DNA of 64,000 nucleotides, from the NCBI RefSeq assembly GCF_007954625.1, contig NZ_CP042420.1, positions 683,501 to 747,500 on the forward strand. Direction: 5' to 3'. Position numbers and translations under genes: made by a program. Each line of letters starts with the position of its first letter. Within the stretch, counting starts at the first letter, position 1. The notes under the pieces were generated by a model. That model was given only the letters and a program-made list of their open reading frames with translations, did not search any database and was not told the DNA's origin. This stretch comes from Leuconostoc lactis (GTDB lineage: Bacteria > Bacillota > Bacilli > Lactobacillales > Lactobacillaceae). Of this stretch, positions 1-64,000 are shown one piece after another.

Positions 1-1
1 C

Positions 2-70
2 GAAGTGATTGATGAAATGAAGGCTGGTAAGATTACTGGTCGTAAAGTGTTTGACTTCACAGTATTATAA
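2..70 (+). CDS. C-terminal end of a dehydrogenase, probably zinc-type alcohol dehydrogenase (partial)
   Basis: A frame open from the window edge reads 22 codons and stops at TAA 68-70. The tail contains EMKAGKITGRKVFDF, which resembles the C-terminal helix and last strand of medium-chain (MDR) alcohol dehydrogenases, where a (E/D)xMxxGKIxGRxVxDF pattern is usual. Only this tail is visible, so the catalytic and zinc sites cannot be checked, and another MDR reductase is possible. An intrinsic terminator follows at once. Confidence 0.5.
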   Translation, partial: EVIDEMKAGKITGRKVFDFTVL

Positions 71-72
71 GC

Positions 73-103
73 AAAAAATCGTCCACTCTTGGGCGATTTT
101 TTT
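73..103 (+). terminator. Intrinsic terminator after the dehydrogenase
   Basis: AAAATCGTCC pairs with GGGCGATTTT (one G:U pair) around a 6-7 nt loop, followed by a T run. It closes the transcript of the partial upstream gene. Confidence 0.8.
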
Positions 104-230
104 GTTCGTGTCAAGCGGCGCTTGGCTGTCTTGGACATAGCAGTTTTTGTATGCCTGTGTTAGAATTGGGTAACAAATGTATTGGAGGAAACGACCTTTT
201 TTCTGATGAAAGAGAGGTCAGTAATAAAGC

Positions 231-770
231 ATGCCATACTTTACACAACAACTTTTTAGCGGCCAGCGTGATCGTATTTTACGTGTTGTTGATACCGCCA
301 GTGCGGATCAAGCAACGGCTGGCTTTATCCACATCTTCGATGAGCGCCGCGTTTATGATTTTGACTATGCAACAGAGATAACGGAAGGGCGTATCACGCA
401 AGCAGAGTTTGACGTTGAAGGCGAAGCAAATAATACTTTTAGTGTTAATTTTATGCCAATCGTGAACGATGATGACGAAATTCCAGGCGAATTATTTGAA
501 GAGTGGGCTGCCTTAATTGGTCGTGAATACGCATTGATGCCACATGTGCATATCAATATGTATCAACAAGCCTTGAAGCCGGAAATTGAACAAGTTGATG
601 AGCCAACATTTGAAGCGCGTCTGTTAGAATTAATCACCCGTATTTTGGGTTCATCAATTGTCGGCTTTACTGAGAAGTCGCTCACGTTATTCCCAAGTTA
701 TTTAGTGCAAGAACAGCAAGCGGAACAAGCCCCACAAGGGCCAACAACCCAAATTATCTTGCCAGACTAA
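231..770 (+). CDS. Conserved hypothetical protein (179 aa), function unknown
   Basis: I do not recognise this family. The protein is acidic and soluble, with no signal peptide or membrane segment. It has an Asp/Glu-rich middle (VNDDDEIPGELFEEW) and a Gln/Ala/Pro-rich C-terminus. A GAGAGG stretch lies about 13 nt before the ATG, a longer spacing than usual. It stands alone between the dehydrogenase terminator and the promoter of the SAM-hydrolase/ECF operon, so context gives no hint of a job. Codon use resembles the neighbours. Confidence 0.75.
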   Translation: MPYFTQQLFSGQRDRILRVVDTASADQATAGFIHIFDERRVYDFDYATEITEGRITQAEFDVEGEANNTFSVNFMPIVNDDDEIPGELFEEWAALIGREYALMPHVHINMYQQALKPEIEQVDEPTFEARLLELITRILGSSIVGFTEKSLTLFPSYLVQEQQAEQAPQGPTTQIILPD

Positions 771-783
771 ACTAAGAAATAAA

Positions 784-812
784 TTGACATAAAATAAGAA
801 TTATCTTAAAAT
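784..812 (+). promoter_or_regulatory. Sigma-A promoter of the SAM-hydrolase/ECF operon
   Basis: TTGACA (784-789), 17-bp spacer, TAAAAT (807-812). The -35 is a perfect consensus. Transcription should begin near 819, giving a leader of about 180 nt before the first gene. Confidence 0.8.
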
Positions 813-819
813 AACAATA

Positions 820-1001
820 TGTTAATAAAGTGATGACGAGTCAACCATTTGGCTACTAACCGTCAAACAGGACGCTGGCCTGCACACCGGACTGTTTGTC
901 GTGCCCTGCTAATCAAAGTGATTAACAGGGTCTTTTTATTGGCAATATACTTGGAAGGAATAGTCTACAGGCGGATATCATCGCGTAGGCAAACGTGTTA
1001 T
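820..1001 (+). promoter_or_regulatory. Structured attenuator-like leader with internal terminator; class unassigned
   Basis: The leader holds a small hairpin (AGTCAA/TTGGCT, 839-854), then a longer one in which CAAACAG (about 864-870) pairs with CTGTTTG (about 891-897) and encloses CTGG/CCGG, and then a full intrinsic terminator at 904-937. The terminator lies before the start codon of the first gene, so readthrough must be controlled. I could not match it to T-box, SAM, TPP, FMN, lysine, purine, preQ1 or THF consensus sequences. A riboswitch or protein-dependent attenuator is inferred from position and structure only. Confidence 0.6.
904..937 (+). terminator. Intrinsic terminator inside the leader (attenuator)
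   Basis: CCCTGCTAATCA (904-915), a 3-nt loop, TGATTAACAGGG (919-930; one C/A mismatch), then TCTTTTT. It lies 65 nt upstream of the SAM-hydrolase start codon. Confidence 0.8.
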
Positions 1002-1865
1002 ATGACAAATAATCATCTCGTTTTACAAACGGATTTTGGCTTACAGGACGGGGCGGTAAGTTCAATGCGTGGTGTGGCTTACGGGGTAGCTAGTGATATA
1101 ATCATTAGTGACCTGACCCATGGCATCACACCGTTTAATATTTTTGAAGGGTCATTTCGATTGTTTCAAACATTTAGTTATTGGCCAGCCGGTACGGTAT
1201 TTGTCTCCGTTGTGGATCCTGGTGTGGGGTCTAAACGGCTCTCAATTATTGCCGAAACAACGGGTGGGCATTACATTGTGACGCCGGATAACGGGACGTT
1301 GTCGCATCTTTTGGCGCATGGGCTGATTGCGAGTGCTCGTGTTATTGATGAAACAACACAACGGCTACCGGGATCAGAAAAGTCTTCGACATTTCATGGT
1401 CGTGATATTTATGCTTACAACGGGGCGCAGTTAGCCAGTGGGCAAATTCAGTACACCGATTACCAACAAGTATTGCCAGTTGACCAATTGGTGAAGTTGC
1501 CAATGCAACCAGGGCGCTATCAAACGACAGCAGCTGGGGTTGCGCAGTTAGTTGGGAATATTGATATTACTGATGTTAATTTTGGCTCATTGTGGTCAAA
1601 TATTCCCGTAAAAGAATTTGAAAAATTCAATTTAGCATATGGGGATGTCTTGCGTGTCCAAATTCAACATCAAGGGCATACCATGTTTGATGACGTCTTA
1701 CCTTATGTGCATACGTTTACGGACGTGGCGCCAGGGGAACCGTTAATTTATATTGACTCCGTCTACACCGTGGCGTTTGGTGTGCATACGGGTAGTTTTG
1801 AACAAACTTATCATGTGGGTGCTGGACCTGAATGGGCGGTTACCCTAACAAAAGTGTCGGCGTGA
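1002..1865 (+). CDS. SAM hydroxide adenosyltransferase family protein (DUF62)
   Basis: The 287-residue protein starts MTNNHLVLQTDFG and carries the DUF62 landmarks: TDFGLQDGAVSSMRG near the N-terminus, VDPGVGS around residue 70, VTPDNGTLSHL near 95, and STFHGRDIYA near 130. Family members split S-adenosylmethionine into adenosine and methionine with water, and are related to fluorinase and chlorinase. The frame is open back to a TTG at 849, but that extension runs through the leader terminator, so ATG 1002 is preferred; its Shine-Dalgarno is weak. The gene heads an operon with ECF transporter genes, which suggests the imported compound is linked to SAM, methionine or adenosine. Exact substrate coupling is inference. 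Confidence 0.85.
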   Translation: MTNNHLVLQTDFGLQDGAVSSMRGVAYGVASDIIISDLTHGITPFNIFEGSFRLFQTFSYWPAGTVFVSVVDPGVGSKRLSIIAETTGGHYIVTPDNGTLSHLLAHGLIASARVIDETTQRLPGSEKSSTFHGRDIYAYNGAQLASGQIQYTDYQQVLPVDQLVKLPMQPGRYQTTAAGVAQLVGNIDITDVNFGSLWSNIPVKEFEKFNLAYGDVLRVQIQHQGHTMFDDVLPYVHTFTDVAPGEPLIYIDSVYTVAFGVHTGSFEQTYHVGAGPEWAVTLTKVSA

Positions 1866-1886
1866 TCTAAAAAGCGAGGGAATAAT

Positions 1887-2453
1887 ATGCAAAAGAAGCA
1901 ACAAAAAGCTGGCTTTTCAGTGCGGTCAGTCGTTGCCACAGGAATTGGGGCGGCTGTATTCTTTGTGTTAATGAAATTTATTGCCATTCCAACTGGCGTA
2001 CCGAATACCACTATTAACGTGGCGGAAGGTTGGTTGGCCTTAATAGCGAGTTTATTTGGGCCGCTCGTCGGTCTGCTGGTCGGCATCATTGGGCACACCT
2101 TAAATGATGCGGTCACTTATGGCGCACCGTGGTGGTCTTGGGTGATCGCTGATGGTGTTTTTGGTTTCCTGTTAGGATTGAGTAAAAAATCGCTTGCCTT
2201 GGAATATGGCACATTAACGACTAAAAAAATTATTCAATTTAACATTTGGCAAGCGGTGGCCAATGTCATTGCTTGGGTGATTATCGCCCCACTTGGTGAC
2301 ATTTTAATCTACAAAGAAGCCGCTCAAAAAGTTTTCTTGCAAGGTGTTGTGGCGGCAGCTGTGAACACGATTTCTGTGGCGGTTATCGGCACACTTTTGT
2401 TAATCGCTTACGTCAAGTCTCGACCAAAAAAGAGCAGTTTGCGTAGCGAGTAA
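1887..2453 (+). CDS. ECF transporter S component, UPF0397/ECF-ribofla_trS family
   Basis: This 188-residue hydrophobic protein has about five to six membrane helices and the UPF0397 hallmarks: [24 protein letters not shown], then [22 protein letters not shown] components bind a vitamin or other small nutrient and dock onto an energising AAT module. Databases often label this family 'riboflavin transporter', but that substrate is not demonstrated for it, and the partner SAM-hydrolase argues for a methionine- or nucleoside-related ligand. The SD GAGGGA lies six bases before ATG. The ATPase and T genes follow, so this is a group-I-like ECF system with its own energising module. Confidence 0.85.
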
Positions 2454-2499
2454 ATCAGCAAGCGTTGCTTGCGTACATATCTTATCAATAAGGGGCATT

Positions 2500-4245
2500 A
2501 TGGCAACACCACTCATTGAATTTAAAAACGTGACATTTAAATATCATGCGCAAGCAGAACCGACCTTGCATGACGTGAGTTTCCAAATTTTCCCTGGCGA
2601 AAAAGTTTTGATTGCGGGCGCCTCTGGTTCCGGTAAAACCACGTTACTGCGTTTGCTTAATGGTCTGATTCCGCATGCTTATGCGGGCGATATTTCTGGG
2701 GAAATGATACTTAACGGTCGCGACATTTCAGCGCAAAGTTTATTTGAGTTATCATTGCAAGCGGGAACGGTTTTACAAGATACTGACGCGCAATTTGTTG
2801 GCTTGACGGTTGCTGAAGACATTGCGTTTGCTTTGGAAAATGATCAACAACCGGTTGCGCGCATTAAAGCAGAGGTGGCCAAATGGGCAAAGCGCTTTGG
2901 TTTAAGTAATCGGCTAGAGTTGGCACCACAAATGCTGTCAGGTGGTCAAAAACAACGCACAGCCATGGCGGGTGTGTTGGTTGATGATGGTAAATTACTC
3001 TTATTTGATGAACCATTAGCCAGCTTAGATCCAGCAGCGGGCTGGGATGCGATGACCATGATTGATCAATTGCAAGCAGATCGTGATTTGACGGTGGTGA
3101 TTATCGAGCACCGGATTGAAGAAGTATTACGTGCCAATGTGGATCGGATTATTGTGATGTCTGAAGGCCGTATCGTGGCTAATGACACGCCAACTGCCAT
3201 TATTCAAGCTGGTATTTTGCCACAGTATGGCTTAGATGAGCCGCTGTATGTGCAACTGTTGCGGCGGGCACAAGTCGATGTCGCCCATTTGCCACATGTC
3301 GCGGATGTTCAAAAAGTTGAAGTTGCAGACCACCAATCAGCGATTGCCAAATTGCGCGTACCGGTGCAAACAACCGTTGTCCAGCAACCGCAACTGACAC
3401 TTTCAAATGTTGACTTTAGCTATGACCCGCGCCAGCCACTCTTTCAAAATCTTAATCTCACCATCAACCGTGGGGAAATTGTCGGCATTGTTGGGAAAAA
3501 TGGTTCTGGTAAAACCACCTTATCGCATCTCTTGACCGGCTTTTTAATGCCTGATGCGGGGGATATTCGCCTCGCAGGGCAGTCGGTTTTAGGCCAATCA
3601 ATTAAGACACGGGCCGAGCAGATAGGTTATGTGTTACAAAATCCCAATCATATGATTACAAAGAGTACGGTTTTTGATGAAGTGGCAAGTGGTTTGGTGT
3701 TACGACAGGTAGATCCGGCTGAGATTGAGCAAAAGGTGCGGTCAGTTTTGCGCCTGCTTGATCTTGACGGGATGCGTAATTGGCCAATTGGCGCTTTGAG
3801 TTTTGGACAAAAAAAGCGTGTGACCATTGCGGCAGTTTTGGTACTTTCGCCACAAATCCTCATTTTGGATGAACCGACAGCAGGTCAAGATGCCACGCAT
3901 ACACAAGAGTTGTTGACGTTTTTGACGGCCATCAATCGTCAAGAACACGTCACTATTATCATGATTACACACGACATGCATTTGCTGGCTAATTTTGTGC
4001 AGCGCGCGTTAGTGGTGGTTGATGGCCAGCTATTAGCAGATACCACGCCGGCTGAATTATTAGCGGATGAAGCGTTGGTACAAGCGGCGAGTTTACGGAC
4101 GACAAGTATTTATCAGTTAGCTAATCGCTTACAAATTGCCCATCCTGAGGAATTGAACGCGGCCGTATTACAGCACACAGCATCTGTTTTGGGTGAAGAC
4201 AAAAAATCCTTATCAAAACAAGCACATGAGAGCAACGATGAATAA
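2500..4245 (+). CDS. ECF transporter duplicated ATPase (A-A fusion)
   Basis: The 581 residues contain two ABC ATPase domains in one chain, as in YkoD-type proteins. Domain 1 has Walker A GASGSGKTT (about 40-48), signature LSGGQKQR (about 146) and Walker B LLLFDEP (about 166). Domain 2 has Walker A GKNGSGKTT (about 330), signature LSFGQKKR (about 432) and Walker B ILILDEP (about 455). The second signature has Phe for the first Gly. Both domains otherwise look catalytic. It powers uptake by the neighbouring S and T proteins. Its last bases overlap the T gene, indicating translational coupling. Confidence 0.92.
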   Translation: MATPLIEFKNVTFKYHAQAEPTLHDVSFQIFPGEKVLIAGASGSGKTTLLRLLNGLIPHAYAGDISGEMILNGRDISAQSLFELSLQAGTVLQDTDAQFVGLTVAEDIAFALENDQQPVARIKAEVAKWAKRFGLSNRLELAPQMLSGGQKQRTAMAGVLVDDGKLLLFDEPLASLDPAAGWDAMTMIDQLQADRDLTVVIIEHRIEEVLRANVDRIIVMSEGRIVANDTPTAIIQAGILPQYGLDEPLYVQLLRRAQVDVAHLPHVADVQKVEVADHQSAIAKLRVPVQTTVVQQPQLTLSNVDFSYDPRQPLFQNLNLTINRGEIVGIVGKNGSGKTTLSHLLTGFLMPDAGDIRLAGQSVLGQSIKTRAEQIGYVLQNPNHMITKSTVFDEVASGLVLRQVDPAEIEQKVRSVLRLLDLDGMRNWPIGALSFGQKKRVTIAAVLVLSPQILILDEPTAGQDATHTQELLTFLTAINRQEHVTIIMITHDMHLLANFVQRALVVVDGQLLADTTPAELLADEALVQAASLRTTSIYQLANRLQIAHPEELNAAVLQHTASVLGEDKKSLSKQAHESNDE

Positions 4246-5071
4246 CTTATTTGGGTACAAACAACGAGATACATGGTTAAACCAAACAACAGGCACTGCC
4301 AAGTTGATTGGTTTTTTAGCTTTGACAACGATTGGGATGATTTCGTATGATCCACGGTTTTTATTTGGACTGGGAATTTTGGCCATCTTGTTACTGCGAA
4401 GTGCCAAAATTAAATATCGTGAATACGCCTTTATGCTGAAGTTAGTCTTGTTTTTTGCCATCATTAACTTGGTGATGGTCGCGGTTTTGGCCCCTCAGTA
4501 CGGCGTGCAACTTTATGGGACGCGCCATGTGCTTTTGGGTCGCGGGTATTGGGCGTTGACACAGGAGCAAGTCTTCTATGAGTTAAATCTCTTGTTGAAA
4601 TACTTGTTCTCGTTGCCGTTAGCCATTATCTTGTTATTTACGACGAATCCGAGCGAATTTGCCGCGAGTTTGAACAAGATTGGCGTACCTTATAAAATTG
4701 CGTATGCATTTGCGATTACATTGCGCTATATTCCAGATGTTCAAAGTGATTACCGGACCATTAGTTTGGCTCAGCAGGCACGGGGTTATGAGATTTCTAA
4801 GCAGGCCTCGCTATGGGCACGTGCCAAAGGGGCCGTGCAAATTATTTTACCGCTCGTTTTTACCAGTCTAAATCGCATCGATACGATTAGTCAGGCCATG
4901 GAATTGCGCCGGTTTGGTCGTGAAAAAGGCCGCACGTGGTATCAAGAACAGCCATTCCGAATGCGTGATGTCGGGGTTGTGATGGGTGCCATTGTTGTCG
5001 TTGTTATCGGCGTGATGCTACTGTTTATGGATCATGGTCGGGTATATAATCCCTTCCGTCCTGTCGGGTAA
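4238..5071 (+). CDS. ECF transporter T component (transmembrane scaffold)
   Basis: A 277-residue membrane protein with about five to six helices and two cytoplasmic coupling motifs, ARGYEIS near residue 185 and MELRRFGREKGRT near 222. These match the Ala-Arg-Gly signatures by which T proteins grip the two ATPase domains. The start was set at ATG 4238, which overlaps the ATPase stop by eight bases and has GAGAG upstream; a longer frame begins at 4193 and an ATG at 4226 is also possible. It completes the S-A-T set encoded from 1887. Confidence 0.9.
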   Translation: MNNLFGYKQRDTWLNQTTGTAKLIGFLALTTIGMISYDPRFLFGLGILAILLLRSAKIKYREYAFMLKLVLFFAIINLVMVAVLAPQYGVQLYGTRHVLLGRGYWALTQEQVFYELNLLLKYLFSLPLAIILLFTTNPSEFAASLNKIGVPYKIAYAFAITLRYIPDVQSDYRTISLAQQARGYEISKQASLWARAKGAVQIILPLVFTSLNRIDTISQAMELRRFGREKGRTWYQEQPFRMRDVGVVMGAIVVVVIGVMLLFMDHGRVYNPFRPVG

Positions 5072-5092
5072 TTGGTTTTAGACAGGACACTG

Positions 5093-5121
5093 TTGACAAC
5101 ACGAACACGTGTTCTTATAAT
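5093..5121 (+). promoter_or_regulatory. Consensus promoter with LexA (SOS) box in its spacer
   Basis: TTGACA (5093-5098), 17-bp spacer, TATAAT (5116-5121): a perfect sigma-A promoter. The spacer holds CGAACACGTGTTCT at 5102-5115. It contains the 12-bp perfect palindrome GAACACGTGTTC and fits the Gram-positive LexA box CGAACN4GTTCG except for the last base. An operator here would block RNA polymerase directly. SOS control is inferred from the site. Confidence 0.8.
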
Positions 5122-5156
5122 GAAGTAAGTAATGCTAGGTAGTGGAGGAAAATGTT

Positions 5157-5462
5157 ATGCAACAGCAAACCTTTCGTCGCGCGTTAGAAGCCGCTATTTC
5201 AGCACAAAGCGTGGCAACGGTTGTCGATAAAGCTTATGCGTTTCAAGTCGAAAAAAATAATCAACGTCTTGCAAGAGCGCGCTATGGTACAGTAAAATTG
5301 GCGCGCGAAGCGGATGCGATGTGGGATGGGATTGTGGCGAATATCCATGCGGGGATGTCTGGTCGATCAGACGACCAGATTTTAGCACAGTTAAAAGATC
5401 CCGATTTTATTGATACGTTGGAAGAAGCGTTAGCGGAAATTGACTTTGTACCGGAAGATTAA
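5157..5462 (+). CDS. Predicted SOS-regulated small protein (101 aa), function unknown
   Basis: The protein is soluble and mostly helical by composition, acidic toward the C-terminus (EEALAEIDFVPED), and has no membrane segment. I do not recognise the family. ATG 5157 was chosen because GGAGG lies eight bases upstream; the frame also opens at GTG 5142, but that codon sits inside the SD. The gene is monocistronic with a perfect promoter carrying a LexA-type operator, so induction after DNA damage is the main clue. It lacks the LysM and transmembrane features of YneA-type division inhibitors and does not look like a DNA polymerase or UvrX. Confidence 0.75.
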   Translation: MQQQTFRRALEAAISAQSVATVVDKAYAFQVEKNNQRLARARYGTVKLAREADAMWDGIVANIHAGMSGRSDDQILAQLKDPDFIDTLEEALAEIDFVPED

Positions 5463-5521
5463 GTGATTTGCGGATAAACAACGTATTATTGATTAACCAA
5501 GTGGCTAATTCTGCGAAACAC

Positions 5522-5551
5522 TTGAAATGTATAGCTGTTCTGTAGTACAAT
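5522..5551 (+). promoter_or_regulatory. Promoter of rpsF-ssb-rpsR
   Basis: TTGAAA (5522-5527), 18-bp spacer, TACAAT (5546-5551). It predicts a leader of about 70 nt before rpsF. Confidence 0.65.
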
Positions 5552-5563
5552 TAATAATTGTGA

Positions 5564-5619
5564 ACGCACAAAAGTGCGTACACTCCTTGCAGCCAAGGCT
5601 GCCAGAGACCAAAAGGAGG
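5564..5619 (+). promoter_or_regulatory. rpsF leader structure masking the Shine-Dalgarno
   Basis: A hairpin ACGCAC/GTGCGT (5564-5579) is followed by CTCCTT (5583-5588), which can pair with AAGGAG (5613-5618), the rpsF Shine-Dalgarno. The inner stem is GCAGCC/GGCTGC (5589-5602). Autogenous control of rpsF by the S6:S18 complex through a leader RNA is known in many bacteria. Assigning this leader to that class is inference, since I could not confirm the conserved CCG element. Confidence 0.6.
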
Positions 5620-5628
5620 AAATAAAAC

Positions 5629-5925
5629 ATGGCTACATCATACGAATTGACTTACATCGTTCGCCCTGATATCGAAATGGATGCAAAGAAAGCGCTCGTA
5701 GAACGCTTTGATGGTATCTTGACTGATAATGGTGCAACAATCTCAAAGTCAGCTGATTGGGCAACACGTCGTTTTGCTTATGAAATTGCTGGTTACCGCG
5801 AAGGCGTATACCACGTAATCGATTTCACTGCAGAAGACGACGCAGCAATCAACGAATTTGATCGTTTGGCAAAGATCTCACAAGACATCTTGCGTCACAT
5901 GATCGTTAAGCGCGACGCAGAATAA
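5629..5925 (+). CDS. rpsF: 30S ribosomal protein S6
   Basis: The 98-residue sequence begins [17 protein letters not shown] and keeps the S6 pattern [24 protein letters not shown]6 binds the platform of the 30S subunit as a heterodimer with S18, whose gene rpsR is two genes downstream. The SD AGGAGG sits ten bases before the ATG and may be masked by the leader hairpin. The order rpsF-ssb-rpsR is the standard Firmicutes arrangement. Confidence 0.98.
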
Positions 5926-5958
5926 TTCTGGTATTCCACTGGTGAAGGAGCTTTTGAT

Positions 5959-6504
5959 ATGATTAATCGAGTAGTATTGATTGGGCGATTGACCCGTGAT
6001 GTGGAATTACGTTATACCCAATCGGGTACAGCAGTCGGCACGTTTAGTTTGGCGGTTAACCGTCAATTCACCAACCAAGCTGGTGAACGTGAAGCTGACT
6101 TTATTAACGCCGTTATTTGGCGTAAAGCAGCTGAAAATTTTGCAAACTTTACTGGAAAAGGTGCACTAGTTGCCGTTGAAGGGCGTTTGCAAACACGGAA
6201 TTATGAAAACAACCAAGGACAACGTGTTTACGTGACCGAAGTTGTCGTTGATAATTTCTCATTACTTGAATCACGTGCTGAAAGTGATAAGCGACGCGCC
6301 CAAAACGGGTCGTCAGAACCATCTCACCAAGGTGGTGCGTCATTCGGTGCGCCAAGTGATAATGCATTTGGTGGCGTTGATCCGTTTGCTACGGCTAGCC
6401 AAGCTAACCCACAAGCGGCAACACCAACAAATGATGCCCCTAACCCATTTGCGGCGAGTGGCAAAACAGAAATTGATATATCAGATGATGATTTACCATT
6501 TTAA
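5959..6504 (+). CDS. ssb: Single-stranded DNA-binding protein
   Basis: A 181-residue SSB. The OB fold covers about residues 1-108, starting [23 protein letters not shown] and including the conserved [15 protein letters not shown] Gly/Asn/Gln/Pro-rich linker follows, and the acidic tip DDDLPF is the docking tail for replication and repair partners. It protects ssDNA at replication forks. It lies between rpsF and rpsR with its own SD (GAAGGAG), so its level follows the ribosomal operon. Length and tail are typical for the main replicative SSB. Confidence 0.98.
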
Positions 6505-6540
6505 AATATAACTTACAACACTACGAAAGGAGCTTTAATC

Positions 6541-6825
6541 ATGTCAGAACAAAACTCACGTCCACAAAATTCAGAACGTCCACAACGTTCACGTCGCCCA
6601 CAAGGCGGCCCACGTCGTCGTCGTAAGGTTGACTACATTGCAGCTAACCACATCGAATTCATCGACTACAAGAACACAGAATTGTTGGAACGCTTTATCT
6701 CAGAACGTGGTAAGATCTTGCCACGTCGTGTGACTGGTACTTCAGCCAAGAACCAACGTAAAGTGACAACTGCAATCAAGCGTGCACGTATCATGGCTTT
6801 GTTGCCATTCGTGACAGAAGACTAA
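6541..6825 (+). CDS. rpsR: 30S ribosomal protein S18
   Basis: 94 residues. The S18 core [41 protein letters not shown] and the end [15 protein letters not shown] are all present. The N-terminal ~25 residues form an Arg/Pro/Gln-rich extension ([18 protein letters not shown]) longer than in Bacillus. S18 partners S6 on the 30S platform. The SD GAAAGGAG is well placed, and the operon ends with a strong terminator just downstream. Confidence 0.98.
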
Positions 6826-6842
6826 TCTTTGACGCGCGATTG

Positions 6843-6875
6843 AGAGACTCAGATTTTTATCTGAGTCTCTTTTTG
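6843..6875 (+). terminator. Intrinsic terminator of rpsF-ssb-rpsR
   Basis: AGAGACTCAGAT (6843-6854) pairs perfectly with ATCTGAGTCTCT (6859-6870), followed by T5. Confidence 0.92.
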
Positions 6876-6978
6876 TTTATTTTGGTAAATCGCAACTGTG
6901 GTAAAATAGTACAAGAAACATTTTGCCCTGGTAACAGTGGTTTAGGCAAAATGCTAGAGGAAGATGTAGGGGTTGCTT

Positions 6979-9006
6979 GTGAAAAAACTATTTGATTTTA
7001 AAACGTTACCGATATTTTTTCAAAGTACAAAATTAGGCACCGTCGCGTTATTGTTGTTATCCGTCAGTGTCATGAGTGTATTTTTTGCCTTGTTGGTCAA
7101 TTGGATTTTTGGACTGATCTGGATTGTGGTTGTGTTAATCGGGTTGGTTTATTCCGCGCAATCATTAAAAGAAGTGAACGAAAATGCCCAAGAATATTTG
7201 ACGGGGTTAGGGTATCGGATATCTCGTAGTGAACAAGAAGCCCTGATTCGTATGCCGATTGGTATTATTCTCTTAAACGCATCGGAAAAAATTGACTGGA
7301 TCAATCCTTACATGCAAACTTATCTTGATAAGCGTGATGTATTAGGCTTGACGTTGACACAATTGGATCCGCAGCTTGCCACTGATATTAAAAACTATTC
7401 TGATGCACGGGAAACGAACACGATTACGTGGCAGGGTAAGCAGTTTTCACTCTATGTCCAGCAGAATTTGCGTGTCATCTACATGATGGATATTAGTGAA
7501 TATGCGGCTATCGCCAAAGAGTATGAGGATCATCAATTATTTAGTGGGCTCATCTCAGTCGATAACTATGAAGAAGTAACCGAAGGTATGACTGAATCGG
7601 AAACCTCAACGTTGCGCACATATGTGACAGGTGCCTTATCGGAATGGGCGGCAGCTCACCGGATTTACTTGCGTCGTCTCAGTACGGTACATTATGTGAT
7701 GTTTGGGTATCAGGCAGCCTTGCGCGCTGCCGAAGACGATAAGTTTTCGGTGCTAAAAGCGATTCGTGAAGCAACCGCGCAACAAAACTTACCCGTGACG
7801 TTGTCTATGGGTATTGCCTATGGCGAACAAGACATTATTGAGTTGGCCAAAATGGCACAAACCAATCTGGATTTGGCTTTGGGGCGTGGTGGTGATCAAG
7901 TTGTGGTGAAATCTAAGCAAGCTGCGGCGAGATTTTACGGTGGCGCAACCAATCCAATGGAAAAGCGGACACGTGTGCGTGCACGGATGATTTCACAGAC
8001 GGTTGCTGAATTGATGGAACAGGCTGATAATATTATGATTGTTGGCCACGTTACGCCAGATTTGGACGCTATTGGTGCTGGATTAGGTATTTGGCGAATG
8101 GCACAAACAAAAAATAAACCGGCTTTTTTGATTGTTGATGAAAAATCGGTGTATAGTGACATCACGTTGCTACTGGCAGAAATTCGCAAAAATCCACCAG
8201 AAATCATGGCCCCAGGGTCAAATATCAATGACTCCATTGTTGATGAGGCACGTGCCATGAAGTTAGTCCGTGATAATACGCTCTTGATTTTAGTGGATCA
8301 TGCGCAAGGTGCAATTACTAGTGCGCCAAATCTATTGGAGCGGTTGGGTAATCGTGTGGTAGTCATTGATCATCATCGTTTAGCTGAACAAGGATTAGCT
8401 GAAAAACCATTACTCACTTATGTTGAACCGTATGCATCATCAACTTCTGAACTTGTCGTTGAGCTGTTGCAGTACCAAGATCAAAGTCATGCGCCAATTA
8501 CCAAGTTAGAAGCAACAGCAATGCTTGGTGGGATTCAAATTGATACCAAAAACTTCACGTTACGAACTGGTTCACGAACTTTTGATGCCGCCAGTTATTT
8601 GCGCGCTAACGGTGCGGATAGTAACTTAATTCAATTCTTTATGAAAGAGAAGTTCTCGGATTTCAAGGCGCGCACGCATTTGATTAACCTAGCGGTTGTG
8701 GCCGACGGTTATGCCATTGTTTGTGGTGAGGTGGATAGCGTTTATTCTGGGTTGATTACGGCACAAGCAGCCGATGAATTGTTGCAAATTAGTGGCGTTG
8801 AGGCCTCGTTTGTCATTACCAAACGGGCAGACGGTCGCGTCGGCATTTCGGCACGATCAACGGGAAAACGTAACGTGCAGCGCGTCATGGAGGCGATGGG
8901 CGGTGGCGGTCATCTATCAAATGCTGCTACCCAATTGGCGGACACGACAACAGACGAAGTGAATGATCAGTTACTTAAAATTTTGGCAGAGGACGTTGAA
9001 GAGTAG
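6979..9006 (+). CDS. gdpP: Cyclic-di-AMP phosphodiesterase GdpP
   Basis: About 675 residues with the GdpP order: two N-terminal membrane helices (about 15-60), a PAS-like region, a degenerate GGDEF region, then a DHH/DHHA1 phosphodiesterase. DHH motifs are VGHVTPDLDAIGAG, ILVDHAQ and VIDHHRL; DHHA1 ends with GGGGHLSNAA. It hydrolyses c-di-AMP to pApA at the membrane and affects osmotic and cell-wall homeostasis. GTG 6979 with AGGGG upstream is preferred; TTG 6973 with the AGAGGA at 6956 is an alternative. Position between rpsR and rplI is usual. Confidence 0.95.
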   Translation: MKKLFDFKTLPIFFQSTKLGTVALLLLSVSVMSVFFALLVNWIFGLIWIVVVLIGLVYSAQSLKEVNENAQEYLTGLGYRISRSEQEALIRMPIGIILLNASEKIDWINPYMQTYLDKRDVLGLTLTQLDPQLATDIKNYSDARETNTITWQGKQFSLYVQQNLRVIYMMDISEYAAIAKEYEDHQLFSGLISVDNYEEVTEGMTESETSTLRTYVTGALSEWAAAHRIYLRRLSTVHYVMFGYQAALRAAEDDKFSVLKAIREATAQQNLPVTLSMGIAYGEQDIIELAKMAQTNLDLALGRGGDQVVVKSKQAAARFYGGATNPMEKRTRVRARMISQTVAELMEQADNIMIVGHVTPDLDAIGAGLGIWRMAQTKNKPAFLIVDEKSVYSDITLLLAEIRKNPPEIMAPGSNINDSIVDEARAMKLVRDNTLLILVDHAQGAITSAPNLLERLGNRVVVIDHHRLAEQGLAEKPLLTYVEPYASSTSELVVELLQYQDQSHAPITKLEATAMLGGIQIDTKNFTLRTGSRTFDAASYLRANGADSNLIQFFMKEKFSDFKARTHLINLAVVADGYAIVCGEVDSVYSGLITAQAADELLQISGVEASFVITKRADGRVGISARSTGKRNVQRVMEAMGGGGHLSNAATQLADTTTDEVNDQLLKILAEDVEE

Positions 9007-9063
9007 CCTGGTCTGCATCGGTGTGTCGTTTATGAAAGAAACTATTTTTTGAAGGAGTAACAC

Positions 9064-9516
9064 ATGAAAGTTGTATTTTTAGAAGATGTTAAGGGTCGTG
9101 GAAAAAAAGGGGAAGTTAAGGAAGTGCCAGATGGGTACGCGAATAACTTCCTAATTAAGAATAAAAAAGCAGAACCAGCCACAGGTAAAAATGTGGGTGC
9201 TGTTAAGGGTCGTCAGAAGGCAGCAGAAAAAGCAGCTGCTGAACAATTAGCCGAAGCACAAGCACTGAAGGCAAAGATTGAAGCAGATGACTTTGTTGTG
9301 ACAATCAAAGGCAAGTCTGGCGCGGATGGCCGTCTCTTTGGTGCGGTGTCATCTAAGCAAATTGCGACGGCTTTGGCTGAGCAAAAGCAACTAAAAATTG
9401 ATAAGCGCAAGCTTGAATTGAACCATCCTATCCACTCATTAGGTTACACGACGGTACCACTCAAGCTACACCGTGATGTGACAGCAGACTTACGTGTTCA
9501 TGTCAGCGAGGGTTAA
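9064..9516 (+). CDS. rplI: 50S ribosomal protein L9
   Basis: 150 residues with the L9 N-domain ([31 protein letters not shown]), a long connecting helix rich in Ala/Lys, and a C-domain containing [18 protein letters not shown]. It binds 23S rRNA at the base of the L1 stalk. GAAGGAG precedes the ATG. The dnaB gene starts two bases after its stop, so the two are co-translated as in most Firmicutes. Confidence 0.98.
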
Positions 9517-9518
9517 AC

Positions 9519-10985
9519 ATGGATAACCCAGAAGCATACGAGTATAGACAAGTCCCACAAGATGTCGATGCTGAACGGGCGGTGCTGGGCGCAATCTTCT
9601 TTGATGTGAAATCCGATAACGCGATGGTAGCGGCGAGCGCCATTTTGGAAGCGGATGATTTTTATCGACAAGCACATCAAACCATTTTTAAAGCGATGCA
9701 ACAGCTGGTTGATGAACAACGTCCGATTGATATGCTCACGCTTCAGGATAAACTCAATAGTTTACAGCAATTAGATAATGTCGGCGGTATGGCTTACTTA
9801 GCTGAAATCTCGGAATCTTCTGCATCATCAGCCAATTTAAAGCATTATGCCAATATTGTGCGTGAAAAGGCTATTTTGCGTCGGATGATTGAGACGTTGA
9901 CGCGCAGTATGTCGTTAGCTTATGACGCTGCGGCACCGAGTGAGGAAATCTTAGATACATTGAGCCGTAGTCTGGATAATTTGGCTGAGAATCGTGGTGA
10001 TGAAGATTTCCAAAAGATTAAAGACGTGTTGCAAGCCTTCCAAGCTAATTTGGATCAAGCTGTCGCCAATGATAATGATGTGGTTGGACTGGCAACAGGG
10101 TATCCCGAATTAGATAAATTGACCCACGGTTTTCGTGAAGATCAGATGATTGTGTTGGGGGCGCGGCCAGCGGTCGGGAAAACAGCCTTTGTGTTAAATA
10201 TTGCTAAAAATGTGGCCAAAGCCGAGCAAGTACCGGTGGTTGTGTTCAGTCTTGAAATGGGCGCCGTGGATTTGGTGACCCGACTGGTGGCGGCCGAAGG
10301 GGCAATTGATTCAAGTCATTTGACAACGGGTCAGATGACCCAAGAAGATTGGCAGTCATTGACATTAGCCATGCAATCATTGGCGAATATGCAAATCTAC
10401 ATGGACGACACGGCTGGGATTAAAATTAATCAAATTAGCGCCAAGTTACGTAAACTTGAAAAAGATTTGGTGAATGAATTACCACCAGATCAACGCGCAA
10501 GTAATCCTCATCCAATTGGCATGGTAATCATTGATTATTTGGGGTTGATTGAATCCAATAATACAGAAAGTCGCCAGCAGGCGGTTTCAGAAGTTTCACG
10601 TGCAATTAAGAAGTTAGCCAAAGAATTACATACGCCTATTTTGGCGTTGGCACAATTGAGTCGTGGTGTCGAGCAACGCACGGATAAGCGACCAGTGCTA
10701 TCTGATTTGCGTGAATCAGGCTCGATTGAACAAGATGCGGATATTGTCGCCTTTTTGTATCGTGATGACTATTATCGCAACGATGGCGGCGATGACGATG
10801 GTGATTCAGATCCGCGTGACGAAGAAGAAGCAGTGCCAATTGAAATTATTTTGGAAAAAAATCGTGCCGGTGCGCGTGGCACGGCGACCTTGATGTTTAA
10901 TAAACCGACCTTTAAATTTAGCCCAATGGCGCCATTGTATCGCGATGATATGAATGCTGGACCAAATAGCAACGTTGGGTGGTAA
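9519..10985 (+). CDS. dnaB: Replicative DNA helicase (DnaB type; DnaC in Bacillus naming)
   Basis: 488 residues. The N-terminal domain includes VPQDVDAERAVLGAIFF, and the RecA-like ATPase has Walker A GARPAVGKTAF (about 214) and the DnaB motifs LSRGVEQR, LRESGSIEQDAD and EKNRAGARGT. It unwinds the replication fork as a hexamer. A stretch rich in Asp and Gly (NDGGDDDGDSDPRDEEE, about 425-441) lengthens the loop before the last strands and is more acidic than usual. The start lies two bases after rplI and uses GAGGG inside the rplI end as SD. Confidence 0.97.
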   Translation: MDNPEAYEYRQVPQDVDAERAVLGAIFFDVKSDNAMVAASAILEADDFYRQAHQTIFKAMQQLVDEQRPIDMLTLQDKLNSLQQLDNVGGMAYLAEISESSASSANLKHYANIVREKAILRRMIETLTRSMSLAYDAAAPSEEILDTLSRSLDNLAENRGDEDFQKIKDVLQAFQANLDQAVANDNDVVGLATGYPELDKLTHGFREDQMIVLGARPAVGKTAFVLNIAKNVAKAEQVPVVVFSLEMGAVDLVTRLVAAEGAIDSSHLTTGQMTQEDWQSLTLAMQSLANMQIYMDDTAGIKINQISAKLRKLEKDLVNELPPDQRASNPHPIGMVIIDYLGLIESNNTESRQQAVSEVSRAIKKLAKELHTPILALAQLSRGVEQRTDKRPVLSDLRESGSIEQDADIVAFLYRDDYYRNDGGDDDGDSDPRDEEEAVPIEIILEKNRAGARGTATLMFNKPTFKFSPMAPLYRDDMNAGPNSNVGW

Positions 10986-11015
10986 AAAAAGACAGTCATG
11001 CGACTGTCTTTTTTT
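10984..11015. terminator. Bidirectional terminator between dnaB and ybaK
   Basis: A7-GACAGTC, loop ATGC, GACTGTC-T7. The A and T tracts let it act on both converging transcripts. Confidence 0.92.
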
Positions 11016-11018
11016 AAA

Positions 11019-11516
11019 TTAATTTTCTAGCAGATCGACAAAAGGCGCATGGATTAAGTTGGCCAAATCAGTCGGGTTGATTTGGTCGCTGCGTCCTAAT
11101 TCACCAGCACTCACCAAGAAGTAAGGCGCGGTCTGAGCAGTCAAATCGATAAAAATTGGGAAATGCTTCGTATGCCAAATCCCAACTGGATTGTTAGCAC
11201 CGTGGACATAACCCGTGGTTTGCTGCAGTGTCTTTAAGGGCAACATGGTGACTTTTTTATTGCCAGATGCTGCCGCGAGTTTTTTCATTGATAGATGTTG
11301 GGTGATAGGGATCACTGCAATGACGGGGCCGGTTTTATCACCAGTGGCCGCTAAAGTTTTATAGATATCATCATGCTTGACGCCAAATTCTGCAAGAATT
11401 TGATCACGCTCAGCCGCTGTTTTATCTAAGATATTCAGCGTGAGGGGTGTGTAAGCCAGGCCATGCTTGTCCATGACCTGTTCGGGAAGTGTTTTTTTGA
11501 TTTTTTTCTTTGCCAT
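11019..11516 (-). CDS. ybaK: Cys-tRNA(Pro) deacylase, YbaK/EbsC family
   Basis: A 165-residue YbaK-fold protein with a basic N-terminus (MAKKKIKKTLPEQVMDKHG). The conserved editing-domain pieces are KTLAATGDKTGPVIAVIPI, KLAAASGNKKVTMLP, TTGYVHGANNPVGI and FLVSAGELGRSDQINP. The family clears Cys mis-charged onto tRNA-Pro. It is transcribed toward dnaB and shares the bidirectional terminator. Confidence 0.9.
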   Translation of the reverse strand: MAKKKIKKTLPEQVMDKHGLAYTPLTLNILDKTAAERDQILAEFGVKHDDIYKTLAATGDKTGPVIAVIPITQHLSMKKLAAASGNKKVTMLPLKTLQQTTGYVHGANNPVGIWHTKHFPIFIDLTAQTAPYFLVSAGELGRSDQINPTDLANLIHAPFVDLLEN

Positions 11517-11557
11517 GATATGTCCATTCTAACACAAATTGGCGTACCCAAAAAGGA

Positions 11558-11585
11558 TTGCGGTCCAACCAATTTATGCTATACT
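11558..11585 (+). promoter_or_regulatory. gntR promoter overlapped by a putative GntR operator
   Basis: TTGCGG (11558-11563), 16-bp spacer, TATACT (11580-11585). TTGCGGTCCAA (11558-11568) covers the -35 and recurs inverted upstream of phosphoketolase (TTGGACCGCA at 12370). The expected transcription start (about 11592) falls at the start codon, so the mRNA may be leaderless. Autoregulation is inferred. Confidence 0.6.
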
Positions 11586-11592
11586 AGTTAGC

Positions 11593-12324
11593 ATGATGTC
11601 AGAAGCAATTTATGTCACCGTGCAGGCGGACTTAAAACAAAAAATTTATAATGGTGATTTTCCGGACTTGAAATTACCTGATGAACGGACGTTGGCGGCG
11701 CAATATGAGGTGTCACGGTCGTCCATCAAACGCGCGTTAAACGTGTTGGTGCAACAAGGTGTGATTTTTAAAAAGCGTGGGAGTGGGACGTTCGTCAACC
11801 CGTTGTATTTAAAAAACCATGACTTGTTCCAACATGAAGGGTCTAATCTTGGGGTCTCGGACTCATTTCGGGTAGACGGTAAAGCGCCAAGTATTGAGTT
11901 ACTCGATTTCCAAGTGGTCCCCGCAACACCTGTCCAACAGCAAGCCTTGTTTTTAAACGATGGCGACTTTGTATATGAGATTAAGCGGTTGCGGCGTTTG
12001 GAAGGGGTACCTTTTATGATTGAACGCGGTTATGTCCCAATCAACGTTTTGCCTGGTTTGAACAAAGAAATTGTGTCCGGCTCAGTCTATGAGTATGTGG
12101 AAAATACCAAAAATCGAGCCGTTACCAAGTCCTTTATGACGATTATGGCTGAACCCTCAAACGCTGAGGATCAACAGTTATTGGAATTGTCAGACAAAGA
12201 GCCAGTTGGCATTATGGAAGGTATCTTCTTTATGGATGATGGCACGCCGTTAGAATTTTCAAACATGCGGTTGCATTATAAATATTTACGGTACAATGCG
12301 TTTGTCAGCATTGATTCGGAATAG
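11593..12324 (+). CDS. GntR-family (HutC/UTRA) regulator, probable regulator of phosphoketolase
   Basis: 243 residues from ATG 11593; the frame is open to 11539 but the promoter lies in that extension. The winged-helix DNA-binding domain is at about 10-70 (LPDERTLAAQYEVSRSSIKRALNVLVQQGVIFKKRGSGTFV), followed by a UTRA effector domain (ERGYVPINVLPGLN). UTRA regulators usually sense a phosphorylated sugar or related metabolite. It sits directly upstream of phosphoketolase, and both promoters share a 10-bp sequence, so it probably controls itself and the phosphoketolase gene. No SD is evident at this start. Confidence 0.85.
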   Translation: MMSEAIYVTVQADLKQKIYNGDFPDLKLPDERTLAAQYEVSRSSIKRALNVLVQQGVIFKKRGSGTFVNPLYLKNHDLFQHEGSNLGVSDSFRVDGKAPSIELLDFQVVPATPVQQQALFLNDGDFVYEIKRLRRLEGVPFMIERGYVPINVLPGLNKEIVSGSVYEYVENTKNRAVTKSFMTIMAEPSNAEDQQLLELSDKEPVGIMEGIFFMDDGTPLEFSNMRLHYKYLRYNAFVSIDSE

Positions 12325-12352
12325 CAACAGGTCAATGGCCTGTTGCTTTTTT
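12323..12352 (+). terminator. Intrinsic terminator of gntR
   Basis: AGCAACAGG (12323-12331) pairs with CCTGTTGCT (12339-12347), then T6. The stem begins inside the stop codon of gntR. Confidence 0.85.
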
Positions 12353-12365
12353 ATTAGCGCTCAAA

Positions 12366-12408
12366 ATAATTGGACCGCACCAATGTTGTTGTTGCGCCAA
12401 CCAAATTT
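12366..12408. promoter_or_regulatory. Putative GntR operator region upstream of phosphoketolase
   Basis: ATTGGACCGCACCAAT is an inverted repeat (ATTGG/CCAAT) and carries TTGGACCGCA, the reverse complement of the gntR -35 site. TTGCGCCAACCAAATT (12392-12407) is close to the gntR site TTGCGGTCCAACCAATTT with two bases missing. Two related sites upstream of the promoter suggest regulation by the neighbouring GntR protein. Confidence 0.55.
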
Positions 12409-12440
12409 GAAAAAATAATCAACCAATCAGATGCGTTATC

Positions 12441-12469
12441 TTGAATAAATTAGGCAAATCAGTTATACT
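12441..12469 (+). promoter_or_regulatory. Phosphoketolase promoter
   Basis: TTGAAT (12441-12446), 17-bp spacer, TATACT (12464-12469). A leader of about 65 nt follows, and AAGGAG lies eleven bases before the ATG. Confidence 0.75.
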
Positions 12470-12539
12470 GAAAGAGTAAATAACGGAGAAAGATTCGTGG
12501 TTTACGATTCTCTCAAAATAATAAGGAGTACTTAATCTC

Positions 12540-14993
12540 ATGGTAGATTTCGATTCAAAAGAGTACTTGGAACTCGTTGATAAGTGGTGGCGTGCAACCA
12601 ACTATTTGTCAGCAGGGATGATCTTCTTGAAGAGCAACCCATTGTTCTCAGTTACTAACACACCAATCCAAGCCGAAGACGTTAAAGTTAAGCCTATCGG
12701 TCACTGGGGAACAATTTCAGGTCAAACTTTCTTGTATGCACACGCAAACCGTTTGATCAACAAGTATGACGTGAACATGTTCTATATCGGTGGTCCTGGA
12801 CACGGTGGCCAAGTTATGGTTACTAACGCGTACTTGGATGGCGAATATACTGAAGATTACCCAGAAATCACACAAGATTTGGCTGGTATGAGCCGCTTGT
12901 TCAAGCGTTTCTCATTCCCTGGCGGAATCGGATCACACATGACAGCGCAAACACCGGGTTCATTGCATGAAGGTGGTGAATTGGGTTACTCATTGTCACA
13001 CGCATTCGGTGCCGTTTTGGATAACCCAGACCAAATCGCTTTCGCCGTTGTTGGTGATGGTGAAGCTGAAACAGGTCCATCAATGACTTCATGGTTGTCA
13101 TCAAAGTTCTTGAACGCTAAGAACGATGGTGCCGTGTTGCCAATTTTGGATTTGAACGGCTTCAAGATTTCAAACCCAACAATCTTCTCACGTATGAGCC
13201 ATGAAGAAATCACAAAGTTCTTTGAAGGTGTTGGTTACTCACCACGCTTCATCGAAAACGATGATATTCATGACTACGCTAAGTATCACGAAATCGCTGC
13301 TAAGGTCTTTGACCAAGCGATCGAAGACATCTTGGCTATCCAAAAGGATGCGCGTGAAAACGGTAAGTATGAAGATGGTACAATCCCTGCATGGCCTGTA
13401 ATTATTGCACGTTTGCCAAAGGGTTGGGGTGGTCCACGTTACGACAAGAACGGTGACCCTATCGAAGATTCATTCCGTGCGCACCAAGTGCCATTGCCTT
13501 TGGATCAAAACAACCTTGACACATTGCCAGAATTCGAAGAATGGATGAACTCATACAAGCCTGAAGAATTGTTCAACGCTGATGGTTCATTGAAGGACGA
13601 AGTGAAGGCACTTGCACCTAAGGGTGACAAGCGTATGTCTGCTAACCCAATCACTAATGGTGGTCGCCGTCGCGGTGAAGCACCTAAGACATTGGACTTG
13701 CCAGACTGGCGTCAATTCACAAACGACATTACTAACGAAAACCGTGGACATGAATTGCCAAAAGTAACGCAAAACATGGACATGACAACACTTTCAGCAT
13801 ACTTGGAAGAAGTTACTAAGTTGAACCCAACATCATTCCGTATCTTCGGACCTGATGAAACAATGTCAAACCGTTTGTGGGATCTCTTCAACACAACAAC
13901 ACGTCAATGGATGGAACCTACAAAGTTCCCTAACGATCAATACGTAGGACCTGAAGGTCGTATCATTGATTCACAATTGTCAGAACACCAAGCTGAAGGT
14001 TGGTTGGAAGCTTACACATTGACTGGTCGTGTTGGAATCTTCGCATCATACGAATCATTCCTACGTGTCGTGGACTCAATGGTTACACAACACTTCAAGT
14101 GGTTGCGTCACGCTTCAGAACAACCATGGCGTAATGATTACCCATCATTGAACTTGATTGCAACATCAACTGCCTTCCAACAAGATCACAACGGTTACAC
14201 ACACCAAGATCCAGGTATGTTGACACACTTGGCTGAAAAGAAGTCTAACTTCATCCGTGAATACTTGCCAGCCGATGGTAACTCATTGTTGGCTGTTCAA
14301 GCACGTGCCTTCTCAGAACGTCAAAAGGTTAACTTGATTGTTGCCTCAAAGCAACCACGTCAACAATGGTTTACTGCTGACGAAGCTGAAGAATTGGCTA
14401 CAGAAGGTTTGAAGATCATCGATTGGGCATCTACTGCACCATCTGGTGATGTGGATATTACATTCGCATCAGCTGGTACAGAACCAACAATCGAAACTTT
14501 GGCTGCTTTGTGGTTGGTTAACCAAGCCTTCCCAGAAGTTAAGTTCCGCTATGTCAACGTTGTTGAATTGCTTCGTTTGCAAAAGAAGTCAGAAGCTTAC
14601 TTGAACAGCGAACGTGAATTGTCTGACGACGACTTCAACAAGTTCTTCCAAGCTGATACACCAGTTATCTTCGGATTCCACGGCTTCGAAGACTTGGTTG
14701 AATCATTCTTCTTCGAACGCAAGTTCCGTGGTGATGTATACGTTCACGGTTACCGTGAAGATGGTGACATCACAACAACATACGACATGCGTGTTTACTC
14801 AAAGTTGGATCGTTTCCACCAAGCTAAGGAAGCTGCCGAAATCTTGTCAGCTAACGGTAAGATTGATCAAGCTGCTGCTGATACATTCATTACTAAGATG
14901 GACGATATCTTGGCAAAGCACTACGAAGTAACACGTAACGAAGGTCACGATATTGAAGAATTCACTGACTGGAACTGGGCACCTTTGAAGTAA
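12540..14993 (+). CDS. xpk: Phosphoketolase (xylulose-5-phosphate/fructose-6-phosphate)
   Basis: The 817-residue thiamine-diphosphate enzyme splits xylulose-5-phosphate into acetyl phosphate and glyceraldehyde-3-phosphate, the key step of heterofermentation. Visible motifs include GGPGHGG (about 84), [23 protein letters not shown] (about 128) and GDGEAETGP (about 172). Length is typical. Codon use is strongly biased (TTG, AAG, GGT, TCA, ACA), more than in most neighbours, as expected for a very highly expressed gene. It is monocistronic with its own promoter, operator-like sites and terminator. Confidence 0.98.
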
Positions 14994-15040
14994 TCAGCTA
15001 TTTGGCTTATTACAGAAAATGTACCACCAGTACAAATCAA

Positions 15041-15070
15041 GCGAACCAGATTATTCTGGTTCGCTTTTTT
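15041..15070 (+). terminator. Intrinsic terminator of phosphoketolase
   Basis: GCGAACCAGA (15041-15050), loop TTAT, TCTGGTTCGC (15055-15064), then T6. Confidence 0.93.
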
Positions 15071-15123
15071 GTATACTTATCGGTAAAATAAAAGTAACGT
15101 ATTGAGACAAGGAGCGCTGTATC

Positions 15124-15942
15124 ATGCTATTAAAAAAAGACGGTCATACGCACACACCATTTTCACATCAAAATTCGGATGAACCGTTTGATGCCTATAT
15201 TGAACGGGCGATTGCGTTGGGATTTGACACTTATACGATTACGGAACATGCACCGTTATTGCAAGACCTGACGTTGCCAGCTGACTATCCGGTGGTTAGT
15301 CAAGATGATCTTGCGCAGGTAAAGACTGAAACAGCACGGTTAATCGCCAAGTATGGGGATAAAATTCAAATCAAGCGCGGGTTAGAAGTGGACTATGTGG
15401 TGGGCCAAGAACGTCAATTGCGAACGTTTTTGCGAGAAAATCGCGACTGGTTTGACGAAATTATCCTAGCTGTTCATTTGCTACCGGATGATTCAGGCGA
15501 CATCACACCCATTGATTATTCGGCAGAATTGTTGACGACACGCTTTGCCACGTTGTTACAAGACCCACAAGCATTCTATCGCCGCTATTTTGAAACGGTT
15601 GCGCAGAGTGTGGAAGCCGTTTTAGGGGTCGATGTACCGGTGGCGATTGGACATCTTGGACTAGTTAAAAAATTCCAAAAGGTGTTAGATTTGCCAGATT
15701 ATGCGGACGATATCTATCGTATGATTGGGGACATTTTCCAAATGATGCAAGTACGCGGTTATGCGTTAGAGTTTAATGCGGCCGGTCTTAGTGAAGTTGA
15801 AAATGGCGCAACTTATCCGCAGTTTAATGTTGTAACGGCCGCCCGCGATATGGGCATTGAAGTAGTGTATGGTTCAGATGCCCACCAAGTGAGTGAAGTT
15901 GGTCGTTATTTTGATGACCTTGCAGCGGTTTTGCAAGCATGA
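15124..15942 (+). CDS. PHP-family phosphatase, histidinol-phosphatase (HisJ/HisK type)
   Basis: 272 residues with the PHP metal-binding start KKDGHTHTPFSH, ITEHAPL around residue 40, LEVDY near 87, and a C-terminal GSDAHQVSEVG near 248. This set of His and Asp residues builds the trinuclear metal site of HisK-type histidinol phosphatases. No other histidine biosynthesis gene is in the window, so the substrate is uncertain. Its last four bases overlap the following HAD gene, suggesting a small operon of phosphatase-like enzymes. Confidence 0.8.
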   Translation: MLLKKDGHTHTPFSHQNSDEPFDAYIERAIALGFDTYTITEHAPLLQDLTLPADYPVVSQDDLAQVKTETARLIAKYGDKIQIKRGLEVDYVVGQERQLRTFLRENRDWFDEIILAVHLLPDDSGDITPIDYSAELLTTRFATLLQDPQAFYRRYFETVAQSVEAVLGVDVPVAIGHLGLVKKFQKVLDLPDYADDIYRMIGDIFQMMQVRGYALEFNAAGLSEVENGATYPQFNVVTAARDMGIEVVYGSDAHQVSEVGRYFDDLAAVLQA

Positions 15943-16607
15943 CGGCGGCGACGCAGTATCGGGCAGTTTTCTTTGATTTTGATGGCACCTTGGCCAATAC
16001 AGAAAAATTAGCTGTGTATGCCACGCAAACCGCTTTTGCACAAATGGGTTTGCCAGTACCAACGGCAGCAGCCATTATTCAATATCAAGGAATACCAATC
16101 GAAACGTCGTTTCCATTGTTAGCACAGCATCCCATGGATCAGACGACGCTACAGCAGTTATTCACCGCTTTTAGATCGGCTTATCAAGCTGGCGAATCAG
16201 TTGAGACAATTCAGGCCTTTTCAGGGATCCCGGAATTGTTAACCCAATTAGTGGCTGCTGGACAGCAACTATTTTTGATGACGAGTAAAAAATCAGCGGT
16301 GGCGCAACGGAATTTGGCCATATTATCTTTGGACAAGTATTTTACGGCGGTATATGGTTCAGATCGCGTCGTAGCTTATAAACCAGCACCAGATGGGTTA
16401 CAGCAAGCGCTAGCGGAATATCAATTATCTGCAAATGAAGCGGTGATGGTGGGCGATGCAACCTTTGATATCGACGCCGGGAATGCAGCTGGGATGACAA
16501 CCATCGCAGTGACTTGGGGTGCGCATACACGAGAAACACTGAAACAATCCGAACCAGATTATCTGGTTGCGACACGGGAAGCGTTAGCAGAGGTACTACA
16601 CAAATGA
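15939..16607 (+). CDS. HAD-superfamily hydrolase (PpaX/beta-phosphoglucomutase-like)
   Basis: 222 residues with motif I FFDFDGTLANTE (nucleophile Asp13), motif II MTSK near 107, motif III Lys in YKPAP near 149, and motif IV VGDATFDIDAG near 169. A helical cap sits between motifs I and II, as in subclass IA. Members act on small phosphate esters or pyrophosphate; which one cannot be told. ATG overlaps the upstream stop (ATGA) and its own stop overlaps the next ATG, so the three genes are translationally coupled. Confidence 0.85.
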   Translation: MTAATQYRAVFFDFDGTLANTEKLAVYATQTAFAQMGLPVPTAAAIIQYQGIPIETSFPLLAQHPMDQTTLQQLFTAFRSAYQAGESVETIQAFSGIPELLTQLVAAGQQLFLMTSKKSAVAQRNLAILSLDKYFTAVYGSDRVVAYKPAPDGLQQALAEYQLSANEAVMVGDATFDIDAGNAAGMTTIAVTWGAHTRETLKQSEPDYLVATREALAEVLHK

Positions 16608-17122
16608 GTGATCATCGCGCAGATAAATTAGGTGAATACTGGGACGTCTATAATGCGCAAAAAGAACGTACGGGACGAACGCATCGACGTGGCCAACAAC
16701 TACAACCTGGGGACTACCATTTGGTGACTAATGGCTTGATATTTAATTCGAAGGGCGATGTGTTGTTACAGCAGCGTGCTTTTGACAAGTTGAGCCATCC
16801 TGGGATATGGACCGCTGATACGGGCGGGTCTGTTTTAGTTGGTGAGACAAGTCAGCAAGCTTTAGTGCGGGAATTATTTGAGGAGCTTGGGCTGACCGTT
16901 TCGGCTGACGAGCTGGTGTTTATTGAGACGTTGCGCTATACTGACTGGATTGAAGATTGGTATGCCATCAGATTACCGGATCAGCCGGTGGCCTTTCAAT
17001 TACAAACCGCTGAAATGGTGGCGGTTCGTTGGGTGAGTTTCGCTGAGGCGCTGGCCAATAACACGGCAAATGGCTTTGATGATAACGACTTATTACACAC
17101 AGCGAAAGCACGCTTGTTCTAA
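16604..17122 (+). CDS. NUDIX hydrolase
   Basis: 172 residues from ATG 16604, which overlaps the HAD stop; a longer frame from 16514 lies within the HAD gene. The NUDIX box is complete at residues 75-97 (G75, E81, R89, E90, E93, E94, G96). The N-terminal YWDVYNAQKERTGRTHRRG and the box context resemble the YfcD/isopentenyl-diphosphate-isomerase-like subgroup, which acts on nucleoside or other diphosphate compounds. Substrate unknown. It is the last gene of the three-gene phosphatase operon. Confidence 0.85.
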   Translation: MSDHRADKLGEYWDVYNAQKERTGRTHRRGQQLQPGDYHLVTNGLIFNSKGDVLLQQRAFDKLSHPGIWTADTGGSVLVGETSQQALVRELFEELGLTVSADELVFIETLRYTDWIEDWYAIRLPDQPVAFQLQTAEMVAVRWVSFAEALANNTANGFDDNDLLHTAKARLF

Positions 17123-17145
17123 TTGTAGTTCGCATGAAAAAAGTA

Positions 17146-17177
17146 GAGATATGGTTTTGTGACGCCATATTTCTTTT
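17146..17177 (+). terminator. Intrinsic terminator after the NUDIX gene
   Basis: GAGATATGG (17146-17154) pairs with CCATATTTC (17164-17172; one G:T), then TTTTA. Confidence 0.75.
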
Positions 17178-17210
17178 ATTTTGTCACAATGAGAAAGTAG
17201 GGCACGCCGG

Positions 17211-18443
17211 ATGGCTGATTTTTTTAAACTTGATCGAAATATTCAATTACGCATTGTGATGATGTTTATTACAGTCGCGATTGGCTCCTCGGTCGGTCCC
17301 AATATGACAATTTATTATGTGGGATATTTTGGGGCTTTTTTGACGGGGATTTTGTTAGTCCTTGTCCAAGTGGCCGGTTTTCTGGCGGGCTTATATGGTG
17401 GTCACCTGGCGGATTTGTGGGGACGCAAGCGGGTCATGATTGCTGGGATTGGCTTGATGACATTAGGCTATTTACTAGCTGCCGTGATGAATTCACCGCT
17501 ATATATTAATCCTTACATCACGTTTTTTGGTTTCTTGATGGCGAGTGTGGGGTTAAGTTTTGCCTCTCCAGCTGAAGAAGCGATGATGATTGATGTGTCG
17601 ACGGTGAAAAATCGTAAGTTTATTTATGCCATGATTTATTGGGTCATCAATTTAGCGGTGATGATTGGCGCAGGACTTGGTGGTTGGTTTTTCAAAACGG
17701 CACGTTTTCAGCTCTTGATTGGCACCGCCATTGGGGCCTTAATTAGTCTCATCATTGTCCTCGTATGGATTACTGAGACCTTACCCAAGGACAAGCGGCC
17801 AACTCATGGCCAATCGGTTTGGGCGGCAGTGAAAAGTTACCGAACCGTGTTTTCAGACCGCCGCTATATGAAATTTATGGTCGCAAGCATTGGGGCAACG
17901 GTTATTTTCACGTCGCCAGATTATTATCTTGCCGCACATTTATCCCAAACATTCCACACGATTGATATCGCTGGTGTTGAGATTTTTGGGCAGCGGATGC
18001 TATCCATTGTGACTATGGTGAACACTTTCATGATTGTTTTGATGATGGGCATGATGACCAAACTATTTAAGCATTGGTCTGAAATGAAAGCGAGTGCGGT
18101 CGGTACAGCTTTACAGGGCGGCAGTTTTGCCATCATGTTCTTATTAACGGACTTTTGGCCACTTATGGTTTTTACCGTTATTTTGACACTTGGCGAAATG
18201 ATTGTCACGCCAGCCAGTCAGTCTCTGCGTGCTGAAATGATGAACCCAGAAAAAATTGGCGCTTATAGTGGTTTTAGTGCTGCGATTCGGCCGATTGGTG
18301 CTATTTTAGCGTCGGGCATTGTGAGTGCGTCTGTTTTGGTTGGCAATGTTGGCGCCGCATTACTATTGCTCACGGCTACGGGGATCAGCATCTTGTTTAC
18401 TTATTTAGCCGTGCTGATGTTACGCGAGAACCGAACAAGTTGA
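17211..18443 (+). CDS. Major facilitator superfamily transporter, probable drug exporter
   Basis: 410 residues with about twelve membrane helices. The MFS signature GGHLADLWGRKRVM follows helix 2 (about residues 63-77), and SFASPAEEAMMID lies near helix 5. The layout fits 12-helix drug:H+ antiporters of the YttB/MdtG kind, but the substrate is not readable. It lies alone between two terminators or promoters with AGTAGGG upstream of the ATG at a slightly long distance. Confidence 0.85.
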   Translation: MADFFKLDRNIQLRIVMMFITVAIGSSVGPNMTIYYVGYFGAFLTGILLVLVQVAGFLAGLYGGHLADLWGRKRVMIAGIGLMTLGYLLAAVMNSPLYINPYITFFGFLMASVGLSFASPAEEAMMIDVSTVKNRKFIYAMIYWVINLAVMIGAGLGGWFFKTARFQLLIGTAIGALISLIIVLVWITETLPKDKRPTHGQSVWAAVKSYRTVFSDRRYMKFMVASIGATVIFTSPDYYLAAHLSQTFHTIDIAGVEIFGQRMLSIVTMVNTFMIVLMMGMMTKLFKHWSEMKASAVGTALQGGSFAIMFLLTDFWPLMVFTVILTLGEMIVTPASQSLRAEMMNPEKIGAYSGFSAAIRPIGAILASGIVSASVLVGNVGAALLLLTATGISILFTYLAVLMLRENRTS

Positions 18444-18577
18444 AGTGTTTTGTCGTGACGCACTTTATTATTTTGTTATAATGTAATTAAGCATGATAAA
18501 CGGTTGTGTCTAGCTGATTTTAAATGAAGGGAAGCGACAACAAGCACAACACAGTTGTTGGATAAACAAGCAAACAG

Positions 18578-19396
18578 ATGTCAGAAATTAAAATTGTCTC
18601 AATTGATATTGACGGAACACTGATCAATGATCGTCACGAAATTACACCAGAAGTCAAGCGAGCTGTACAAGCAGCTATGGCACAAGGCGTGAAAATTGTC
18701 ATTACGACGGGCCGACCATTACCTGGTGTCCAAAAGATCCTGTCAGAATTAAACATTACTGGATCGGATCAATATGTGATTACCTATAATGGTGGTCTCG
18801 TACAAACGGCCGATGGTCAAAAGACCTTGTTCCGGCAACCATTAGCGGTATCAGAATTTCAAAAAATTAATGCTTTTATGACGGCACAGAAAATCTATGT
18901 GCAGGTTGAATCACATGATGCGGCGTATACAACGAATCATTGTATCCATCCGTGGGCAAGCTTTGAAAATAGCTTGGTTAATCTCCCATTATTTGTGTTA
19001 GATTCAGAAGCTGAGTTAGAAAAGATTGCCTTTATTAAGGCGATTGCGAACGCGGAAAGTGATGAACTTGACGCTGTGCAAGCCGCGGTACCAAAGACAA
19101 TTAGTGAACATGTTAATGTCATTCGCTCAACGGCGAATAATTTGGAATTTATTGATCGTCAAGCTTCAAAGGGTAATGCGTTATTAGCCCTTGCTGATGA
19201 ATTGGGTGTATCCCATGACGCAACAATGGCGATTGGTGATCAGGCCAATGATTATTCCATGATTGAACAAGCTGGCATTGGCGTTGCGATGGGCAATGCG
19301 ATTCCAAGTTTGAAAGCAATCGCCGATTACGAAACAGCAAGCAATAACGACTCTGGCGTGGCACGCGCCATTGAAAAATTTGTGCTTAAATCATAA
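18578..19396 (+). CDS. Cof-type HAD phosphatase (YidA-like sugar phosphatase)
   Basis: 272 residues of HAD subclass IIB: motif I SIDIDGTLIND (Asp10, Asp12), motif II VITTGRP near 44, Lys of RQASKGNALLALADELG near 195, and motif IV AIGDQANDYSMIEQAG near 217. YidA-like enzymes dephosphorylate sugar phosphates. The Shine-Dalgarno is unusually weak: the 40 bases before ATG contain no GGAG. The next gene, tpx, begins 36 bases downstream. Confidence 0.88.
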   Translation: MSEIKIVSIDIDGTLINDRHEITPEVKRAVQAAMAQGVKIVITTGRPLPGVQKILSELNITGSDQYVITYNGGLVQTADGQKTLFRQPLAVSEFQKINAFMTAQKIYVQVESHDAAYTTNHCIHPWASFENSLVNLPLFVLDSEAELEKIAFIKAIANAESDELDAVQAAVPKTISEHVNVIRSTANNLEFIDRQASKGNALLALADELGVSHDATMAIGDQANDYSMIEQAGIGVAMGNAIPSLKAIADYETASNNDSGVARAIEKFVLKS

Positions 19397-19432
19397 TTAA
19401 AGTTCGGTTATATAAGATGCGGAGGTCGCAAA

Positions 19433-19930
19433 ATGGACGTTTTATTAGAAGGTGAAGTTACAGCGCTTGTTGGGGAACCCTTAAAAGTTGGTGAAACATT
19501 ACCACACTTTAAGTTGGAAGATCAAGACGGTGAAAAGGTTAAAACTGCTGATTTGATTGGGCAATTGATGTTAATTTCAGTTGTGCCTGATTTGAATACT
19601 GGCACATGCACATTGCAAACGCGCCACTTTAATCAAACAGTGGATCAATTTGAAGGGATCCAATTCTTGACAGTATCAACAAACACTGTTGCGGAACAAC
19701 GTGACTGGTGTGCGGCTGAAGGCGTTAAGAACTTGCGGATGTTGTCTGATGAACAAGAATCATTTGGCTACGCAACCAAGCTCTACATTCCGTCACAAGG
19801 CTTTGATGCTCGCGCAGTTTACATTGTTGATGCTGACGGTGTTGTGCGTTACGCACAAATTGTACCAGAAGTATCTGAAGAGCCAGATTATGATGATGCA
19901 CTACGCGTTTTACGTGAATTACAAGGGTAA
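19433..19930 (+). CDS. tpx: Thiol peroxidase Tpx
   Basis: 165 residues of the atypical 2-Cys peroxiredoxin Tpx. The peroxidatic cysteine is Cys59 in VPDLNTGTCTLQT and the resolving cysteine is Cys93 in QRDWCAAEG. It reduces hydrogen and alkyl peroxides with thioredoxin. The active-site window has GTC where many homologues have SVC, a conservative change. A consensus SD (GGAGG) precedes the ATG and a terminator follows. Confidence 0.95.
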   Translation: MDVLLEGEVTALVGEPLKVGETLPHFKLEDQDGEKVKTADLIGQLMLISVVPDLNTGTCTLQTRHFNQTVDQFEGIQFLTVSTNTVAEQRDWCAAEGVKNLRMLSDEQESFGYATKLYIPSQGFDARAVYIVDADGVVRYAQIVPEVSEEPDYDDALRVLRELQG

Positions 19931-19941
19931 ATTGCGTGATC

Positions 19942-19974
19942 AAAAACAGATTGGGATGTCCAGTCTGTTTTTTT
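19942..19974 (+). terminator. Intrinsic terminator of tpx
   Basis: AAAAACAGATTGG pairs with CCAGTCTGTTTTT (one G:T pair) around GATGT, ending in a run of seven T. Confidence 0.88.
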
Positions 19975-20073
19975 ATGATCTGATAAAAGGCAACGTCGTC
20001 AGTGGCGCTGGGCCCTTTTTTTTGTTAAAATAAACAGGGACATTAAATTCACATAAAATATTTGGAGCCAAAC

Positions 20074-21054
20074 ATGCCAGAACCTAAATTGAAACTTTTT
20101 TCTTTAAGTTCAAATGAGCCACTTGCGGAAAAGATTGCTGAATCCGTGGGTGTCCCTTTGAGTGAAATATCTGTCAAGCGCTTTGCCGATGGTGAAGTAC
20201 AGATTAACATTGAGGAAAGCATTCGTGGGGATAACGTCTTTGTTATCCAATCAACCGCTGCCCCAGTCAACGATAACTTGATGGAATTGTTGATTATGAT
20301 TGATGCCTTGCGTCGCGCATCAGCCAACCAAATCAATGTGGTATTACCTTACTATGGCTATGCACGCCAAGACCGTAAGGCGCGTTCGCGTGAACCAATC
20401 ACAGCCAAGCTTGTTGCCAATATGTTGGAACGAGCGGGCGCAACGCGGGTATTGGCGCTTGATTTACATGCAGCGCAAATTCAAGGTTTCTTCGATATTC
20501 CAATGGATCATTTGCAAGGCGCACCGTTGTTAGCCGACTATTTGATTGAATCTGGAATTGCGGACAAGAAGAACGCGGTGGTTGTGTCACCAGATCACGG
20601 GGGCATGACCCGTGCGCGTAACTTGAACAATATGTTGGAATTAGAAGCACCGGTAGCTGTCATTGATAAGCGCCGTCCCAAGCCAAATGTGGCCGAAGTC
20701 GGCAGCATTGTGGGCGATGTTAAAGGCAAGACAGCCATCATGATTGATGACATGATCGATACTGCTGGCACGATTACCCAAGGGGCCGAATTGATCATGG
20801 AACATGGGGCTAAAGAAGTGTATGTTGTTGCGTCACACGCCGTGTTCTCAGGACCAGCGGTTGAACGCTTGCAGAATTCTGTCTTCACAAAAGTGATTGT
20901 CACAGACTCAATCAACTTACCTGAAGATAAAAAGTTTGATAAATTAGAAATTGTTTCAGTTGGTGAACTGATTGGTGAAGCCATTCGCCGGATTAATAAC
21001 AACGAAGCCATTTCATCACTATTTAAAAATCGTTTCCATCGTCGTTCACACTAA
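20074..21054 (+). CDS. prs: Ribose-phosphate pyrophosphokinase
   Basis: 326 residues making PRPP from ribose-5-phosphate and ATP. Motifs: [19 protein letters not shown] at the N-terminus, [17 protein letters not shown] (ATP loop) near 95, [12 protein letters not shown] (flexible loop) near 170, and the PRPP-binding [13 protein letters not shown] near 225. ATG 20074 follows GGAG by six bases; a TTG at 20062 would include the SD in the coding region. It supplies PRPP for nucleotide and amino-acid synthesis. It is monocistronic with its own terminator. Confidence 0.97.
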
Positions 21055-21082
21055 ACCAGGACTTGACGTTGAACGGTACGGT

Positions 21083-21108
21083 AAAAAGTCGATGATTCGG
21101 CTTTTTTT
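21083..21108 (+). terminator. Intrinsic terminator of prs
   Basis: AAAAAGTCGA (21083-21092), loop TGAT, TCGGCTTTTTTT (one T:G pair). Confidence 0.88.
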
Positions 21109-21117
21109 GTGCAATAT

Positions 21118-21146
21118 ATTACAAAATGGCATAAAAATGATATACT
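21118..21146 (+). promoter_or_regulatory. Promoter of the wal operon
   Basis: ATTACA (21118-21123), 17-bp spacer, TATACT (21141-21146). It lies just after the prs terminator and before walR. Confidence 0.55.
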
Positions 21147-21188
21147 TAAAGATAAATAAACTAGCAAAGACGCGTGAGGAGCATATCC

Positions 21189-21896
21189 ATGAGTAAAATT
21201 TTGGTTGTGGATGATGAGAAGCCAATCTCAGATATCATAAAGTTTAATTTAACAAAAGAAGGCTATGATGTTGTCACGGCAGCGGATGGTCAAGAAGCCT
21301 TAACCATGTTCAGTGACGAAAAGCCAGATCTTGTTTTGTTAGATCAAATGTTACCCGAAATTGATGGCGTTGAAGTATTGCGTCAAATTCGTTCAAAGTC
21401 AGAAATTCCGGTCATTATGGTGACAGCCAAGGATTCTGAAATTGATAAAGTCTTGGGTCTAGAAATGGGTGCGGATGATTATGTGACGAAGCCTTTTTCT
21501 AACCGAGAATTAGTCGCACGTGTCAAAGCTAACTTGCGTAGTCGTAAGGCAGTTGCGCAACATTCAGATGATGCGGTCGTCAATACAGAAGATATTGAAC
21601 TCGGTGATTTAACGATTCATCCGCAAGCCTATATGGTATCAAAGGCGGGGCAGGATATTGAATTAACACACCGTGAATTTGAACTGCTGTATTATCTTGC
21701 CCAACACATTGGGCAAGTGATGACCCGTGAGCACTTGTTGCAACAAGTATGGGGTTACGACTATTTTGGTGATGTCCGCACGGTCGATGTCACTGTCCGT
21801 CGCTTACGCGAAAAGATTGAAGACAACCCAAGTCACCCAAACTGGCTCGCAACGCGTCGCGGCGTTGGGTATTACTTACGCCCAGAAGCAGAATAA
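21189..21896 (+). CDS. walR: Response regulator WalR (YycF), OmpR family
   Basis: 235 residues. The receiver domain starts [15 protein letters not shown], the phosphorylated Asp52 lies in [13 protein letters not shown], and the switch Lys is in VTKPFSN. The C-terminal winged helix has [24 protein letters not shown] and [17 protein letters not shown]. WalR is the essential regulator of cell-wall turnover in Firmicutes. ATG 21189 follows GAGGAG by six bases. It is the first gene of walR-walK-walH-walI-htrA. Confidence 0.97.
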
Positions 21897-21992
21897 GTCG
21901 CATCGTTTCATACCTTGCAGGTTGAAATATGCGATGATGACACCATTTTGATATGGATATTGCAAGGAGACAGACGCAAGCCGTCGGTAACT

Positions 21993-23864
21993 ATGAACAG
22001 TACGATCAGCTTTTTTAAATCTATTCGTTTTCGCATCACCCTTGTTTTTGTGTTGCTAATGATTATCGCACTCGAACTTTTGGGTGCGTTTTTTGTACGC
22101 CAAATTGAACAGCAAAATTTGGCGACTTTTCAGCAACAAATTACGCTACCCAAATATGTGACCGATCAGATTACAACGGCACTCAAAAACCCAGATACAA
22201 ACGCGGGTAACCATGAGATTCAAGATGTGTTATCCAGTTTAAATAATGATAACTTGCAGGAAGCGCAAGTTATCGATCGTACAGGGACAATTCGTGGGAC
22301 ATTATCCGTTTCTGGTCAGCAAACTATTGGGCAAAAAACCACGGATTTAAATGCCCAAAAAGCGATTTCCGGCGAGCAATCTTTTTTAAAGACACGCATT
22401 ATCAATGATAATGGTGATCGTAAGGAATTATTAACGATACCGTTAGGGGTGACGTCAGATCGTGTCCGTGATGTGAGTGGAGTTATCGTTGTTGCTGCCA
22501 GCTTGGCACCAGTTTATCAACATGTTAACAGCGTGATGCGGCTCTTTATCATTGCTGGCTTAATTGCTTTAATTGCCACCATTGGTCTGGCGCTGTTCTT
22601 GGCGCATACCTTAACGCGACCGATTGAACAAATTGATGAACAGACGACTAAAATTGCGAATGGCGACTATTCGATGGTCAACCATATCTATGGTTCTGAT
22701 GAAATCGGTCATTTGGCCCAATCAGTTAATGAACTCTCCACGCGAGTCGAGGAATCCACCGAAACGGTCAATGCGGAGCGAAATCGACTGGATTCGGTGC
22801 TCACCCACATGGCGGACGGTGTTTTGGCAGCTAACCGGCGGGGTGAAGTGACGATTATTAACCAAGCGGCAGCAGATTTTGTCGGTGTCGATCGTGAAGA
22901 GGCGATTGGACAACATGTTGTGGATTTGCTACATCTACGTGGTAAGCGTACGTTGCGCGATATGTTGGAAAATCTGAATGATTTCCAGGTTGATTTGTCA
23001 GATGCCGGCAAAGAAGTTGTCGTCCAAGCTTATGTTTCCTTGATTAAAAGGCAGTCGGGCTTTATCTCTGGCCTAGTCGTGGTCTTACATGATATTACGG
23101 AACAACAGCGAATTGATTCCGAACGCCGCATGTTTGTTTCCAATGTGTCACACGAATTACGAACACCGTTGACCTCTGTGCGTTCTTATGTTGATGCACT
23201 GGCTGAAGGCGCGATTAATGATCCCGAAATGGCGCAAAACTTTTTGGGCGTGGTTCAGGATGAAACGCAACGCATGATTCGGATGATTAACGATCTGTTG
23301 GAGTTATCACGCTTGGATCAAGGGACGATGGATGTGAAACTTGAGGTGGTGAACCTCAATAGTCTGTTCAATTTTGTCTTAAATCGTTTCGATATGATTA
23401 TTGAAAACGATGCTAAAAATGCTGACACACCAAACAAAAGCTACAACATTAAACGTGAATTCACCAATGAAGATGTTTGGGTTGAAGTGGATCCAGATAA
23501 GTTTACCCAAGTGTTGGATAATATCATGAATAACGCCGTGAAGTACTCGCCTGATGGCGGCACGATTACGGCACGTTTAATTAAAACTAAGACACGCGCA
23601 ATTTTAAGCATTTCCGATCAAGGGCTGGGGATTCCACGAAAAGATTTGGATAATATTTTCAACCGCTTTTTCCGTGTGGATAAATCACGGTCACGTGCCC
23701 AAGGTGGCACTGGCTTAGGACTAGCAATTTCAAAAGAAGTTGTGGAAAAGTTTAATGGTCGTATCTGGGTTGATTCCGTTGAAAATAAAGGCTCTACCTT
23801 CTATATTTCGTTAGCGTATGTGGATGATGCCGAGTTAGAGGAGGATGATTGGGATGCGGAATAA
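21993..23864 (+). CDS. walK: Sensor histidine kinase WalK (YycG)
   Basis: 623 residues: membrane helix (about 12-34), extracellular PAS-like domain, second helix (about 185-205), HAMP, cytoplasmic PAS (about 270-370), HisKA with phospho-accepting His387 in VSHELRTPLTS, and a HATPase with VLDNIMNNAVKYSPDGG and GGTGLGLAISK. It senses cell-wall state and phosphorylates WalR. ATG 21993 gives a normal N-terminus (MNSTISFFKSIRFRITLVFV); the only AGGAG lies 23 bases upstream, so initiation may be weak. walH overlaps its end by eleven bases. Confidence 0.96.
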   Translation: MNSTISFFKSIRFRITLVFVLLMIIALELLGAFFVRQIEQQNLATFQQQITLPKYVTDQITTALKNPDTNAGNHEIQDVLSSLNNDNLQEAQVIDRTGTIRGTLSVSGQQTIGQKTTDLNAQKAISGEQSFLKTRIINDNGDRKELLTIPLGVTSDRVRDVSGVIVVAASLAPVYQHVNSVMRLFIIAGLIALIATIGLALFLAHTLTRPIEQIDEQTTKIANGDYSMVNHIYGSDEIGHLAQSVNELSTRVEESTETVNAERNRLDSVLTHMADGVLAANRRGEVTIINQAAADFVGVDREEAIGQHVVDLLHLRGKRTLRDMLENLNDFQVDLSDAGKEVVVQAYVSLIKRQSGFISGLVVVLHDITEQQRIDSERRMFVSNVSHELRTPLTSVRSYVDALAEGAINDPEMAQNFLGVVQDETQRMIRMINDLLELSRLDQGTMDVKLEVVNLNSLFNFVLNRFDMIIENDAKNADTPNKSYNIKREFTNEDVWVEVDPDKFTQVLDNIMNNAVKYSPDGGTITARLIKTKTRAILSISDQGLGIPRKDLDNIFNRFFRVDKSRSRAQGGTGLGLAISKEVVEKFNGRIWVDSVENKGSTFYISLAYVDDAELEEDDWDAE

Positions 23865-25164
23865 ACCATTTCTTCTCCAACAAACCATTTTGAATGTGCT
23901 CTTGGTCCTTGCGATTGGCGCCTCAGTTGTTTTGAGCGCCTTTACTTTTAAGTCTTTTGGACCAACGGAAACGGCCAGCCAATCCGCAACGCAGCAATCC
24001 AACCAGCAGCTCATTCAGGTTTTTCGGCCAACGCAGTATATTATTACCCAAGCCAATGGCCAGCAACATGTTGTTCTAAAGACCGATTCAAAACAAGTTA
24101 AAACAATTAGAAACGCACTGATGTCAGCGCGTTTTTCCGATGCGCAAACAACCACGGTCAGTACGCAGCGGATAGAAAAGATTTTAAGGACCAAAAGTAG
24201 CCTAGTGTTACGTTATCCGGATGTGATCCCAATTGATTATTTCAATACACGTTATAATCAACAAGTTGAACGCCAGAAAGCGCTTAACTTTGATTACTTT
24301 GTTTTGGCACTTGATCAGTCTAATAATGGTTATTTTGTGAATACTAAAAAGCGACAGATCACCACGGTTAAGGTCGGGCGATTGGATGATGATGACGTTT
24401 GGCGCATGGTGAATCAGCTCCCTAAACATACTGCGGTTAATTTTAAAACACAGCAAGGACGTGCCGAGTTAAACTACGCGCAATCGTTTAAGCTACCGGT
24501 CTATTCTTATCTTGTGAACCGACGCGACCCCAAAATGTATGTTTCTGCATTACTGGGCACGATGAATCAGATCGTGATGACCGAAGATGGCGATAAAACG
24601 ATTTACACCAACAAATTAAACCATCAAAAAGTCACGTATGATCCTGAGTGGGAAACGATCACCTTTGAGGACAATAACGTTAAAAATAAGTTACCGAAAT
24701 CATATCTTGAGCGCTTGAATTTGAGTTTTGCACAAATCAACTTATTACAACTTAACTTAACCGATACGCGTTTTTTTGAAAGTCAGAATCTTGGCCAATC
24801 AGTGACCTATCGGACATATGTCGAAGGCTTTCCGGTTTATTTCCAATCAGAAAGTGGGGCGATTCATATTGATATGTCACAAAATGGGCATCAGACCAGT
24901 ACCTATTCGCTCAATGAATTAGGCGTACCAGTACCTAATAATCAGCCAGATGTTACCTTGCCGTCAACCGCTGATGTCTTAAAGCAATTGCGTGATGCAG
25001 GCGTCAAGCCAAGCGATTATAACTTTATTACGCCAGGTTATGAATGGCTGATTAATAAAGATAGCCAAGCCGCGGTCAACATGGTGCCAACTTGGATGAT
25101 TGAGACGCCAGATGGTTGGCACAGTGTCACAGCCTATATAGCAGCAAAAGCTAATCAATCGTGA
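23854..25164 (+). CDS. walH: Regulatory protein WalH (YycH)
   Basis: 436 residues with one N-terminal membrane helix (about 8-28) and a long extracytoplasmic part with the YycH fold. WalH and WalI tune WalK through their membrane segments. The SD AGAGGAGG at 23837-23844 sits nine bases before ATG 23854; an in-frame ATG at 23845 would abut the SD. The start lies inside the end of walK, so translation is coupled. Confidence 0.9.
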   Translation: MRNKPFLLQQTILNVLLVLAIGASVVLSAFTFKSFGPTETASQSATQQSNQQLIQVFRPTQYIITQANGQQHVVLKTDSKQVKTIRNALMSARFSDAQTTTVSTQRIEKILRTKSSLVLRYPDVIPIDYFNTRYNQQVERQKALNFDYFVLALDQSNNGYFVNTKKRQITTVKVGRLDDDDVWRMVNQLPKHTAVNFKTQQGRAELNYAQSFKLPVYSYLVNRRDPKMYVSALLGTMNQIVMTEDGDKTIYTNKLNHQKVTYDPEWETITFEDNNVKNKLPKSYLERLNLSFAQINLLQLNLTDTRFFESQNLGQSVTYRTYVEGFPVYFQSESGAIHIDMSQNGHQTSTYSLNELGVPVPNNQPDVTLPSTADVLKQLRDAGVKPSDYNFITPGYEWLINKDSQAAVNMVPTWMIETPDGWHSVTAYIAAKANQS

Positions 25165-25189
25165 TTGGCAAAACAAAAAGGAGGCAGCC

Positions 25190-25966
25190 ATGCAATTTAA
25201 ACGTATTACCGTGCTCATGTTGATTTTGTTTGTTTTGCTGGACATTTTCCTATTTAATTGGTGGCAGGCTGGCCGTGTCGCACCGATTCAAGTTGCGGAC
25301 GCTAACGCAAATATTATTTTGGAGATGAGAAAGCAAAATATTAAGTTGCCGAGTTTTAGCACAACGATTAAGTATAAAAGCTATCTGGCTGCGCAACATG
25401 CTAAAAAATCAGAAATTATCCGCTTGCCAAGTGATCTCGCGACAACAACGGCAGGCGATGCGGAAGCGTTGGTTGGCGAATTCCGCACAGCTAAAGGGCT
25501 GAAACCACGCGATGGTGAGCCAACAAGCCTATCGCCCAACGTGATTGCTTATGATGCGGGTTACCGCTATAATCCGATTTTAACCGCCAATAAGTCGAAT
25601 GGGGATAAGGTCTATTCTCAAGTCGTCAATGGTCTACCGGTGATGACGGATCCAGCCACAATGGTTTTTCACTATGATAAAAATGGCAAGCCAACCAACG
25701 TGGTGAAACGGCAGTTAATCAATAGTCAAAAGCTCCGTGATGACCGACCACTTATTTCGGAAGAAGAGGCGATTGTTGCGCTGTACCGATATAATGAATT
25801 GGATAGTGGGGATCGTTTATCTGAGGGCTACTTGTACTATGATAAAATATTAACGGTGAATGGTTATGATATTTATCTGCCAGTTTGGGCGTTTGAAGCA
25901 CATAGTGGTCGTGATAAATATATTTTAAAGATTAATGCCTTTACTGGGGATAACTTATCGGTATAA
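25190..25966 (+). CDS. walI: Regulatory protein WalI (YycI)
   Basis: 258 residues: one N-terminal helix (MQFKRITVLMLILFVLLDIFLF) and an extracytoplasmic YycI domain ending with WAFEAHSGRDKYILKINAFTG. The SD AAGGAGG is strong. WalI acts with WalH on WalK. In most Firmicutes the next gene is walJ (a metallo-beta-lactamase-fold protein); here htrA follows after only about 60 bases, so walJ is missing from its usual place. Confidence 0.9.
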   Translation: MQFKRITVLMLILFVLLDIFLFNWWQAGRVAPIQVADANANIILEMRKQNIKLPSFSTTIKYKSYLAAQHAKKSEIIRLPSDLATTTAGDAEALVGEFRTAKGLKPRDGEPTSLSPNVIAYDAGYRYNPILTANKSNGDKVYSQVVNGLPVMTDPATMVFHYDKNGKPTNVVKRQLINSQKLRDDRPLISEEEAIVALYRYNELDSGDRLSEGYLYYDKILTVNGYDIYLPVWAFEAHSGRDKYILKINAFTGDNLSV

Positions 25967-26028
25967 TTTAATTTAATATTAATTTGTAATCGGTACACTT
26001 AAAACAAAGCAATAGATGGGTGAATAAT

Positions 26029-27168
26029 ATGGTGGATAAATCATTAACAAAAATTATCATAACTGGCGCAATTGCTGGTGTTCTTGGTGGTGGGGCGATG
26101 TTGTATGGGCAGCGTGGTTTGGAAGACGTACAACAATCACAGCAAAAAGTGACAACCAAGGCCGATAAGACGGTGACAATTGCCAAGGATGCGACAGCGA
26201 CATCAGCTTATAATAAAGTGTCAGATGCGGTTGTTTCTGTGTTGAATTTCTCCCAAGCGGGGAAAAATTCTTTTCAAGAAGCGTCTGAAGGCTCCGGCGT
26301 GATTTACAAGAAGTCTGGGGATACGGCCTATGTGGTGACAAATAATCACGTGATTAACGGGGCAGCCCAAATTCAAGTGATGTTACATGATGGGCAAAAA
26401 GTGACGGCTACGTTGGTTGGAAAAGATGCCATGACGGATTTAGCGGTGTTAAAGATCGCGGCCGATAAGGTTACCACAACGGCAGCATTTGGTGATTCCA
26501 ATAAAATTCAGGTGGGTCAGAAAGTCTTGGCTATTGGCTCACCGTTAGGCGCACAATACGCCTCATCGGTCACAGAAGGGATTATTTCGGCTAAGAAGCG
26601 TTTGGTGGAATCTTCTTCTGAAGATGGGCAAAATTATGGAGGTTCAACGGTTATTCAAACCGATGCGGCCATTAACCCTGGTAATTCCGGTGGTCCATTA
26701 ATCAATTTTGCTGGCCAAGTGATTGGTATCAACTCAATGAAACTCTCTTCATCTGCTTCAGGCACGAGTGTTGAAGGCATGGGATTTGCTATTCCGTCAA
26801 ATCAAGTGGTGGATATTGTCAATAAGTTGGTCAAGTATGGCCAAGTGACGCGTCCAGCTATTGGGATTGGATTAGTTGAATTATCAGCTGTGACTGTTGA
26901 TGACCAAAAGTCATTGTTGAAGATTCCGGATACAGTTAAGGGCGGCGTTGTTGTCATGAGTTTGACCCCTAATGGACCAGCGGCTAAGGCTGGTATTCAG
27001 AAATACGATGTGATTACTGGGATTGATGGTAAAACAGTGACTGGGCAAGCTGACTTGCGTGAAGAACTGTATAAGCATGATCTCGATGATACGGTCACAA
27101 TCACTTATTATCACCAAGCAGAGAAAAAGACTGTTAAAGTTAAATTAACACAAAAATTAGGAAGTTAA
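26029..27168 (+). CDS. htrA: Serine protease HtrA (DegP family), membrane-anchored
   Basis: 379 residues: N-terminal helix (about 8-26), Ser/Thr/Lys-rich linker, trypsin-like domain and one C-terminal PDZ domain. The triad is His107 in VTNNHVI, Asp137 in MTDLAVL and Ser220 in NPGNSGGPL. The PDZ carries GVVVMSLTPNGPAAKAGIQKYDVI. It degrades or refolds misfolded exported proteins at the cell surface. ATG 26029 is preferred over GTG 26020. The operon ends at a terminator overlapping the stop codon. Confidence 0.96.
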   Translation: MVDKSLTKIIITGAIAGVLGGGAMLYGQRGLEDVQQSQQKVTTKADKTVTIAKDATATSAYNKVSDAVVSVLNFSQAGKNSFQEASEGSGVIYKKSGDTAYVVTNNHVINGAAQIQVMLHDGQKVTATLVGKDAMTDLAVLKIAADKVTTTAAFGDSNKIQVGQKVLAIGSPLGAQYASSVTEGIISAKKRLVESSSEDGQNYGGSTVIQTDAAINPGNSGGPLINFAGQVIGINSMKLSSSASGTSVEGMGFAIPSNQVVDIVNKLVKYGQVTRPAIGIGLVELSAVTVDDQKSLLKIPDTVKGGVVVMSLTPNGPAAKAGIQKYDVITGIDGKTVTGQADLREELYKHDLDDTVTITYYHQAEKKTVKVKLTQKLGS

Positions 27169-27187
27169 CGTACACGTTAACTTTTTT
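27164..27187 (+). terminator. Intrinsic terminator of the wal-htrA operon
   Basis: GTTAACGT and ACGTTAAC pair across an AC centre, then T6. The 5' arm includes the htrA stop codon. Confidence 0.85.
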
Positions 27188-27233
27188 CTTTACACATTTT
27201 TTACAAATTGGATGAGCTGCTGTTTTCTGAAAA

Positions 27234-27753
27234 TGTTAATAAATCGCCTGAAAATGTTGATAAATCGGTGTAAAAGTCGATAAAATGTGGATAAGTCGGC
27301 GGGCTCATGTTGAAAACTGGTTTTATTTGTTAAGTTTTCATTAAATAGACGATGAAAACGGCAAAATCGGCGTGATTTCGTAAATTTTTGATCAATAATG
27401 TCAATAGCGCGTCAATGTTTGCGTTTAGGACGTAAGGCACGTTAAAAAACAGATGAAATCAAGATAGTGACTGAAAATAGGAACATTAGCCATTTTTTCT
27501 GTTGTAATGTTAAGGGAACATCTGTGCTTATCCACAGTTGTGGATAAAAAAGTGGAAAACTGTGGATAAGGTCAAGAATTGCGGGTGAAAATTGGCTAAA
27601 ACGCTATTCAAAAACGTGGAAAAAGTTATCCACATTTTATTTAAAATGTGCTAAAAACTGTGGATAAAAAAATATACGAACAGGATAAGTACTGGTATAA
27701 TAGGCATATTACGATGTTGCATTTATGTTGTTCGTATGACAAATTGTGGATAA
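27234..27753. other. DnaA-box cluster (seven perfect boxes) in a 0.65-kb gene-free gap
   Basis: Perfect TTATCCACA boxes, in either orientation, lie at 27286-27294, 27528-27536, 27539-27547, 27561-27569, 27626-27634, 27659-27667 and 27745-27753. One-mismatch boxes are at 27234-27242 and 27255-27263. Two boxes (27528 and 27539) are divergent and nearly touching. The gap between htrA and rlmH has no credible gene. It resembles an origin or DnaA-binding reservoir. No dnaA or dnaN is nearby, and most genes on both sides run rightward, so a DnaA-titration or regulatory cluster is at least as likely as oriC. An extended -10 promoter (TGGTATAAT, 27693-27701) for rlmH lies inside it. Confidence 0.85.
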
Positions 27754-27819
27754 GTTGCCAGATACAAATGTTTGCATCATGATGAAAAAGTTTAAGAAAA
27801 TATAAAGGTGTTAACCGTT

Positions 27820-28299
27820 ATGAACATTAAAATTATCACTGTTGGTAAGTTAAAAGAAGACTACTTGAAAGCCGGAATTGCGGAATATACGAAGCGATTA
27901 TCACGTTTTGCTAAAACGACCATTATCGAATTAACTGATGAGAAAACACCGGATAAAGCGAGTGAAGCCCAGAATCAACAAATTCTCATGAAAGAAGGGG
28001 CACGGATTCAAGAAAAAATTGGGGCACGTGATTTTGTGATTGTGTTAGCGATTGAAGGCAAGCAATTACCCTCAGAGGCGTTTGCGCAAAAACTAGCAGA
28101 TGTCACCTTAGCGGGTTATTCAGACATCACGTTTATTATTGGTGGCTCGCTAGGGCTTGATCCTACGATCAAGCAACGCGCCAATATGAAAATGAGTTTT
28201 GGTCTATTGACGCTACCACATCAATTAATGCGCTTGGTGTTGGTTGAACAAATTTATCGGGCCTTTATGATTCAACAAGGCTCTCCGTACCATAAATAA
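27820..28299 (+). CDS. rlmH: 23S rRNA pseudouridine-1915 N3-methyltransferase RlmH
   Basis: 159 residues, exactly the family length. It starts [20 protein letters not shown] and carries the SPOUT-fold motifs [23 protein letters not shown] and [18 protein letters not shown]. It methylates pseudouridine 1915 in helix 69 of 23S rRNA. ATG 27820 follows AAAGGTG by nine bases; a GTG at 27808 overlaps that SD. The htrA-rlmH neighbourhood is typical of Lactobacillales, often close to the origin. Confidence 0.96.
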
Positions 28300-28326
28300 G
28301 TGCTTTTATGTGAAAAAAGGGCAAAC

Positions 28327-28356
28327 AAAAAAACCAGTACTTGTACTGGTTTTTTT
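28327..28356. terminator. Bidirectional terminator between rlmH and the small minus-strand gene
   Basis: A7-CCAGTAC, TT, GTACTGG-T7. It can end both converging transcripts. Confidence 0.92.
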
Positions 28357-28371
28357 AGGGATCAGATGTGA

Positions 28372-28515
28372 TTACTTTGTTTCAGGTAATTCTTCTGACT
28401 TACCTTTTGCCCATTGTTGCAACTTTGCAATCGCAATTTGGCGTTGCTTCTTGGCTGAGTTGTGTCCGACCTTGCGAGCACGGGCGAATGAATTAAGCGG
28501 CTTCTTTAATGCCAT
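28372..28515 (-). CDS. Small basic protein (47 aa), function unknown
   Basis: On the minus strand an ATG at 28515 opens 47 codons ending at TAA 28372-28374. The protein begins MALKKPLNSFARARKVG, is rich in Lys, Arg and Gln, and ends KGKSEELPETK. It has a strong SD (AAGGAG, nine bases upstream), a TATAAT-like element further upstream and a shared terminator downstream, so it has all the parts of a real gene. I do not recognise a family. The overlapping plus-strand frame has no such signals. Confidence 0.72.
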   Translation of the reverse strand: MALKKPLNSFARARKVGHNSAKKQRQIAIAKLQQWAKGKSEELPETK

Positions 28516-28638
28516 GATGGGTACTCCTTTTTAAATGTTTTACATACAAGATATTATTATACGTTATATATCCCGAAAAAACAAGGCTTTGCGAATAACC
28601 CGTGCTAAATTCAGGCTAACTTAGGGTACAATAGTATT

Positions 28639-29655
28639 ATGGAATTTTGGTCAGAAGAAACAATTGAAAATTTTCGTCGCACATTACTGGATTGGTATGA
28701 CCGTGAGGGACGTGCGACATTACCTTGGCGTGTGGATCATGACCCTTATCGGGTTATGGTATCAGAAATCATGTTGCAACAAACCCAAGTGGATACTGTC
28801 TTACCATATTATGAACGGTTTATGCAGGCCTTACCAACGGTACAGGATTTAGCACGTGCGCCAGAAGCACAAGTTTTAAAGCTTTGGGAAGGTCTGGGCT
28901 ATTATTCACGGGCGCGTAACTTACAAAAAGCAGCGCGTTTTGTTGTGGATGATTTACATGGGCATTGGCCGGAAAGTGCTGATGATCTGCAAGTCTTACC
29001 AGGTGTTGGCCCTTATACGTCAGCAGCCATTGCTTCGATTAGCTTTGGCGAAGTCGTACCGGCTGTGGATGGCAATGCTTATCGCGTGTTCAGTCGTTTA
29101 CTAAAAATTGACGCCGATATTGCGCAACCAAAATCGCGAAAGATTTTTTACGATGCTATCTTGCCGATTGTTGATCCTGATCGACCAGGCGACTTTAACC
29201 AAGCTATTATGGATCTTGGCTCAAGTTATATGACAGCTAAAAATCCTAACAGTGAGGATTCACCGGTGCGGGCCTTTAACGCAGCCTATCGCGATGGTGT
29301 GGAAATGGCGTATCCGGTTAAAACAAAGAAGCAGAAGCCAGTTAAACAGCTGTATATGGCAACCGTTTCAGAAAAAGATGGCCGCCTACTCTTTGAAAAA
29401 CGACCAGATACTGGTTTGTTATCGGGTTTTTGGACTTTCCCGTTGGAAGAAATTCAAAGCATTGAGCAAATTGTCGGTGAACAGCTACACATTAAACCTA
29501 TTGTGCACGTCTTTACACATCGTCGGTGGGAAATTTGGCTTGTGAAACGAGATTTGCCATTAACTGATAATCGGCAATACTTGACGCCTGACCAGTGGCA
29601 GCACCTATCACTGCCCACAGTACAACACAAATTACTGAATGCGTTGGAGGAATAA
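28639..29655 (+). CDS. mutY: A/G-specific adenine DNA glycosylase MutY, iron-sulfur-less form
   Basis: 338 residues. It removes adenine opposite 8-oxoguanine. Catalytic Glu43 lies in SEIMLQQTQ, the helix-hairpin-helix is LPGVGPYTSAAI, and catalytic Asp144 is in PAVDGNAYRV. A NUDIX-like 8-oxoG recognition domain fills the C-terminal third. The four cluster cysteines are replaced (Met198, Ser205, Ser208, Asn214), and the whole protein has no cysteine. Such clusterless MutY proteins are known in some lactic acid bacteria. A -10 (TACAAT, 28627-28632) places the RNA start at the ATG, so the message may be leaderless. Confidence 0.93.
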   Translation: MEFWSEETIENFRRTLLDWYDREGRATLPWRVDHDPYRVMVSEIMLQQTQVDTVLPYYERFMQALPTVQDLARAPEAQVLKLWEGLGYYSRARNLQKAARFVVDDLHGHWPESADDLQVLPGVGPYTSAAIASISFGEVVPAVDGNAYRVFSRLLKIDADIAQPKSRKIFYDAILPIVDPDRPGDFNQAIMDLGSSYMTAKNPNSEDSPVRAFNAAYRDGVEMAYPVKTKKQKPVKQLYMATVSEKDGRLLFEKRPDTGLLSGFWTFPLEEIQSIEQIVGEQLHIKPIVHVFTHRRWEIWLVKRDLPLTDNRQYLTPDQWQHLSLPTVQHKLLNALEE

Positions 29656-29660
29656 CACAC

Positions 29661-30764
29661 ATGTTTCCAAATCCTAAGTTAAAGCAACTCTTTTTTTGGA
29701 CAATTGAATTATTAGCGCTATCACTGCTGGTGTATATCGTCTCTGGCTTTGACTTTTTGATGCGCCCGATTCAGGTTTTCATTTCGACGGTCTTTGCACC
29801 TTTGGTGGTCGCTGGTTTTCTGTATTATATTTTAAAGCCACTGGTCTCACTGATTCAAAAAATAAAAATCCGTGGTAAAGTGATGCCACATCAAGTAGCT
29901 GTCGTCATCACATTTTTGGGATTTTTAGCCATGATTGTCGGGGCGCTAGTTGTGTTGGTGCCAACATTAATTCAAGAAATAACGAATTTAGTGAACGCTT
30001 TGCCAAGCTTTGTGAATGATGCGCAACGCATCGCGACAGAAGTCGTGAAGAGTGAATGGTTTGATGCGCTTCACTTGTCAGTTGATGTGGAACAAGTTAA
30101 AACAGCGGTGGGCAAATACGCCGGTTCGTTTTTGACGGTAACTGCTGGGACGCTCGGCACTGTTGCTTCAACGGTCACAACGGTCACGATCAATTTGGTC
30201 ACGATTCCAGTCATTTTATTTTATATGTTAAGCGATGGGAATCGCTTGGTGCCCGCCATTCAAAAACTATTTCCTGCACGGCACGCGGAAACAATTTCAG
30301 AACTCACCACAAAGATGGATACGACGATTGAAAAATATATTTCCGGACAAGCAATTGAAATGGGCTTCGTTGGTGCCTCAATGGCCATTGGTTATCTCTT
30401 AATTGGACAACCTTATGCTTGGTTGCTCGGAATTGTTGCCGGCATTACGAATATTGTGCCTTACCTTGGACCGTGGATTGGTGTGGTGCCAGCCCTCATT
30501 ATTGCCAGCACACAATCTTGGAAACAAGTGGTGTTGGTGTTGATTGTCATGACGATTGTGCAACAATTGGATGGGAACTTCATTTATCCAAATGTGATTG
30601 GTAAAAGTTTGGCGATTTATCCGTTAACGATTATGATTTTATTGATGGTTGCAGGTAACTTGTGGGGCATTGTTGGTATGATTTTGATTGTGCCAGTTTA
30701 TGCCATCTTACGCGTTGTGGTACAGTTTGCTGCTGAGTTGTTTATACTGACAAAAAGTAAGTAA
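29661..30764 (+). CDS. AI-2E family transporter
   Basis: 367 residues with about seven to eight membrane helices, matching the AI-2E transporter/UPF0118 family: TTKMDTTIEKYISGQAIEM near the middle and NIVPYLGPWIGVVPALIIA near residue 275. Family members export AI-2 or act as Na+/H+ antiporters; which applies here is unknown. ATG 29661 follows GGAGG by nine bases and lies six bases after mutY, so the two form an operon. Confidence 0.85.
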   Translation: MFPNPKLKQLFFWTIELLALSLLVYIVSGFDFLMRPIQVFISTVFAPLVVAGFLYYILKPLVSLIQKIKIRGKVMPHQVAVVITFLGFLAMIVGALVVLVPTLIQEITNLVNALPSFVNDAQRIATEVVKSEWFDALHLSVDVEQVKTAVGKYAGSFLTVTAGTLGTVASTVTTVTINLVTIPVILFYMLSDGNRLVPAIQKLFPARHAETISELTTKMDTTIEKYISGQAIEMGFVGASMAIGYLLIGQPYAWLLGIVAGITNIVPYLGPWIGVVPALIIASTQSWKQVVLVLIVMTIVQQLDGNFIYPNVIGKSLAIYPLTIMILLMVAGNLWGIVGMILIVPVYAILRVVVQFAAELFILTKSK

Positions 30765-30809
30765 TGTGCTATACTAGATAGTGAGTTTAATCTAGTAGGG
30801 GGTTCAGTT

Positions 30810-31196
30810 ATGCAAGCATTTGACTTTGAAAAAAATATTGCCGTATTGGCATCAGCTAAAGGCCAACCAATTCCCTGGCCATCTGGCCCATATCCAGCCT
30901 ATTCAGTTGATATTTTGGCACTCGCGCAAAGTTACTTTAAGTCAGCGGAATATGATCGTAATTTTGACCGCACATTGCGACAACATGGTTTTCATGAAGG
31001 TGTGCCAGAGGCTGTTGTTGCAGAGATTGCCGCCACGTCAGAAGACTATGATTTAGTACGTGCCGTGTTGTCAGCAATCATTCGCGGGGAAAAATACACG
31101 CCAGGAATGTGGCAGGTTTTAGTGGAAAATGGGATTTTACTTGATCTCATGACACGGGCCTATCAGTTAAAGCAAAAAAGTGAAATAAAGTCTTGA
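30810..31196 (+). CDS. Small protein, probably DUF6508 family
   Basis: 128 soluble residues. The segment VRAVLSAIIRGEKYTPGMWQVLVENGILLDLM matches the general pattern of DUF6508 (RGERFxxGxW ... G.l..ll), but I could not confirm the assignment. No function is known for that family. The SD AGGGGG lies before ATG. It has its own weak promoter region (TATACTAG at about 30770) and sits just before the tRNA genes. Confidence 0.7.
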   Translation: MQAFDFEKNIAVLASAKGQPIPWPSGPYPAYSVDILALAQSYFKSAEYDRNFDRTLRQHGFHEGVPEAVVAEIAATSEDYDLVRAVLSAIIRGEKYTPGMWQVLVENGILLDLMTRAYQLKQKSEIKS

Positions 31197-31221
31197 CGAA
31201 TGTTAGATTTTAAAGTAAACT
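31193..31221 (+). promoter_or_regulatory. Promoter of tRNA-Leu/tRNA-Thr
   Basis: TTGACG (31193-31198), 17-bp spacer, TAAACT (31216-31221), followed by AATATAGTTGTCT. That stretch is identical to the region after the third rRNA promoter, implying common stable-RNA control. Confidence 0.8.
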
Positions 31222-31246
31222 AATATAGTTGTCTAAGCAACTAAAT

Positions 31247-31328
31247 GCGGGTGTGGCGGAACTGGCAGACGCGCTGGATTTAGGTTCCAGTGCCGCAAGG
31301 CGTGCAGGTTCGATTCCTGTCACCCGTA
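31247..31328 (+). tRNA. tRNA-Leu (anticodon TAG)
   Basis: Acceptor GCGGGTG pairs with CACCCGT, and the discriminator is A. The anticodon stem CTGGA/TCCAG encloses loop TTTAGGT, giving anticodon TAG (reads CUA and other CUN codons). A long variable arm (TGCCGCAAGGCG) confirms a class II tRNA. CCA is not encoded. Confidence 0.95.
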
Positions 31329-31393
31329 CTAAGAGAACAATTTGTTCTCTGGGGTATCTAGTATAACTTAGGTATACTTGAGTACTTGGCGTT

Positions 31394-31466
31394 GCCGACT
31401 TAGCTCAGTTGGTAGAGCATCTCACTAGTAATGAGGGGGTCAACGGTTCGAATCCGCTAGTCGGCA
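31394..31466 (+). tRNA. tRNA-Thr (anticodon AGT)
   Basis: Acceptor GCCGACT pairs with AGTCGGC; discriminator A; D arm GCTCAGTTGGTAGAGC; anticodon loop CTAGTAA gives anticodon AGT (Thr ACU). T arm GGTTCGAATCC. 73 nt without encoded CCA. Confidence 0.93.
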
Positions 31467-31472
31467 TCAAGA

Positions 31473-31505
31473 AAAGCAGTGATTTTAAATCACTGCTTTT
31501 TATTT
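31473..31505 (+). terminator. Intrinsic terminator of the tRNA operon
   Basis: AAAGCAGTGATT, TTA, AATCACTGCTTT, followed by TTATTTTG. Confidence 0.9.
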
Positions 31506-31511
31506 TGTTCG

Positions 31512-31572
31512 CTAGTATGTTTTACAATATAGTAAAAATATTATATACTACTAGTATGTTAAACAATATAGT
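31512..31572 (+). promoter_or_regulatory. padR promoter flanked by direct-repeat operators
   Basis: TTTACA (31521-31526), 17 bp, TATACT (31544-31549). CTAGTATGTTTTACAATATA (31512-31531) and CTAGTATGTTAAACAATATA (31551-31570) are near-identical repeats; both are followed by GT. The first covers the -35 and the second covers the transcription start. Each has an imperfect dyad, TAT-GT/AC-ATA. This layout suggests PadR autorepression. Confidence 0.75.
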
Positions 31573-31590
31573 TCTAAAGGTCGTATTCAC

Positions 31591-31947
31591 ATGAAGCAAA
31601 ATAGGTCGAGTCAAATGTTGAAAGGCATTCTACAAGGGATGATGCTCATTATTTTGTCACGAAAACCTGATTATGGCTATGGCATTAGTAAGCAAATGAA
31701 TGACTACGGCCTAGAAGATATTCCAAAAGGGACAATTTATCCACTATTAGCTGCAATGGAAAGGCGTGGATTAATTATGGGGAAAATGCAACCGTCGCAA
31801 GAAGGTCCAGACCGTAAGTATTACTATGTGACACCAGCTGGGGAAGCTGAAAAGCAGGCATTTCTTTTGGAGTGGGATATCTTAGCAAATGTCGTTAATC
31901 GCATGATTGATGGGGGGAGAAAAAATGAACACGAATCAAATGATTGA
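31591..31947 (+). CDS. PadR-family transcriptional regulator
   Basis: 118 residues with the PadR winged helix: GMMLIILSRKPDYGYGISKQMNDYG, then IPKGTIYPLLAAMERRGLI and the wing GPDRKYYYVTPAGEAEKQAFLLEW. PadR proteins repress genes for membrane or stress functions in response to small molecules. AAAGG precedes the ATG by ten bases. It overlaps the next membrane-protein gene by 23 bases, the common PadR-plus-membrane-partner arrangement. Confidence 0.92.
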   Translation: MKQNRSSQMLKGILQGMMLIILSRKPDYGYGISKQMNDYGLEDIPKGTIYPLLAAMERRGLIMGKMQPSQEGPDRKYYYVTPAGEAEKQAFLLEWDILANVVNRMIDGGRKNEHESND

Positions 31948-32761
31948 AGAAAATAACCAATTGCGGCAACGTTTAAATGAAGAAAATAAAGCATACTATA
32001 ATGATTTGCTACTTTATTTGCGCTTTCAAAGTGTCTCGCGTGATGAGGCGCAGATTGAATCCTTCTTACTTGATGTACTACAAGATATTCTTGCTGCCCA
32101 AAAAGATGGCCTATCTGCAGTTGATTATTTCGGAAAAGAGCCAAAAGAGGTAGCGGATGCATTTTTGGCAGAAGTACCCAGAAGTTTTTGGGCGGTGGTT
32201 AAACTCGCGCTGATAGTTGTCGGGAGTTATATGGGCATTACCATCTTTCCAACATTGACGACAACTGGTAAACCAACTGATGTGGGGGCCATGTTAATTG
32301 CTGGATTGTATGCCTTACTAATGGTTATAATACTTTTTAAGTACCTTGCGGTAACGATATATCGTGTATCGACGTGGCGCTTGCATAAGGTGATGCAATG
32401 GCTGATTTGGTGTCTGATAGCCATTATTGCTTTAGCGCCGCTATCTTTAATCACTATTTTGGTGAAAACTCCGGTCAGAATATCTCTTGATGGTATTTGG
32501 GGGATTGGTGTTATTTTGTTAGGTTGGTTAATAGGCGGAATTGTTTATCTGCGACTGACAGATAAACAGATGTGGACGCCTTTTGTGATTGTAGCGTTGG
32601 CCTTTGGTATTATGGGTATTATTGCAAGAATACCGCACTTTGATGCGTTGCTTCGTATTAAATCTGGTCGGTATCTGTACGCTGGGTTAATGGTTATTGT
32701 GATGATTGTCTTTTATTTAATGAGTTACTTTGCAGTGAAAAGAATGAAGAAATCAGAATGA
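31925..32761 (+). CDS. Membrane protein paired with PadR (DUF1129/HAAS-like)
   Basis: 278 residues. The N-terminal ~90 residues are helical and soluble (YYNDLLLYLRFQSVSRDEAQ ... DILAAQKDGLSAVDYFGKEPKEVADAFL), the pattern of DUF1129/HAAS-type domains. About six membrane helices follow. These proteins are typically encoded with PadR and are thought to act in membrane-stress or signalling; the exact role is unknown. ATG 31925 follows GGGGAG, inside the padR end. Confidence 0.75.
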   Translation: MNTNQMIEENNQLRQRLNEENKAYYNDLLLYLRFQSVSRDEAQIESFLLDVLQDILAAQKDGLSAVDYFGKEPKEVADAFLAEVPRSFWAVVKLALIVVGSYMGITIFPTLTTTGKPTDVGAMLIAGLYALLMVIILFKYLAVTIYRVSTWRLHKVMQWLIWCLIAIIALAPLSLITILVKTPVRISLDGIWGIGVILLGWLIGGIVYLRLTDKQMWTPFVIVALAFGIMGIIARIPHFDALLRIKSGRYLYAGLMVIVMIVFYLMSYFAVKRMKKSE

Positions 32762-32768
32762 TAAAACT

Positions 32769-32804
32769 AAAAACAGCCAAACCATTAATGGTTTGGCTGT
32801 TTTT
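32769..32804. terminator. Bidirectional terminator between the padR operon and rlmD
   Basis: AAAAACAGCCAAACCAT and ATGGTTTGGCTGTTTTT pair perfectly. Confidence 0.93.
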
Positions 32805-32809
32805 ATGTT

Positions 32810-34303
32810 TTAATCACGGCGTGTTAACTTCACGACGCCTTCCCAACGGGCAGTTTGCGGGAACATATCGATACTTTGAATGTATTCAACTTGATAAGCT
32901 TGGGTGAGATCAACTAAATCTCGTGCTAAGGTTGACGCGTTGCAAGAAATATACACAAACTTTTCTGGCTTGGTCCGTAGAATTTCACGACGCAAGGCGG
33001 TATCTAAACCAGTGCGTGGTGGATCCACCACGAGGGCATCAGCGATCCAACCTTCTGCTTGCCATTTTGGAAAGAGTTCTTCTGCCGTACCAATTTCATA
33101 TTTGGCATTAGTGATGTGATTGATTTCAGCGTTAATGTTGGCATCATCAACGGCTTCTGGAATGATTTCCATACCGCGTACTTCACCGACCTTATCTGCC
33201 AAACTCAGCCCAATTGTGCCAACACCAGCATAAGCATCCACGAGTTTATCTGCATGAGTCAAATCAAGTGCGGCAAGGGCCTCGTTATAAACAACGGTCA
33301 TTTGGGTGTAGTTTAATTGCATGAAGGCACGGGGTGACAACTGAAAAGTCTTGCCCATAATCGTTTCTTCGATGTAATCTTTACCCCATAATTTGATGGT
33401 TTCCTCACCCCAAACAATGCTTGTTCGGCCAGGATTAAAGTTTTGGAAAATACCCGTGACCTCGGGGAGTGCTTGGTTAATGGCTTCAATTAAAGCGGCA
33501 TCACCGGGGAAGCCGTCAGTGTTTGTGACAAATGTTAATTGGACTTCACCGGTTGTATGTGACGCACGCGCGACAATGGTTTTGACAGTCCCGCGATTTT
33601 TATCTTCGTTATAAATGGAAACGGATAATTTATCAAGCAAATCACGTACTGTCCGCAACACTTTCATGGTTGCTGGATCTTGCGTGTGCACAACAGGCAA
33701 ATCAACCAAATCATGACTGCTGCGCTTATACATCCCCACGCTCAGCTTATCGCCAATTTTTCGCACAGGGAATTGCGCTTTGTTGCGATACTCATAGGGG
33801 TTTGCCATACCAATGGTATCGCGTAAGTCATAATCAGTCCAGCCGCGTGGTTGGAACTTTTCCAGGGCTTGGGCAATCACGTCTTTTTTGAAGGCTAATT
33901 GTGCTGGATAAGTCATGTGTTCTAGTTCAAAGCCACCGACTTCATCTGCGTATTCATCGCGTGGGGTTACCCGATTAGGGGACTTTTCACGGATTTTGAG
34001 CACTTTAGCTGCGATGTATTTGGGTTGGACATCGGTTACCTTAACGACTGCGACTTCATCAGGTAAAACCCCAGGGACGAAAACGATTTTACGCTTGAAG
34101 TAGCCGATACCTTCGCCGTTAATCCCTAAACGCTTAATTGTTAGTGGGAAATTTTGACCAATGCGCACGTCGACCCCATCACCAGTTGCTTGGCGACGAT
34201 CTTGTCGACGGGGATCAAATTTTTTGCCGTAATAGGGCTTTTTGCCGGTTGTTGGCCGTGCTTTTTGTGCATAAGCCCGTTTTTTGTTTGTATTTTCTGT
34301 CAT
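32810..34303 (-). CDS. rlmD: 23S rRNA (uracil-5-)methyltransferase RlmD/RlmCD, without Fe-S cysteines
   Basis: 497 residues: Arg/Lys-rich N-terminus (1-45), TRAM domain (about 48-107) and a methyltransferase with SAM motif DAYAGVGTIGLSLA, VVDPPRTGLD and catalytic Cys in ISCNASTLARDL. Relatives hold a [4Fe-4S] cluster through CxxxxxCGGC plus one later Cys. Here that segment reads ADEVGGFELEHM and no cysteine other than the catalytic one remains. ATG 34303 fits the N-terminus; its only SD (AAAGGA) is separated from it by a 22-bp palindrome. It probably makes m5U in 23S rRNA. Confidence 0.93.
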   Translation of the reverse strand: MTENTNKKRAYAQKARPTTGKKPYYGKKFDPRRQDRRQATGDGVDVRIGQNFPLTIKRLGINGEGIGYFKRKIVFVPGVLPDEVAVVKVTDVQPKYIAAKVLKIREKSPNRVTPRDEYADEVGGFELEHMTYPAQLAFKKDVIAQALEKFQPRGWTDYDLRDTIGMANPYEYRNKAQFPVRKIGDKLSVGMYKRSSHDLVDLPVVHTQDPATMKVLRTVRDLLDKLSVSIYNEDKNRGTVKTIVARASHTTGEVQLTFVTNTDGFPGDAALIEAINQALPEVTGIFQNFNPGRTSIVWGEETIKLWGKDYIEETIMGKTFQLSPRAFMQLNYTQMTVVYNEALAALDLTHADKLVDAYAGVGTIGLSLADKVGEVRGMEIIPEAVDDANINAEINHITNAKYEIGTAEELFPKWQAEGWIADALVVDPPRTGLDTALRREILRTKPEKFVYISCNASTLARDLVDLTQAYQVEYIQSIDMFPQTARWEGVVKLTRRD

Positions 34304-34310
34304 ATTGATG

Positions 34311-34332
34311 ATGTGCGTGAGCTCACGCACAT
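34311..34332. repeat. Perfect 22-bp palindrome between the rlmD SD and start codon
   Basis: ATGTGCGTGAG followed by its exact complement. It lies between the rlmD Shine-Dalgarno (AAAGGA, about 34336-34341 on the minus strand) and ATG 34303. Folded in mRNA, it would bring SD and start to a normal spacing. It could instead be an operator. Confidence 0.85.
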
Positions 34333-34429
34333 GTCCTTTCTGCAATGCAATGCCATGGTGACGTTGTTACCTATTCAGTATAACAGCTCTGGGCTGATAA
34401 AATAATTTACAAAAGTGAGTGTTTTACAC

Positions 34430-34457
34430 TTGCGTTATAATACAAAAGTGGTATAAT
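34430..34457 (+). promoter_or_regulatory. Promoter upstream of the HTH gene and clpL
   Basis: TTGCGT (34430-34435), 16-bp spacer, TATAAT (34452-34457). The inverted repeat AGTGTTTTACACT (34418-34430) abuts the -35. I see no CtsR tandem heptads or CIRCE element. Confidence 0.55.
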
Positions 34458-34483
34458 GATAATCGTAAAGGAGATGGGGGAAA

Positions 34484-34546
34484 ATGAAGGGGAGCATAAG
34501 CTTTACTGATCGTCACCACATTCATGTGCGCGGTCAGACAAAATAG
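34484..34546 (+). CDS. Possible 20-residue small ORF upstream of the HTH gene
   Basis: ATG 34484, preceded by AAGGAG at about ten bases, opens 20 codons to TAG 34544-34546 (MKGSISFTDRHHIHVRG...). It is rich in His and Arg near its end. It lies 25 bases before the HTH gene in the same expected transcript. It could be a leader peptide, a small protein or chance; only the SD and placement support it. Confidence 0.35.
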   Translation: MKGSISFTDRHHIHVRGQTK

Positions 34547-34570
34547 ATAAATTAGTTGGAGCAAACGATC

Positions 34571-34804
34571 ATGAAATTTGATATTAAGGCGTATTTAGAT
34601 GATAATTCGCTCACGATTTATCGGGTAGCGAAGGCGTCTGGTTACGGCTATACAACGATTCATAAATCGTTTAACAAAACACAATCAGACGCAACTAGTT
34701 TAAATGTTAGAGATTTGGATGCACTTGCTAAGGCTCAAAATAAGGCCATGTGGGAAGTGCTTCGCGATCTAGAAAATTTTTATTTCAACCCTGAGGGACG
34801 TTGA
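34571..34804 (+). CDS. Small XRE-like helix-turn-helix protein (77 aa)
   Basis: MKFDIKAYLDDNSLTIYRVAKASGYGYTTIHKSFNK reads as a short helix-turn-helix of the XRE/Cro type, where 'TIYRVAKASGYGYTTIHK' would hold the two key helices. The rest is a helical cap ending DLENFYFNPEGR. ATG 34571 follows TTGGAG by ten bases. It lies 79 bases before clpL in the same direction. A role in controlling clpL is possible but untested. Confidence 0.75.
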   Translation: MKFDIKAYLDDNSLTIYRVAKASGYGYTTIHKSFNKTQSDATSLNVRDLDALAKAQNKAMWEVLRDLENFYFNPEGR

Positions 34805-34883
34805 ACCGTTATTTGATATCAGCGCAGTTGGGGCTTGACGCAGATAATTTTGATTATAACTTAAGATAAGAGGGGATATACTT

Positions 34884-37127
34884 ATGGCAAATAACAACTT
34901 TTTCGATGATCCATTCGGATCTGACATGAACGAAATTTTTAACAACATGATGGGTAACATGAACGGTTTCAACACTGAAAACCGTCGTTACTTGATCAAC
35001 GGACAAGAAGTGACACCTGAACAATTTGCAGAATATCGTCAAACTGGTAAGTTGCCACAAAGCACACAACAAGGACAAGTTGCTGGGAACGGTCGCATGG
35101 CTGCACAACAACCTGGACAAGTTAAGCAAGAAGGCATCTTGATGAAGCTTGGTCGTAACTTGACGGCTGAAGCGCGTGAAGGTATGCTTGATCCAGTTAT
35201 TGGTCGTAACAAAGAAATTCAAGAAACAGCTGAAATCCTTGGTCGTCGTACAAAGAACAACCCAGTATTGGTTGGTGATGCTGGTGTTGGTAAGACAGCA
35301 GTTGTTGAAGGTTTGGCACAAGCCATTGTGAATGGTGATGTCCCAGCCGCAATTAAGGACAAGGAAATCTTCTCAATTGATATTTCAAGTCTTGAAGCTG
35401 GTACACAATACCGTGGTGCCTTTGAAGAAAACATCCAAAACTTGATGAAGGAAGTTAAGGCTGCCGGTAACATCATCTTGTTCTTTGACGAAATCCACCA
35501 AATCCTAGGTGCCGGTTCAACTGGCGGTGAAGATGGCGGTAAGGGATTGGCTGATATCATCAAGCCAGCTTTGAGCCGTGGTGAAATTTCAGTTATTGGT
35601 GCGACAACACAAGACGAATACCGTAACACAATCATGAAGAATGCCGCATTGGCACGTCGTTTCAATGAAGTAACGGTTAATGCGCCATCAGCAAAGGATA
35701 CATTGGAAATTCTTAAGGGTATTGCGTCATTGTATGAAAAGCACCACCATGTTGAATTGCCAGAACCAGTATTGAAGGCTGCAGTTGACTATTCAATTCA
35801 ATACATTCCACAACGCTCATTGCCAGATAAGGCCATTGATTTGTTGGATATGACAGCTGCGCACTTGAGTGCTAAGAACCCTGTTACAGATAAGGTAAGT
35901 CTTGAAAAGCAACTTGCTGAAGCTAAGGAAAAGCAAGAAAAGGCTGTTGCTGACGAAGACTTCGAAGCTGCTTTGATGCACAAGAACAAGATTGCCGATT
36001 TGGAAAAGGAAATTGCTGGCGCAGACAAGGCAACTAAGGTTGTTGCAACAACAAACGATGTGGCTGAATCTGTTGAACGTTTGACTGGTATCCCAGTATC
36101 ACAAATGGGTGCTTCAGATATCGAACGTTTGAAGACAATCGGTTCACGTTTGGCTGGTAAGGTTATTGGTCAAGATGAAGCGGTTAACATGGTGGCACGT
36201 GCCATCCGTCGTAACCGTGCCGGATTTGACGAAGGTAACCGTCCAATCGGTAGCTTCCTATTTGTCGGTCCTACTGGTGTGGGTAAGACAGAATTGGCTA
36301 AGCAACTAGCCCTTGATATGTTTGGTTCAAAGGAAAACATCATCCGCTTGGATATGTCAGAATACTCAGACTTGACAGCCGTATCAAAGTTGATTGGTAC
36401 AACAGCCGGTTACGTTGGTTATGACGACAACAGCAACACATTGACTGAAAAGGTACGTCGTAATCCATATTCAATTGTCCTATTGGATGAAATTGAAAAG
36501 GCTAACCCACAAGTTTTGACATTGTTGTTGCAAGTCATGGATGATGGTCGTTTGACTGATGGTCAAGGTAACGTTGTGAACTTCAAGAACACAGTGATTA
36601 TCGCAACATCAAACGCTGGCTTCTCAGACAAGAGCGAAGGTGAATTAATGGACCGTTTGGCACCATACTTCCGTCCAGAATTCTTGAACCGATTTAACGG
36701 TGTGATCGAATTCTCAGCTTTGACAAAGACAGATTTGAAGCACATTGTGAACTTGATGTTGGACGATGTGAACGAAACATTGGCTAAGAAGGACATCACG
36801 TTGACAGTGACTGATGCCGCCAAGGAATACTTGATTGAACAAGGCTATGATGAAGCAATGGGTGCACGTCCACTTCGTCGCGTGATCGAACAACAAATCC
36901 GTGATCAAGTGACGGACTTCTACCTTGAAAATCCTGAAGAAAAGCACTTGCGTGCTGACTTAGTTGACGACAAGTTGATCATTTCTGCTTTGACTGACGA
37001 TGATGTCGTGAATGAAGATGAACAACTTCGTGAAGCTTCAGATGCTGAAGCCGATAAGGGCGAAGCTAACAAGGGTGAAGCTCGTAAGGGCAAGGATCAC
37101 AAAGGCAAGTCTGATAAGAAGAAGTAA
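34884..37127 (+). CDS. clpL: ATP-dependent chaperone ClpL (Clp/Hsp100)
   Basis: 747 residues. The N-terminus is short, Asn/Met/Phe-rich ([20 protein letters not shown]) with [25 protein letters not shown], as in ClpL, and lacks the double Clp-N domain of ClpC. AAA1 has Walker A GDAGVGKT (about 132), a short coiled middle domain with a UvrB/C-like stretch follows, and AAA2 has GPTGVGKT (about 462). It ends in a Lys-rich repeat tail ([13 protein letters not shown]). Strong codon bias signals high expression. ClpL disaggregates proteins under heat and other stress. Confidence 0.92.
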
Positions 37128-37150
37128 TTAGCTGCGTGATCATACGTGAT

Positions 37151-37185
37151 AAGTCGATAAACCTAACGGTTTGTCGGCTTTTTTG
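37151..37185 (+). terminator. Intrinsic terminator of clpL
   Basis: AAGTCGATAAACC (37151-37163), loop TAAC, GGTTTGTCGGCTT (37168-37180), then TTTT; two G:T pairs. Confidence 0.9.
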
Positions 37186-37252
37186 TTATCCGAAAGATAG
37201 CAACATTAGCGTGCATGATATAATAAAATGATTAAACATAAAGGATGCAAAG

Positions 37253-38245
37253 ATGATTATCCAACATGCGATGTTACATATTCTAGACACGAATACAGGC
37301 AGCCTCATCGCTTCACAAGGAGAGATGCCCTTAGATAATGCTGGCGTACAAGCGTATATTGAAAAACTGGTCGCTAAAGTGTCAGCCGGGGATGTGAAAC
37401 AAGGCACTTTGACAGCGCAAGATTATCTGGCAACGATGCTGGCTAATCCTGATTTTTCAGAGATGACGACGGCGTTAGCCACAAAATTATTTGATCTTAT
37501 TGCTGCTAGTGACGCTGTGCCAGCCGGGGATGTGCTGAGCTTTTTGGCGACGTCAGATGATGGCCCAATCTTTGGCTTACTCAAGCTGAATTTTTCACCG
37601 CGTTATGCGCACACTGTGACCTATATTGACGATCAAATGGTGAACAATTTGGTGTTGAACCAAACGGTTTTACCGGCCAGCAGTCAAACCGTTGATGAGG
37701 CGATTATCGTTGATTTGACGACGCAACGTTATCAGTTATTAGAGAAAAAATATGTGATTGATGGCCAGCGTTGTGCTTATTTTTCGGAAAAGTTTCTGGC
37801 GTTGACACCCGAAACGTCGTTGAAAGAAAATATTCAGACCATTAAGCGGACTGTGAAAGCCGTGGCTGAAAAATTTGACGACATACCGGCGCATGAAGCA
37901 TTAGCGATGACTCAGGCAGTCATTTATGACGGCTTATCAACGGGATAGATTGATACAACTGCAATTGCTGAACAAGCGTTTCCAGATAATTTGACGGCCC
38001 AAGCGCAATATCAAGAAAAGTTAACCGAAAAAGCGGTTGCGCCCAAAGTACCGGTCGAGAATACGCCAAAATATGAAAAGAAGTATCGCGTGCAAAAATT
38101 TAAATTAGATTCAGGGATTGAAGTTTCCATCCCAATGGCTGTCTATCAAGATCGCTCAAAAGTCGAATTTATCAATCATGACAATGGCACAATCTCACTG
38201 GTCATTAAAGATATTGAACAAATTGCCAATAAGTTTTCAGTGTGA
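37253..38245 (+). pseudogene. Nucleoid-associated protein (NdpA/37-kDa family) interrupted by an in-frame TAG
   Basis: The first frame (231 residues from ATG 37253) begins MIIQHAMLHILDTNTGSLIASQG and continues through KEKYxxxx-type core segments to ...DGLSTG, then TAG at 37946-37948. The same reading frame continues without a shift to 38245 (IDTTAIAEQAFPDNL ... VEFINHDNGTISLVIKDIEQIA), giving a combined length of about 330 residues, the usual family size. One base change (for example AAG, CAG or GAG to TAG) explains it. The C-terminal part has no SD. Such proteins associate with the nucleoid. Sequencing error or stop readthrough are alternatives. Confidence 0.8.
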
Positions 38246-38346
38246 CAGTATCAATTATTGGGTACAGAACCATTTACTGCTATAATGAGGAAAATAGGAT
38301 AAGGTAAGAAAGGGCTAAGTTAGTTATAACTTGGATAAACAATGTC

Positions 38347-39285
38347 ATGCCATACGCAGATTCTTATGTTGCAAAAATTCGTGAACGAGTGGGGCACGAT
38401 TTTGAATTAGTGATGCCTACAACCGATGTGGTGATTGAAAACCCACAAGGTGAATTGCTGATGATTTATAATCGGGATTTTGACGGTTGGGCGTTTCCTG
38501 GAGGTTACGTTGAACCAGAATTGTCTTGGCAAGAGAATGCCGCACGAGAAGCGACCGAAGAAGCGGGCATTACGGCTGACCCGAAAAAGCTACAATTGAT
38601 TGGGACAGTGTCCGGCAAACAATTTGTGGCGCATTATCCAAATGGCGACCGTGCAAAACTTTATACGACGGTTTTTCATTTAACGGATTGGACGGCTGAA
38701 CAAACAGGTATTGACGAGACGGAAATCGATGCCAAAAAGTGGGTCTCCCCCCAAACAATTGACCATATGCACCTCACGTTTGCAGGGCGGGCCGTATATC
38801 GTTTATTTAGAAAGTACCAAGCATCTGGCGCTGTCCAAAATATCACGCTTGATTCAGCCTTACAGCGCTTTGTGGATGCGCAAAACGGCGAAATTGTCGG
38901 GGTTAATACGTATACAGATGCGTTAGCAGAATTAAGTCAGGGTGAAAAGCAGACGCATTGGATGTGGTACGTCTTACCACAATTACGTGCTTTGGGTAAA
39001 AGTGAACGGGCCATTTATTATGGGCTAGCTGATGCCAAAGAGGCACAAGCTTACTTGGCAGATCCAGTACTTCGGACGCGTTTAGAGGCGATTGTCGCCA
39101 CGACGCTGGCATTGGCAGGTAACGATCCAGTGGCTGTGTTTGGCGCAGTAGATACACCAAAGTTCCAAGCCAGTTTGACGCTATTTAACCAAGTTGCGCC
39201 GGAGACGCCCCTTTACCAACAAGCACTTGATAAATATTTTAATGGTGTGCAACACGCTGAAACATTGGCCTTGTTAGCACAATAA
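38347..39285 (+). CDS. NUDIX hydrolase fused to DUF1810
   Basis: 312 residues. The N-terminal NUDIX domain (about 20-150) has its box at 53-75: G53, R67, E68, E71, E72 and G74 are in place, but the first Glu of GX5E is Leu59 (Glu58 is one position off). The C-terminal DUF1810 domain (about 163-312) includes SALQRFVDAQNG, KQTHWMWYVLPQLRALG, YYGLADAKEAQAYLADP and ASLTLFNQVAP. DUF1810 proteins are of unknown function. The SD is weak. The fusion suggests both domains act on one nucleotide-type compound, which is inference. Confidence 0.85.
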   Translation: MPYADSYVAKIRERVGHDFELVMPTTDVVIENPQGELLMIYNRDFDGWAFPGGYVEPELSWQENAAREATEEAGITADPKKLQLIGTVSGKQFVAHYPNGDRAKLYTTVFHLTDWTAEQTGIDETEIDAKKWVSPQTIDHMHLTFAGRAVYRLFRKYQASGAVQNITLDSALQRFVDAQNGEIVGVNTYTDALAELSQGEKQTHWMWYVLPQLRALGKSERAIYYGLADAKEAQAYLADPVLRTRLEAIVATTLALAGNDPVAVFGAVDTPKFQASLTLFNQVAPETPLYQQALDKYFNGVQHAETLALLAQ

Positions 39286-39312
39286 AAAAGCATGCCGTGG
39301 CATGCTTTTTTA
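39284..39312. terminator. Bidirectional terminator between the NUDIX-DUF1810 gene and panE
   Basis: A6-GCATGCC, GT, GGCATGC-T6. Confidence 0.92.
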
Positions 39313-40308
39313 TTAAGCGCCAGTATAATCTGGGGCTAACTTATTAACAGGTGGCGTGAACTCACGCATTGATTCAGCCAAGTGGACGAAATTGGTGACC
39401 AAACGATGATTTGGAGCTTGGGTACCGTGTTGATCCGCAAGGTCTGCAATCCAGCCGTTGATATAATCAACTTCGGTTGGCCGTCCCTTCACAAAGTCTT
39501 GGTACATAGAAGGAAAATGGAGGGGATTGGCCACGTTTGAGACATAGTCAACTTGCGCCACCATATCATCGCGACTTTCGATGAGTTCAATACCAGCAGC
39601 TTCAGCGGCATCGTACGCTTCGTTGATGAGTGGCCGGGCAATGCCTTCCAGGAAATTATCATAAGCCATTAATTGGCCCATCCGTGATTGAAACATCGTT
39701 GCAATTGAGTTCTCAACGGCATTGAAGAAGACTTTAGTCAGCAGTGTACCCATGAAATTTTCAGTGTAACTTGGGTTTAAATGCGCAGCTTTAAAGTCAG
39801 CTAGGAGCGCATCCATGGTTGCGGAAGGTTTCTCTGTCAAATTGGCATAGACAGAAGAACCAGCGCCTTCAGCGCCCATAAAGTCGACGTCGCCAAAATC
39901 ATTTAAGACAGTGGCGATCATGGCTGTGCCGCCAATAATGTGTTCATCATCGAAATATTGCTGTAGTTTTTCAATATGGCCCATGCCATTCATAGCACCT
40001 AAGGCTGTTTGACCAGGTTTGAATTTTGGTGCCAGACGATCGAGGGTATCTTGTAGCTGCATTTGCTTCATAAAGAAAATCCAGACATCAGGCTCGCCAT
40101 CATATTCCTCGGGTGAGAAAATGTTAATTTTAATGTCATGACGATCTTTGTGGTCACGTGATTTCCAAACTTTGTCGCCTTGCGCACGAATCTTATCTAA
40201 ACTCGCCTGGGTAGGTTCAACAAAGTCTACTGGGACACCTGCATTTTCCTGAAGGAGAATACCGTATCGCAATCCCATTGCGCCTGCGCCAACTACTGCA
40301 TATTTCAT
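39313..40308 (-). CDS. 2-dehydropantoate 2-reductase family (PanE/ApbA)
   Basis: 331 residues. The N-terminal NAD(P)-binding fold starts MKYAVVGAGAMGLRYG, the conserved NGMGHIE lies near residue 107, and the catalytic Lys is probably in GTLLTKVFFNAVENS near 190. The family reduces ketopantoate to pantoate, but lactic acid bacterial members also reduce branched-chain or aromatic 2-keto acids to D-hydroxy acids. No other pantothenate gene is nearby, so the narrower role is open. Confidence 0.85.
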   Translation of the reverse strand: MKYAVVGAGAMGLRYGILLQENAGVPVDFVEPTQASLDKIRAQGDKVWKSRDHKDRHDIKINIFSPEEYDGEPDVWIFFMKQMQLQDTLDRLAPKFKPGQTALGAMNGMGHIEKLQQYFDDEHIIGGTAMIATVLNDFGDVDFMGAEGAGSSVYANLTEKPSATMDALLADFKAAHLNPSYTENFMGTLLTKVFFNAVENSIATMFQSRMGQLMAYDNFLEGIARPLINEAYDAAEAAGIELIESRDDMVAQVDYVSNVANPLHFPSMYQDFVKGRPTEVDYINGWIADLADQHGTQAPNHRLVTNFVHLAESMREFTPPVNKLAPDYTGA

Positions 40309-40430
40309 CGTATCGATCTCCTATCGTCATATAATGATATAATTCTAATGTTTATCACATTTTAAGTCAAGGGTATTTTTAATCTTTTTGGCTATGAACA
40401 TTGTGAAATTTACCGTATAATAAGAGATAG

Positions 40431-41483
<1,053 letters not shown>

Positions 41484-41491
41484 AGCATAAT

Positions 41492-41526
41492 AAAAAAGCA
41501 CCAAGCCATTTGGCATGGTGCTTTTA
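41492..41526. terminator. Bidirectional terminator between trpS and the LCP gene
   Basis: A6-GCACCAAGCC, ATTT, GGCATGGTGC-TTTT (one A/A mismatch in the stem). Confidence 0.88.
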
Positions 41527-42696
41527 TTGTGCTGTGGTTGTATCGGTCTCGTCGCTACTATTATCGTCTACTGGACGTAATGATGCTGCGATGTTGGCGA
41601 GACTTGATGGAATTTTACCGCCGTAAGGGCGGCCAGTTTTCTCGGCTTTAAGACCAAGGGCTTTTCTGGCGAGATCCGTGACCCGTTGCTTTTCCTTTTG
41701 TGGTATCACTTCATAAGAGACATCGTTACCGGCAGCATCGGGATAATTGGTGGTCACACCTTGCATGTGTTCGGTGGTAATATGATTTTTAGCTTTAATA
41801 TATTTGCTAGCCATTGTTGTCATATCACCAAACGTCAGGTCAGTTCGCACATTTTTAGAAATAGTGGCCATGAACTTGTCATTGAGTAAGCTGGACACAT
41901 TGGCCGACTTTTTGATGAGGCCTTCTAAAACTAAGCGTTGCCGTTGCTGACGACCATAATCACCAGTCGGATCACCGTAACGCATGCGTGAAAAGGCCAG
42001 AGCAGCATCGCCATTCATAACCGTTTTGGAAGCGGACCAAGTCGCACCGTTATCGTCAGAATGCTCATATTTGTTACTGTTCTTATGGAAACGGTAGAGA
42101 TTAGGCCCGTAATTGTGGGCAGTTTCTTGACTATAGGTAAAATCAAGTGGTGACTTTACGGAAATACCACCAACTTGATCAACCATAGTTGCTAGACCAC
42201 CCATATTGACGAGGGCATAGAAGTCGATGGGGATGTTCAAAAATGATTCCACCGTCTTAATTGACGTAGCTGTGGAACCAAAGGCGTAAGCTGCGTTCAA
42301 TTTTTGTGGGAAAGTATTTTCATAACCGGCAATTGAGACCATGGCGTCGCGAGGGAGCGAAATCATAGTTGTTTGTTCAGTTTTAGGGTTGATGATCAAC
42401 AGCATCATGGAGTCAGTACGCCCACGATAGGTGCGACCTAATTCACCAGTATCCGTACCATACAATAAAACAGAAATTGGGCGACCACTTTTAATCACTT
42501 CGGATACATCACGTGATTTGGTGAGGCCAGCACCGGCATATGATTTGTCGATGACACCTTTTGTGTTGTGAATGGTTAACCAAGCAAAGCAGCCGATCAC
42601 AAACGTCATAATAGCAATACCAATAAAAATCAGATTGCGTAGCTTGTGCTTTGGCGCTTGATATCGGTGCGTACGTGAATCTGATTGGGGATCCAT
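41524..42696 (-). CDS. LytR-CpsA-Psr (LCP) family cell-wall glycopolymer ligase
   Basis: 390 residues: short cytoplasmic N-terminus, one membrane helix (about 20-43), then an extracellular LCP domain with ISVLLYGTDTGELGRTYRGRTDSMMLL, ISLPRDAMV, KLNAAYAFG and AFSRMRYGDPTGDYGRQQRQR. These hold the Arg and Asp residues that bind the polyprenyl diphosphate. LCP enzymes attach teichoic acids or capsule to peptidoglycan. The C-terminus is low complexity (DDNSSDETDTTTAQ). AGGAGAC precedes its ATG. Confidence 0.93.
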   Translation of the reverse strand: MDPQSDSRTHRYQAPKHKLRNLIFIGIAIMTFVIGCFAWLTIHNTKGVIDKSYAGAGLTKSRDVSEVIKSGRPISVLLYGTDTGELGRTYRGRTDSMMLLIINPKTEQTTMISLPRDAMVSIAGYENTFPQKLNAAYAFGSTATSIKTVESFLNIPIDFYALVNMGGLATMVDQVGGISVKSPLDFTYSQETAHNYGPNLYRFHKNSNKYEHSDDNGATWSASKTVMNGDAALAFSRMRYGDPTGDYGRQQRQRLVLEGLIKKSANVSSLLNDKFMATISKNVRTDLTFGDMTTMASKYIKAKNHITTEHMQGVTTNYPDAAGNDVSYEVIPQKEKQRVTDLARKALGLKAEKTGRPYGGKIPSSLANIAASLRPVDDNSSDETDTTTAQ

Positions 42697-42888
42697 ATGA
42701 ATAAGTCTCCTAAAATGTTGCTAGATTTGCCTATCATATTCAACAATATGATAGGACTCACAATTATAATTATCATAACACTTGAATATAAAGACAAGGT
42801 TAAAAAAGTGCCAGATCGTGAATTTAAGCAAATGATACTGGCTATAATGGTACAATTGTTGTGATCAACAGACAAGGGAGTTAATAGC

Positions 42889-43545
42889 ATGTTAATCCAG
42901 CCGGATAAATTAAGAAAATGCCTCATGTTGATTTTTGGTGGTTTGTTTCTGATTTTAGCGATTCAGGTACGTTTTAATTTGTTGTTTATGCATGTCATGA
43001 ATGATGGGGCAGAATTAGCGGTGCATAATTTTATGCCACAGCTCGTGCAACAAGGAATTGGTTTTGCTAGCTTGTTGAATCATTACTGGTTGGCAGTGTT
43101 TGGGATTATCGGCCTATCTGGTTTGCTCTACTTGGTCAATTATAAAATTGCCATGGGTTGGTTAATTGCCACGCAAGTCCTAGGGCTGCTGGTGGTTGAG
43201 CTATTATCGATGGTGTTAACCACTTATTGGGATAAGGGTTTCAAAATGGGATCAATGATGCCAGATCTTTTGTTAGTTTGGTGGTTTCAGATTTTGGCGG
43301 TCATTGCCGCTATTATTGTGCCAAGACTAACAGCTGACTGGCAATGGCAGTGGGGAATTCAGCTGCTGGTTGTGTTCGGATGGTGTTTGATGGCGCTATC
43401 GCGCATGCAACAAAATGGCATGCTGCTATCTAGTGAACTTGGGGCGCTATGCTTTGGGTATTTTTGGTGGCAATTGAGCGAACAGCAATATCGTCGACAT
43501 GCAAAACACTGGCGTCGTGTATTAGAAATTGACACCTTAATTTAA
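42889..43545 (+). CDS. Integral membrane protein, possibly a degenerate PAP2 phosphatase
   Basis: 218 residues with about six membrane helices. The C-terminal half (QWGIQLLVVFGWCLMALSRMQQNGMLLSSELGALCFGYFWWQ) follows the layout of lactic acid bacterial PAP2 phosphatases (SRxYLxxHxxSDxxGAxxLxYxW), but the catalytic His, the PSGH motif and the KxxxxxxRP motif are missing. It may be an inactive relative. The similarity is judged by eye, so an unrelated membrane protein is possible. AAGGGAG precedes the ATG. Confidence 0.6.
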   Translation: MLIQPDKLRKCLMLIFGGLFLILAIQVRFNLLFMHVMNDGAELAVHNFMPQLVQQGIGFASLLNHYWLAVFGIIGLSGLLYLVNYKIAMGWLIATQVLGLLVVELLSMVLTTYWDKGFKMGSMMPDLLLVWWFQILAVIAAIIVPRLTADWQWQWGIQLLVVFGWCLMALSRMQQNGMLLSSELGALCFGYFWWQLSEQQYRRHAKHWRRVLEIDTLI

Positions 43546-43561
43546 AGATGATATGATATTC

Positions 43562-43730
43562 AAGTTATCAAAGAGGTTGCAACCAACATGAGTAACGTAA
43601 ATGAGTTCGCCAAGAACAGTGATTTTACGCGAAAGGGGCGGTTGCCGAAATTTCTCGCAAGGCAGCGGGAGATTGGGCTAACAACGAATAGTTGTTAGAC
43701 TGTCACGGCGACGTGGTGTGCTTTGAAAAG
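43562..43730 (+). ncRNA. Lysine riboswitch (L box) aptamer upstream of lysP
   Basis: The leader contains the L-box core in order: AGAGGTTGCAACC, ATGAGTAA, GAAAGGGGCGGTTGCCGAA, GGCAGCGGGAGATTGGGC, TTAGACTGTCACGG and a closing P1. P1 is ATCAAAG (43567-43573) with CTTTGA (43721-43726), and the last arm is CACG/CGTG. Lysine binding closes P1 and lowers expression of lysine uptake or synthesis genes. The following gene is a LysP-type permease, in agreement. Confidence 0.93.
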
Positions 43731-43753
43731 TTACGATAAACTAACTTTTTAGA

Positions 43754-43786
43754 CCTCTTTCTATTTACAAGAAAGGGGCTTTTTAT
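43754..43786 (+). terminator. Expression-platform terminator of the lysine riboswitch
   Basis: CCTCTTTC (43754-43761) pairs with GAAAGGGG (43771-43778), then CTTTTTATT. The same CCTCTTT can pair with AAAGAGG (43570-43576) at the aptamer's 5' edge, which would act as the antiterminator when P1 is open. Lysine should therefore favour termination. Confidence 0.78.
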
Positions 43787-43810
43787 TTGCCCCGATTAGG
43801 GAGAATGTTA

Positions 43811-45250
43811 ATGGCAGAACATAATGGTGAGATGAAACGTAATCTCAAGACACGTCATGTGTCAATGATTGCTTTAGGTGGTTCAATTGGAACAGGTTTG
43901 TTTGTGGCTTCCGGTGCGACAGTTGCCCAAGCTGGTCCGTCAGGAGCGATTGTTGCCTATTTGGCAATTGGTGTCATGGTCTATTTCTTAATGACCAGTT
44001 TAGGTGAAATGGCAACTTATTCACCAACATCAGGCTCTTTTTCTGATTATGCTGGCCGCTATGTTGACCCCGCACTGGGTTTTGCGATGGGTTGGAACTA
44101 CTGGTTTAACTGGGCGATTACATTAGCCGTCGATATTGTGGCTGTTGGTTTGGTGTCAAACTTTTGGTTCCCCAATACCCCATCGTGGATTTTTTCAGCG
44201 GTGGCAATGGTGTTCATTTTCTTCATTAATCTATTTTCTGTGGGGGCCTTTGGTGAAACAGAATTTTGGCTGTCAATGATAAAGGTCATTACAATTATTG
44301 CCTTTTTGATTGTGGGTGTCGCCACGATTTTTGGGGTTATCCATTCAGATATTAACGTGATGAAAAACCTATCTGTTGGGAACCATGGTTTTGTCGGTGG
44401 TCCGCAAGCTATTTTGTCAGTCTTTGTTGTGGCTGGCTTCTCGTTCCAAGGTACGGAGTTAATCGGGATTACTGCTGGTGAAGCTAAGGATCCGGAAAAG
44501 TCTGTGCCTAAGGCGATCAATCAAGTTTTCTGGCGTATTTTACTTTTCTATATTATGGCCATTTTCGTCATTTCAGCTTTGGTTTACTACCGTGATCCGA
44601 GCTTGTTGAGTGCATCAACTAAAAATGTTGCAGAATCACCGTTTACAATTGTCTTTAAAAATGCAGGAATTGCCTTTGCCGCCAGTTTGATGAACGCGGT
44701 TATCTTGACATCAATTGTATCATCAGCTAATTCAGGTTCTTATGCCTCAACCCGTATGTTATATGCAATGGCACGTAAGGGTGAGGCACCAAAGATTTTT
44801 GCAAAATTGTCAACCCGTGGGGTACCGGTAGCGGCCCTCTTCTTGACGACAGCGATTGGTTTATTGGCCTTCATTTCAAACACGAAGGGTGGATCAGTGG
44901 CTTATACTTGGCTTGTGAATGCTTCAGGTTTGACTGGATTCATCGCTTGGGTTGGTATTGCGCTGTCTCATTACCGTTTCCGTCGTGCCTACGTTGTACA
45001 GGGAAAAGATTTGAATGCATTGAAATATAAAGCAAAATGGTTCCCATTTGGCCCACTATTTGCGCTAGTGATTTCAATTGGCGTGATTATTGGTCAGGAT
45101 CCGGCAAGTTTTTCACAATTTAACCTAGAAAAGCTGGCGGTGACTTACCTATCAGTACCGTTCTTCCTAGTATTATACGTTGGCTACAAAATTCGTCACA
45201 AAACACACATCGTTAAATTGGAAGATGTTGATTTGACACAGCAGAAATAA
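43811..45250 (+). CDS. lysP: Lysine-specific permease, APC superfamily
   Basis: 479 residues, twelve membrane helices. The N-terminus KRNLKTRHVSMIALGGSIGTGLFVASG is the amino-acid transporter signature, and WNYWFNWAITLAVDIVA and GFSFQGTELIGITAGEAKDPEKSVPKAI match LysP/basic amino-acid permeases. It imports lysine with protons. ATG 43811 follows AGGGAG by seven bases; the frame opens earlier at TTG 43787 within the terminator. The lysine riboswitch upstream strongly supports the substrate. Confidence 0.93.
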   Translation: MAEHNGEMKRNLKTRHVSMIALGGSIGTGLFVASGATVAQAGPSGAIVAYLAIGVMVYFLMTSLGEMATYSPTSGSFSDYAGRYVDPALGFAMGWNYWFNWAITLAVDIVAVGLVSNFWFPNTPSWIFSAVAMVFIFFINLFSVGAFGETEFWLSMIKVITIIAFLIVGVATIFGVIHSDINVMKNLSVGNHGFVGGPQAILSVFVVAGFSFQGTELIGITAGEAKDPEKSVPKAINQVFWRILLFYIMAIFVISALVYYRDPSLLSASTKNVAESPFTIVFKNAGIAFAASLMNAVILTSIVSSANSGSYASTRMLYAMARKGEAPKIFAKLSTRGVPVAALFLTTAIGLLAFISNTKGGSVAYTWLVNASGLTGFIAWVGIALSHYRFRRAYVVQGKDLNALKYKAKWFPFGPLFALVISIGVIIGQDPASFSQFNLEKLAVTYLSVPFFLVLYVGYKIRHKTHIVKLEDVDLTQQK

Positions 45251-45254
45251 AAGA

Positions 45255-45291
45255 GAACAAGACACCATATTGGACTGGTGTCTTGTTTTTT
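45255..45291 (+). terminator. Intrinsic terminator of lysP
   Basis: AACAAGACACCA (45256-45267), 8-nt loop, TGGTGTCTTGTT (45276-45287), T-rich end. Confidence 0.9.
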
Positions 45292-45374
45292 ATTGCAGGT
45301 TATTACTGTGACAAAAGTAACGTGCATATTGTTATAATTGATTACAATAATGTGATCAAAAAAAGGGGGGCATC

Positions 45375-45596
45375 ATGAATCCAATAGTTATGCTGAGTCT
45401 CAATGTATTGGCCATGTATTTTGTGTTTTGGACGATTAAACCAATTAATTTCGCCAAGTTTATGCCATATACACCGAAACAAGCCGGATTTTTAAAGATT
45501 ATTTTGGCGATTGCTTTAGGCTATTTGGTGGCGAGTTTCTTTATTTCTATTACGAATTGGATCCTTGTCCTACCAGCGACGGTATTTGGAAAGTAG
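45375..45596 (+). CDS. DUF1146 family small membrane protein
   Basis: 73 residues with two membrane helices (about 5-22 and 40-62), and the DUF1146 pattern WTIKPINFAKFMPYTPKQAG between them. In Lactobacillales this gene is usually placed between the ATP synthase operon and mreB/mbl; here only the mreB side is kept, with lysP upstream. Function unknown. The SD (AAGGGGGG) is strong. Confidence 0.88.
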   Translation: MNPIVMLSLNVLAMYFVFWTIKPINFAKFMPYTPKQAGFLKIILAIALGYLVASFFISITNWILVLPATVFGK

Positions 45597-45695
45597 CTCA
45601 AAAACGATTAGCAACTGTGGTATAATTGACTAGATTATGTAGACAAGTCGGCGTTGTACGCCCGTTTATAAAAATAAAAAAACTGGAGACAAAAC

Positions 45696-46688
45696 ATGGC
45701 AAAAGATATCGGCATTGACTTGGGAACAGCCAATGTTCTCATTTATGTAGAAGGTAAGGGTATCGTTTTGAACGAACCTTCTGTTGTAGCAGTTGATGAC
45801 AAAACAGATCGTGTATTAGCAGTGGGTTCTGAAGCTTACCGGATGGTTGGCCGTACACCTGGCAATATTCGGGCCGTACGTCCCTTGAAAGATGGGGTTA
45901 TTTCAGACTTTGACGTAACCGAAGCCATGTTGACGTACTTTGTGAATAAGTTGAATGTTAAGGGCTTCATGTCAAAGCCTAACATTATGATTTGCGCCCC
46001 AACAAACATCACTGAAATCGAACGTAAGGCGATCATTCAAGCTGCAGAAAAAGCAGGTGGCGCCAAGGTTTATCTGGAATATGAACCAAAGGTTGCAGCT
46101 GTTGGTGCCGGATTGGATATCTTTAAGCCAGTTGGGTCAATGGTCATTGACATGGGTGGTGGAACCTCAGATATTGCGGTGCTATCACTTGGTGATATTG
46201 TGGTATCTGAATCAATTCGGGTGGCCGGTGACAAAATGAACTTTGACATTGTAGGTTACCTTAAGCGCCATCATAATTTGATTGTTGGTGAACGCACAGC
46301 GGAAACAATCAAAATTCAAATTGGTTCAGCCTTGCCGGTCGATGAACCATTGACGATGGAAGTACGTGGTCGTGATAATTTTGAAGGGATGCCAAAAACG
46401 GTTACGATTAATTCGAACGAAGTCGAAGAAGCACTTCATGACACGTTGCAACAAATTGTTCGTGCGACGCATTCTGTTTTGGCTAAGCTACCACCTGAAT
46501 TAGCAGCTGATATTATTGATCGTGGTATCATGTTGACGGGTGGTGGTGCTTTGTTACACGGCATGGATCAACTATTATCTGATGCGCTAGAAGTACCGGT
46601 TGTTGTGTCTGATTCACCACTAGACAATGTGGCTAAGGGCGCTGGGGCATTGCTTGAACACATGAAATCAGGGCGTAAAGGATTGTAA
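45696..46688 (+). CDS. mreB: Rod-shape protein MreB/Mbl (actin homologue)
   Basis: 330 residues: MAKDIGIDLGTANVLIYVEGKGIVLNEPSVVA, the phosphate loops VIDMGGGTSDIAVLS and GIMLTGGGALLHG, and EYEPKVAAVGAG. The N-terminus is closer to Mbl than MreB. It polymerises under the membrane and guides peptidoglycan synthesis. No mreC/mreD follow; the partners here are DUF2969 and rodA. This agrees with an elongating, rod-to-ovoid cell. Confidence 0.95.
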   Translation: MAKDIGIDLGTANVLIYVEGKGIVLNEPSVVAVDDKTDRVLAVGSEAYRMVGRTPGNIRAVRPLKDGVISDFDVTEAMLTYFVNKLNVKGFMSKPNIMICAPTNITEIERKAIIQAAEKAGGAKVYLEYEPKVAAVGAGLDIFKPVGSMVIDMGGGTSDIAVLSLGDIVVSESIRVAGDKMNFDIVGYLKRHHNLIVGERTAETIKIQIGSALPVDEPLTMEVRGRDNFEGMPKTVTINSNEVEEALHDTLQQIVRATHSVLAKLPPELAADIIDRGIMLTGGGALLHGMDQLLSDALEVPVVVSDSPLDNVAKGAGALLEHMKSGRKGL

Positions 46689-46689
46689 T

Positions 46690-46899
46690 ATGCGGAAGAA
46701 AAATCAAAATTTTGGTGTTGAGCTTGTGGTTGTCGAGAACCAAACGCAAGTCTTGATCGACAAGAAACAGATTGGTTACGTTGCACCTGCAGACCGTGGT
46801 TTTGTTGGTTATTTTGGGCAGCAAGCAGTGATTAACCAAGCGAAAACACAAGATGAAGCAATTGAAGCTATTTTAGCAAGTTTTAACTTATATCAATAA
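46690..46899 (+). CDS. DUF2969 family protein
   Basis: 69 residues, one base after the mreB stop. It starts MRKKNQNFGVELVVVE and contains IGYVAPADRGFVGYF and KTQDEAIEAILASFNLYQ, the DUF2969 pattern. It is a soluble protein of unknown function, conserved next to mreB/mbl in lactic acid bacteria, so a cell-shape link is likely. Confidence 0.85.
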   Translation: MRKKNQNFGVELVVVENQTQVLIDKKQIGYVAPADRGFVGYFGQQAVINQAKTQDEAIEAILASFNLYQ

Positions 46900-46910
46900 A
46901 ATAATCAGAA

Positions 46911-46942
46911 AAACCCTTATCATTAAGACATGATAAGGGTTT
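46911..46942 (+). terminator. Hairpin between DUF2969 and rodA
   Basis: AAACCCTTATCAT pairs perfectly with ATGATAAGGGTTT around TAAGAC. The T run is only three bases, so it may terminate partly, or stabilise the mreB message, and let some transcription reach rodA. Confidence 0.65.
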
Positions 46943-46967
46943 GTACATAAAACGAGGTAACATCAAC

Positions 46968-48185
46968 ATGCAACGACCTTCACGACAAATGAGTAATCGT
47001 ACGTCCGGTTCAGAATTGGATTGGGGCATTATTTTAATTCTTTTGCTATTTATGATTATTGGTCTGAGTTCGATTTTCGAAGCAGCACTCAACTCACAGT
47101 ATGGCACGATGCAATCGGCTCTGAGAGCGACAATTGTGCAGGGGGTGTTTTGGATTTTGGGGGCAATTATTATTGCTTTCTTGTTGCGATTTGATGCCTC
47201 TCAACTCTGGCGGCTAGCGCCAGTGGCTTACGGCTTAGGCATATTTTTGCTGGTGGCCGTTTTAATTTTTTATAACCGAGGGATGGCGGCAGCGACCGGC
47301 GCTAAATCTTGGTTTGTTTTCGGGCCAGTTTCTTTCCAACCGTCCGAAGTGGTGAAACCAGCGTTTATCCTGATGTTGAGTCGGGTAGTAGCCCAACACA
47401 ATCGTCAATATGAGCATCATGACATCCATTCGGATTGGTTATTGTTAGGTAAGATGGCGTTATGCTTCTTACCAGTCGCCGTTTTGATCGCGATGCAAAA
47501 TGACTTGGGGACATTGCTTGTATTTATGGCGATTTTTGGTGGGGTTGCCCTTGTGTCAGGTGTGACTTGGCGTATTCTGGGACCCGTTATTGCGGCAGCA
47601 GCGGCAATTGGAATTACGTTACTGGCATTAGTGACATCAGCAACTGGGAAAAATATTTTGGATGCGTTGGGCTTCAAGTTGTATCAATTTGATCGTATTC
47701 AGACTTGGCTGCATCCGGATCAAGATACGTCATCATCAGGTTATCAAACGTATCAAAGTTTGAAGGCCATTGGCTCTGGTCAACTGACCGGACAAGGATT
47801 TGGCCATTTGAAGGTCTATGTGCCGGTACGTGAGTCTGATATGATTTTCTCAGTAATTGGTGAAAGTTTTGGCTTTATTGGTGGCGCTTTGCTCATCGCG
47901 CTGTACTTTATCTTGATTTATCGTCTCATTGCGGCCACATTTAAAGCGCAAAATGCTTTTTATGCGTATATTGCTACTGGTGTAGTGATGATGTTGTTGT
48001 TCCACGTATTTGAAAATATTGGGATGAATATCGGCTTGCTACCGTTAACTGGTATTCCGCTACCCTTTATTTCTCAGGGTGGGTCATCGCTGCTGGGTAA
48101 CTTGATAGGGATTGGTCTGATTTTAAGTATCGGTTATCAGCAGCAGAACGCGACCTTTAAAGAGTCGACAGGGTTTTCAATGTAA
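46968..48185 (+). CDS. rodA: Peptidoglycan polymerase RodA (SEDS family)
   Basis: 405 residues with about ten membrane helices. SEDS motifs seen: FGPVSFQPSEVVKPAFI near 118, GQGFGHLKVYVPVRESDMIFSVIGE near 275, and TGIPLPFISQGGSSLLGNLIGIGL near 365. RodA polymerises glycan strands from lipid II with a class B PBP. ATG 46968 follows GAGGT by eleven bases; the open frame starts at 46941. Its stop overlaps the next start by one base. Confidence 0.95.
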   Translation: MQRPSRQMSNRTSGSELDWGIILILLLFMIIGLSSIFEAALNSQYGTMQSALRATIVQGVFWILGAIIIAFLLRFDASQLWRLAPVAYGLGIFLLVAVLIFYNRGMAAATGAKSWFVFGPVSFQPSEVVKPAFILMLSRVVAQHNRQYEHHDIHSDWLLLGKMALCFLPVAVLIAMQNDLGTLLVFMAIFGGVALVSGVTWRILGPVIAAAAAIGITLLALVTSATGKNILDALGFKLYQFDRIQTWLHPDQDTSSSGYQTYQSLKAIGSGQLTGQGFGHLKVYVPVRESDMIFSVIGESFGFIGGALLIALYFILIYRLIAATFKAQNAFYAYIATGVVMMLLFHVFENIGMNIGLLPLTGIPLPFISQGGSSLLGNLIGIGLILSIGYQQQNATFKESTGFSM

Positions 48186-49186
48186 TGATGACATTAAGCG
48201 AACTACAAACACAATTTATTGCTTTAAGAAATAAAACGCGTGATGGTGAGATTTTCCAGTCGTTAGGGGAAATGATGGCTGAAATACTTGCTGAGTTGTC
48301 GCCACAACCCGTCACTGCTGTGGCGTTGCCAGTAGACGGTGAACAAGCCTTGATTGCTATGCGAGCGTATAGCCAACAACTAGAGGAAGCTGCGCAGGCC
48401 CATGGCGGGAAGGCGCAGTTGCTACCAGTTCCGGATGAGACGTTACGTCTGGCAGTAGCACAGTTGGCCAATCCATTGCCCAAGTATCGCGACACGGGGG
48501 CGTTTTTTTTCCTGAGTGATATCATTCAAAATCAATTAGTGTCTGAGTCACAGATGCGGTGGCTAATCACTGATTTGGTGTCTGATGAGCAATTATTTGC
48601 GCACATTTTTGAAGTGAACAATGCGGCGATTTATCGACGATCGTTTAGTGTGTTGTTAGTGTCACTTTTGTTATTTACGCAGCGGACAAAAACGGCCTTT
48701 ATGTCTGATGACTTATTAGACTATGTGATTAATCGGGTTGCGCTATATGCGGCATTAGAGCGTGATGCGCGTGGGTTCATTGGCACCAATGGTTGGGCGC
48801 ACGCGTTTACACATATTGGCAATGCTGTTAATGAAATCATGTTGATGCCAAAGCTGATGCGGGCTGACAAATTATTTTTAATGGCCAGTATGTTAGCGGG
48901 CTATCGCGAGTTACACCAGCCCTTAGTGATGGGAGAAACCGACCGTATTGCTGAGGTTGCCTTGCGAGCAGCGCAAACACATGCGATTTACGAAGACTAT
49001 CTGCTGTTAACCTTGAAGTTATGGCGGAAAGATTTGGTGACGCGGCAAGCGCCACAATCAGAAGGGCGGTGGCATCAACTGTATAACCGAACACGTTTCT
49101 TTCACGCAATTTTATTGACAGATCGACAGGCTGTTCCTGACGCGATATACAACTACGTCGAACAGACAAAAGATTACTTAACATAG
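48185..49186 (+). CDS. DUF2785 domain protein
   Basis: 333 soluble residues. The DUF2785 landmarks are LPKYRDTGAFFFLSDII, YRRSFSVLLVSLLL, ERDARGFIGTNGWAHAFTHIGNAV and the helical C-terminus. The family has alpha-helical repeats and no established function. The start codon overlaps the rodA stop (TAATG), so it is translationally coupled to a cell-wall gene. ATG 48188 is an alternative start. Confidence 0.85.
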   Translation: MMTLSELQTQFIALRNKTRDGEIFQSLGEMMAEILAELSPQPVTAVALPVDGEQALIAMRAYSQQLEEAAQAHGGKAQLLPVPDETLRLAVAQLANPLPKYRDTGAFFFLSDIIQNQLVSESQMRWLITDLVSDEQLFAHIFEVNNAAIYRRSFSVLLVSLLLFTQRTKTAFMSDDLLDYVINRVALYAALERDARGFIGTNGWAHAFTHIGNAVNEIMLMPKLMRADKLFLMASMLAGYRELHQPLVMGETDRIAEVALRAAQTHAIYEDYLLLTLKLWRKDLVTRQAPQSEGRWHQLYNRTRFFHAILLTDRQAVPDAIYNYVEQTKDYLT

Positions 49187-49238
49187 AATATACCTTGCAT
49201 AATATTACCTCATATTGATATAATAAAAATCGGAGTAA

Positions 49239-50377
<1,139 letters not shown>

Positions 50378-50378
<1 letters not shown>

Positions 50379-51244
50379 TGGTAAAGAACGGAAAAAATGA
50401 CAGTTTCGACGGAAAGGCAATTCGTGCAGCGCGTAAGAAGATGCACTTGTCTCAAGTCGAACTTGCAGAAGGGATTACAACGCAAGCAACGATTTCGTTA
50501 GTTGAAAATCAAAATCGTGTCCCAAATGCTGATGTTTTGTTAGCAATTCTAGATCGCTTGAACCTCGACATGTCAGAATTTGTGTCGGGTGATTTCTTGA
50601 CGCAAAAGGCTAAGGAATTACTGGGCAAAGTGGTTTTGCAAATGAAGCATGAAGCCCTGAAAGAATTTGAAGAATTTGAAAAAGCCTTGAGTCAAAACGC
50701 GCCGACTTTGCAAGCTTACTATATTCTTAAAGCTGAAGAAGCAAGCTATAAGGGTGAAGATTTTGCCAAAGTGATTCAATACACTGATTTGGCAGTTGAT
50801 AAGAAGACGCCATCACTAGGTGATTTCTACGTGTTTTATGCCTATCGTCAAATGGCAACCAATTATTTCTTACAAGGCGATATTAAAGCAGCTACAGAAA
50901 AGTTCTTATTAGCCGCTGAACTCGAACCAGATCTGCTCACTGCAAATGAATTGGAATTTCATGTTGTGTTGAAAGCGCGGCAACGTTATGTTGAATTTTT
51001 GATTGAACGTGGTGATTTGGATTTTGCAGCAGAACTCTTGCAAGAAGCGTTGCAGGTATTACGTAAGCGCGTTGATTTGTTCTGGGTGCCAGACTTGAGC
51101 GAATTGTTGGCGAAAGTAGAAGAAAAACGTGGTAATTTGGCTGAAGCCAAGCGTCAGTTACATTACGCACATGTCGCCGCCTATTTGTCAAATCGTCAAA
51201 CCGCTGAAAAGCATTTGGCTGAATTAGATACAGTTGAAATTTAA
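50378..51244 (+). CDS. XRE-type regulator with TPR-like C-terminal domain (RRNPP-like)
   Basis: 288 residues: a helix-turn-helix (about 12-66; AIRAARKKMHLSQVELAEGITTQATISLVE) followed by helical repeats of the tetratricopeptide kind (about 80-285). This is the layout of Rgg/PlcR/PrgX regulators that read secreted peptides. No small peptide gene with a signal sequence is visible beside it, so a peptide ligand is uncertain. Its ATG overlaps the ddl stop by one base, an unusual link between a cell-wall enzyme and a regulator. Confidence 0.85.
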
Positions 51245-51246
51245 GC

Positions 51247-51279
51247 AAAAAAAAATAAGCCGTTAGGCTTATTTTTTTT
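51247..51279. terminator. Bidirectional terminator between the TPR regulator and uspA
   Basis: A-rich run, AATAAGCC, GTTA, GGCTTATT, T6. Confidence 0.9.
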
Positions 51280-51284
51280 GCTGT

Positions 51285-51728
51285 TTAGCCACGAACAACC
51301 AAGACATCAACCTTAGCAGTACGTGTGACGAATTCAGTAACTGAACCAATAACAAAGCGTTCAACAGCGTTCAAACCAGTGGCACCAATCACAATAAGAT
51401 CGGCATGGACTTCGTTAGGGACTTCCTTAGCGATCAAAGCCTTTGGTGAACCGTATTCAATGAGATAATCAACGTTCTTTACACCGGCATCAAGCGCTTG
51501 TTGCTTGTACTTTTCAAGGCTCTTACGTGTTTCTTCAGAAACAGCTTCAACCATTGTGTCGTCAAAGCTTGCAACATTTTGGAAGGCGCGTGTGTCAATA
51601 ACGTTTAGAATTGACAAAACACCTTGATCACCAGCTTCGTTTGCCAATTCAATGGCACGAACAAGTGCAGCTTCTGATTCTTTTGAACCATCCATAGGAA
51701 CCAAAATTTTGTTGTAGTTTGCTGTCAT
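51285..51728 (-). CDS. Universal stress protein UspA family
   Basis: 147 residues: ILVPMDGSKESEAALVRAIELA at the N-terminus and the ATP-binding GATGLNAVERFVIGSVTEFV (G-x2-G-x9-G-S/T) near the C-terminus. UspA proteins support survival in stress and stationary phase. AGGAGA precedes the ATG. It lies downstream of a 6S-type RNA gene on the same strand, an arrangement used to define the 'Lacto-usp' RNA motif in lactic acid bacteria. Confidence 0.95.
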   Translation of the reverse strand: MTANYNKILVPMDGSKESEAALVRAIELANEAGDQGVLSILNVIDTRAFQNVASFDDTMVEAVSEETRKSLEKYKQQALDAGVKNVDYLIEYGSPKALIAKEVPNEVHADLIVIGATGLNAVERFVIGSVTEFVTRTAKVDVLVVRG

Positions 51729-51815
51729 AAGAAATCTCCTCTAGTTAGTGTAGGTATATACTAAGTATAACGCTTACATGAAAAAAATAATAGTATTTTG
51801 GCCTGATTTGACTAC

Positions 51816-52042
51816 AAAAAAAGCATCCATCGAAATGGATGCACGGGACATGCCCGGAACACTCGTGATACCGTTAACTGCTACGCAGATTTTCCTCGAA
51901 ATTATCGAGGTGGATGGTTCATCAGGCTGGTCAGATTACCGAATGAAAGGGCAGATCTTTCCAGCCGTGAATTCCCAACCGAAAAATAAAGGTTGTAAGG
52001 AAAAAACTGATGGTGTAGCAATGCGCATATCTGAGGAATTCA
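51816..52042 (-). ncRNA. ssrS: 6S RNA (Lacto-usp motif) with its terminator
   Basis: On the minus strand the transcript starts near 52042 and ends at a strong terminator (GCATCCAT, TTCG, ATGGATGC, T7; 51816-51842). It folds as a rod: GATA/TATC and ATTGCTAC/GTAGCAGT close the base, CATCAG/CTGATG continues above a bubble, GGCTGG/CCAGCC lies near the tip, and the 3' side of the bubble has its own hairpin CCTCGA/TCGAGG. A central bubble with a 3'-strand hairpin is typical of Firmicutes 6S RNA, which binds RNA polymerase. The gene between rarA and usp fits known positions of 6S RNA and the Lacto-usp motif. Confidence 0.78.
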
Positions 52043-52048
52043 TCAATT

Positions 52049-52077
52049 ATTATACCGCTAAAATGGTCGTACAACCA
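52049..52077 (-). promoter_or_regulatory. Promoter of the 6S RNA
   Basis: On the minus strand: TGGTTG, 17-bp spacer, TATAAT (52049-52054). The -10 is consensus and the -35 weak. Confidence 0.6.
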
Positions 52078-52105
52078 GTCTTGACATTTTAAATGATATT
52101 GGGGG

Positions 52106-53389
52106 TTACTGCAGCCCCTTTTTTTGTTGTGTTTTCAAAGTTTGATAGATTTCCTGGAATGATTGTTCAATTTTGGAATTGCCTTTTGGCTGGAAATAAG
52201 TCACTTGTTGCAGTTGATCGGGTAAGTATTGCTGAGGTACCCAATCATTGTCGTAATCATGAGGATAAATATAACCTGTTCCATGTCCCAAGTCGGCGGC
52301 ACCTTTGTAGTGGGCGTCTTTAAGGTGTGGCGGAATGTCACGACTTTTGCCCTGACGAATATCAGCTAATGCAGCGTCGATCGCACGGTAGGCGGCATTT
52401 GACTTTGGTGATAGCGCCAGTTCAATAATGGCATTGGCAAAAGGAATCCGTGCTTCTGGCAATCCTAGGTTTTGGGCGGCTTGAATAGCGGTTATCGCAC
52501 GTTGTGCAGCGCCGGGATTAGCTAAACCAATATCTTCGTAAGCAATCACCGTCAAGCGGCGGGCGAGAATGTTGATATCACCGGATTCGATAATCCGCGC
52601 GGCGTAATGTAAGGCGGCATCAACATCTGAACCACGAATGGATTTTTGAAGGGCTGAAATGACATCATAGTGCGCATCACCATCTTTATCCGCCGAAAGT
52701 GCTTTACGCTGGACGGTTTCTTCAATGATTGGTAAGGTGATATGAATTTGTTGATTATCATCTGGTTTTGTTGATAAGACAGCTAGTTCTAAACCGTTCA
52801 ATGCGCTGCGCAAATCACCATTTGTGGCACGGGCGAGTTGTTGGCGCGCCGCTTCATCGAGTGTGACATCATACTGGCCGAGGCCATTAGTTTGGTCGGC
52901 CAACGCCCGATCCACCGCAGACAAAATGTCGGCTTCAGTTAAGGATTCTAACTGAAAAATTTGTGTTCGTGATCGGATGGCTGGGGTGACGTTGATATAA
53001 GGATTTTCAGTGGTGGCGCCAATTAAAATAATGGCGCCAGATTCCAAATAGGGCAATAAAAAGTCCTGTTTGACCTTATTTAAACGATGGATTTCGTCTA
53101 AGAGCAAAACCACTGCGCCAGACATTTTTGCTTCCTCTGCGACGATTTGCAAATCTTTTTGACTATCTGTCGCAGCATTGAGCATGCGAAAAGCATACTT
53201 AGAAGAGCCGGCGATTGCCGAAGCGATGGATGTTTTGCCAATGCCTGGTGGACCATACAAAATCATGGAACTAAGGCGTTTCGCCGCGACCATGCGCCAG
53301 ATAATTTTGCCTTCGCCAACAAGATGTTGTTGGCCAACAATTTCTTCAATTTTGGTCGGACGCATGCGATATGCGAGTGGTTGTTGCAT
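52106..53389 (-). CDS. rarA: Replication-associated recombination protein RarA (MgsA), AAA+ ATPase
   Basis: 427 residues. It begins MQQPLAYRMRPTKIEEIVGQQHL, with Walker A YGPPGIGKTS, Walker B LLLDEIHRLNK, sensor ATTENP and the C-terminal RarA domain (EARIPFANAIIELALSPKSNAAY; HLKDAHYKGAADLGHGTGYIYPHDY). It acts at stalled replication forks. In Bacillus the same gene (yrvN) also neighbours a 6S RNA gene, supporting the ncRNA call next to it. No separate terminator is seen before the 6S promoter. Confidence 0.95.
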   Translation of the reverse strand: MQQPLAYRMRPTKIEEIVGQQHLVGEGKIIWRMVAAKRLSSMILYGPPGIGKTSIASAIAGSSKYAFRMLNAATDSQKDLQIVAEEAKMSGAVVLLLDEIHRLNKVKQDFLLPYLESGAIILIGATTENPYINVTPAIRSRTQIFQLESLTEADILSAVDRALADQTNGLGQYDVTLDEAARQQLARATNGDLRSALNGLELAVLSTKPDDNQQIHITLPIIEETVQRKALSADKDGDAHYDVISALQKSIRGSDVDAALHYAARIIESGDINILARRLTVIAYEDIGLANPGAAQRAITAIQAAQNLGLPEARIPFANAIIELALSPKSNAAYRAIDAALADIRQGKSRDIPPHLKDAHYKGAADLGHGTGYIYPHDYDNDWVPQQYLPDQLQQVTYFQPKGNSKIEQSFQEIYQTLKTQQKKGLQ

Positions 53390-53416
53390 AATGAACGAGC
53401 ATCCTTTCTAGTTGGT

Positions 53417-53788
53417 TTAAGTGAAATAAATTTGATCGATATTAACGGCGTCATCAGCAGCCAACAAAACCGCAATCGGATCATCTTCTGTTGTTGCGTC
53501 ATTTGTCGATAGTAAGGTGAATGGGTGATTTGTCGTGACTGCCATACGGACATACGTTGTAAAGAAATCACCAGCGAGTGGTTGGCTGATTAAGACTTTA
53601 CCCTCAGTATGTTGCTTTAATGTGGCCTCGAACTGTGCCTGAATTGCTGGTGAGTTGAGTTGTGATTTTTTAACAGCAGCAATGACACGTTCTCTAAAAG
53701 TGCCCAGATAACGGTGTTGTTCATCGGGATTAAGTTGATGTTGACCACCGTTTAATTGTTCGTTTTGCAAGCGTTCATTGATATCCAT
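53417..53788 (-). CDS. YueI family protein (DUF1694)
   Basis: 123 soluble residues: MDINERLQNEQLNGGQHQLNPDEQHRYLGTFRERV, then KVLISQPLAGDFFTTYVRMAV near 65 and FTLLSTNDATTEDDPIAVLLAADDAVNID. This matches DUF1694/YueI, conserved in Firmicutes without a known function. CGGAG lies upstream of the ATG. It is 27 bases upstream of rarA on the same strand and probably shares its transcript. Confidence 0.85.
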   Translation of the reverse strand: MDINERLQNEQLNGGQHQLNPDEQHRYLGTFRERVIAAVKKSQLNSPAIQAQFEATLKQHTEGKVLISQPLAGDFFTTYVRMAVTTNHPFTLLSTNDATTEDDPIAVLLAADDAVNIDQIYFT

Positions 53789-53860
53789 GGTTTCTTTCTT
53801 CTCCGATACGTTGTAATAAGTCTATTATACGTTAGTTAAGATGAAATTTTAATTCAAACG

Positions 53861-53889
53861 AAAAACACCACCCGAAGGTGGTGTTTTTT
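53861..53889. terminator. Terminator of rpsD (bidirectional sequence)
   Basis: AAAAACACCACC, CGAA (TTCG on the minus strand), GGTGGTGTTTTTT. It lies just downstream of rpsD on the minus strand. Confidence 0.92.
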
Positions 53890-53910
53890 AACCAGATTTG
53901 GTTTAAGATA

Positions 53911-54522
53911 TTAACCCAAACGGTTGTAGTATTCGACGATCAAAGCTTCGTTGATGTCGGCATCTAATTCTTCGCGTTCTGGCAAACGTACCAAAGTACC
54001 TTCAAGCTTGTCAGCGTCGAATGATACGAATTGTGGACGTGCCACAACTGATTCAACAGCAACTTGGATAGGTACAATGTTCTTTGACTTATCGCGAACA
54101 GAAATCACTTGACCAGGTGTTACTTGGTATGAAGGGATATCAACACGTTGACCATCAACCAAAATGTGGCCGTGGTTAACTAATTGACGTGCTTGTTGGC
54201 GTGTTGTTGCCAAACCAAGACGGTAAACAAGTGAATCCAAACGTTGTTCCAACAAGATCATGAAGTTAGTACCGTGAGTACCCTTACGGATCTTACCAGC
54301 CTTGTTAAACAAAGAATGGAATTGACGTTCTGTCAAACCATAAGTGAAACGCAACTTTTGCTTTTCGCGCAATTGCATACCATATTCAGAAACCTTTGCG
54401 CGGCGTCCGGCACCGTGATCACCAGGTGCGTACGCACGACGTGACAATTCCTTACCAGTACCTGACAATGAAACACCCAAGCGACGTGAAATGCGCCACT
54501 TTGGACCTGTATAACGTGACAT
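53911..54522 (-). CDS. rpsD: 30S ribosomal protein S4
   Basis: 203 residues: [37 protein letters not shown], the S4 domain [31 protein letters not shown], and the end [12 protein letters not shown]. There are no cysteines, so this is the zinc-free form. S4 starts 30S assembly and represses its own synthesis in Bacillus by binding the leader. ATG 54522 follows GGAGG; the frame is open to 54570 through the leader hairpin. The leader RNA here is highly structured. Confidence 0.97.
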
Positions 54523-54650
54523 ATATATGTCCTCCAAAATGTATTTTGTCGTACATTTGAGGGTAAGCACCAGATGCGTGCAGCGCCAAACTTGACGTTT
54601 CTCAGTGCCAGTAGCTGTGGCCTTACTAACGATTTGGGGACGCTGTTGAC
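54523..54650 (-). promoter_or_regulatory. rpsD leader with long-range helix and SD-masking hairpin
   Basis: On the minus strand CAGCG-TCC-CCAAA pairs with TTTGGCGCTG (54581-54645, three-base bulge), enclosing GCCA/TGGC. Nearer the gene, CTC-AAATGTA pairs with TACATTT-TG-GAG (54531-54563), and the latter includes the GGAGG Shine-Dalgarno. Autogenous repression of rpsD by S4 is known in Bacillus; that this leader works the same way is inferred. Confidence 0.65.
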
Positions 54651-54836
54651 GCGCTTCTTTACTTACTGCTACTCAATATAACAACTTATCCCAATATACC
54701 AGAAAAGGCCAAAATTAGCAAGTTGTTAAGAAAATTGTAAACGCGTTGAGATTTAGCAAAAAAAGGCGAGAAAATCGGCATAAAAAAAAGTGGCGTGATA
54801 AAATTGGAATAATCAATAAAAATGGGATAAAAACAC

Positions 54837-56549
54837 ATGAATTTAATTATATTAGCAATTGTTTTGGGTATTGTGGTCATTGCTTACTTGGCGATCTTTG
54901 TTATGCAGCGTGCCACCGTCAAAAAAGTCAACATCCTTAAAGATAGAAAAGCACAACTAATGTCTTTGAAGGTCCGCGATGAACTCGTTGAAGGCCGCAA
55001 GTTAGCCTTGACTGGGCAGTCACTGAAGGAATATCAAAATTTAGAGAGTCGTTTTAATGATGTTAAAAACAATAAATTTCTAAAAATTGACCAGCAAGCC
55101 AACCTTGTTTTGTTTGAAGCGCGCGGGATTAACTTCATTAAAACACGCCATGAGTTGGCCCGTTTTGAAGCCATGGTGGATGACACGGAACAAACGATTC
55201 ATGACGTTCGCAATGGACTCGTTGAACTGAAAAAGATCAATGAAGCGCATCGTGAAGCCATTAATGAGCTGAAAAAGAAGTATGACGAGTTGCGTAAACG
55301 ACTACTGGCTGAGAACTTTAAGTTTGGGCCAGCCAACGGTGCGCTTGATCAATTCTTGAAACAACTTGAGGCTGATTATGATGAATTTACCCGTTTAACT
55401 GAAGCTGGTGATCATGCAACTGCATCGGATATCTATGAACAATTGGCGATGGAAACAACGCAAATGGAAAAGATGATGACAGATATTCCGCCGTTGTTTG
55501 AAAAGCTTGATAAAGTTTATGTGGATCAACTCAATGAATTAGCACAAGGCCATGATGAACTAGTTGCCCAAGGTTATGTGTTCCCAAATGATACCCTGCA
55601 ACAAGAACTACAAGCGATTGACCAACAACGCCAACAAGTGTTGCAATTGTTAGGTGATTTGAAGTTGAAAGAAGTATCTGAACAGAACGGTTACATCGAA
55701 CGTCGCATTGACACACTCTACGACATGATGGAAACGGAAATTACCGCCCGACAACAAGTCATGAAAAATGCGAAGACATTGTCATCAGATCTTTTGCGGT
55801 TGCGTGAACAAAATAGTACATTGGCGATTGAACTGGATCGCTTAAGTCAGAGTTTCCAATTTAACCATAAGGAACTTGAAACACGTCGTGTGTTACTAGA
55901 ACAAATCAATGCGGCAGAAGAACAAGTAAATCACAATGATGATTTGTTGGAATCTGCTGAAATGTCATACAGTGAATTACGGGCGAAGCAAGAAGCTTTG
56001 CTCAAGCATTTTGCCGAAATTGAAGCCCAACAAATTGACATGTGGGAAAAGATTTCTGGTTTGGAAAAAGCTAAGCGTTCTGCCCGTCAACTCGGTGGGG
56101 AATACCAGCAAGAAATTGAAAATATTAAGCACGCTGTTGAACGGATGAGTTTACCTGGTTTGCCTGCGACTTATCTAGAATATTTCTTTGCCGTGACGAA
56201 TGAATTGGAACGACTCGCCAAGTCACTCAAAGCTGATTTAGTTGACATGGATGAGGTACAACGACAATTAAACATTGTGTCAGCAGATATTGATACCTTA
56301 AAAGAAAAGACGGACACGATTGTCGACCAAGCAGCGTTGACAGAACAATTGTTGCAGTACGCTAATCGCTATCGTGCCACTAATGAACGTGTGGCTGCGG
56401 CAAGCGAACAAGCACGGATGTTTTACGAACGAGATTACAATTTTGGTAAAGCGATGGATGTTTTGGGACCAGCACTGGATAGTGTTGAACCAGGGGTCTA
56501 TGAGAAGTTAGTGGATGCTTATATGCGTCGCAAGACACCGTTACTTTAA
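54837..56549 (+). CDS. ezrA: Septation ring formation regulator EzrA
   Basis: 570 residues: one N-terminal membrane helix (about 3-23), then an almost wholly helical, coiled-coil cytoplasmic part (for example DRKAQLMSLKVRDELVEGRKLALTG and LARFEAMVDDTEQTIHDVRNGL). This is the EzrA layout: a spectrin-like arc that restrains FtsZ ring placement and links to cell-wall synthesis. Length is typical. The SD is weak (GGGAT). It is monocistronic with a strong terminator. Confidence 0.95.
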   Translation: MNLIILAIVLGIVVIAYLAIFVMQRATVKKVNILKDRKAQLMSLKVRDELVEGRKLALTGQSLKEYQNLESRFNDVKNNKFLKIDQQANLVLFEARGINFIKTRHELARFEAMVDDTEQTIHDVRNGLVELKKINEAHREAINELKKKYDELRKRLLAENFKFGPANGALDQFLKQLEADYDEFTRLTEAGDHATASDIYEQLAMETTQMEKMMTDIPPLFEKLDKVYVDQLNELAQGHDELVAQGYVFPNDTLQQELQAIDQQRQQVLQLLGDLKLKEVSEQNGYIERRIDTLYDMMETEITARQQVMKNAKTLSSDLLRLREQNSTLAIELDRLSQSFQFNHKELETRRVLLEQINAAEEQVNHNDDLLESAEMSYSELRAKQEALLKHFAEIEAQQIDMWEKISGLEKAKRSARQLGGEYQQEIENIKHAVERMSLPGLPATYLEYFFAVTNELERLAKSLKADLVDMDEVQRQLNIVSADIDTLKEKTDTIVDQAALTEQLLQYANRYRATNERVAAASEQARMFYERDYNFGKAMDVLGPALDSVEPGVYEKLVDAYMRRKTPLL

Positions 56550-56556
56550 AATTTGA

Positions 56557-56597
56557 CCACATAAAAAGGACTGCATTTGCAGTCCTTTTTATGTGGC
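56557..56597. terminator. Bidirectional terminator between ezrA and the amino-acid permease
   Basis: CCACATAAAAAGGACTGCA and TGCAGTCCTTTTTATGTGG pair perfectly across two bases. Confidence 0.94.
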
Positions 56598-56598
56598 T

Positions 56599-57999
56599 TT
56601 AAGATAACTTTGAATTTCGTACACCGTAGATAGCGTACCAAACAATACCAGCAATGACCCAGAGGCTAAACAGGAACAATGTGTTGACGGGTAGTTTTGC
56701 GATCAACAATAGGCTAATCACGCCAGCAATGAATGGGAGCACTGGATAACCAGGCACTTTGAAACCGTCATGAGATAAGTCTTTCCGACGACGTAAGATT
56801 AAGATACCAAAGTTAATGAATGTGAAGGCTAACAAGGTACCGGCATTGATCAAACTCGCTAATGTGTTCAGTGGAATTAAACCAGCAAAGATTGATTCAA
56901 CGACAACAGCAACGATTAATGCGTTAACTGGTAAACGTGAACCAGCAGAAATCCTACCTAATGGCTTTGGGAGTAACCCATCACGACCAAATGAGTAAGT
57001 GAGACGTGATGAGGCGTAGACAAGTGCCAAAATGGCTGTAAACATACCAATTAATGCACCGACAATGATGACAACAGAGAATTGCGTTTGGTGAATGGCT
57101 TGTAGGGCAAATGCTGCCGGATCATCCACGCCCAACTTTTTATAGTTCACAATACCAGTCAAAACAACGGCAAACAGTACATAGAGCAGGGCTGAAATCA
57201 AAACAGTCCCGATGATACCACGGGCCATCGTCTTTTGTGGATTTTTAACTTCGGCAGCATGTGCGGCAATGGTATCAAATCCCAAGAAGGCAAAGATGAT
57301 ACTTGCAGTGGCCGCCCAGATACCGTTTAAGCCAAAGACACCAGAATGGAATTCTTTTGGATAAAAAGGTACGTAGTTGGTGTGCTTAATAAAGAAAGAA
57401 CCACCAATGATGAACAACCCTAGGATAGCAACCTTCACAACTACAGCAGCATTTTCGACCTTTTTAGATGTATTCAATCCGCGAGACAAAATTGCGGTGA
57501 CGATTAAGATGATCAAAACGGCAAATAAATTCACCACGCCACCTTCTAGTGGGCCGGCCATCAGGCTTTTTGGCATGTGAATCCCAAAAATTGTGAGGAG
57601 GTTACCGAAATAAGCGGAAAAACCAGTCGCAATGGCTGAAACGGCTAAGAAGTATTCTAAGATAAGTGACCAACCTAGTAACCAGCCGATAATCTCACCA
57701 TAGATGACACTCCCATAAGAATAAGCGGATCCGGCCACCGGCATCGCTGATGAAAATTCAGCAAAGGCCATACCAGATAGGCCAGAGAAGATGGCGGCAA
57801 TCAAAAAGGCGACGGATACAGCCGGGCCAGCGTGTTGCGCAGCTTCGTGGCCAGGTAAGATGAAAATACCTGTTCCGATCACCGTCCCAACACCAAGACC
57901 AATGAGGTCGCGCGTTGTCAATTCGCGCGTCATATGAGAATCTGCATTAATGTAGTTTTGCACAGATTCACGTCTAAATGCTCTTGTGAAGATAGACAT
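56599..57999 (-). CDS. APC-superfamily amino-acid permease (YfnA/cationic amino-acid transporter type)
   Basis: 466 residues with about twelve to thirteen membrane helices. LTTRDLIGLGVGTVIGTGIFILPGHEAA is the APC signature, FSSAMPVAGSAYSYGSVIYGEIIGW lies at helix 3, and FLGFDTIAAHAAEVKNPQKTMARGI is the cationic-transporter motif. The C-terminus FKVPGYPVLPFIAGV is typical of YfnA-like transporters. The transported amino acid is not readable from the sequence. GGGAGA precedes the ATG. Confidence 0.9.
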   Translation of the reverse strand: MSIFTRAFRRESVQNYINADSHMTRELTTRDLIGLGVGTVIGTGIFILPGHEAAQHAGPAVSVAFLIAAIFSGLSGMAFAEFSSAMPVAGSAYSYGSVIYGEIIGWLLGWSLILEYFLAVSAIATGFSAYFGNLLTIFGIHMPKSLMAGPLEGGVVNLFAVLIILIVTAILSRGLNTSKKVENAAVVVKVAILGLFIIGGSFFIKHTNYVPFYPKEFHSGVFGLNGIWAATASIIFAFLGFDTIAAHAAEVKNPQKTMARGIIGTVLISALLYVLFAVVLTGIVNYKKLGVDDPAAFALQAIHQTQFSVVIIVGALIGMFTAILALVYASSRLTYSFGRDGLLPKPLGRISAGSRLPVNALIVAVVVESIFAGLIPLNTLASLINAGTLLAFTFINFGILILRRRKDLSHDGFKVPGYPVLPFIAGVISLLLIAKLPVNTLFLFSLWVIAGIVWYAIYGVRNSKLS

Positions 58000-58126
58000 A
58001 ACATTTCTCCCATACTATTTTAATTTAAACATAACTATTATTTTAACAAGTTGACGCGCGAATGTCTAACGTTGCTTGTAAAGATACGCTACAATAGAAA
58101 TAATAACGAATCAGGATACAGGATAT

Positions 58127-58720
58127 ATGAAAGAAAATAAAGTATTTGTGATTACTGGGGCAACCGGCGTCGGCAAAACAACTATTGCACGATATTTACA
58201 AGATAATTTTCGTATGCCTCGTGTCATTACGCATACAACGCGTCCACCACGCGATCGCGAAGTCGAGGGTGTATCGTATTATTTTGAAGATGAGACGTCA
58301 TTTGAGAAAAATCATTATCTTGAGCGGGTTAATTATGCTGGAGCGCAATATGGCTCATCTTATGAAGGACTGCAACGTGCCTGGGCGAAAAATCCTTATA
58401 TCACGATTGTTTTGGATACGGCGGGGGCCATCACTTATGCGCGCGAACTAGGTGATCAGGCGGTCATTCTCTTTGTGACGGTGACAAGTCCCGATGTCTT
58501 AGTGGAACGGGTGCAAGTACGTGGGGATGATCCAACGGCGATTAAACAACGTGTGGCTTCGCCGGAATTTTTGCGGGACATGGTATTGCCGGATGCCTTA
58601 AAGGGTGTGGCTTACGAATTAGATAATGATGACTGGGCGAAAACAAAGACACAACTGGACTTGTTTGTTCATGATATTATGAATGGGCGTAGCGTGCCTA
58701 AAAATAAGCCGCTCGGTTAA
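58127..58720 (+). CDS. Guanylate kinase-like protein
   Basis: 197 residues with P-loop GATGVGKTT, TTRPPRDREVEGVSYYFEDETSF, and YAGAQYGSSYEGLQRAW, the guanylate-kinase GMP-binding pattern (TTRxxRxxExxGxxYxF, YGTS). The Arg/Lys-rich lid is shorter than in canonical Gmk and the expected EVDxxGAxQ reads VLDTAGAITYA, so this is likely a paralogue. It might phosphorylate GMP or a related substrate. AGGATA precedes ATG. Confidence 0.75.
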   Translation: MKENKVFVITGATGVGKTTIARYLQDNFRMPRVITHTTRPPRDREVEGVSYYFEDETSFEKNHYLERVNYAGAQYGSSYEGLQRAWAKNPYITIVLDTAGAITYARELGDQAVILFVTVTSPDVLVERVQVRGDDPTAIKQRVASPEFLRDMVLPDALKGVAYELDNDDWAKTKTQLDLFVHDIMNGRSVPKNKPLG

Positions 58721-58754
58721 TACGATATTATATGATAAATTAGTAATAATGTGC

Positions 58755-58783
58755 TTGACTTTCACAAGGTAAAAGATTATGAT
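58755..58783 (+). promoter_or_regulatory. Promoter of the aromatic aminotransferase operon
   Basis: TTGACT (58755-58760), 17-bp spacer, TATGAT (58778-58783). Start near 58790 gives a leader of about 235 nt. Confidence 0.75.
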
Positions 58784-58814
58784 TATCTCATAAATTAATG
58801 AAGGTTTTTAACAA

Positions 58815-58871
58815 ATGACAGTCAAACACATAGAAAATGCAGAACAGTTTTACTTTTGGTATTTTAGGTAG
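58815..58871 (+). CDS. Aromatic leader peptide (18 aa) for transcription attenuation
   Basis: ATG 58815, preceded by GAAGG at ten bases, encodes MTVKHIENAEQFYFWYFR and stops at TAG 58869-58871. Residues 12-17 are Phe-Tyr-Phe-Trp-Tyr-Phe, six aromatic codons in a row (TTT TAC TTT TGG TAT TTT). Three of these codons form the 5' arm of the first leader hairpin. A ribosome short of any aromatic aminoacyl-tRNA would stall there. The peptide sits before an aromatic-type aminotransferase operon and an intrinsic terminator, as in trp/phe attenuators. Confidence 0.85.
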   Translation: MTVKHIENAEQFYFWYFR

Positions 58872-58993
58872 CCTACCGTATACCAAAAGCATTTTGCATT
58901 GGTATTCGGAGGAGATGGTTCCGAATGCCTGATGAGTTTTGTCATGACTCAAGTTAGCGCACATTCGGAAACAACCGAATGTGCGTTTTTTTT
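58854..58993 (+). promoter_or_regulatory. Six-segment attenuator: competing hairpins and terminator
   Basis: Segments: 1 TTTTGGTAT (58854-58862), 2 ATACCAAAA (58880-58888), 3 TTGGTATTCGGA (58899-58910), 4 TTCCGAATGCC (58919-58929), 5 CATTCGGAA (58962-58970), 6 CCGAATG (58975-58981). Pairs 1:2, 3:4 and 5:6 give termination. Pairs 2:3 (ATACCAA/TTGGTAT) and 4:5 (TTCCGAATG/CATTCGGAA, 9 bp) give antitermination. A ribosome stalled on the aromatic codons hides segment 1 and frees segment 2; one at the stop codon hides part of 2 and favours termination. Confidence 0.85.
58958..58993 (+). terminator. Attenuator terminator upstream of the aminotransferase
   Basis: CGCACATTCGG (58958-58968), loop AAACAA, CCGAATGTGCG (58975-58985), T8. 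The stem is perfect over 11 bp. Confidence 0.93.
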
Positions 58994-59026
58994 GTTAAAC
59001 CGAGTTGTGAATTAGAGGAGAAAATT

Positions 59027-60223
59027 ATGCCACACGCAAAACCAGCCTTGCTATCATCATTTAACCAACGATTGGATCTCGTGAAGCCCAGTGCAATCCG
59101 TGCTTTCGATAATGAAGTCAGTGCCATTCCTGACATTTTAAAATTGACGTTGGGTGAGCCGGATTTTGATGTGCCAGAACATATTAAGCAGGCCGCTGTT
59201 CGTTCAATTGTTGAAAATGATTCACATTATGCGGCGTCTAACGGTACATTGGCTTTACGTCAAGCAGCTGCCGGCTTTTTGGCAGATCGCTATGGGGTTG
59301 ACTATGATGCTGAAAGTGAAATTATTGTCACTGTTGGGGCAACGGAAGCGATTTATACGGTTGTGACATCACTATTAAATCCAGGGGATAAAGTATTGTT
59401 GCCAACGCCAATCTTTCCATTGTATATTCCGGTGACGTTAGTTGGCGGTGGCGAACCAGTATTTATTGATACATCAGCCAATGGATTTGTTTTAAGTCCG
59501 GAAATGTTAAAAGCAGCGATTGCAGAACATGGCGACAGCATTAAGGCGATTGTGTTGAACTTCCCGTCTAATCCAACCGGTGTGACTTATGACGAAGCAG
59601 CCGTTCGCGCTTTGGCTGAGGTGTTGCGTGATACGAATATTGTCGTCATTTCTGATGAAATTTATTCCGAATTAACCTATGAAACAACGCATGTTTCGAT
59701 GGCACAATTCTTACCAGAACAAACTATTTTGCTTAACGGCGTCTCTAAGTCACACGCGATGACGGGTTACCGGATCGGTTTGTTAGCCGGGCCGGCAGAA
59801 TTGGTGGCTAAATTGGGTTTGATTCACCAATTCACGATTACGACACCGACGAACTCAGCGATGGCAGCGGCAGCCGAAGCGTTAGGCACACCAGCCGGAA
59901 AAGCAGATACATTGGCAATGAAGGCCGAATATCAAGCGCGCCGTGACTATGTTTACCAAACGATGACTGACTTAGGGTTTGATATACCAAAACCAGCGGG
60001 TGCTTTCTATATTTTTGCTAAGATTCCAGCTGATTTACCGCAAGATGATGTAGCGTTTGCCCGTGACTTAGCGCAAAAAAACAAGCTCGCGGTTATTCCT
60101 GGTTCAGCTTTTGGCCCAGGTGGCGAAGGGTACGTACGATTGAGTTATGCCGCATCAATGGCAACATTGGAAGAAGCGATGGCGCGCTTAACAGCATATA
60201 TCGAGGCGAATCGCCATGCCTAA
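59027..60223 (+). CDS. Aminotransferase class I, probable aromatic amino-acid aminotransferase (AraT/PatA-like)
   Basis: 398 residues of fold-type I PLP enzyme: LTLGEPDFDVPEHI, HYAASNGTLALRQAAAGF, VGATEAIYTVVTSLL, NFPSNPTGVTYDE, ISDEIYSELTY, and the PLP lysine in GVSKSHAMTGYRIG; the substrate-carboxylate Arg is in EGYVRLSYA. It exchanges amino groups between amino acids and 2-oxo acids. The aromatic attenuator upstream points to Phe/Tyr/Trp. ATG 59027 follows AGAGGAG; the frame is open to 58979 inside the terminator. It overlaps the next gene by eight bases. Confidence 0.9.
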   Translation: MPHAKPALLSSFNQRLDLVKPSAIRAFDNEVSAIPDILKLTLGEPDFDVPEHIKQAAVRSIVENDSHYAASNGTLALRQAAAGFLADRYGVDYDAESEIIVTVGATEAIYTVVTSLLNPGDKVLLPTPIFPLYIPVTLVGGGEPVFIDTSANGFVLSPEMLKAAIAEHGDSIKAIVLNFPSNPTGVTYDEAAVRALAEVLRDTNIVVISDEIYSELTYETTHVSMAQFLPEQTILLNGVSKSHAMTGYRIGLLAGPAELVAKLGLIHQFTITTPTNSAMAAAAEALGTPAGKADTLAMKAEYQARRDYVYQTMTDLGFDIPKPAGAFYIFAKIPADLPQDDVAFARDLAQKNKLAVIPGSAFGPGGEGYVRLSYAASMATLEEAMARLTAYIEANRHA

Positions 60224-61208
60224 AATTTTAATGACTAGCGTACGTGAAGATGAAGAGACGGCTATTGCTGCCTATGCGCAACAACACCATGTTGAGATTG
60301 ATATTTCACGTGATGAATTGCACCCAGATAAACTACCGGATTTGCGTCAATATGATGGTTTGATTGTGCAACAAACTGCTAAAATCGGTGGGGATTCGGC
60401 ATTCTACCGCACATTAGCACAACAGGGCTTGCAACAAATTACGACGCGAACAGCTGGCTATGACATGATCGAAGTGGCGTTAGCAAAAGAAGCTGGCTTA
60501 AAAGTCACCAATGTACCGGCCTATTCACCACGATCAGTGGCTGAAATGGCATTGATGCAAATTTTCCGGTTATTGCGCCGAACATGGGCTTTTGATCAGC
60601 GTGTTGCGCAACATGATTTTCGGTGGGGCGGCTTACAAGCAAGAGAAATTCATACAGTGACGGTAGGTATTATTGGAGCTGGCCGGATTGGGAGTACCTT
60701 GGCGCAATTATTACATGCACTTGGTGCACGTGTGTTGGGTTATGATATTAATCCCCAACCAGCCTACGAGTCATTTCTGACTTATGTCGACAAAGAGACG
60801 TTATTGGCTGAGAGTGATATTGTGAGTTTGCATGTTGATTTAAATCCATCATCAGTTGGCTTGCTGAGTGCAACGGACTTTGAACGTATGCCATCACATG
60901 CAGGTTTAGTTAATGCATCGCGTGGGCCAGTTGTTAATACGGATGATTTACTTACGGCACTGATGAGTGGTGAGATCGAAGCTGCAGCACTCGACACAGT
61001 TGAAGGTGAATCGGCGATATTTAATCATGACTTACGGCAACAGGGTGTAGCGGATCAACGTATTCAACAGTTACTTGATTTGCCAAATGTCATCATGACA
61101 CCCCATGTGGCGTTTTATACGAACCTTGCCGTACAAAACATGATTGATATTGCATTGGATGATGTTTTATTGATCATTCAAGGCCAACCAGCATTACATG
61201 AAATTTAA
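60216..61208 (+). CDS. D-isomer-specific 2-hydroxyacid dehydrogenase
   Basis: 330 residues: NAD fold with VGIIGAGRIGSTLAQLLHALGARVLGYD (about 148-175), the catalytic Arg in LVNASRGPVVNTDDLL, Glu in LDTVEGESA and His in MTPHVAFYT. It resembles D-lactate dehydrogenases that also take phenylpyruvate and branched 2-oxo acids. With the aminotransferase it links aromatic amino acids, their 2-oxo acids and D-2-hydroxy acids such as D-phenyllactate. Its ATG lies eight bases before the aminotransferase stop. Confidence 0.9.
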   Translation: MPKILMTSVREDEETAIAAYAQQHHVEIDISRDELHPDKLPDLRQYDGLIVQQTAKIGGDSAFYRTLAQQGLQQITTRTAGYDMIEVALAKEAGLKVTNVPAYSPRSVAEMALMQIFRLLRRTWAFDQRVAQHDFRWGGLQAREIHTVTVGIIGAGRIGSTLAQLLHALGARVLGYDINPQPAYESFLTYVDKETLLAESDIVSLHVDLNPSSVGLLSATDFERMPSHAGLVNASRGPVVNTDDLLTALMSGEIEAAALDTVEGESAIFNHDLRQQGVADQRIQQLLDLPNVIMTPHVAFYTNLAVQNMIDIALDDVLLIIQGQPALHEI

Positions 61209-61271
61209 AAAGCGCTTTTGCGCGTACATATATAGGTAACTATTGCAATGCGTGATAACGGGAGAAAAGAA

Positions 61272-62327
61272 ATGAAGTCAAGTGTCGGTCGTGGCCAACA
61301 AATCAAGCAATTTATCGTTGATGTGCTAAATGGGACAAGTTTAGGGATTGTTATTACCCTGATTCCAAGTGCGCTAGTGAGTCAACTCTTGTTGCTCTTT
61401 CCTAATAGCGTGATTGCAGCAAATATTAATTTTATGACGACGTTGATTCAAAGTACGTTACCGCTTGTTGCTGGCTTTGCGGTGGGACATCTATTGAAAT
61501 TATCCACGATTGACGCTGGCGCGATTGCTTTGGCAACGTTTGTGTCCTCGGGTGTTGTGACGAAAACAGCTACGGGGATGATGATTAGTGGGACTGGGGT
61601 TATTTTAAACATTGTTTTGATTACGCTGGTTGCGGCAATTTTAGTAAAGTTGACAACAACTGTGTTTGGTCATTTGAAGATGTTACTGCAACCGTTGATC
61701 GTTGTTTTGTTGGCGGGCGGATTGGGCTTGGTGACATTAGCGCCATTAAGACAAGTGCAGGTTCTGATGGGAGCAGCGGTTTCAGCAGCTACCCACTTGA
61801 CGCCATTGTTGATGGGGGCTTTGCTTGGTATGGCCTTTGCCTTCCTTGTGGTGTCGCCGTTATCATCTGTCGGCATTGCAATGGCGATTAATTTATCCGG
61901 CGTTGGGTCTGGGGCGGCTAATGCGGGTATTGTTGTCGCAAGCTTTACCTTAGCGGCAATGGGCGCTAGTGTGAATCCTATTGGTGGTACTTTGGCACAT
62001 TTTATTGGTTCGCCAAAAATTCAGATGGCCAATATGCTCTTGAAGCCAAAACTATTTATCCCAACAACGATTGGCGCGGGTATTATGGGTATTTTGGCAA
62101 CGGTATTTGATGTCAAGGGGACGCCGTTTTCTGCTGGTTTTGGTTTTTCAGGCTTAATTGGACCGATGACGGCTTATGGGTTGTCTAATCAATCGACAAA
62201 AGCAGTATTGGATATTGTACTGGTTTTTGTCGTGTTACCTTGTGTATTAGCTATGACATTAAAGTGGTTATTTATCAAAAAATGGCATTTGATTAAACCG
62301 GAAGATCTTAAATTGACGTTGCAATAA
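61272..62327 (+). CDS. Membrane transporter, PTS EIIC-like family (PF13303 type)
   Basis: 351 residues with about ten membrane helices and repeated Gly-rich segments (VSPLSSVGIAMAINLSGVGSGAANAGIVVASFTLAAMGASVNPIGGTLAHF ... GFGFSGLIGPMTAYGL), the pattern of the stand-alone 'PTS_EIIC_2' family. No EIIA or EIIB is nearby, so phosphotransferase coupling is doubtful. ATG 61272 follows GGGAG by seven bases; the frame begins at 61248. As last gene of the aromatic operon it may carry an aromatic 2-oxo or 2-hydroxy acid, which is inference. No clear terminator follows. Confidence 0.75.
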   Translation: MKSSVGRGQQIKQFIVDVLNGTSLGIVITLIPSALVSQLLLLFPNSVIAANINFMTTLIQSTLPLVAGFAVGHLLKLSTIDAGAIALATFVSSGVVTKTATGMMISGTGVILNIVLITLVAAILVKLTTTVFGHLKMLLQPLIVVLLAGGLGLVTLAPLRQVQVLMGAAVSAATHLTPLLMGALLGMAFAFLVVSPLSSVGIAMAINLSGVGSGAANAGIVVASFTLAAMGASVNPIGGTLAHFIGSPKIQMANMLLKPKLFIPTTIGAGIMGILATVFDVKGTPFSAGFGFSGLIGPMTAYGLSNQSTKAVLDIVLVFVVLPCVLAMTLKWLFIKKWHLIKPEDLKLTLQ

Positions 62328-62459
62328 AATGACTGATGGGAACAAACCTAACATAGTGAAAAAATTGGGTGAAATATCCAGTAAAAAGCGAACGAAGAAA
62401 GTGATAAAAAAGCCAACAAAGGTATAAAACGAACGTGTAAAAAAGAAGTAAAAAAGGGG

Positions 62460-62488
62460 TTGACGCAGGGGGATAAAGGCGGTATATT
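62460..62488 (+). promoter_or_regulatory. rRNA promoter P1
   Basis: TTGACG (62460-62465), 17 bp, TATATT (62483-62488). The preceding ~60 bases are rich in A tracts (AAAAAAG repeats), consistent with an UP element. Confidence 0.85.
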
Positions 62489-62564
62489 AGTATATGTTCT
62501 AACGGCGGCGGACAAGCAAGCGGTTACAGTGAGAGATTTCTGAAAGAAATTTCGAAAGAAGTAG

Positions 62565-62593
62565 TTGACAAGCGAAACGCGACGTAGTAGAAT
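62565..62593 (+). promoter_or_regulatory. rRNA promoter P2
   Basis: TTGACA (62565-62570), 17 bp, TAGAAT (62588-62593), followed by AATAAAGTTGTCT. Confidence 0.9.
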
Positions 62594-62661
62594 AATAAAG
62601 TTGTCTTAGCGGTGCGAAAGCGCAGCGGGGATGATTACGAAAAAACATTTTGAAAAAGGTG

Positions 62662-62690
62662 TTGACAAGTAATCAACCGCGTGATAAGAT
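62662..62690 (+). promoter_or_regulatory. rRNA promoter P3
   Basis: TTGACA (62662-62667), 17 bp, TAAGAT (62685-62690), followed by AATATAGTTGTCT. The expected start is the G at about 62697. The leader then contains GCACATTGAAAACTGAACA, the usual Firmicutes pre-16S leader with a boxA-like core. Confidence 0.92.
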
Positions 62691-62902
62691 AATATAGTTG
62701 TCTCAGCGACAACAAGTAGCACATTGAAAACTGAACAAAACTTTGAACAAACGAATCTGTTACTAGTTATTAGCAGTAATAACTGAAACAAATTTGCGAA
62801 GTCAATTCGTAACAAACAATAAACGGATAGTCGTTATAGAGATATAGCAATTAGTCAGTTTAATCGAAGAGTACATCTTCAAACGATGAATTTAATTCAT
62901 TT

Positions 62903-64000
<1,098 letters not shown>

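Follow-up and report, generated by a model that had tools for sequence, protein, structure and literature searches.

A probable aromatic leader-peptide attenuator before an aminotransferase operon of Leuconostoc lactis and its relatives in the Lactobacillales

What controls the aminotransferase operon found in the 64,000-nucleotide stretch of Leuconostoc lactis DNA analysed here (the window), and what part does the short open reading frame (ORF) in front of it play? This ORF is situated between a guanylate-kinase-like gene (58127-58720) and the aminotransferase gene (59027-60223), and it ends in F-Y-F-W-Y-F-R-stop, the stop being TAG at 58869-58871. According to our analysis, it very probably belongs to a ribosome-mediated transcription attenuator whose signal is the charging state of tRNA-Phe, tRNA-Tyr, and, in this copy, also tRNA-Trp. 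The original prediction had placed six aromatic codons at 58848-58865, followed by a TAG at 58869, in front of two mutually exclusive sets of RNA pairings. All the coordinates tested are correct, and the segments and helices of both sets could be located at the claimed lengths, i.e., 7 bp for helix 2:3 (58880-58886 with 58899-58905), 9 bp for helix 4:5 (58919-58927 with 58962-58970), and 11 bp for the terminator helix 5:6 with its T8 tract. The locus comprises the following features.

58755..58783, + strand: promoter-like site TTGACT-17-TATGAT (10 of 12 matches, a consensus match only)
58800..58804, + strand: probable Shine-Dalgarno sequence GAAGG of the leader ORF (sequence)
58815..58871, + strand: leader peptide ORF MTVKHIENAEQFYFWYFR, 18 codons (counterpart in 18 of 19 Leuconostoc genomes)
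58848..58865, + strand: six consecutive aromatic control codons F-Y-F-W-Y-F (sequence, conservation)
58853..58862, + strand: segment 1, within the control codons, pairing with segment 2 (alignment, folding)
58880..58889, + strand: segment 2, pairing with segment 1 or, through 58880-58886, with segment 3 (alignment, folding)
58899..58910, + strand: segment 3, of which 58901-58910 pairs with segment 4 and 58899-58905 with segment 2 (alignment, folding)
58919..58929, + strand: segment 4, of which 58920-58929 pairs with segment 3 and 58919-58927 with segment 5, as the antiterminator (alignment, folding)
58958..58970, + strand: segment 5, of which 58958-58968 is the 5' arm of the terminator and 58962-58970 pairs with segment 4 (alignment, folding)
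58975..58993, + strand: segment 6, the 3' arm of the terminator (58975-58985), and the T8 tract (58986-58993) (sequence, folding, terminator scan)
59027..60223, + strand: aminotransferase class I/II (best NCBIfam model PRK07309, 560.8 bits, below the cut-off of 576)
60216..61208, + strand: D-2-hydroxyacid dehydrogenase (D-lactate/D-2-hydroxyacid group), overlapping the aminotransferase gene by 8 bases
61248..62327, + strand: PTS_EIIC_2 (PF13303) membrane protein, probably the third gene of the operon

A ATTATCTCAT-like stretch follows the promoter-like site in many Leuconostoc rows, and AAGG, GAGG, or AGG occupies the Shine-Dalgarno position in the compared leader-bearing rows. The terminator scan returned a site at 58956-58987. 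Since promoter-like sites numbered 18, versus 11.3 in shuffles, and terminator-like sites 3, versus 4.9 in shuffles, the two scans taken alone are weak evidence for leader signals. The RNA from 58790 to 59000 folds with a z score of -6.43, none of 200 shuffles being as good.

Two of the features by which an attenuator is recognized, namely, a short ORF with a block of pathway codons and conserved, mutually exclusive terminator and antiterminator helices, were found together at this locus. We infer a transcription start ahead of the leader ORF, translation of this ORF, and tRNA charging, not the free amino acid, as the signal. With charged tRNAs, the ribosome would pass the six aromatic codons and reach the stop. 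With the ribosome at the stop or absent, helix 3:4 would form, accompanied by 1:2 once the ribosome has left, segment 5 would be free for segment 6, and transcription would end at the T tract. When aromatic tRNAs are short, the ribosome would stall on the control codons and cover segment 1, so that segment 2 would pair with segment 3, and segment 4, left free, would capture segment 5 before the terminator could form. Readthrough would then lead to transcription of the aminotransferase, hydroxyacid dehydrogenase, and PTS_EIIC_2 genes, the putative extent of the operon.

Partial transcripts were folded with the ribosome taken to cover at most 12 bases beyond the first base of its A site. When the polymerase has passed segment 4, the computed pairing is 1.00 for 3:4 and 0.00 for 2:3 without a ribosome, and a ribosome at the stop likewise gives 1.00 for 3:4. 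Placing the A site at 58848, 58851, or 58857 (aromatic codons 1, 2, and 4) brings 2:3 to 0.63, 0.73, and 0.89, respectively, and when it stands at 58854, 58860, or 58863 (aromatic codons 3, 5, and 6), 3:4 is favoured (0.85, 0.76, and 0.88). Once the polymerase is past segment 5, stalls on the aromatic codons give 0.93 for 2:3, 0.74 for 4:5, and 0.00 for 3:4; without a ribosome, 3:4 stands at 0.59-0.66, and the ribosome at the stop favours 4:5 (0.72). Equilibrium folding does not separate all ribosome states. In the full-length RNA the terminator has a value of at least 0.97 in every state, stalled or not, and the switch must therefore be kinetic rather than an equilibrium. Kinetic switching is usual for attenuators, and as far as these computed structures go, the anatomy supports a kinetic switch as in the known ones.

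All 19 Leuconostoc genomes searched contain the aminotransferase, and in 18 of them the 18-codon leader ORF starts 196-226 bases upstream of it (the length of 18 residues was recounted in 17 leaders, and L018 was read directly). The leaders end in FYFWYF, FYFKYF, YYFKYF, or FYFWCF, followed by one residue, and the residues N-terminal to the aromatic block are variable. A six-codon block of the same kind in the same place in 18 of 19 genomes puts the leader beyond chance. The exception is L012, where the leader has been lost and the control codons are gone, with remnants that can still be aligned. Beyond Leuconostoc, leaders with FYYFWYFA and FNFWYFR were found in L. fallax, which the database used assigns to another genus, and at L034, respectively; L035, L036, and L042, loci with the aminotransferase, have no such leader upstream. 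No FYFWYF-type leader was detected upstream of the more distant paralogous aminotransferases at L002, L003, and L027 to L032. At L027 to L032, short ORFs with FFF runs precede the distant paralogue, and these are not the hexapeptide.

Alignment A1 consists of 19 leaders, namely, 17 of the 18 from Leuconostoc (L018, which is like L017, was omitted) together with L033 and L034; it includes near-copy rows (L001/L009 and L021 to L023), and the terminator of L033 is misaligned in it. In the terminating helices 1:2, 3:4, and 5:6, 94.6% of the cells are paired, and 12 of 31 pairs show changes on both sides, versus 4.5 in shuffles (0 of 500 as high). In the antiterminating helices 2:3 and 4:5, taken with seven pairs each, 92.9% of the cells are paired; doubly changed cells number 14, versus 3.9 in shuffles (0 of 500), and changes on both sides occur in 5 of 14 pairs, versus 2.4 in shuffles (12 of 500 as high). 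The number of additional pair types in helices 2:3 and 4:5 does not exceed that in shuffles (13 versus 13.2). The six leaders with Lys in place of Trp (L021 to L026) carry A-U-A in columns 16, 44, and 59, which lie in the codon, segment 2, and segment 3, respectively, where U-A-U stands elsewhere. With the change from UGG to AAG, segments 1, 2, and 3 have thus changed jointly and both 1:2 and 2:3 are kept. This may be a single event, since some of these rows are near copies. At L034, columns 15, 45, and 58 carry C-G-C instead of U-A-U, with both helices kept and pair 44-59 lost. In Leuconostoc, therefore, the expectation that an alignment of orthologous leaders would retain the aromatic run (18 of 19) and both pairing sets, conserved and covarying, was borne out, and the attenuator anatomy is supported by conservation, by three-way covariation, and by the folding of partial transcripts.

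The family, represented by 397 genomes, was searched with a covariance model built from A1 (E ≤ 0.01 per genome), and 95 genomes from 17 of 40 genera gave a match. Sixty-eight matches fall outside Leuconostoc (g1) and genus g38; 60 of these were newly examined, six were already covered, and those in G152 and G245 were left out. An aromatic leader ORF is present at 54 of the 60 and absent at L147, L176, L177, L182, L184, and L188, which look like chance matches; L184 is near a permease gene. With gene families assigned through Pfam and NCBIfam on examples, the genes behind the 54 leaders are aminotransferase homologues (about 50 to 67% identity) in 30, homologues of the amino acid permease of the window in 10, PTS_EIIC_2 homologues in seven, and TrpX-like lipoproteins in four. 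L150 has an aminotransferase match over 202 residues and a dehydrogenase, and the remaining two leaders stand at a contig end (L155) and before none of these genes (L181). At L150 (G387), the partial aminotransferase match follows an intact-looking leader, and the gene may be broken.

The exact FYFWYF DNA pattern, run on the same 397 genomes, occurs at 55 places in 50 genomes, and its reversed version at 10; 30 of the pattern loci were read, 21 being leaders and nine not. In genus g38, MSLPLN...SFYFWYFR-type peptides precede the aminotransferase in 21 loci read among the exact-pattern matches, and there the leader RNA is longer and laid out differently, with the complement of the codons further downstream. 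In the order-wide search, the A1 model matched in 37 of 325 genomes. Twenty-two loci from outside the family were read (L196 and L199 to L219), and an aromatic leader, in most cases a [YF]YFSYFR-type peptide, was found at 19 of them, preceding a TrpX-like gene in 12, aroE in five, an aminotransferase in one (L200), and another solute-binding protein in one (L203); L205, L208, and L211 have no aromatic leader. A second copy was not found in the own genome. Apart from a partial match to the same terminator on the reverse strand (E 0.0036), the A1 model gives only matches at E 1.07 and 9.3 there, and these lack an aromatic leader.

The family-wide folding test, the test of pairing with the own RNA, and the codon survey were run without L147, L176, L177, L182, L184, and L188 (no leader), L155 and L181 (no gene), L143, L144, L146, L168, and L171 (like rows kept), L018, L037, and L048 (copies of kept loci), and the order-search loci L196 to L219. 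Among the 92 leaders folded, a terminator was found in 86 and not in six; that of L180 looks misplaced. A stall at the first aromatic codon sequesters the terminator arm more than in the free RNA, by over 0.2, in 32 leaders and less in eight, the remaining 46 showing neither, and in the same set a stall at the last aromatic codon sequesters it more than the ribosome at the stop does in 19 and less in two. Across genera, 44 of 49 distinct codon blocks pair more strongly with the RNA downstream of them than, on average, with the corresponding RNA of other loci; the exceptions (L150, L165, L183, L038, and L043) all have peptides continuing beyond the block. In an 8-base pairing test against swapped codons, the fourth codon was better in 16, equal in 81, and worse in eight of 105, an outcome to which no weight is given here.

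The codon survey covered 121 loci, 92 of them belonging to the family and 29 to RF02863; grouping by class and last codons leaves 86 distinct leaders. Phe occupies position 6 in 85 of these (TTT in 53, TTC in 32), and since both Phe codons are used, it is the amino acid that is kept and not the letters. Position 5 is Tyr or Phe in 84, position 3 is Phe in 78, position 2 is Tyr in 72, and position 1 is Phe or Tyr in 74. Position 4 is variable, with Trp in 53, Ser in 17, Thr in six, Lys in five, Gly in three, and Arg in two. When all loci are counted, Trp occupies position 4 before 65 of 73 aminotransferases (21 of them from g38), five of seven PTS_EIIC_2 genes, one of eight permeases, none of 20 TrpX-like genes, and none of 13 aroE genes; three TrpX-like peptides contain a Trp at another place, close to a TTG which the automatic choice of start codon preferred to an ATG further downstream. 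The original prediction that one peptide senses Phe, Tyr, and Trp together thus applies to this copy at most and fails as a general statement, since only 53 of the 86 distinct leaders have Trp at position 4. Judged by its codons, the sensor seems best called a Phe/Tyr sensor with optional Trp.

A different reading of the same peptide is nascent-peptide arrest, in which F-Y-F-x-Y-F in the exit tunnel would stall the ribosome on a free aromatic amino acid or metabolite and throw the same RNA switch. Nascent-peptide stalling with Trp is known from TnaC. Under a signal of abundant amino acid, the operon would have a catabolic role, with the aminotransferase and the hydroxyacid dehydrogenase making phenyllactate, and both enzymes could indeed act in the catabolic direction. 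The order F-Y-F-x-Y-F is nearly constant over many genera, beyond what a count of codons alone requires, and the block mostly stands directly before one last residue and the stop. However, the pairing of segments 1 and 2 can explain the order of residues, position 4 varies among W, K, S, T, G, and R, the N-terminus is not conserved, and the tails after the block range from one to ten residues. Leaders before aroE and probable uptake transporters, moreover, make little sense if they are induced by plenty. We therefore consider arrest improbable. The genes behind the leaders of the relatives are biosynthetic (aroE, aminotransferase) or uptake-like, which fits attenuation with induction by shortage.

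The element has a counterpart in Rfam, where the Enterococcus relatives are filed as "Gene; sRNA" under RF02863 (sRNA_2410). The window element itself gives no match to this family at E ≤ 10, thus staying below the threshold of 61 bits, and no match was obtained in L100, L108, and L119 (E ≤ 1), in the own genome (G000), or in L133, L136, and L153. Twelve relatives exceed the threshold (L196, L214, L151, L209, L219, L212, L215, L216, L201, L167, L154, and L203), with a highest score of 122.6 bits, and six lie below it (L199, L218, L213, L202, L204, and L206). RF02863 matched in 107 of 198 order genomes searched, in 48 above the cut-off. Among the best 30 loci by score (L220 to L249, a selected set rather than a random sample), a leader ORF that closes with an aromatic block is present in 29 and was not found in L247; the stop lies about 15 bases inside the match in 27 loci and nine bases later in two, and the downstream genes are homologues of TrpX-like proteins (16) or of aroE (14). 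In alignment A3, the codon-bearing helix is changed on both sides in nine of ten pairs, a count which leans towards the model because A3 was fitted to it. RF02863 resembles the window element in its aromatic block, in codons pairing downstream, and in its terminator; it differs in being filed as an sRNA gene, in a match that starts inside the last codons of the ORF, and in a block with usually Ser instead of Trp.

In Enterococcus faecium, sRNA_2410 is described as a discrete 195-nt RNA by RNA-seq and as two transcripts by Northern blot, in a report whose main text does not contain the words leader or attenuat- (PMC5593968); "2410", "attenuat", and "aromatic" are likewise absent from the main texts of two further E. 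faecalis/E. faecium RNA studies (PMC7724050, PMC10117718). This filing and this discrete RNA would suit a trans-acting small RNA or a protein-binding leader with an incidental ORF. We regard this as highly improbable, given the aromatic-block ORF at 29 of the best 30 RF02863 loci, the aroE or TrpX-like genes behind all 30, and the changes on both sides of the codon-bearing helix in A3; a terminated leader, besides, would itself look like a short RNA. The RNA named sRNA_2410 is probably the leader RNA that attenuators of this kind release on termination.

The attenuator, which the original prediction had tied to the aminotransferase operon, extends beyond it: leaders of the same kind stand before other aromatic genes in Lactobacillales, RF02863 being one branch of them. 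On balance, we favour the view that the Lactobacillales share one old Phe/Tyr leader-peptide attenuator over many operons (aroE, aminotransferase with hydroxyacid dehydrogenase, APC permease, TrpX-like ABC transporter, and PF13303 PTS_EIIC_2), that sRNA_2410 is its terminated product, and that the leader codons predict substrates. The leaders of the different genera may all form one family by descent, or some may be convergent. If the shared attenuator is real, TrpX-like proteins whose leaders lack Trp at position 4 would carry Phe/Tyr rather than Trp, and the PF13303 proteins behind such leaders would move an aromatic compound. It would bring a leader-peptide regulon with mixed aromatic codons to bacteria where this role is ascribed to T-boxes, supply a mechanism for an RNA family whose only listing is as an sRNA, and yield substrate predictions for two transporter families as well as testable predictions about the metabolism of aromatic flavours and of phenyllactate in food bacteria.

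Among the known systems, the enterobacterial his leader attenuator, with six pairing segments, is the closest in layout, since it shares the run of control codons inside segment 1 and the alternation of 1:2, 3:4, and 5:6 with 2:3 and 4:5. The window element differs from it in its mixed Phe/Tyr/Trp codons, in its occurrence in Lactobacillales, and in the operons concerned, and it has no Rfam match to any enterobacterial his-type leader. The enterobacterial pheA and trp leaders share aromatic control codons and an intrinsic terminator with the window element, but they respond to one amino acid each, have four segments, and precede other genes. In TRAP attenuators, TRAP binds a series of GAG/UAG triplets. 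No T-box (RF00230) was found at this locus (C1:742342-742490), and the own genome has 18 T-box matches at E ≤ 0.001, two of them above the cut-off. RF01743, the Leu/phe leader of Lactococcus lactis, is a leader-peptide element likewise belonging to Lactobacillales and named for Leu and Phe; the window gives no match to it at E ≤ 10. It is given as a table entry in PMC2864571.

Leader peptides of his genes in bacilli and other Firmicutes have already been published (PMC2965389, PMC9413887), but they have histidine codons and concern his and hisS genes; the main text of PMC2965389 does not contain the word "aromatic", and a listing in PMC9413887 has Leuconostoc his genes under T-boxes. The trpB motif (RF04312) shares with the window element a hairpin followed by a terminator, and PMC11109978 presents it as a riboswitch candidate for which a classic attenuator was not ruled out, located most often before an amino acid ABC transporter. 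Segments 3 to 6 of the window score 31.4 bits against it, below the threshold of 59, and relatives score up to 47.3 bits. With strict filters, 199 phylum genomes yielded two weak matches and none above the cut-off, and the Lactococcus lactis control gave a further weak one; on these weak matches RF04312 was not adopted as the parent family. The motifs FYFWYF, YFSYFR, YFWFFR, YFKYFG, and YFWYFR occur in no paper searched, subscription papers lying outside the search, and the regulon is described in none of them, although leader-peptide attenuation itself is known.

That the locus is a constitutive array of terminator hairpins with chance aromatic codons is extremely improbable: AT-rich DNA does yield many TTT and TAT codons, and the 10 reversed matches and nine nonleaders of the pattern search fit such a background, but conservation over genera, covariation in both helix sets, and the retention of Phe and Tyr by position with both synonymous codons weigh heavily against it.

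The aminotransferase is 99% identical to its counterpart in L. lactis KCTC 3528, and its best relatives in the PDB are 4my5, a putative amino acid aminotransferase, and 1dju, an aromatic aminotransferase. The host genome has a match to prephenate dehydrogenase and none to prephenate dehydratase, so that de novo synthesis of Phe by the usual route is doubtful. Tyr synthesis in this host would need an aminotransferase of this kind; with the dehydrogenase and without the dehydratase, the enzyme could complete the route to Tyr but could hardly do the same for Phe made de novo, which agrees imperfectly with the sensing of Phe. At the 18 leader-bearing Leuconostoc loci, a PTS_EIIC_2 match lies downstream in all 18 and the dehydrogenase in 11; at the other seven (L013 to L019), the dehydrogenase was not found in the downstream stretch examined, and the PTS_EIIC_2 gene follows there. 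A link to phenyllactate through the D-2-hydroxyacid dehydrogenase encoded by the second gene is plausible from the gene content.

PF13303 PTS_EIIC_2 proteins also stand alone behind aromatic leaders at seven loci (e.g., L133:542-1576 and L183:470-1504), and these solo loci together with the gene's place in the present operon suggest that such proteins may move an aromatic compound. The TrpX-like substrate-binding proteins at L220 and L151 (345 and 339 bits, the TrpX cut-off being 390) and at similar loci stand behind Phe/Tyr leaders without Trp at position 4, and they may carry Phe/Tyr. Beside the operon, an amino acid permease is encoded at 56599-57999 on the minus strand, with BcaP as its nearest model, below cut-off. 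It has just 127 bases before the next gene; at 10 loci, its homologues (about 50% identity) are each preceded by a separate aromatic leader, which is YFTYFG-like in most cases. Elsewhere in the window, a lysine riboswitch was identified at 43563-43731 (115.6 bits), and a 16S rRNA gene starts at the window's end (62902-64000).
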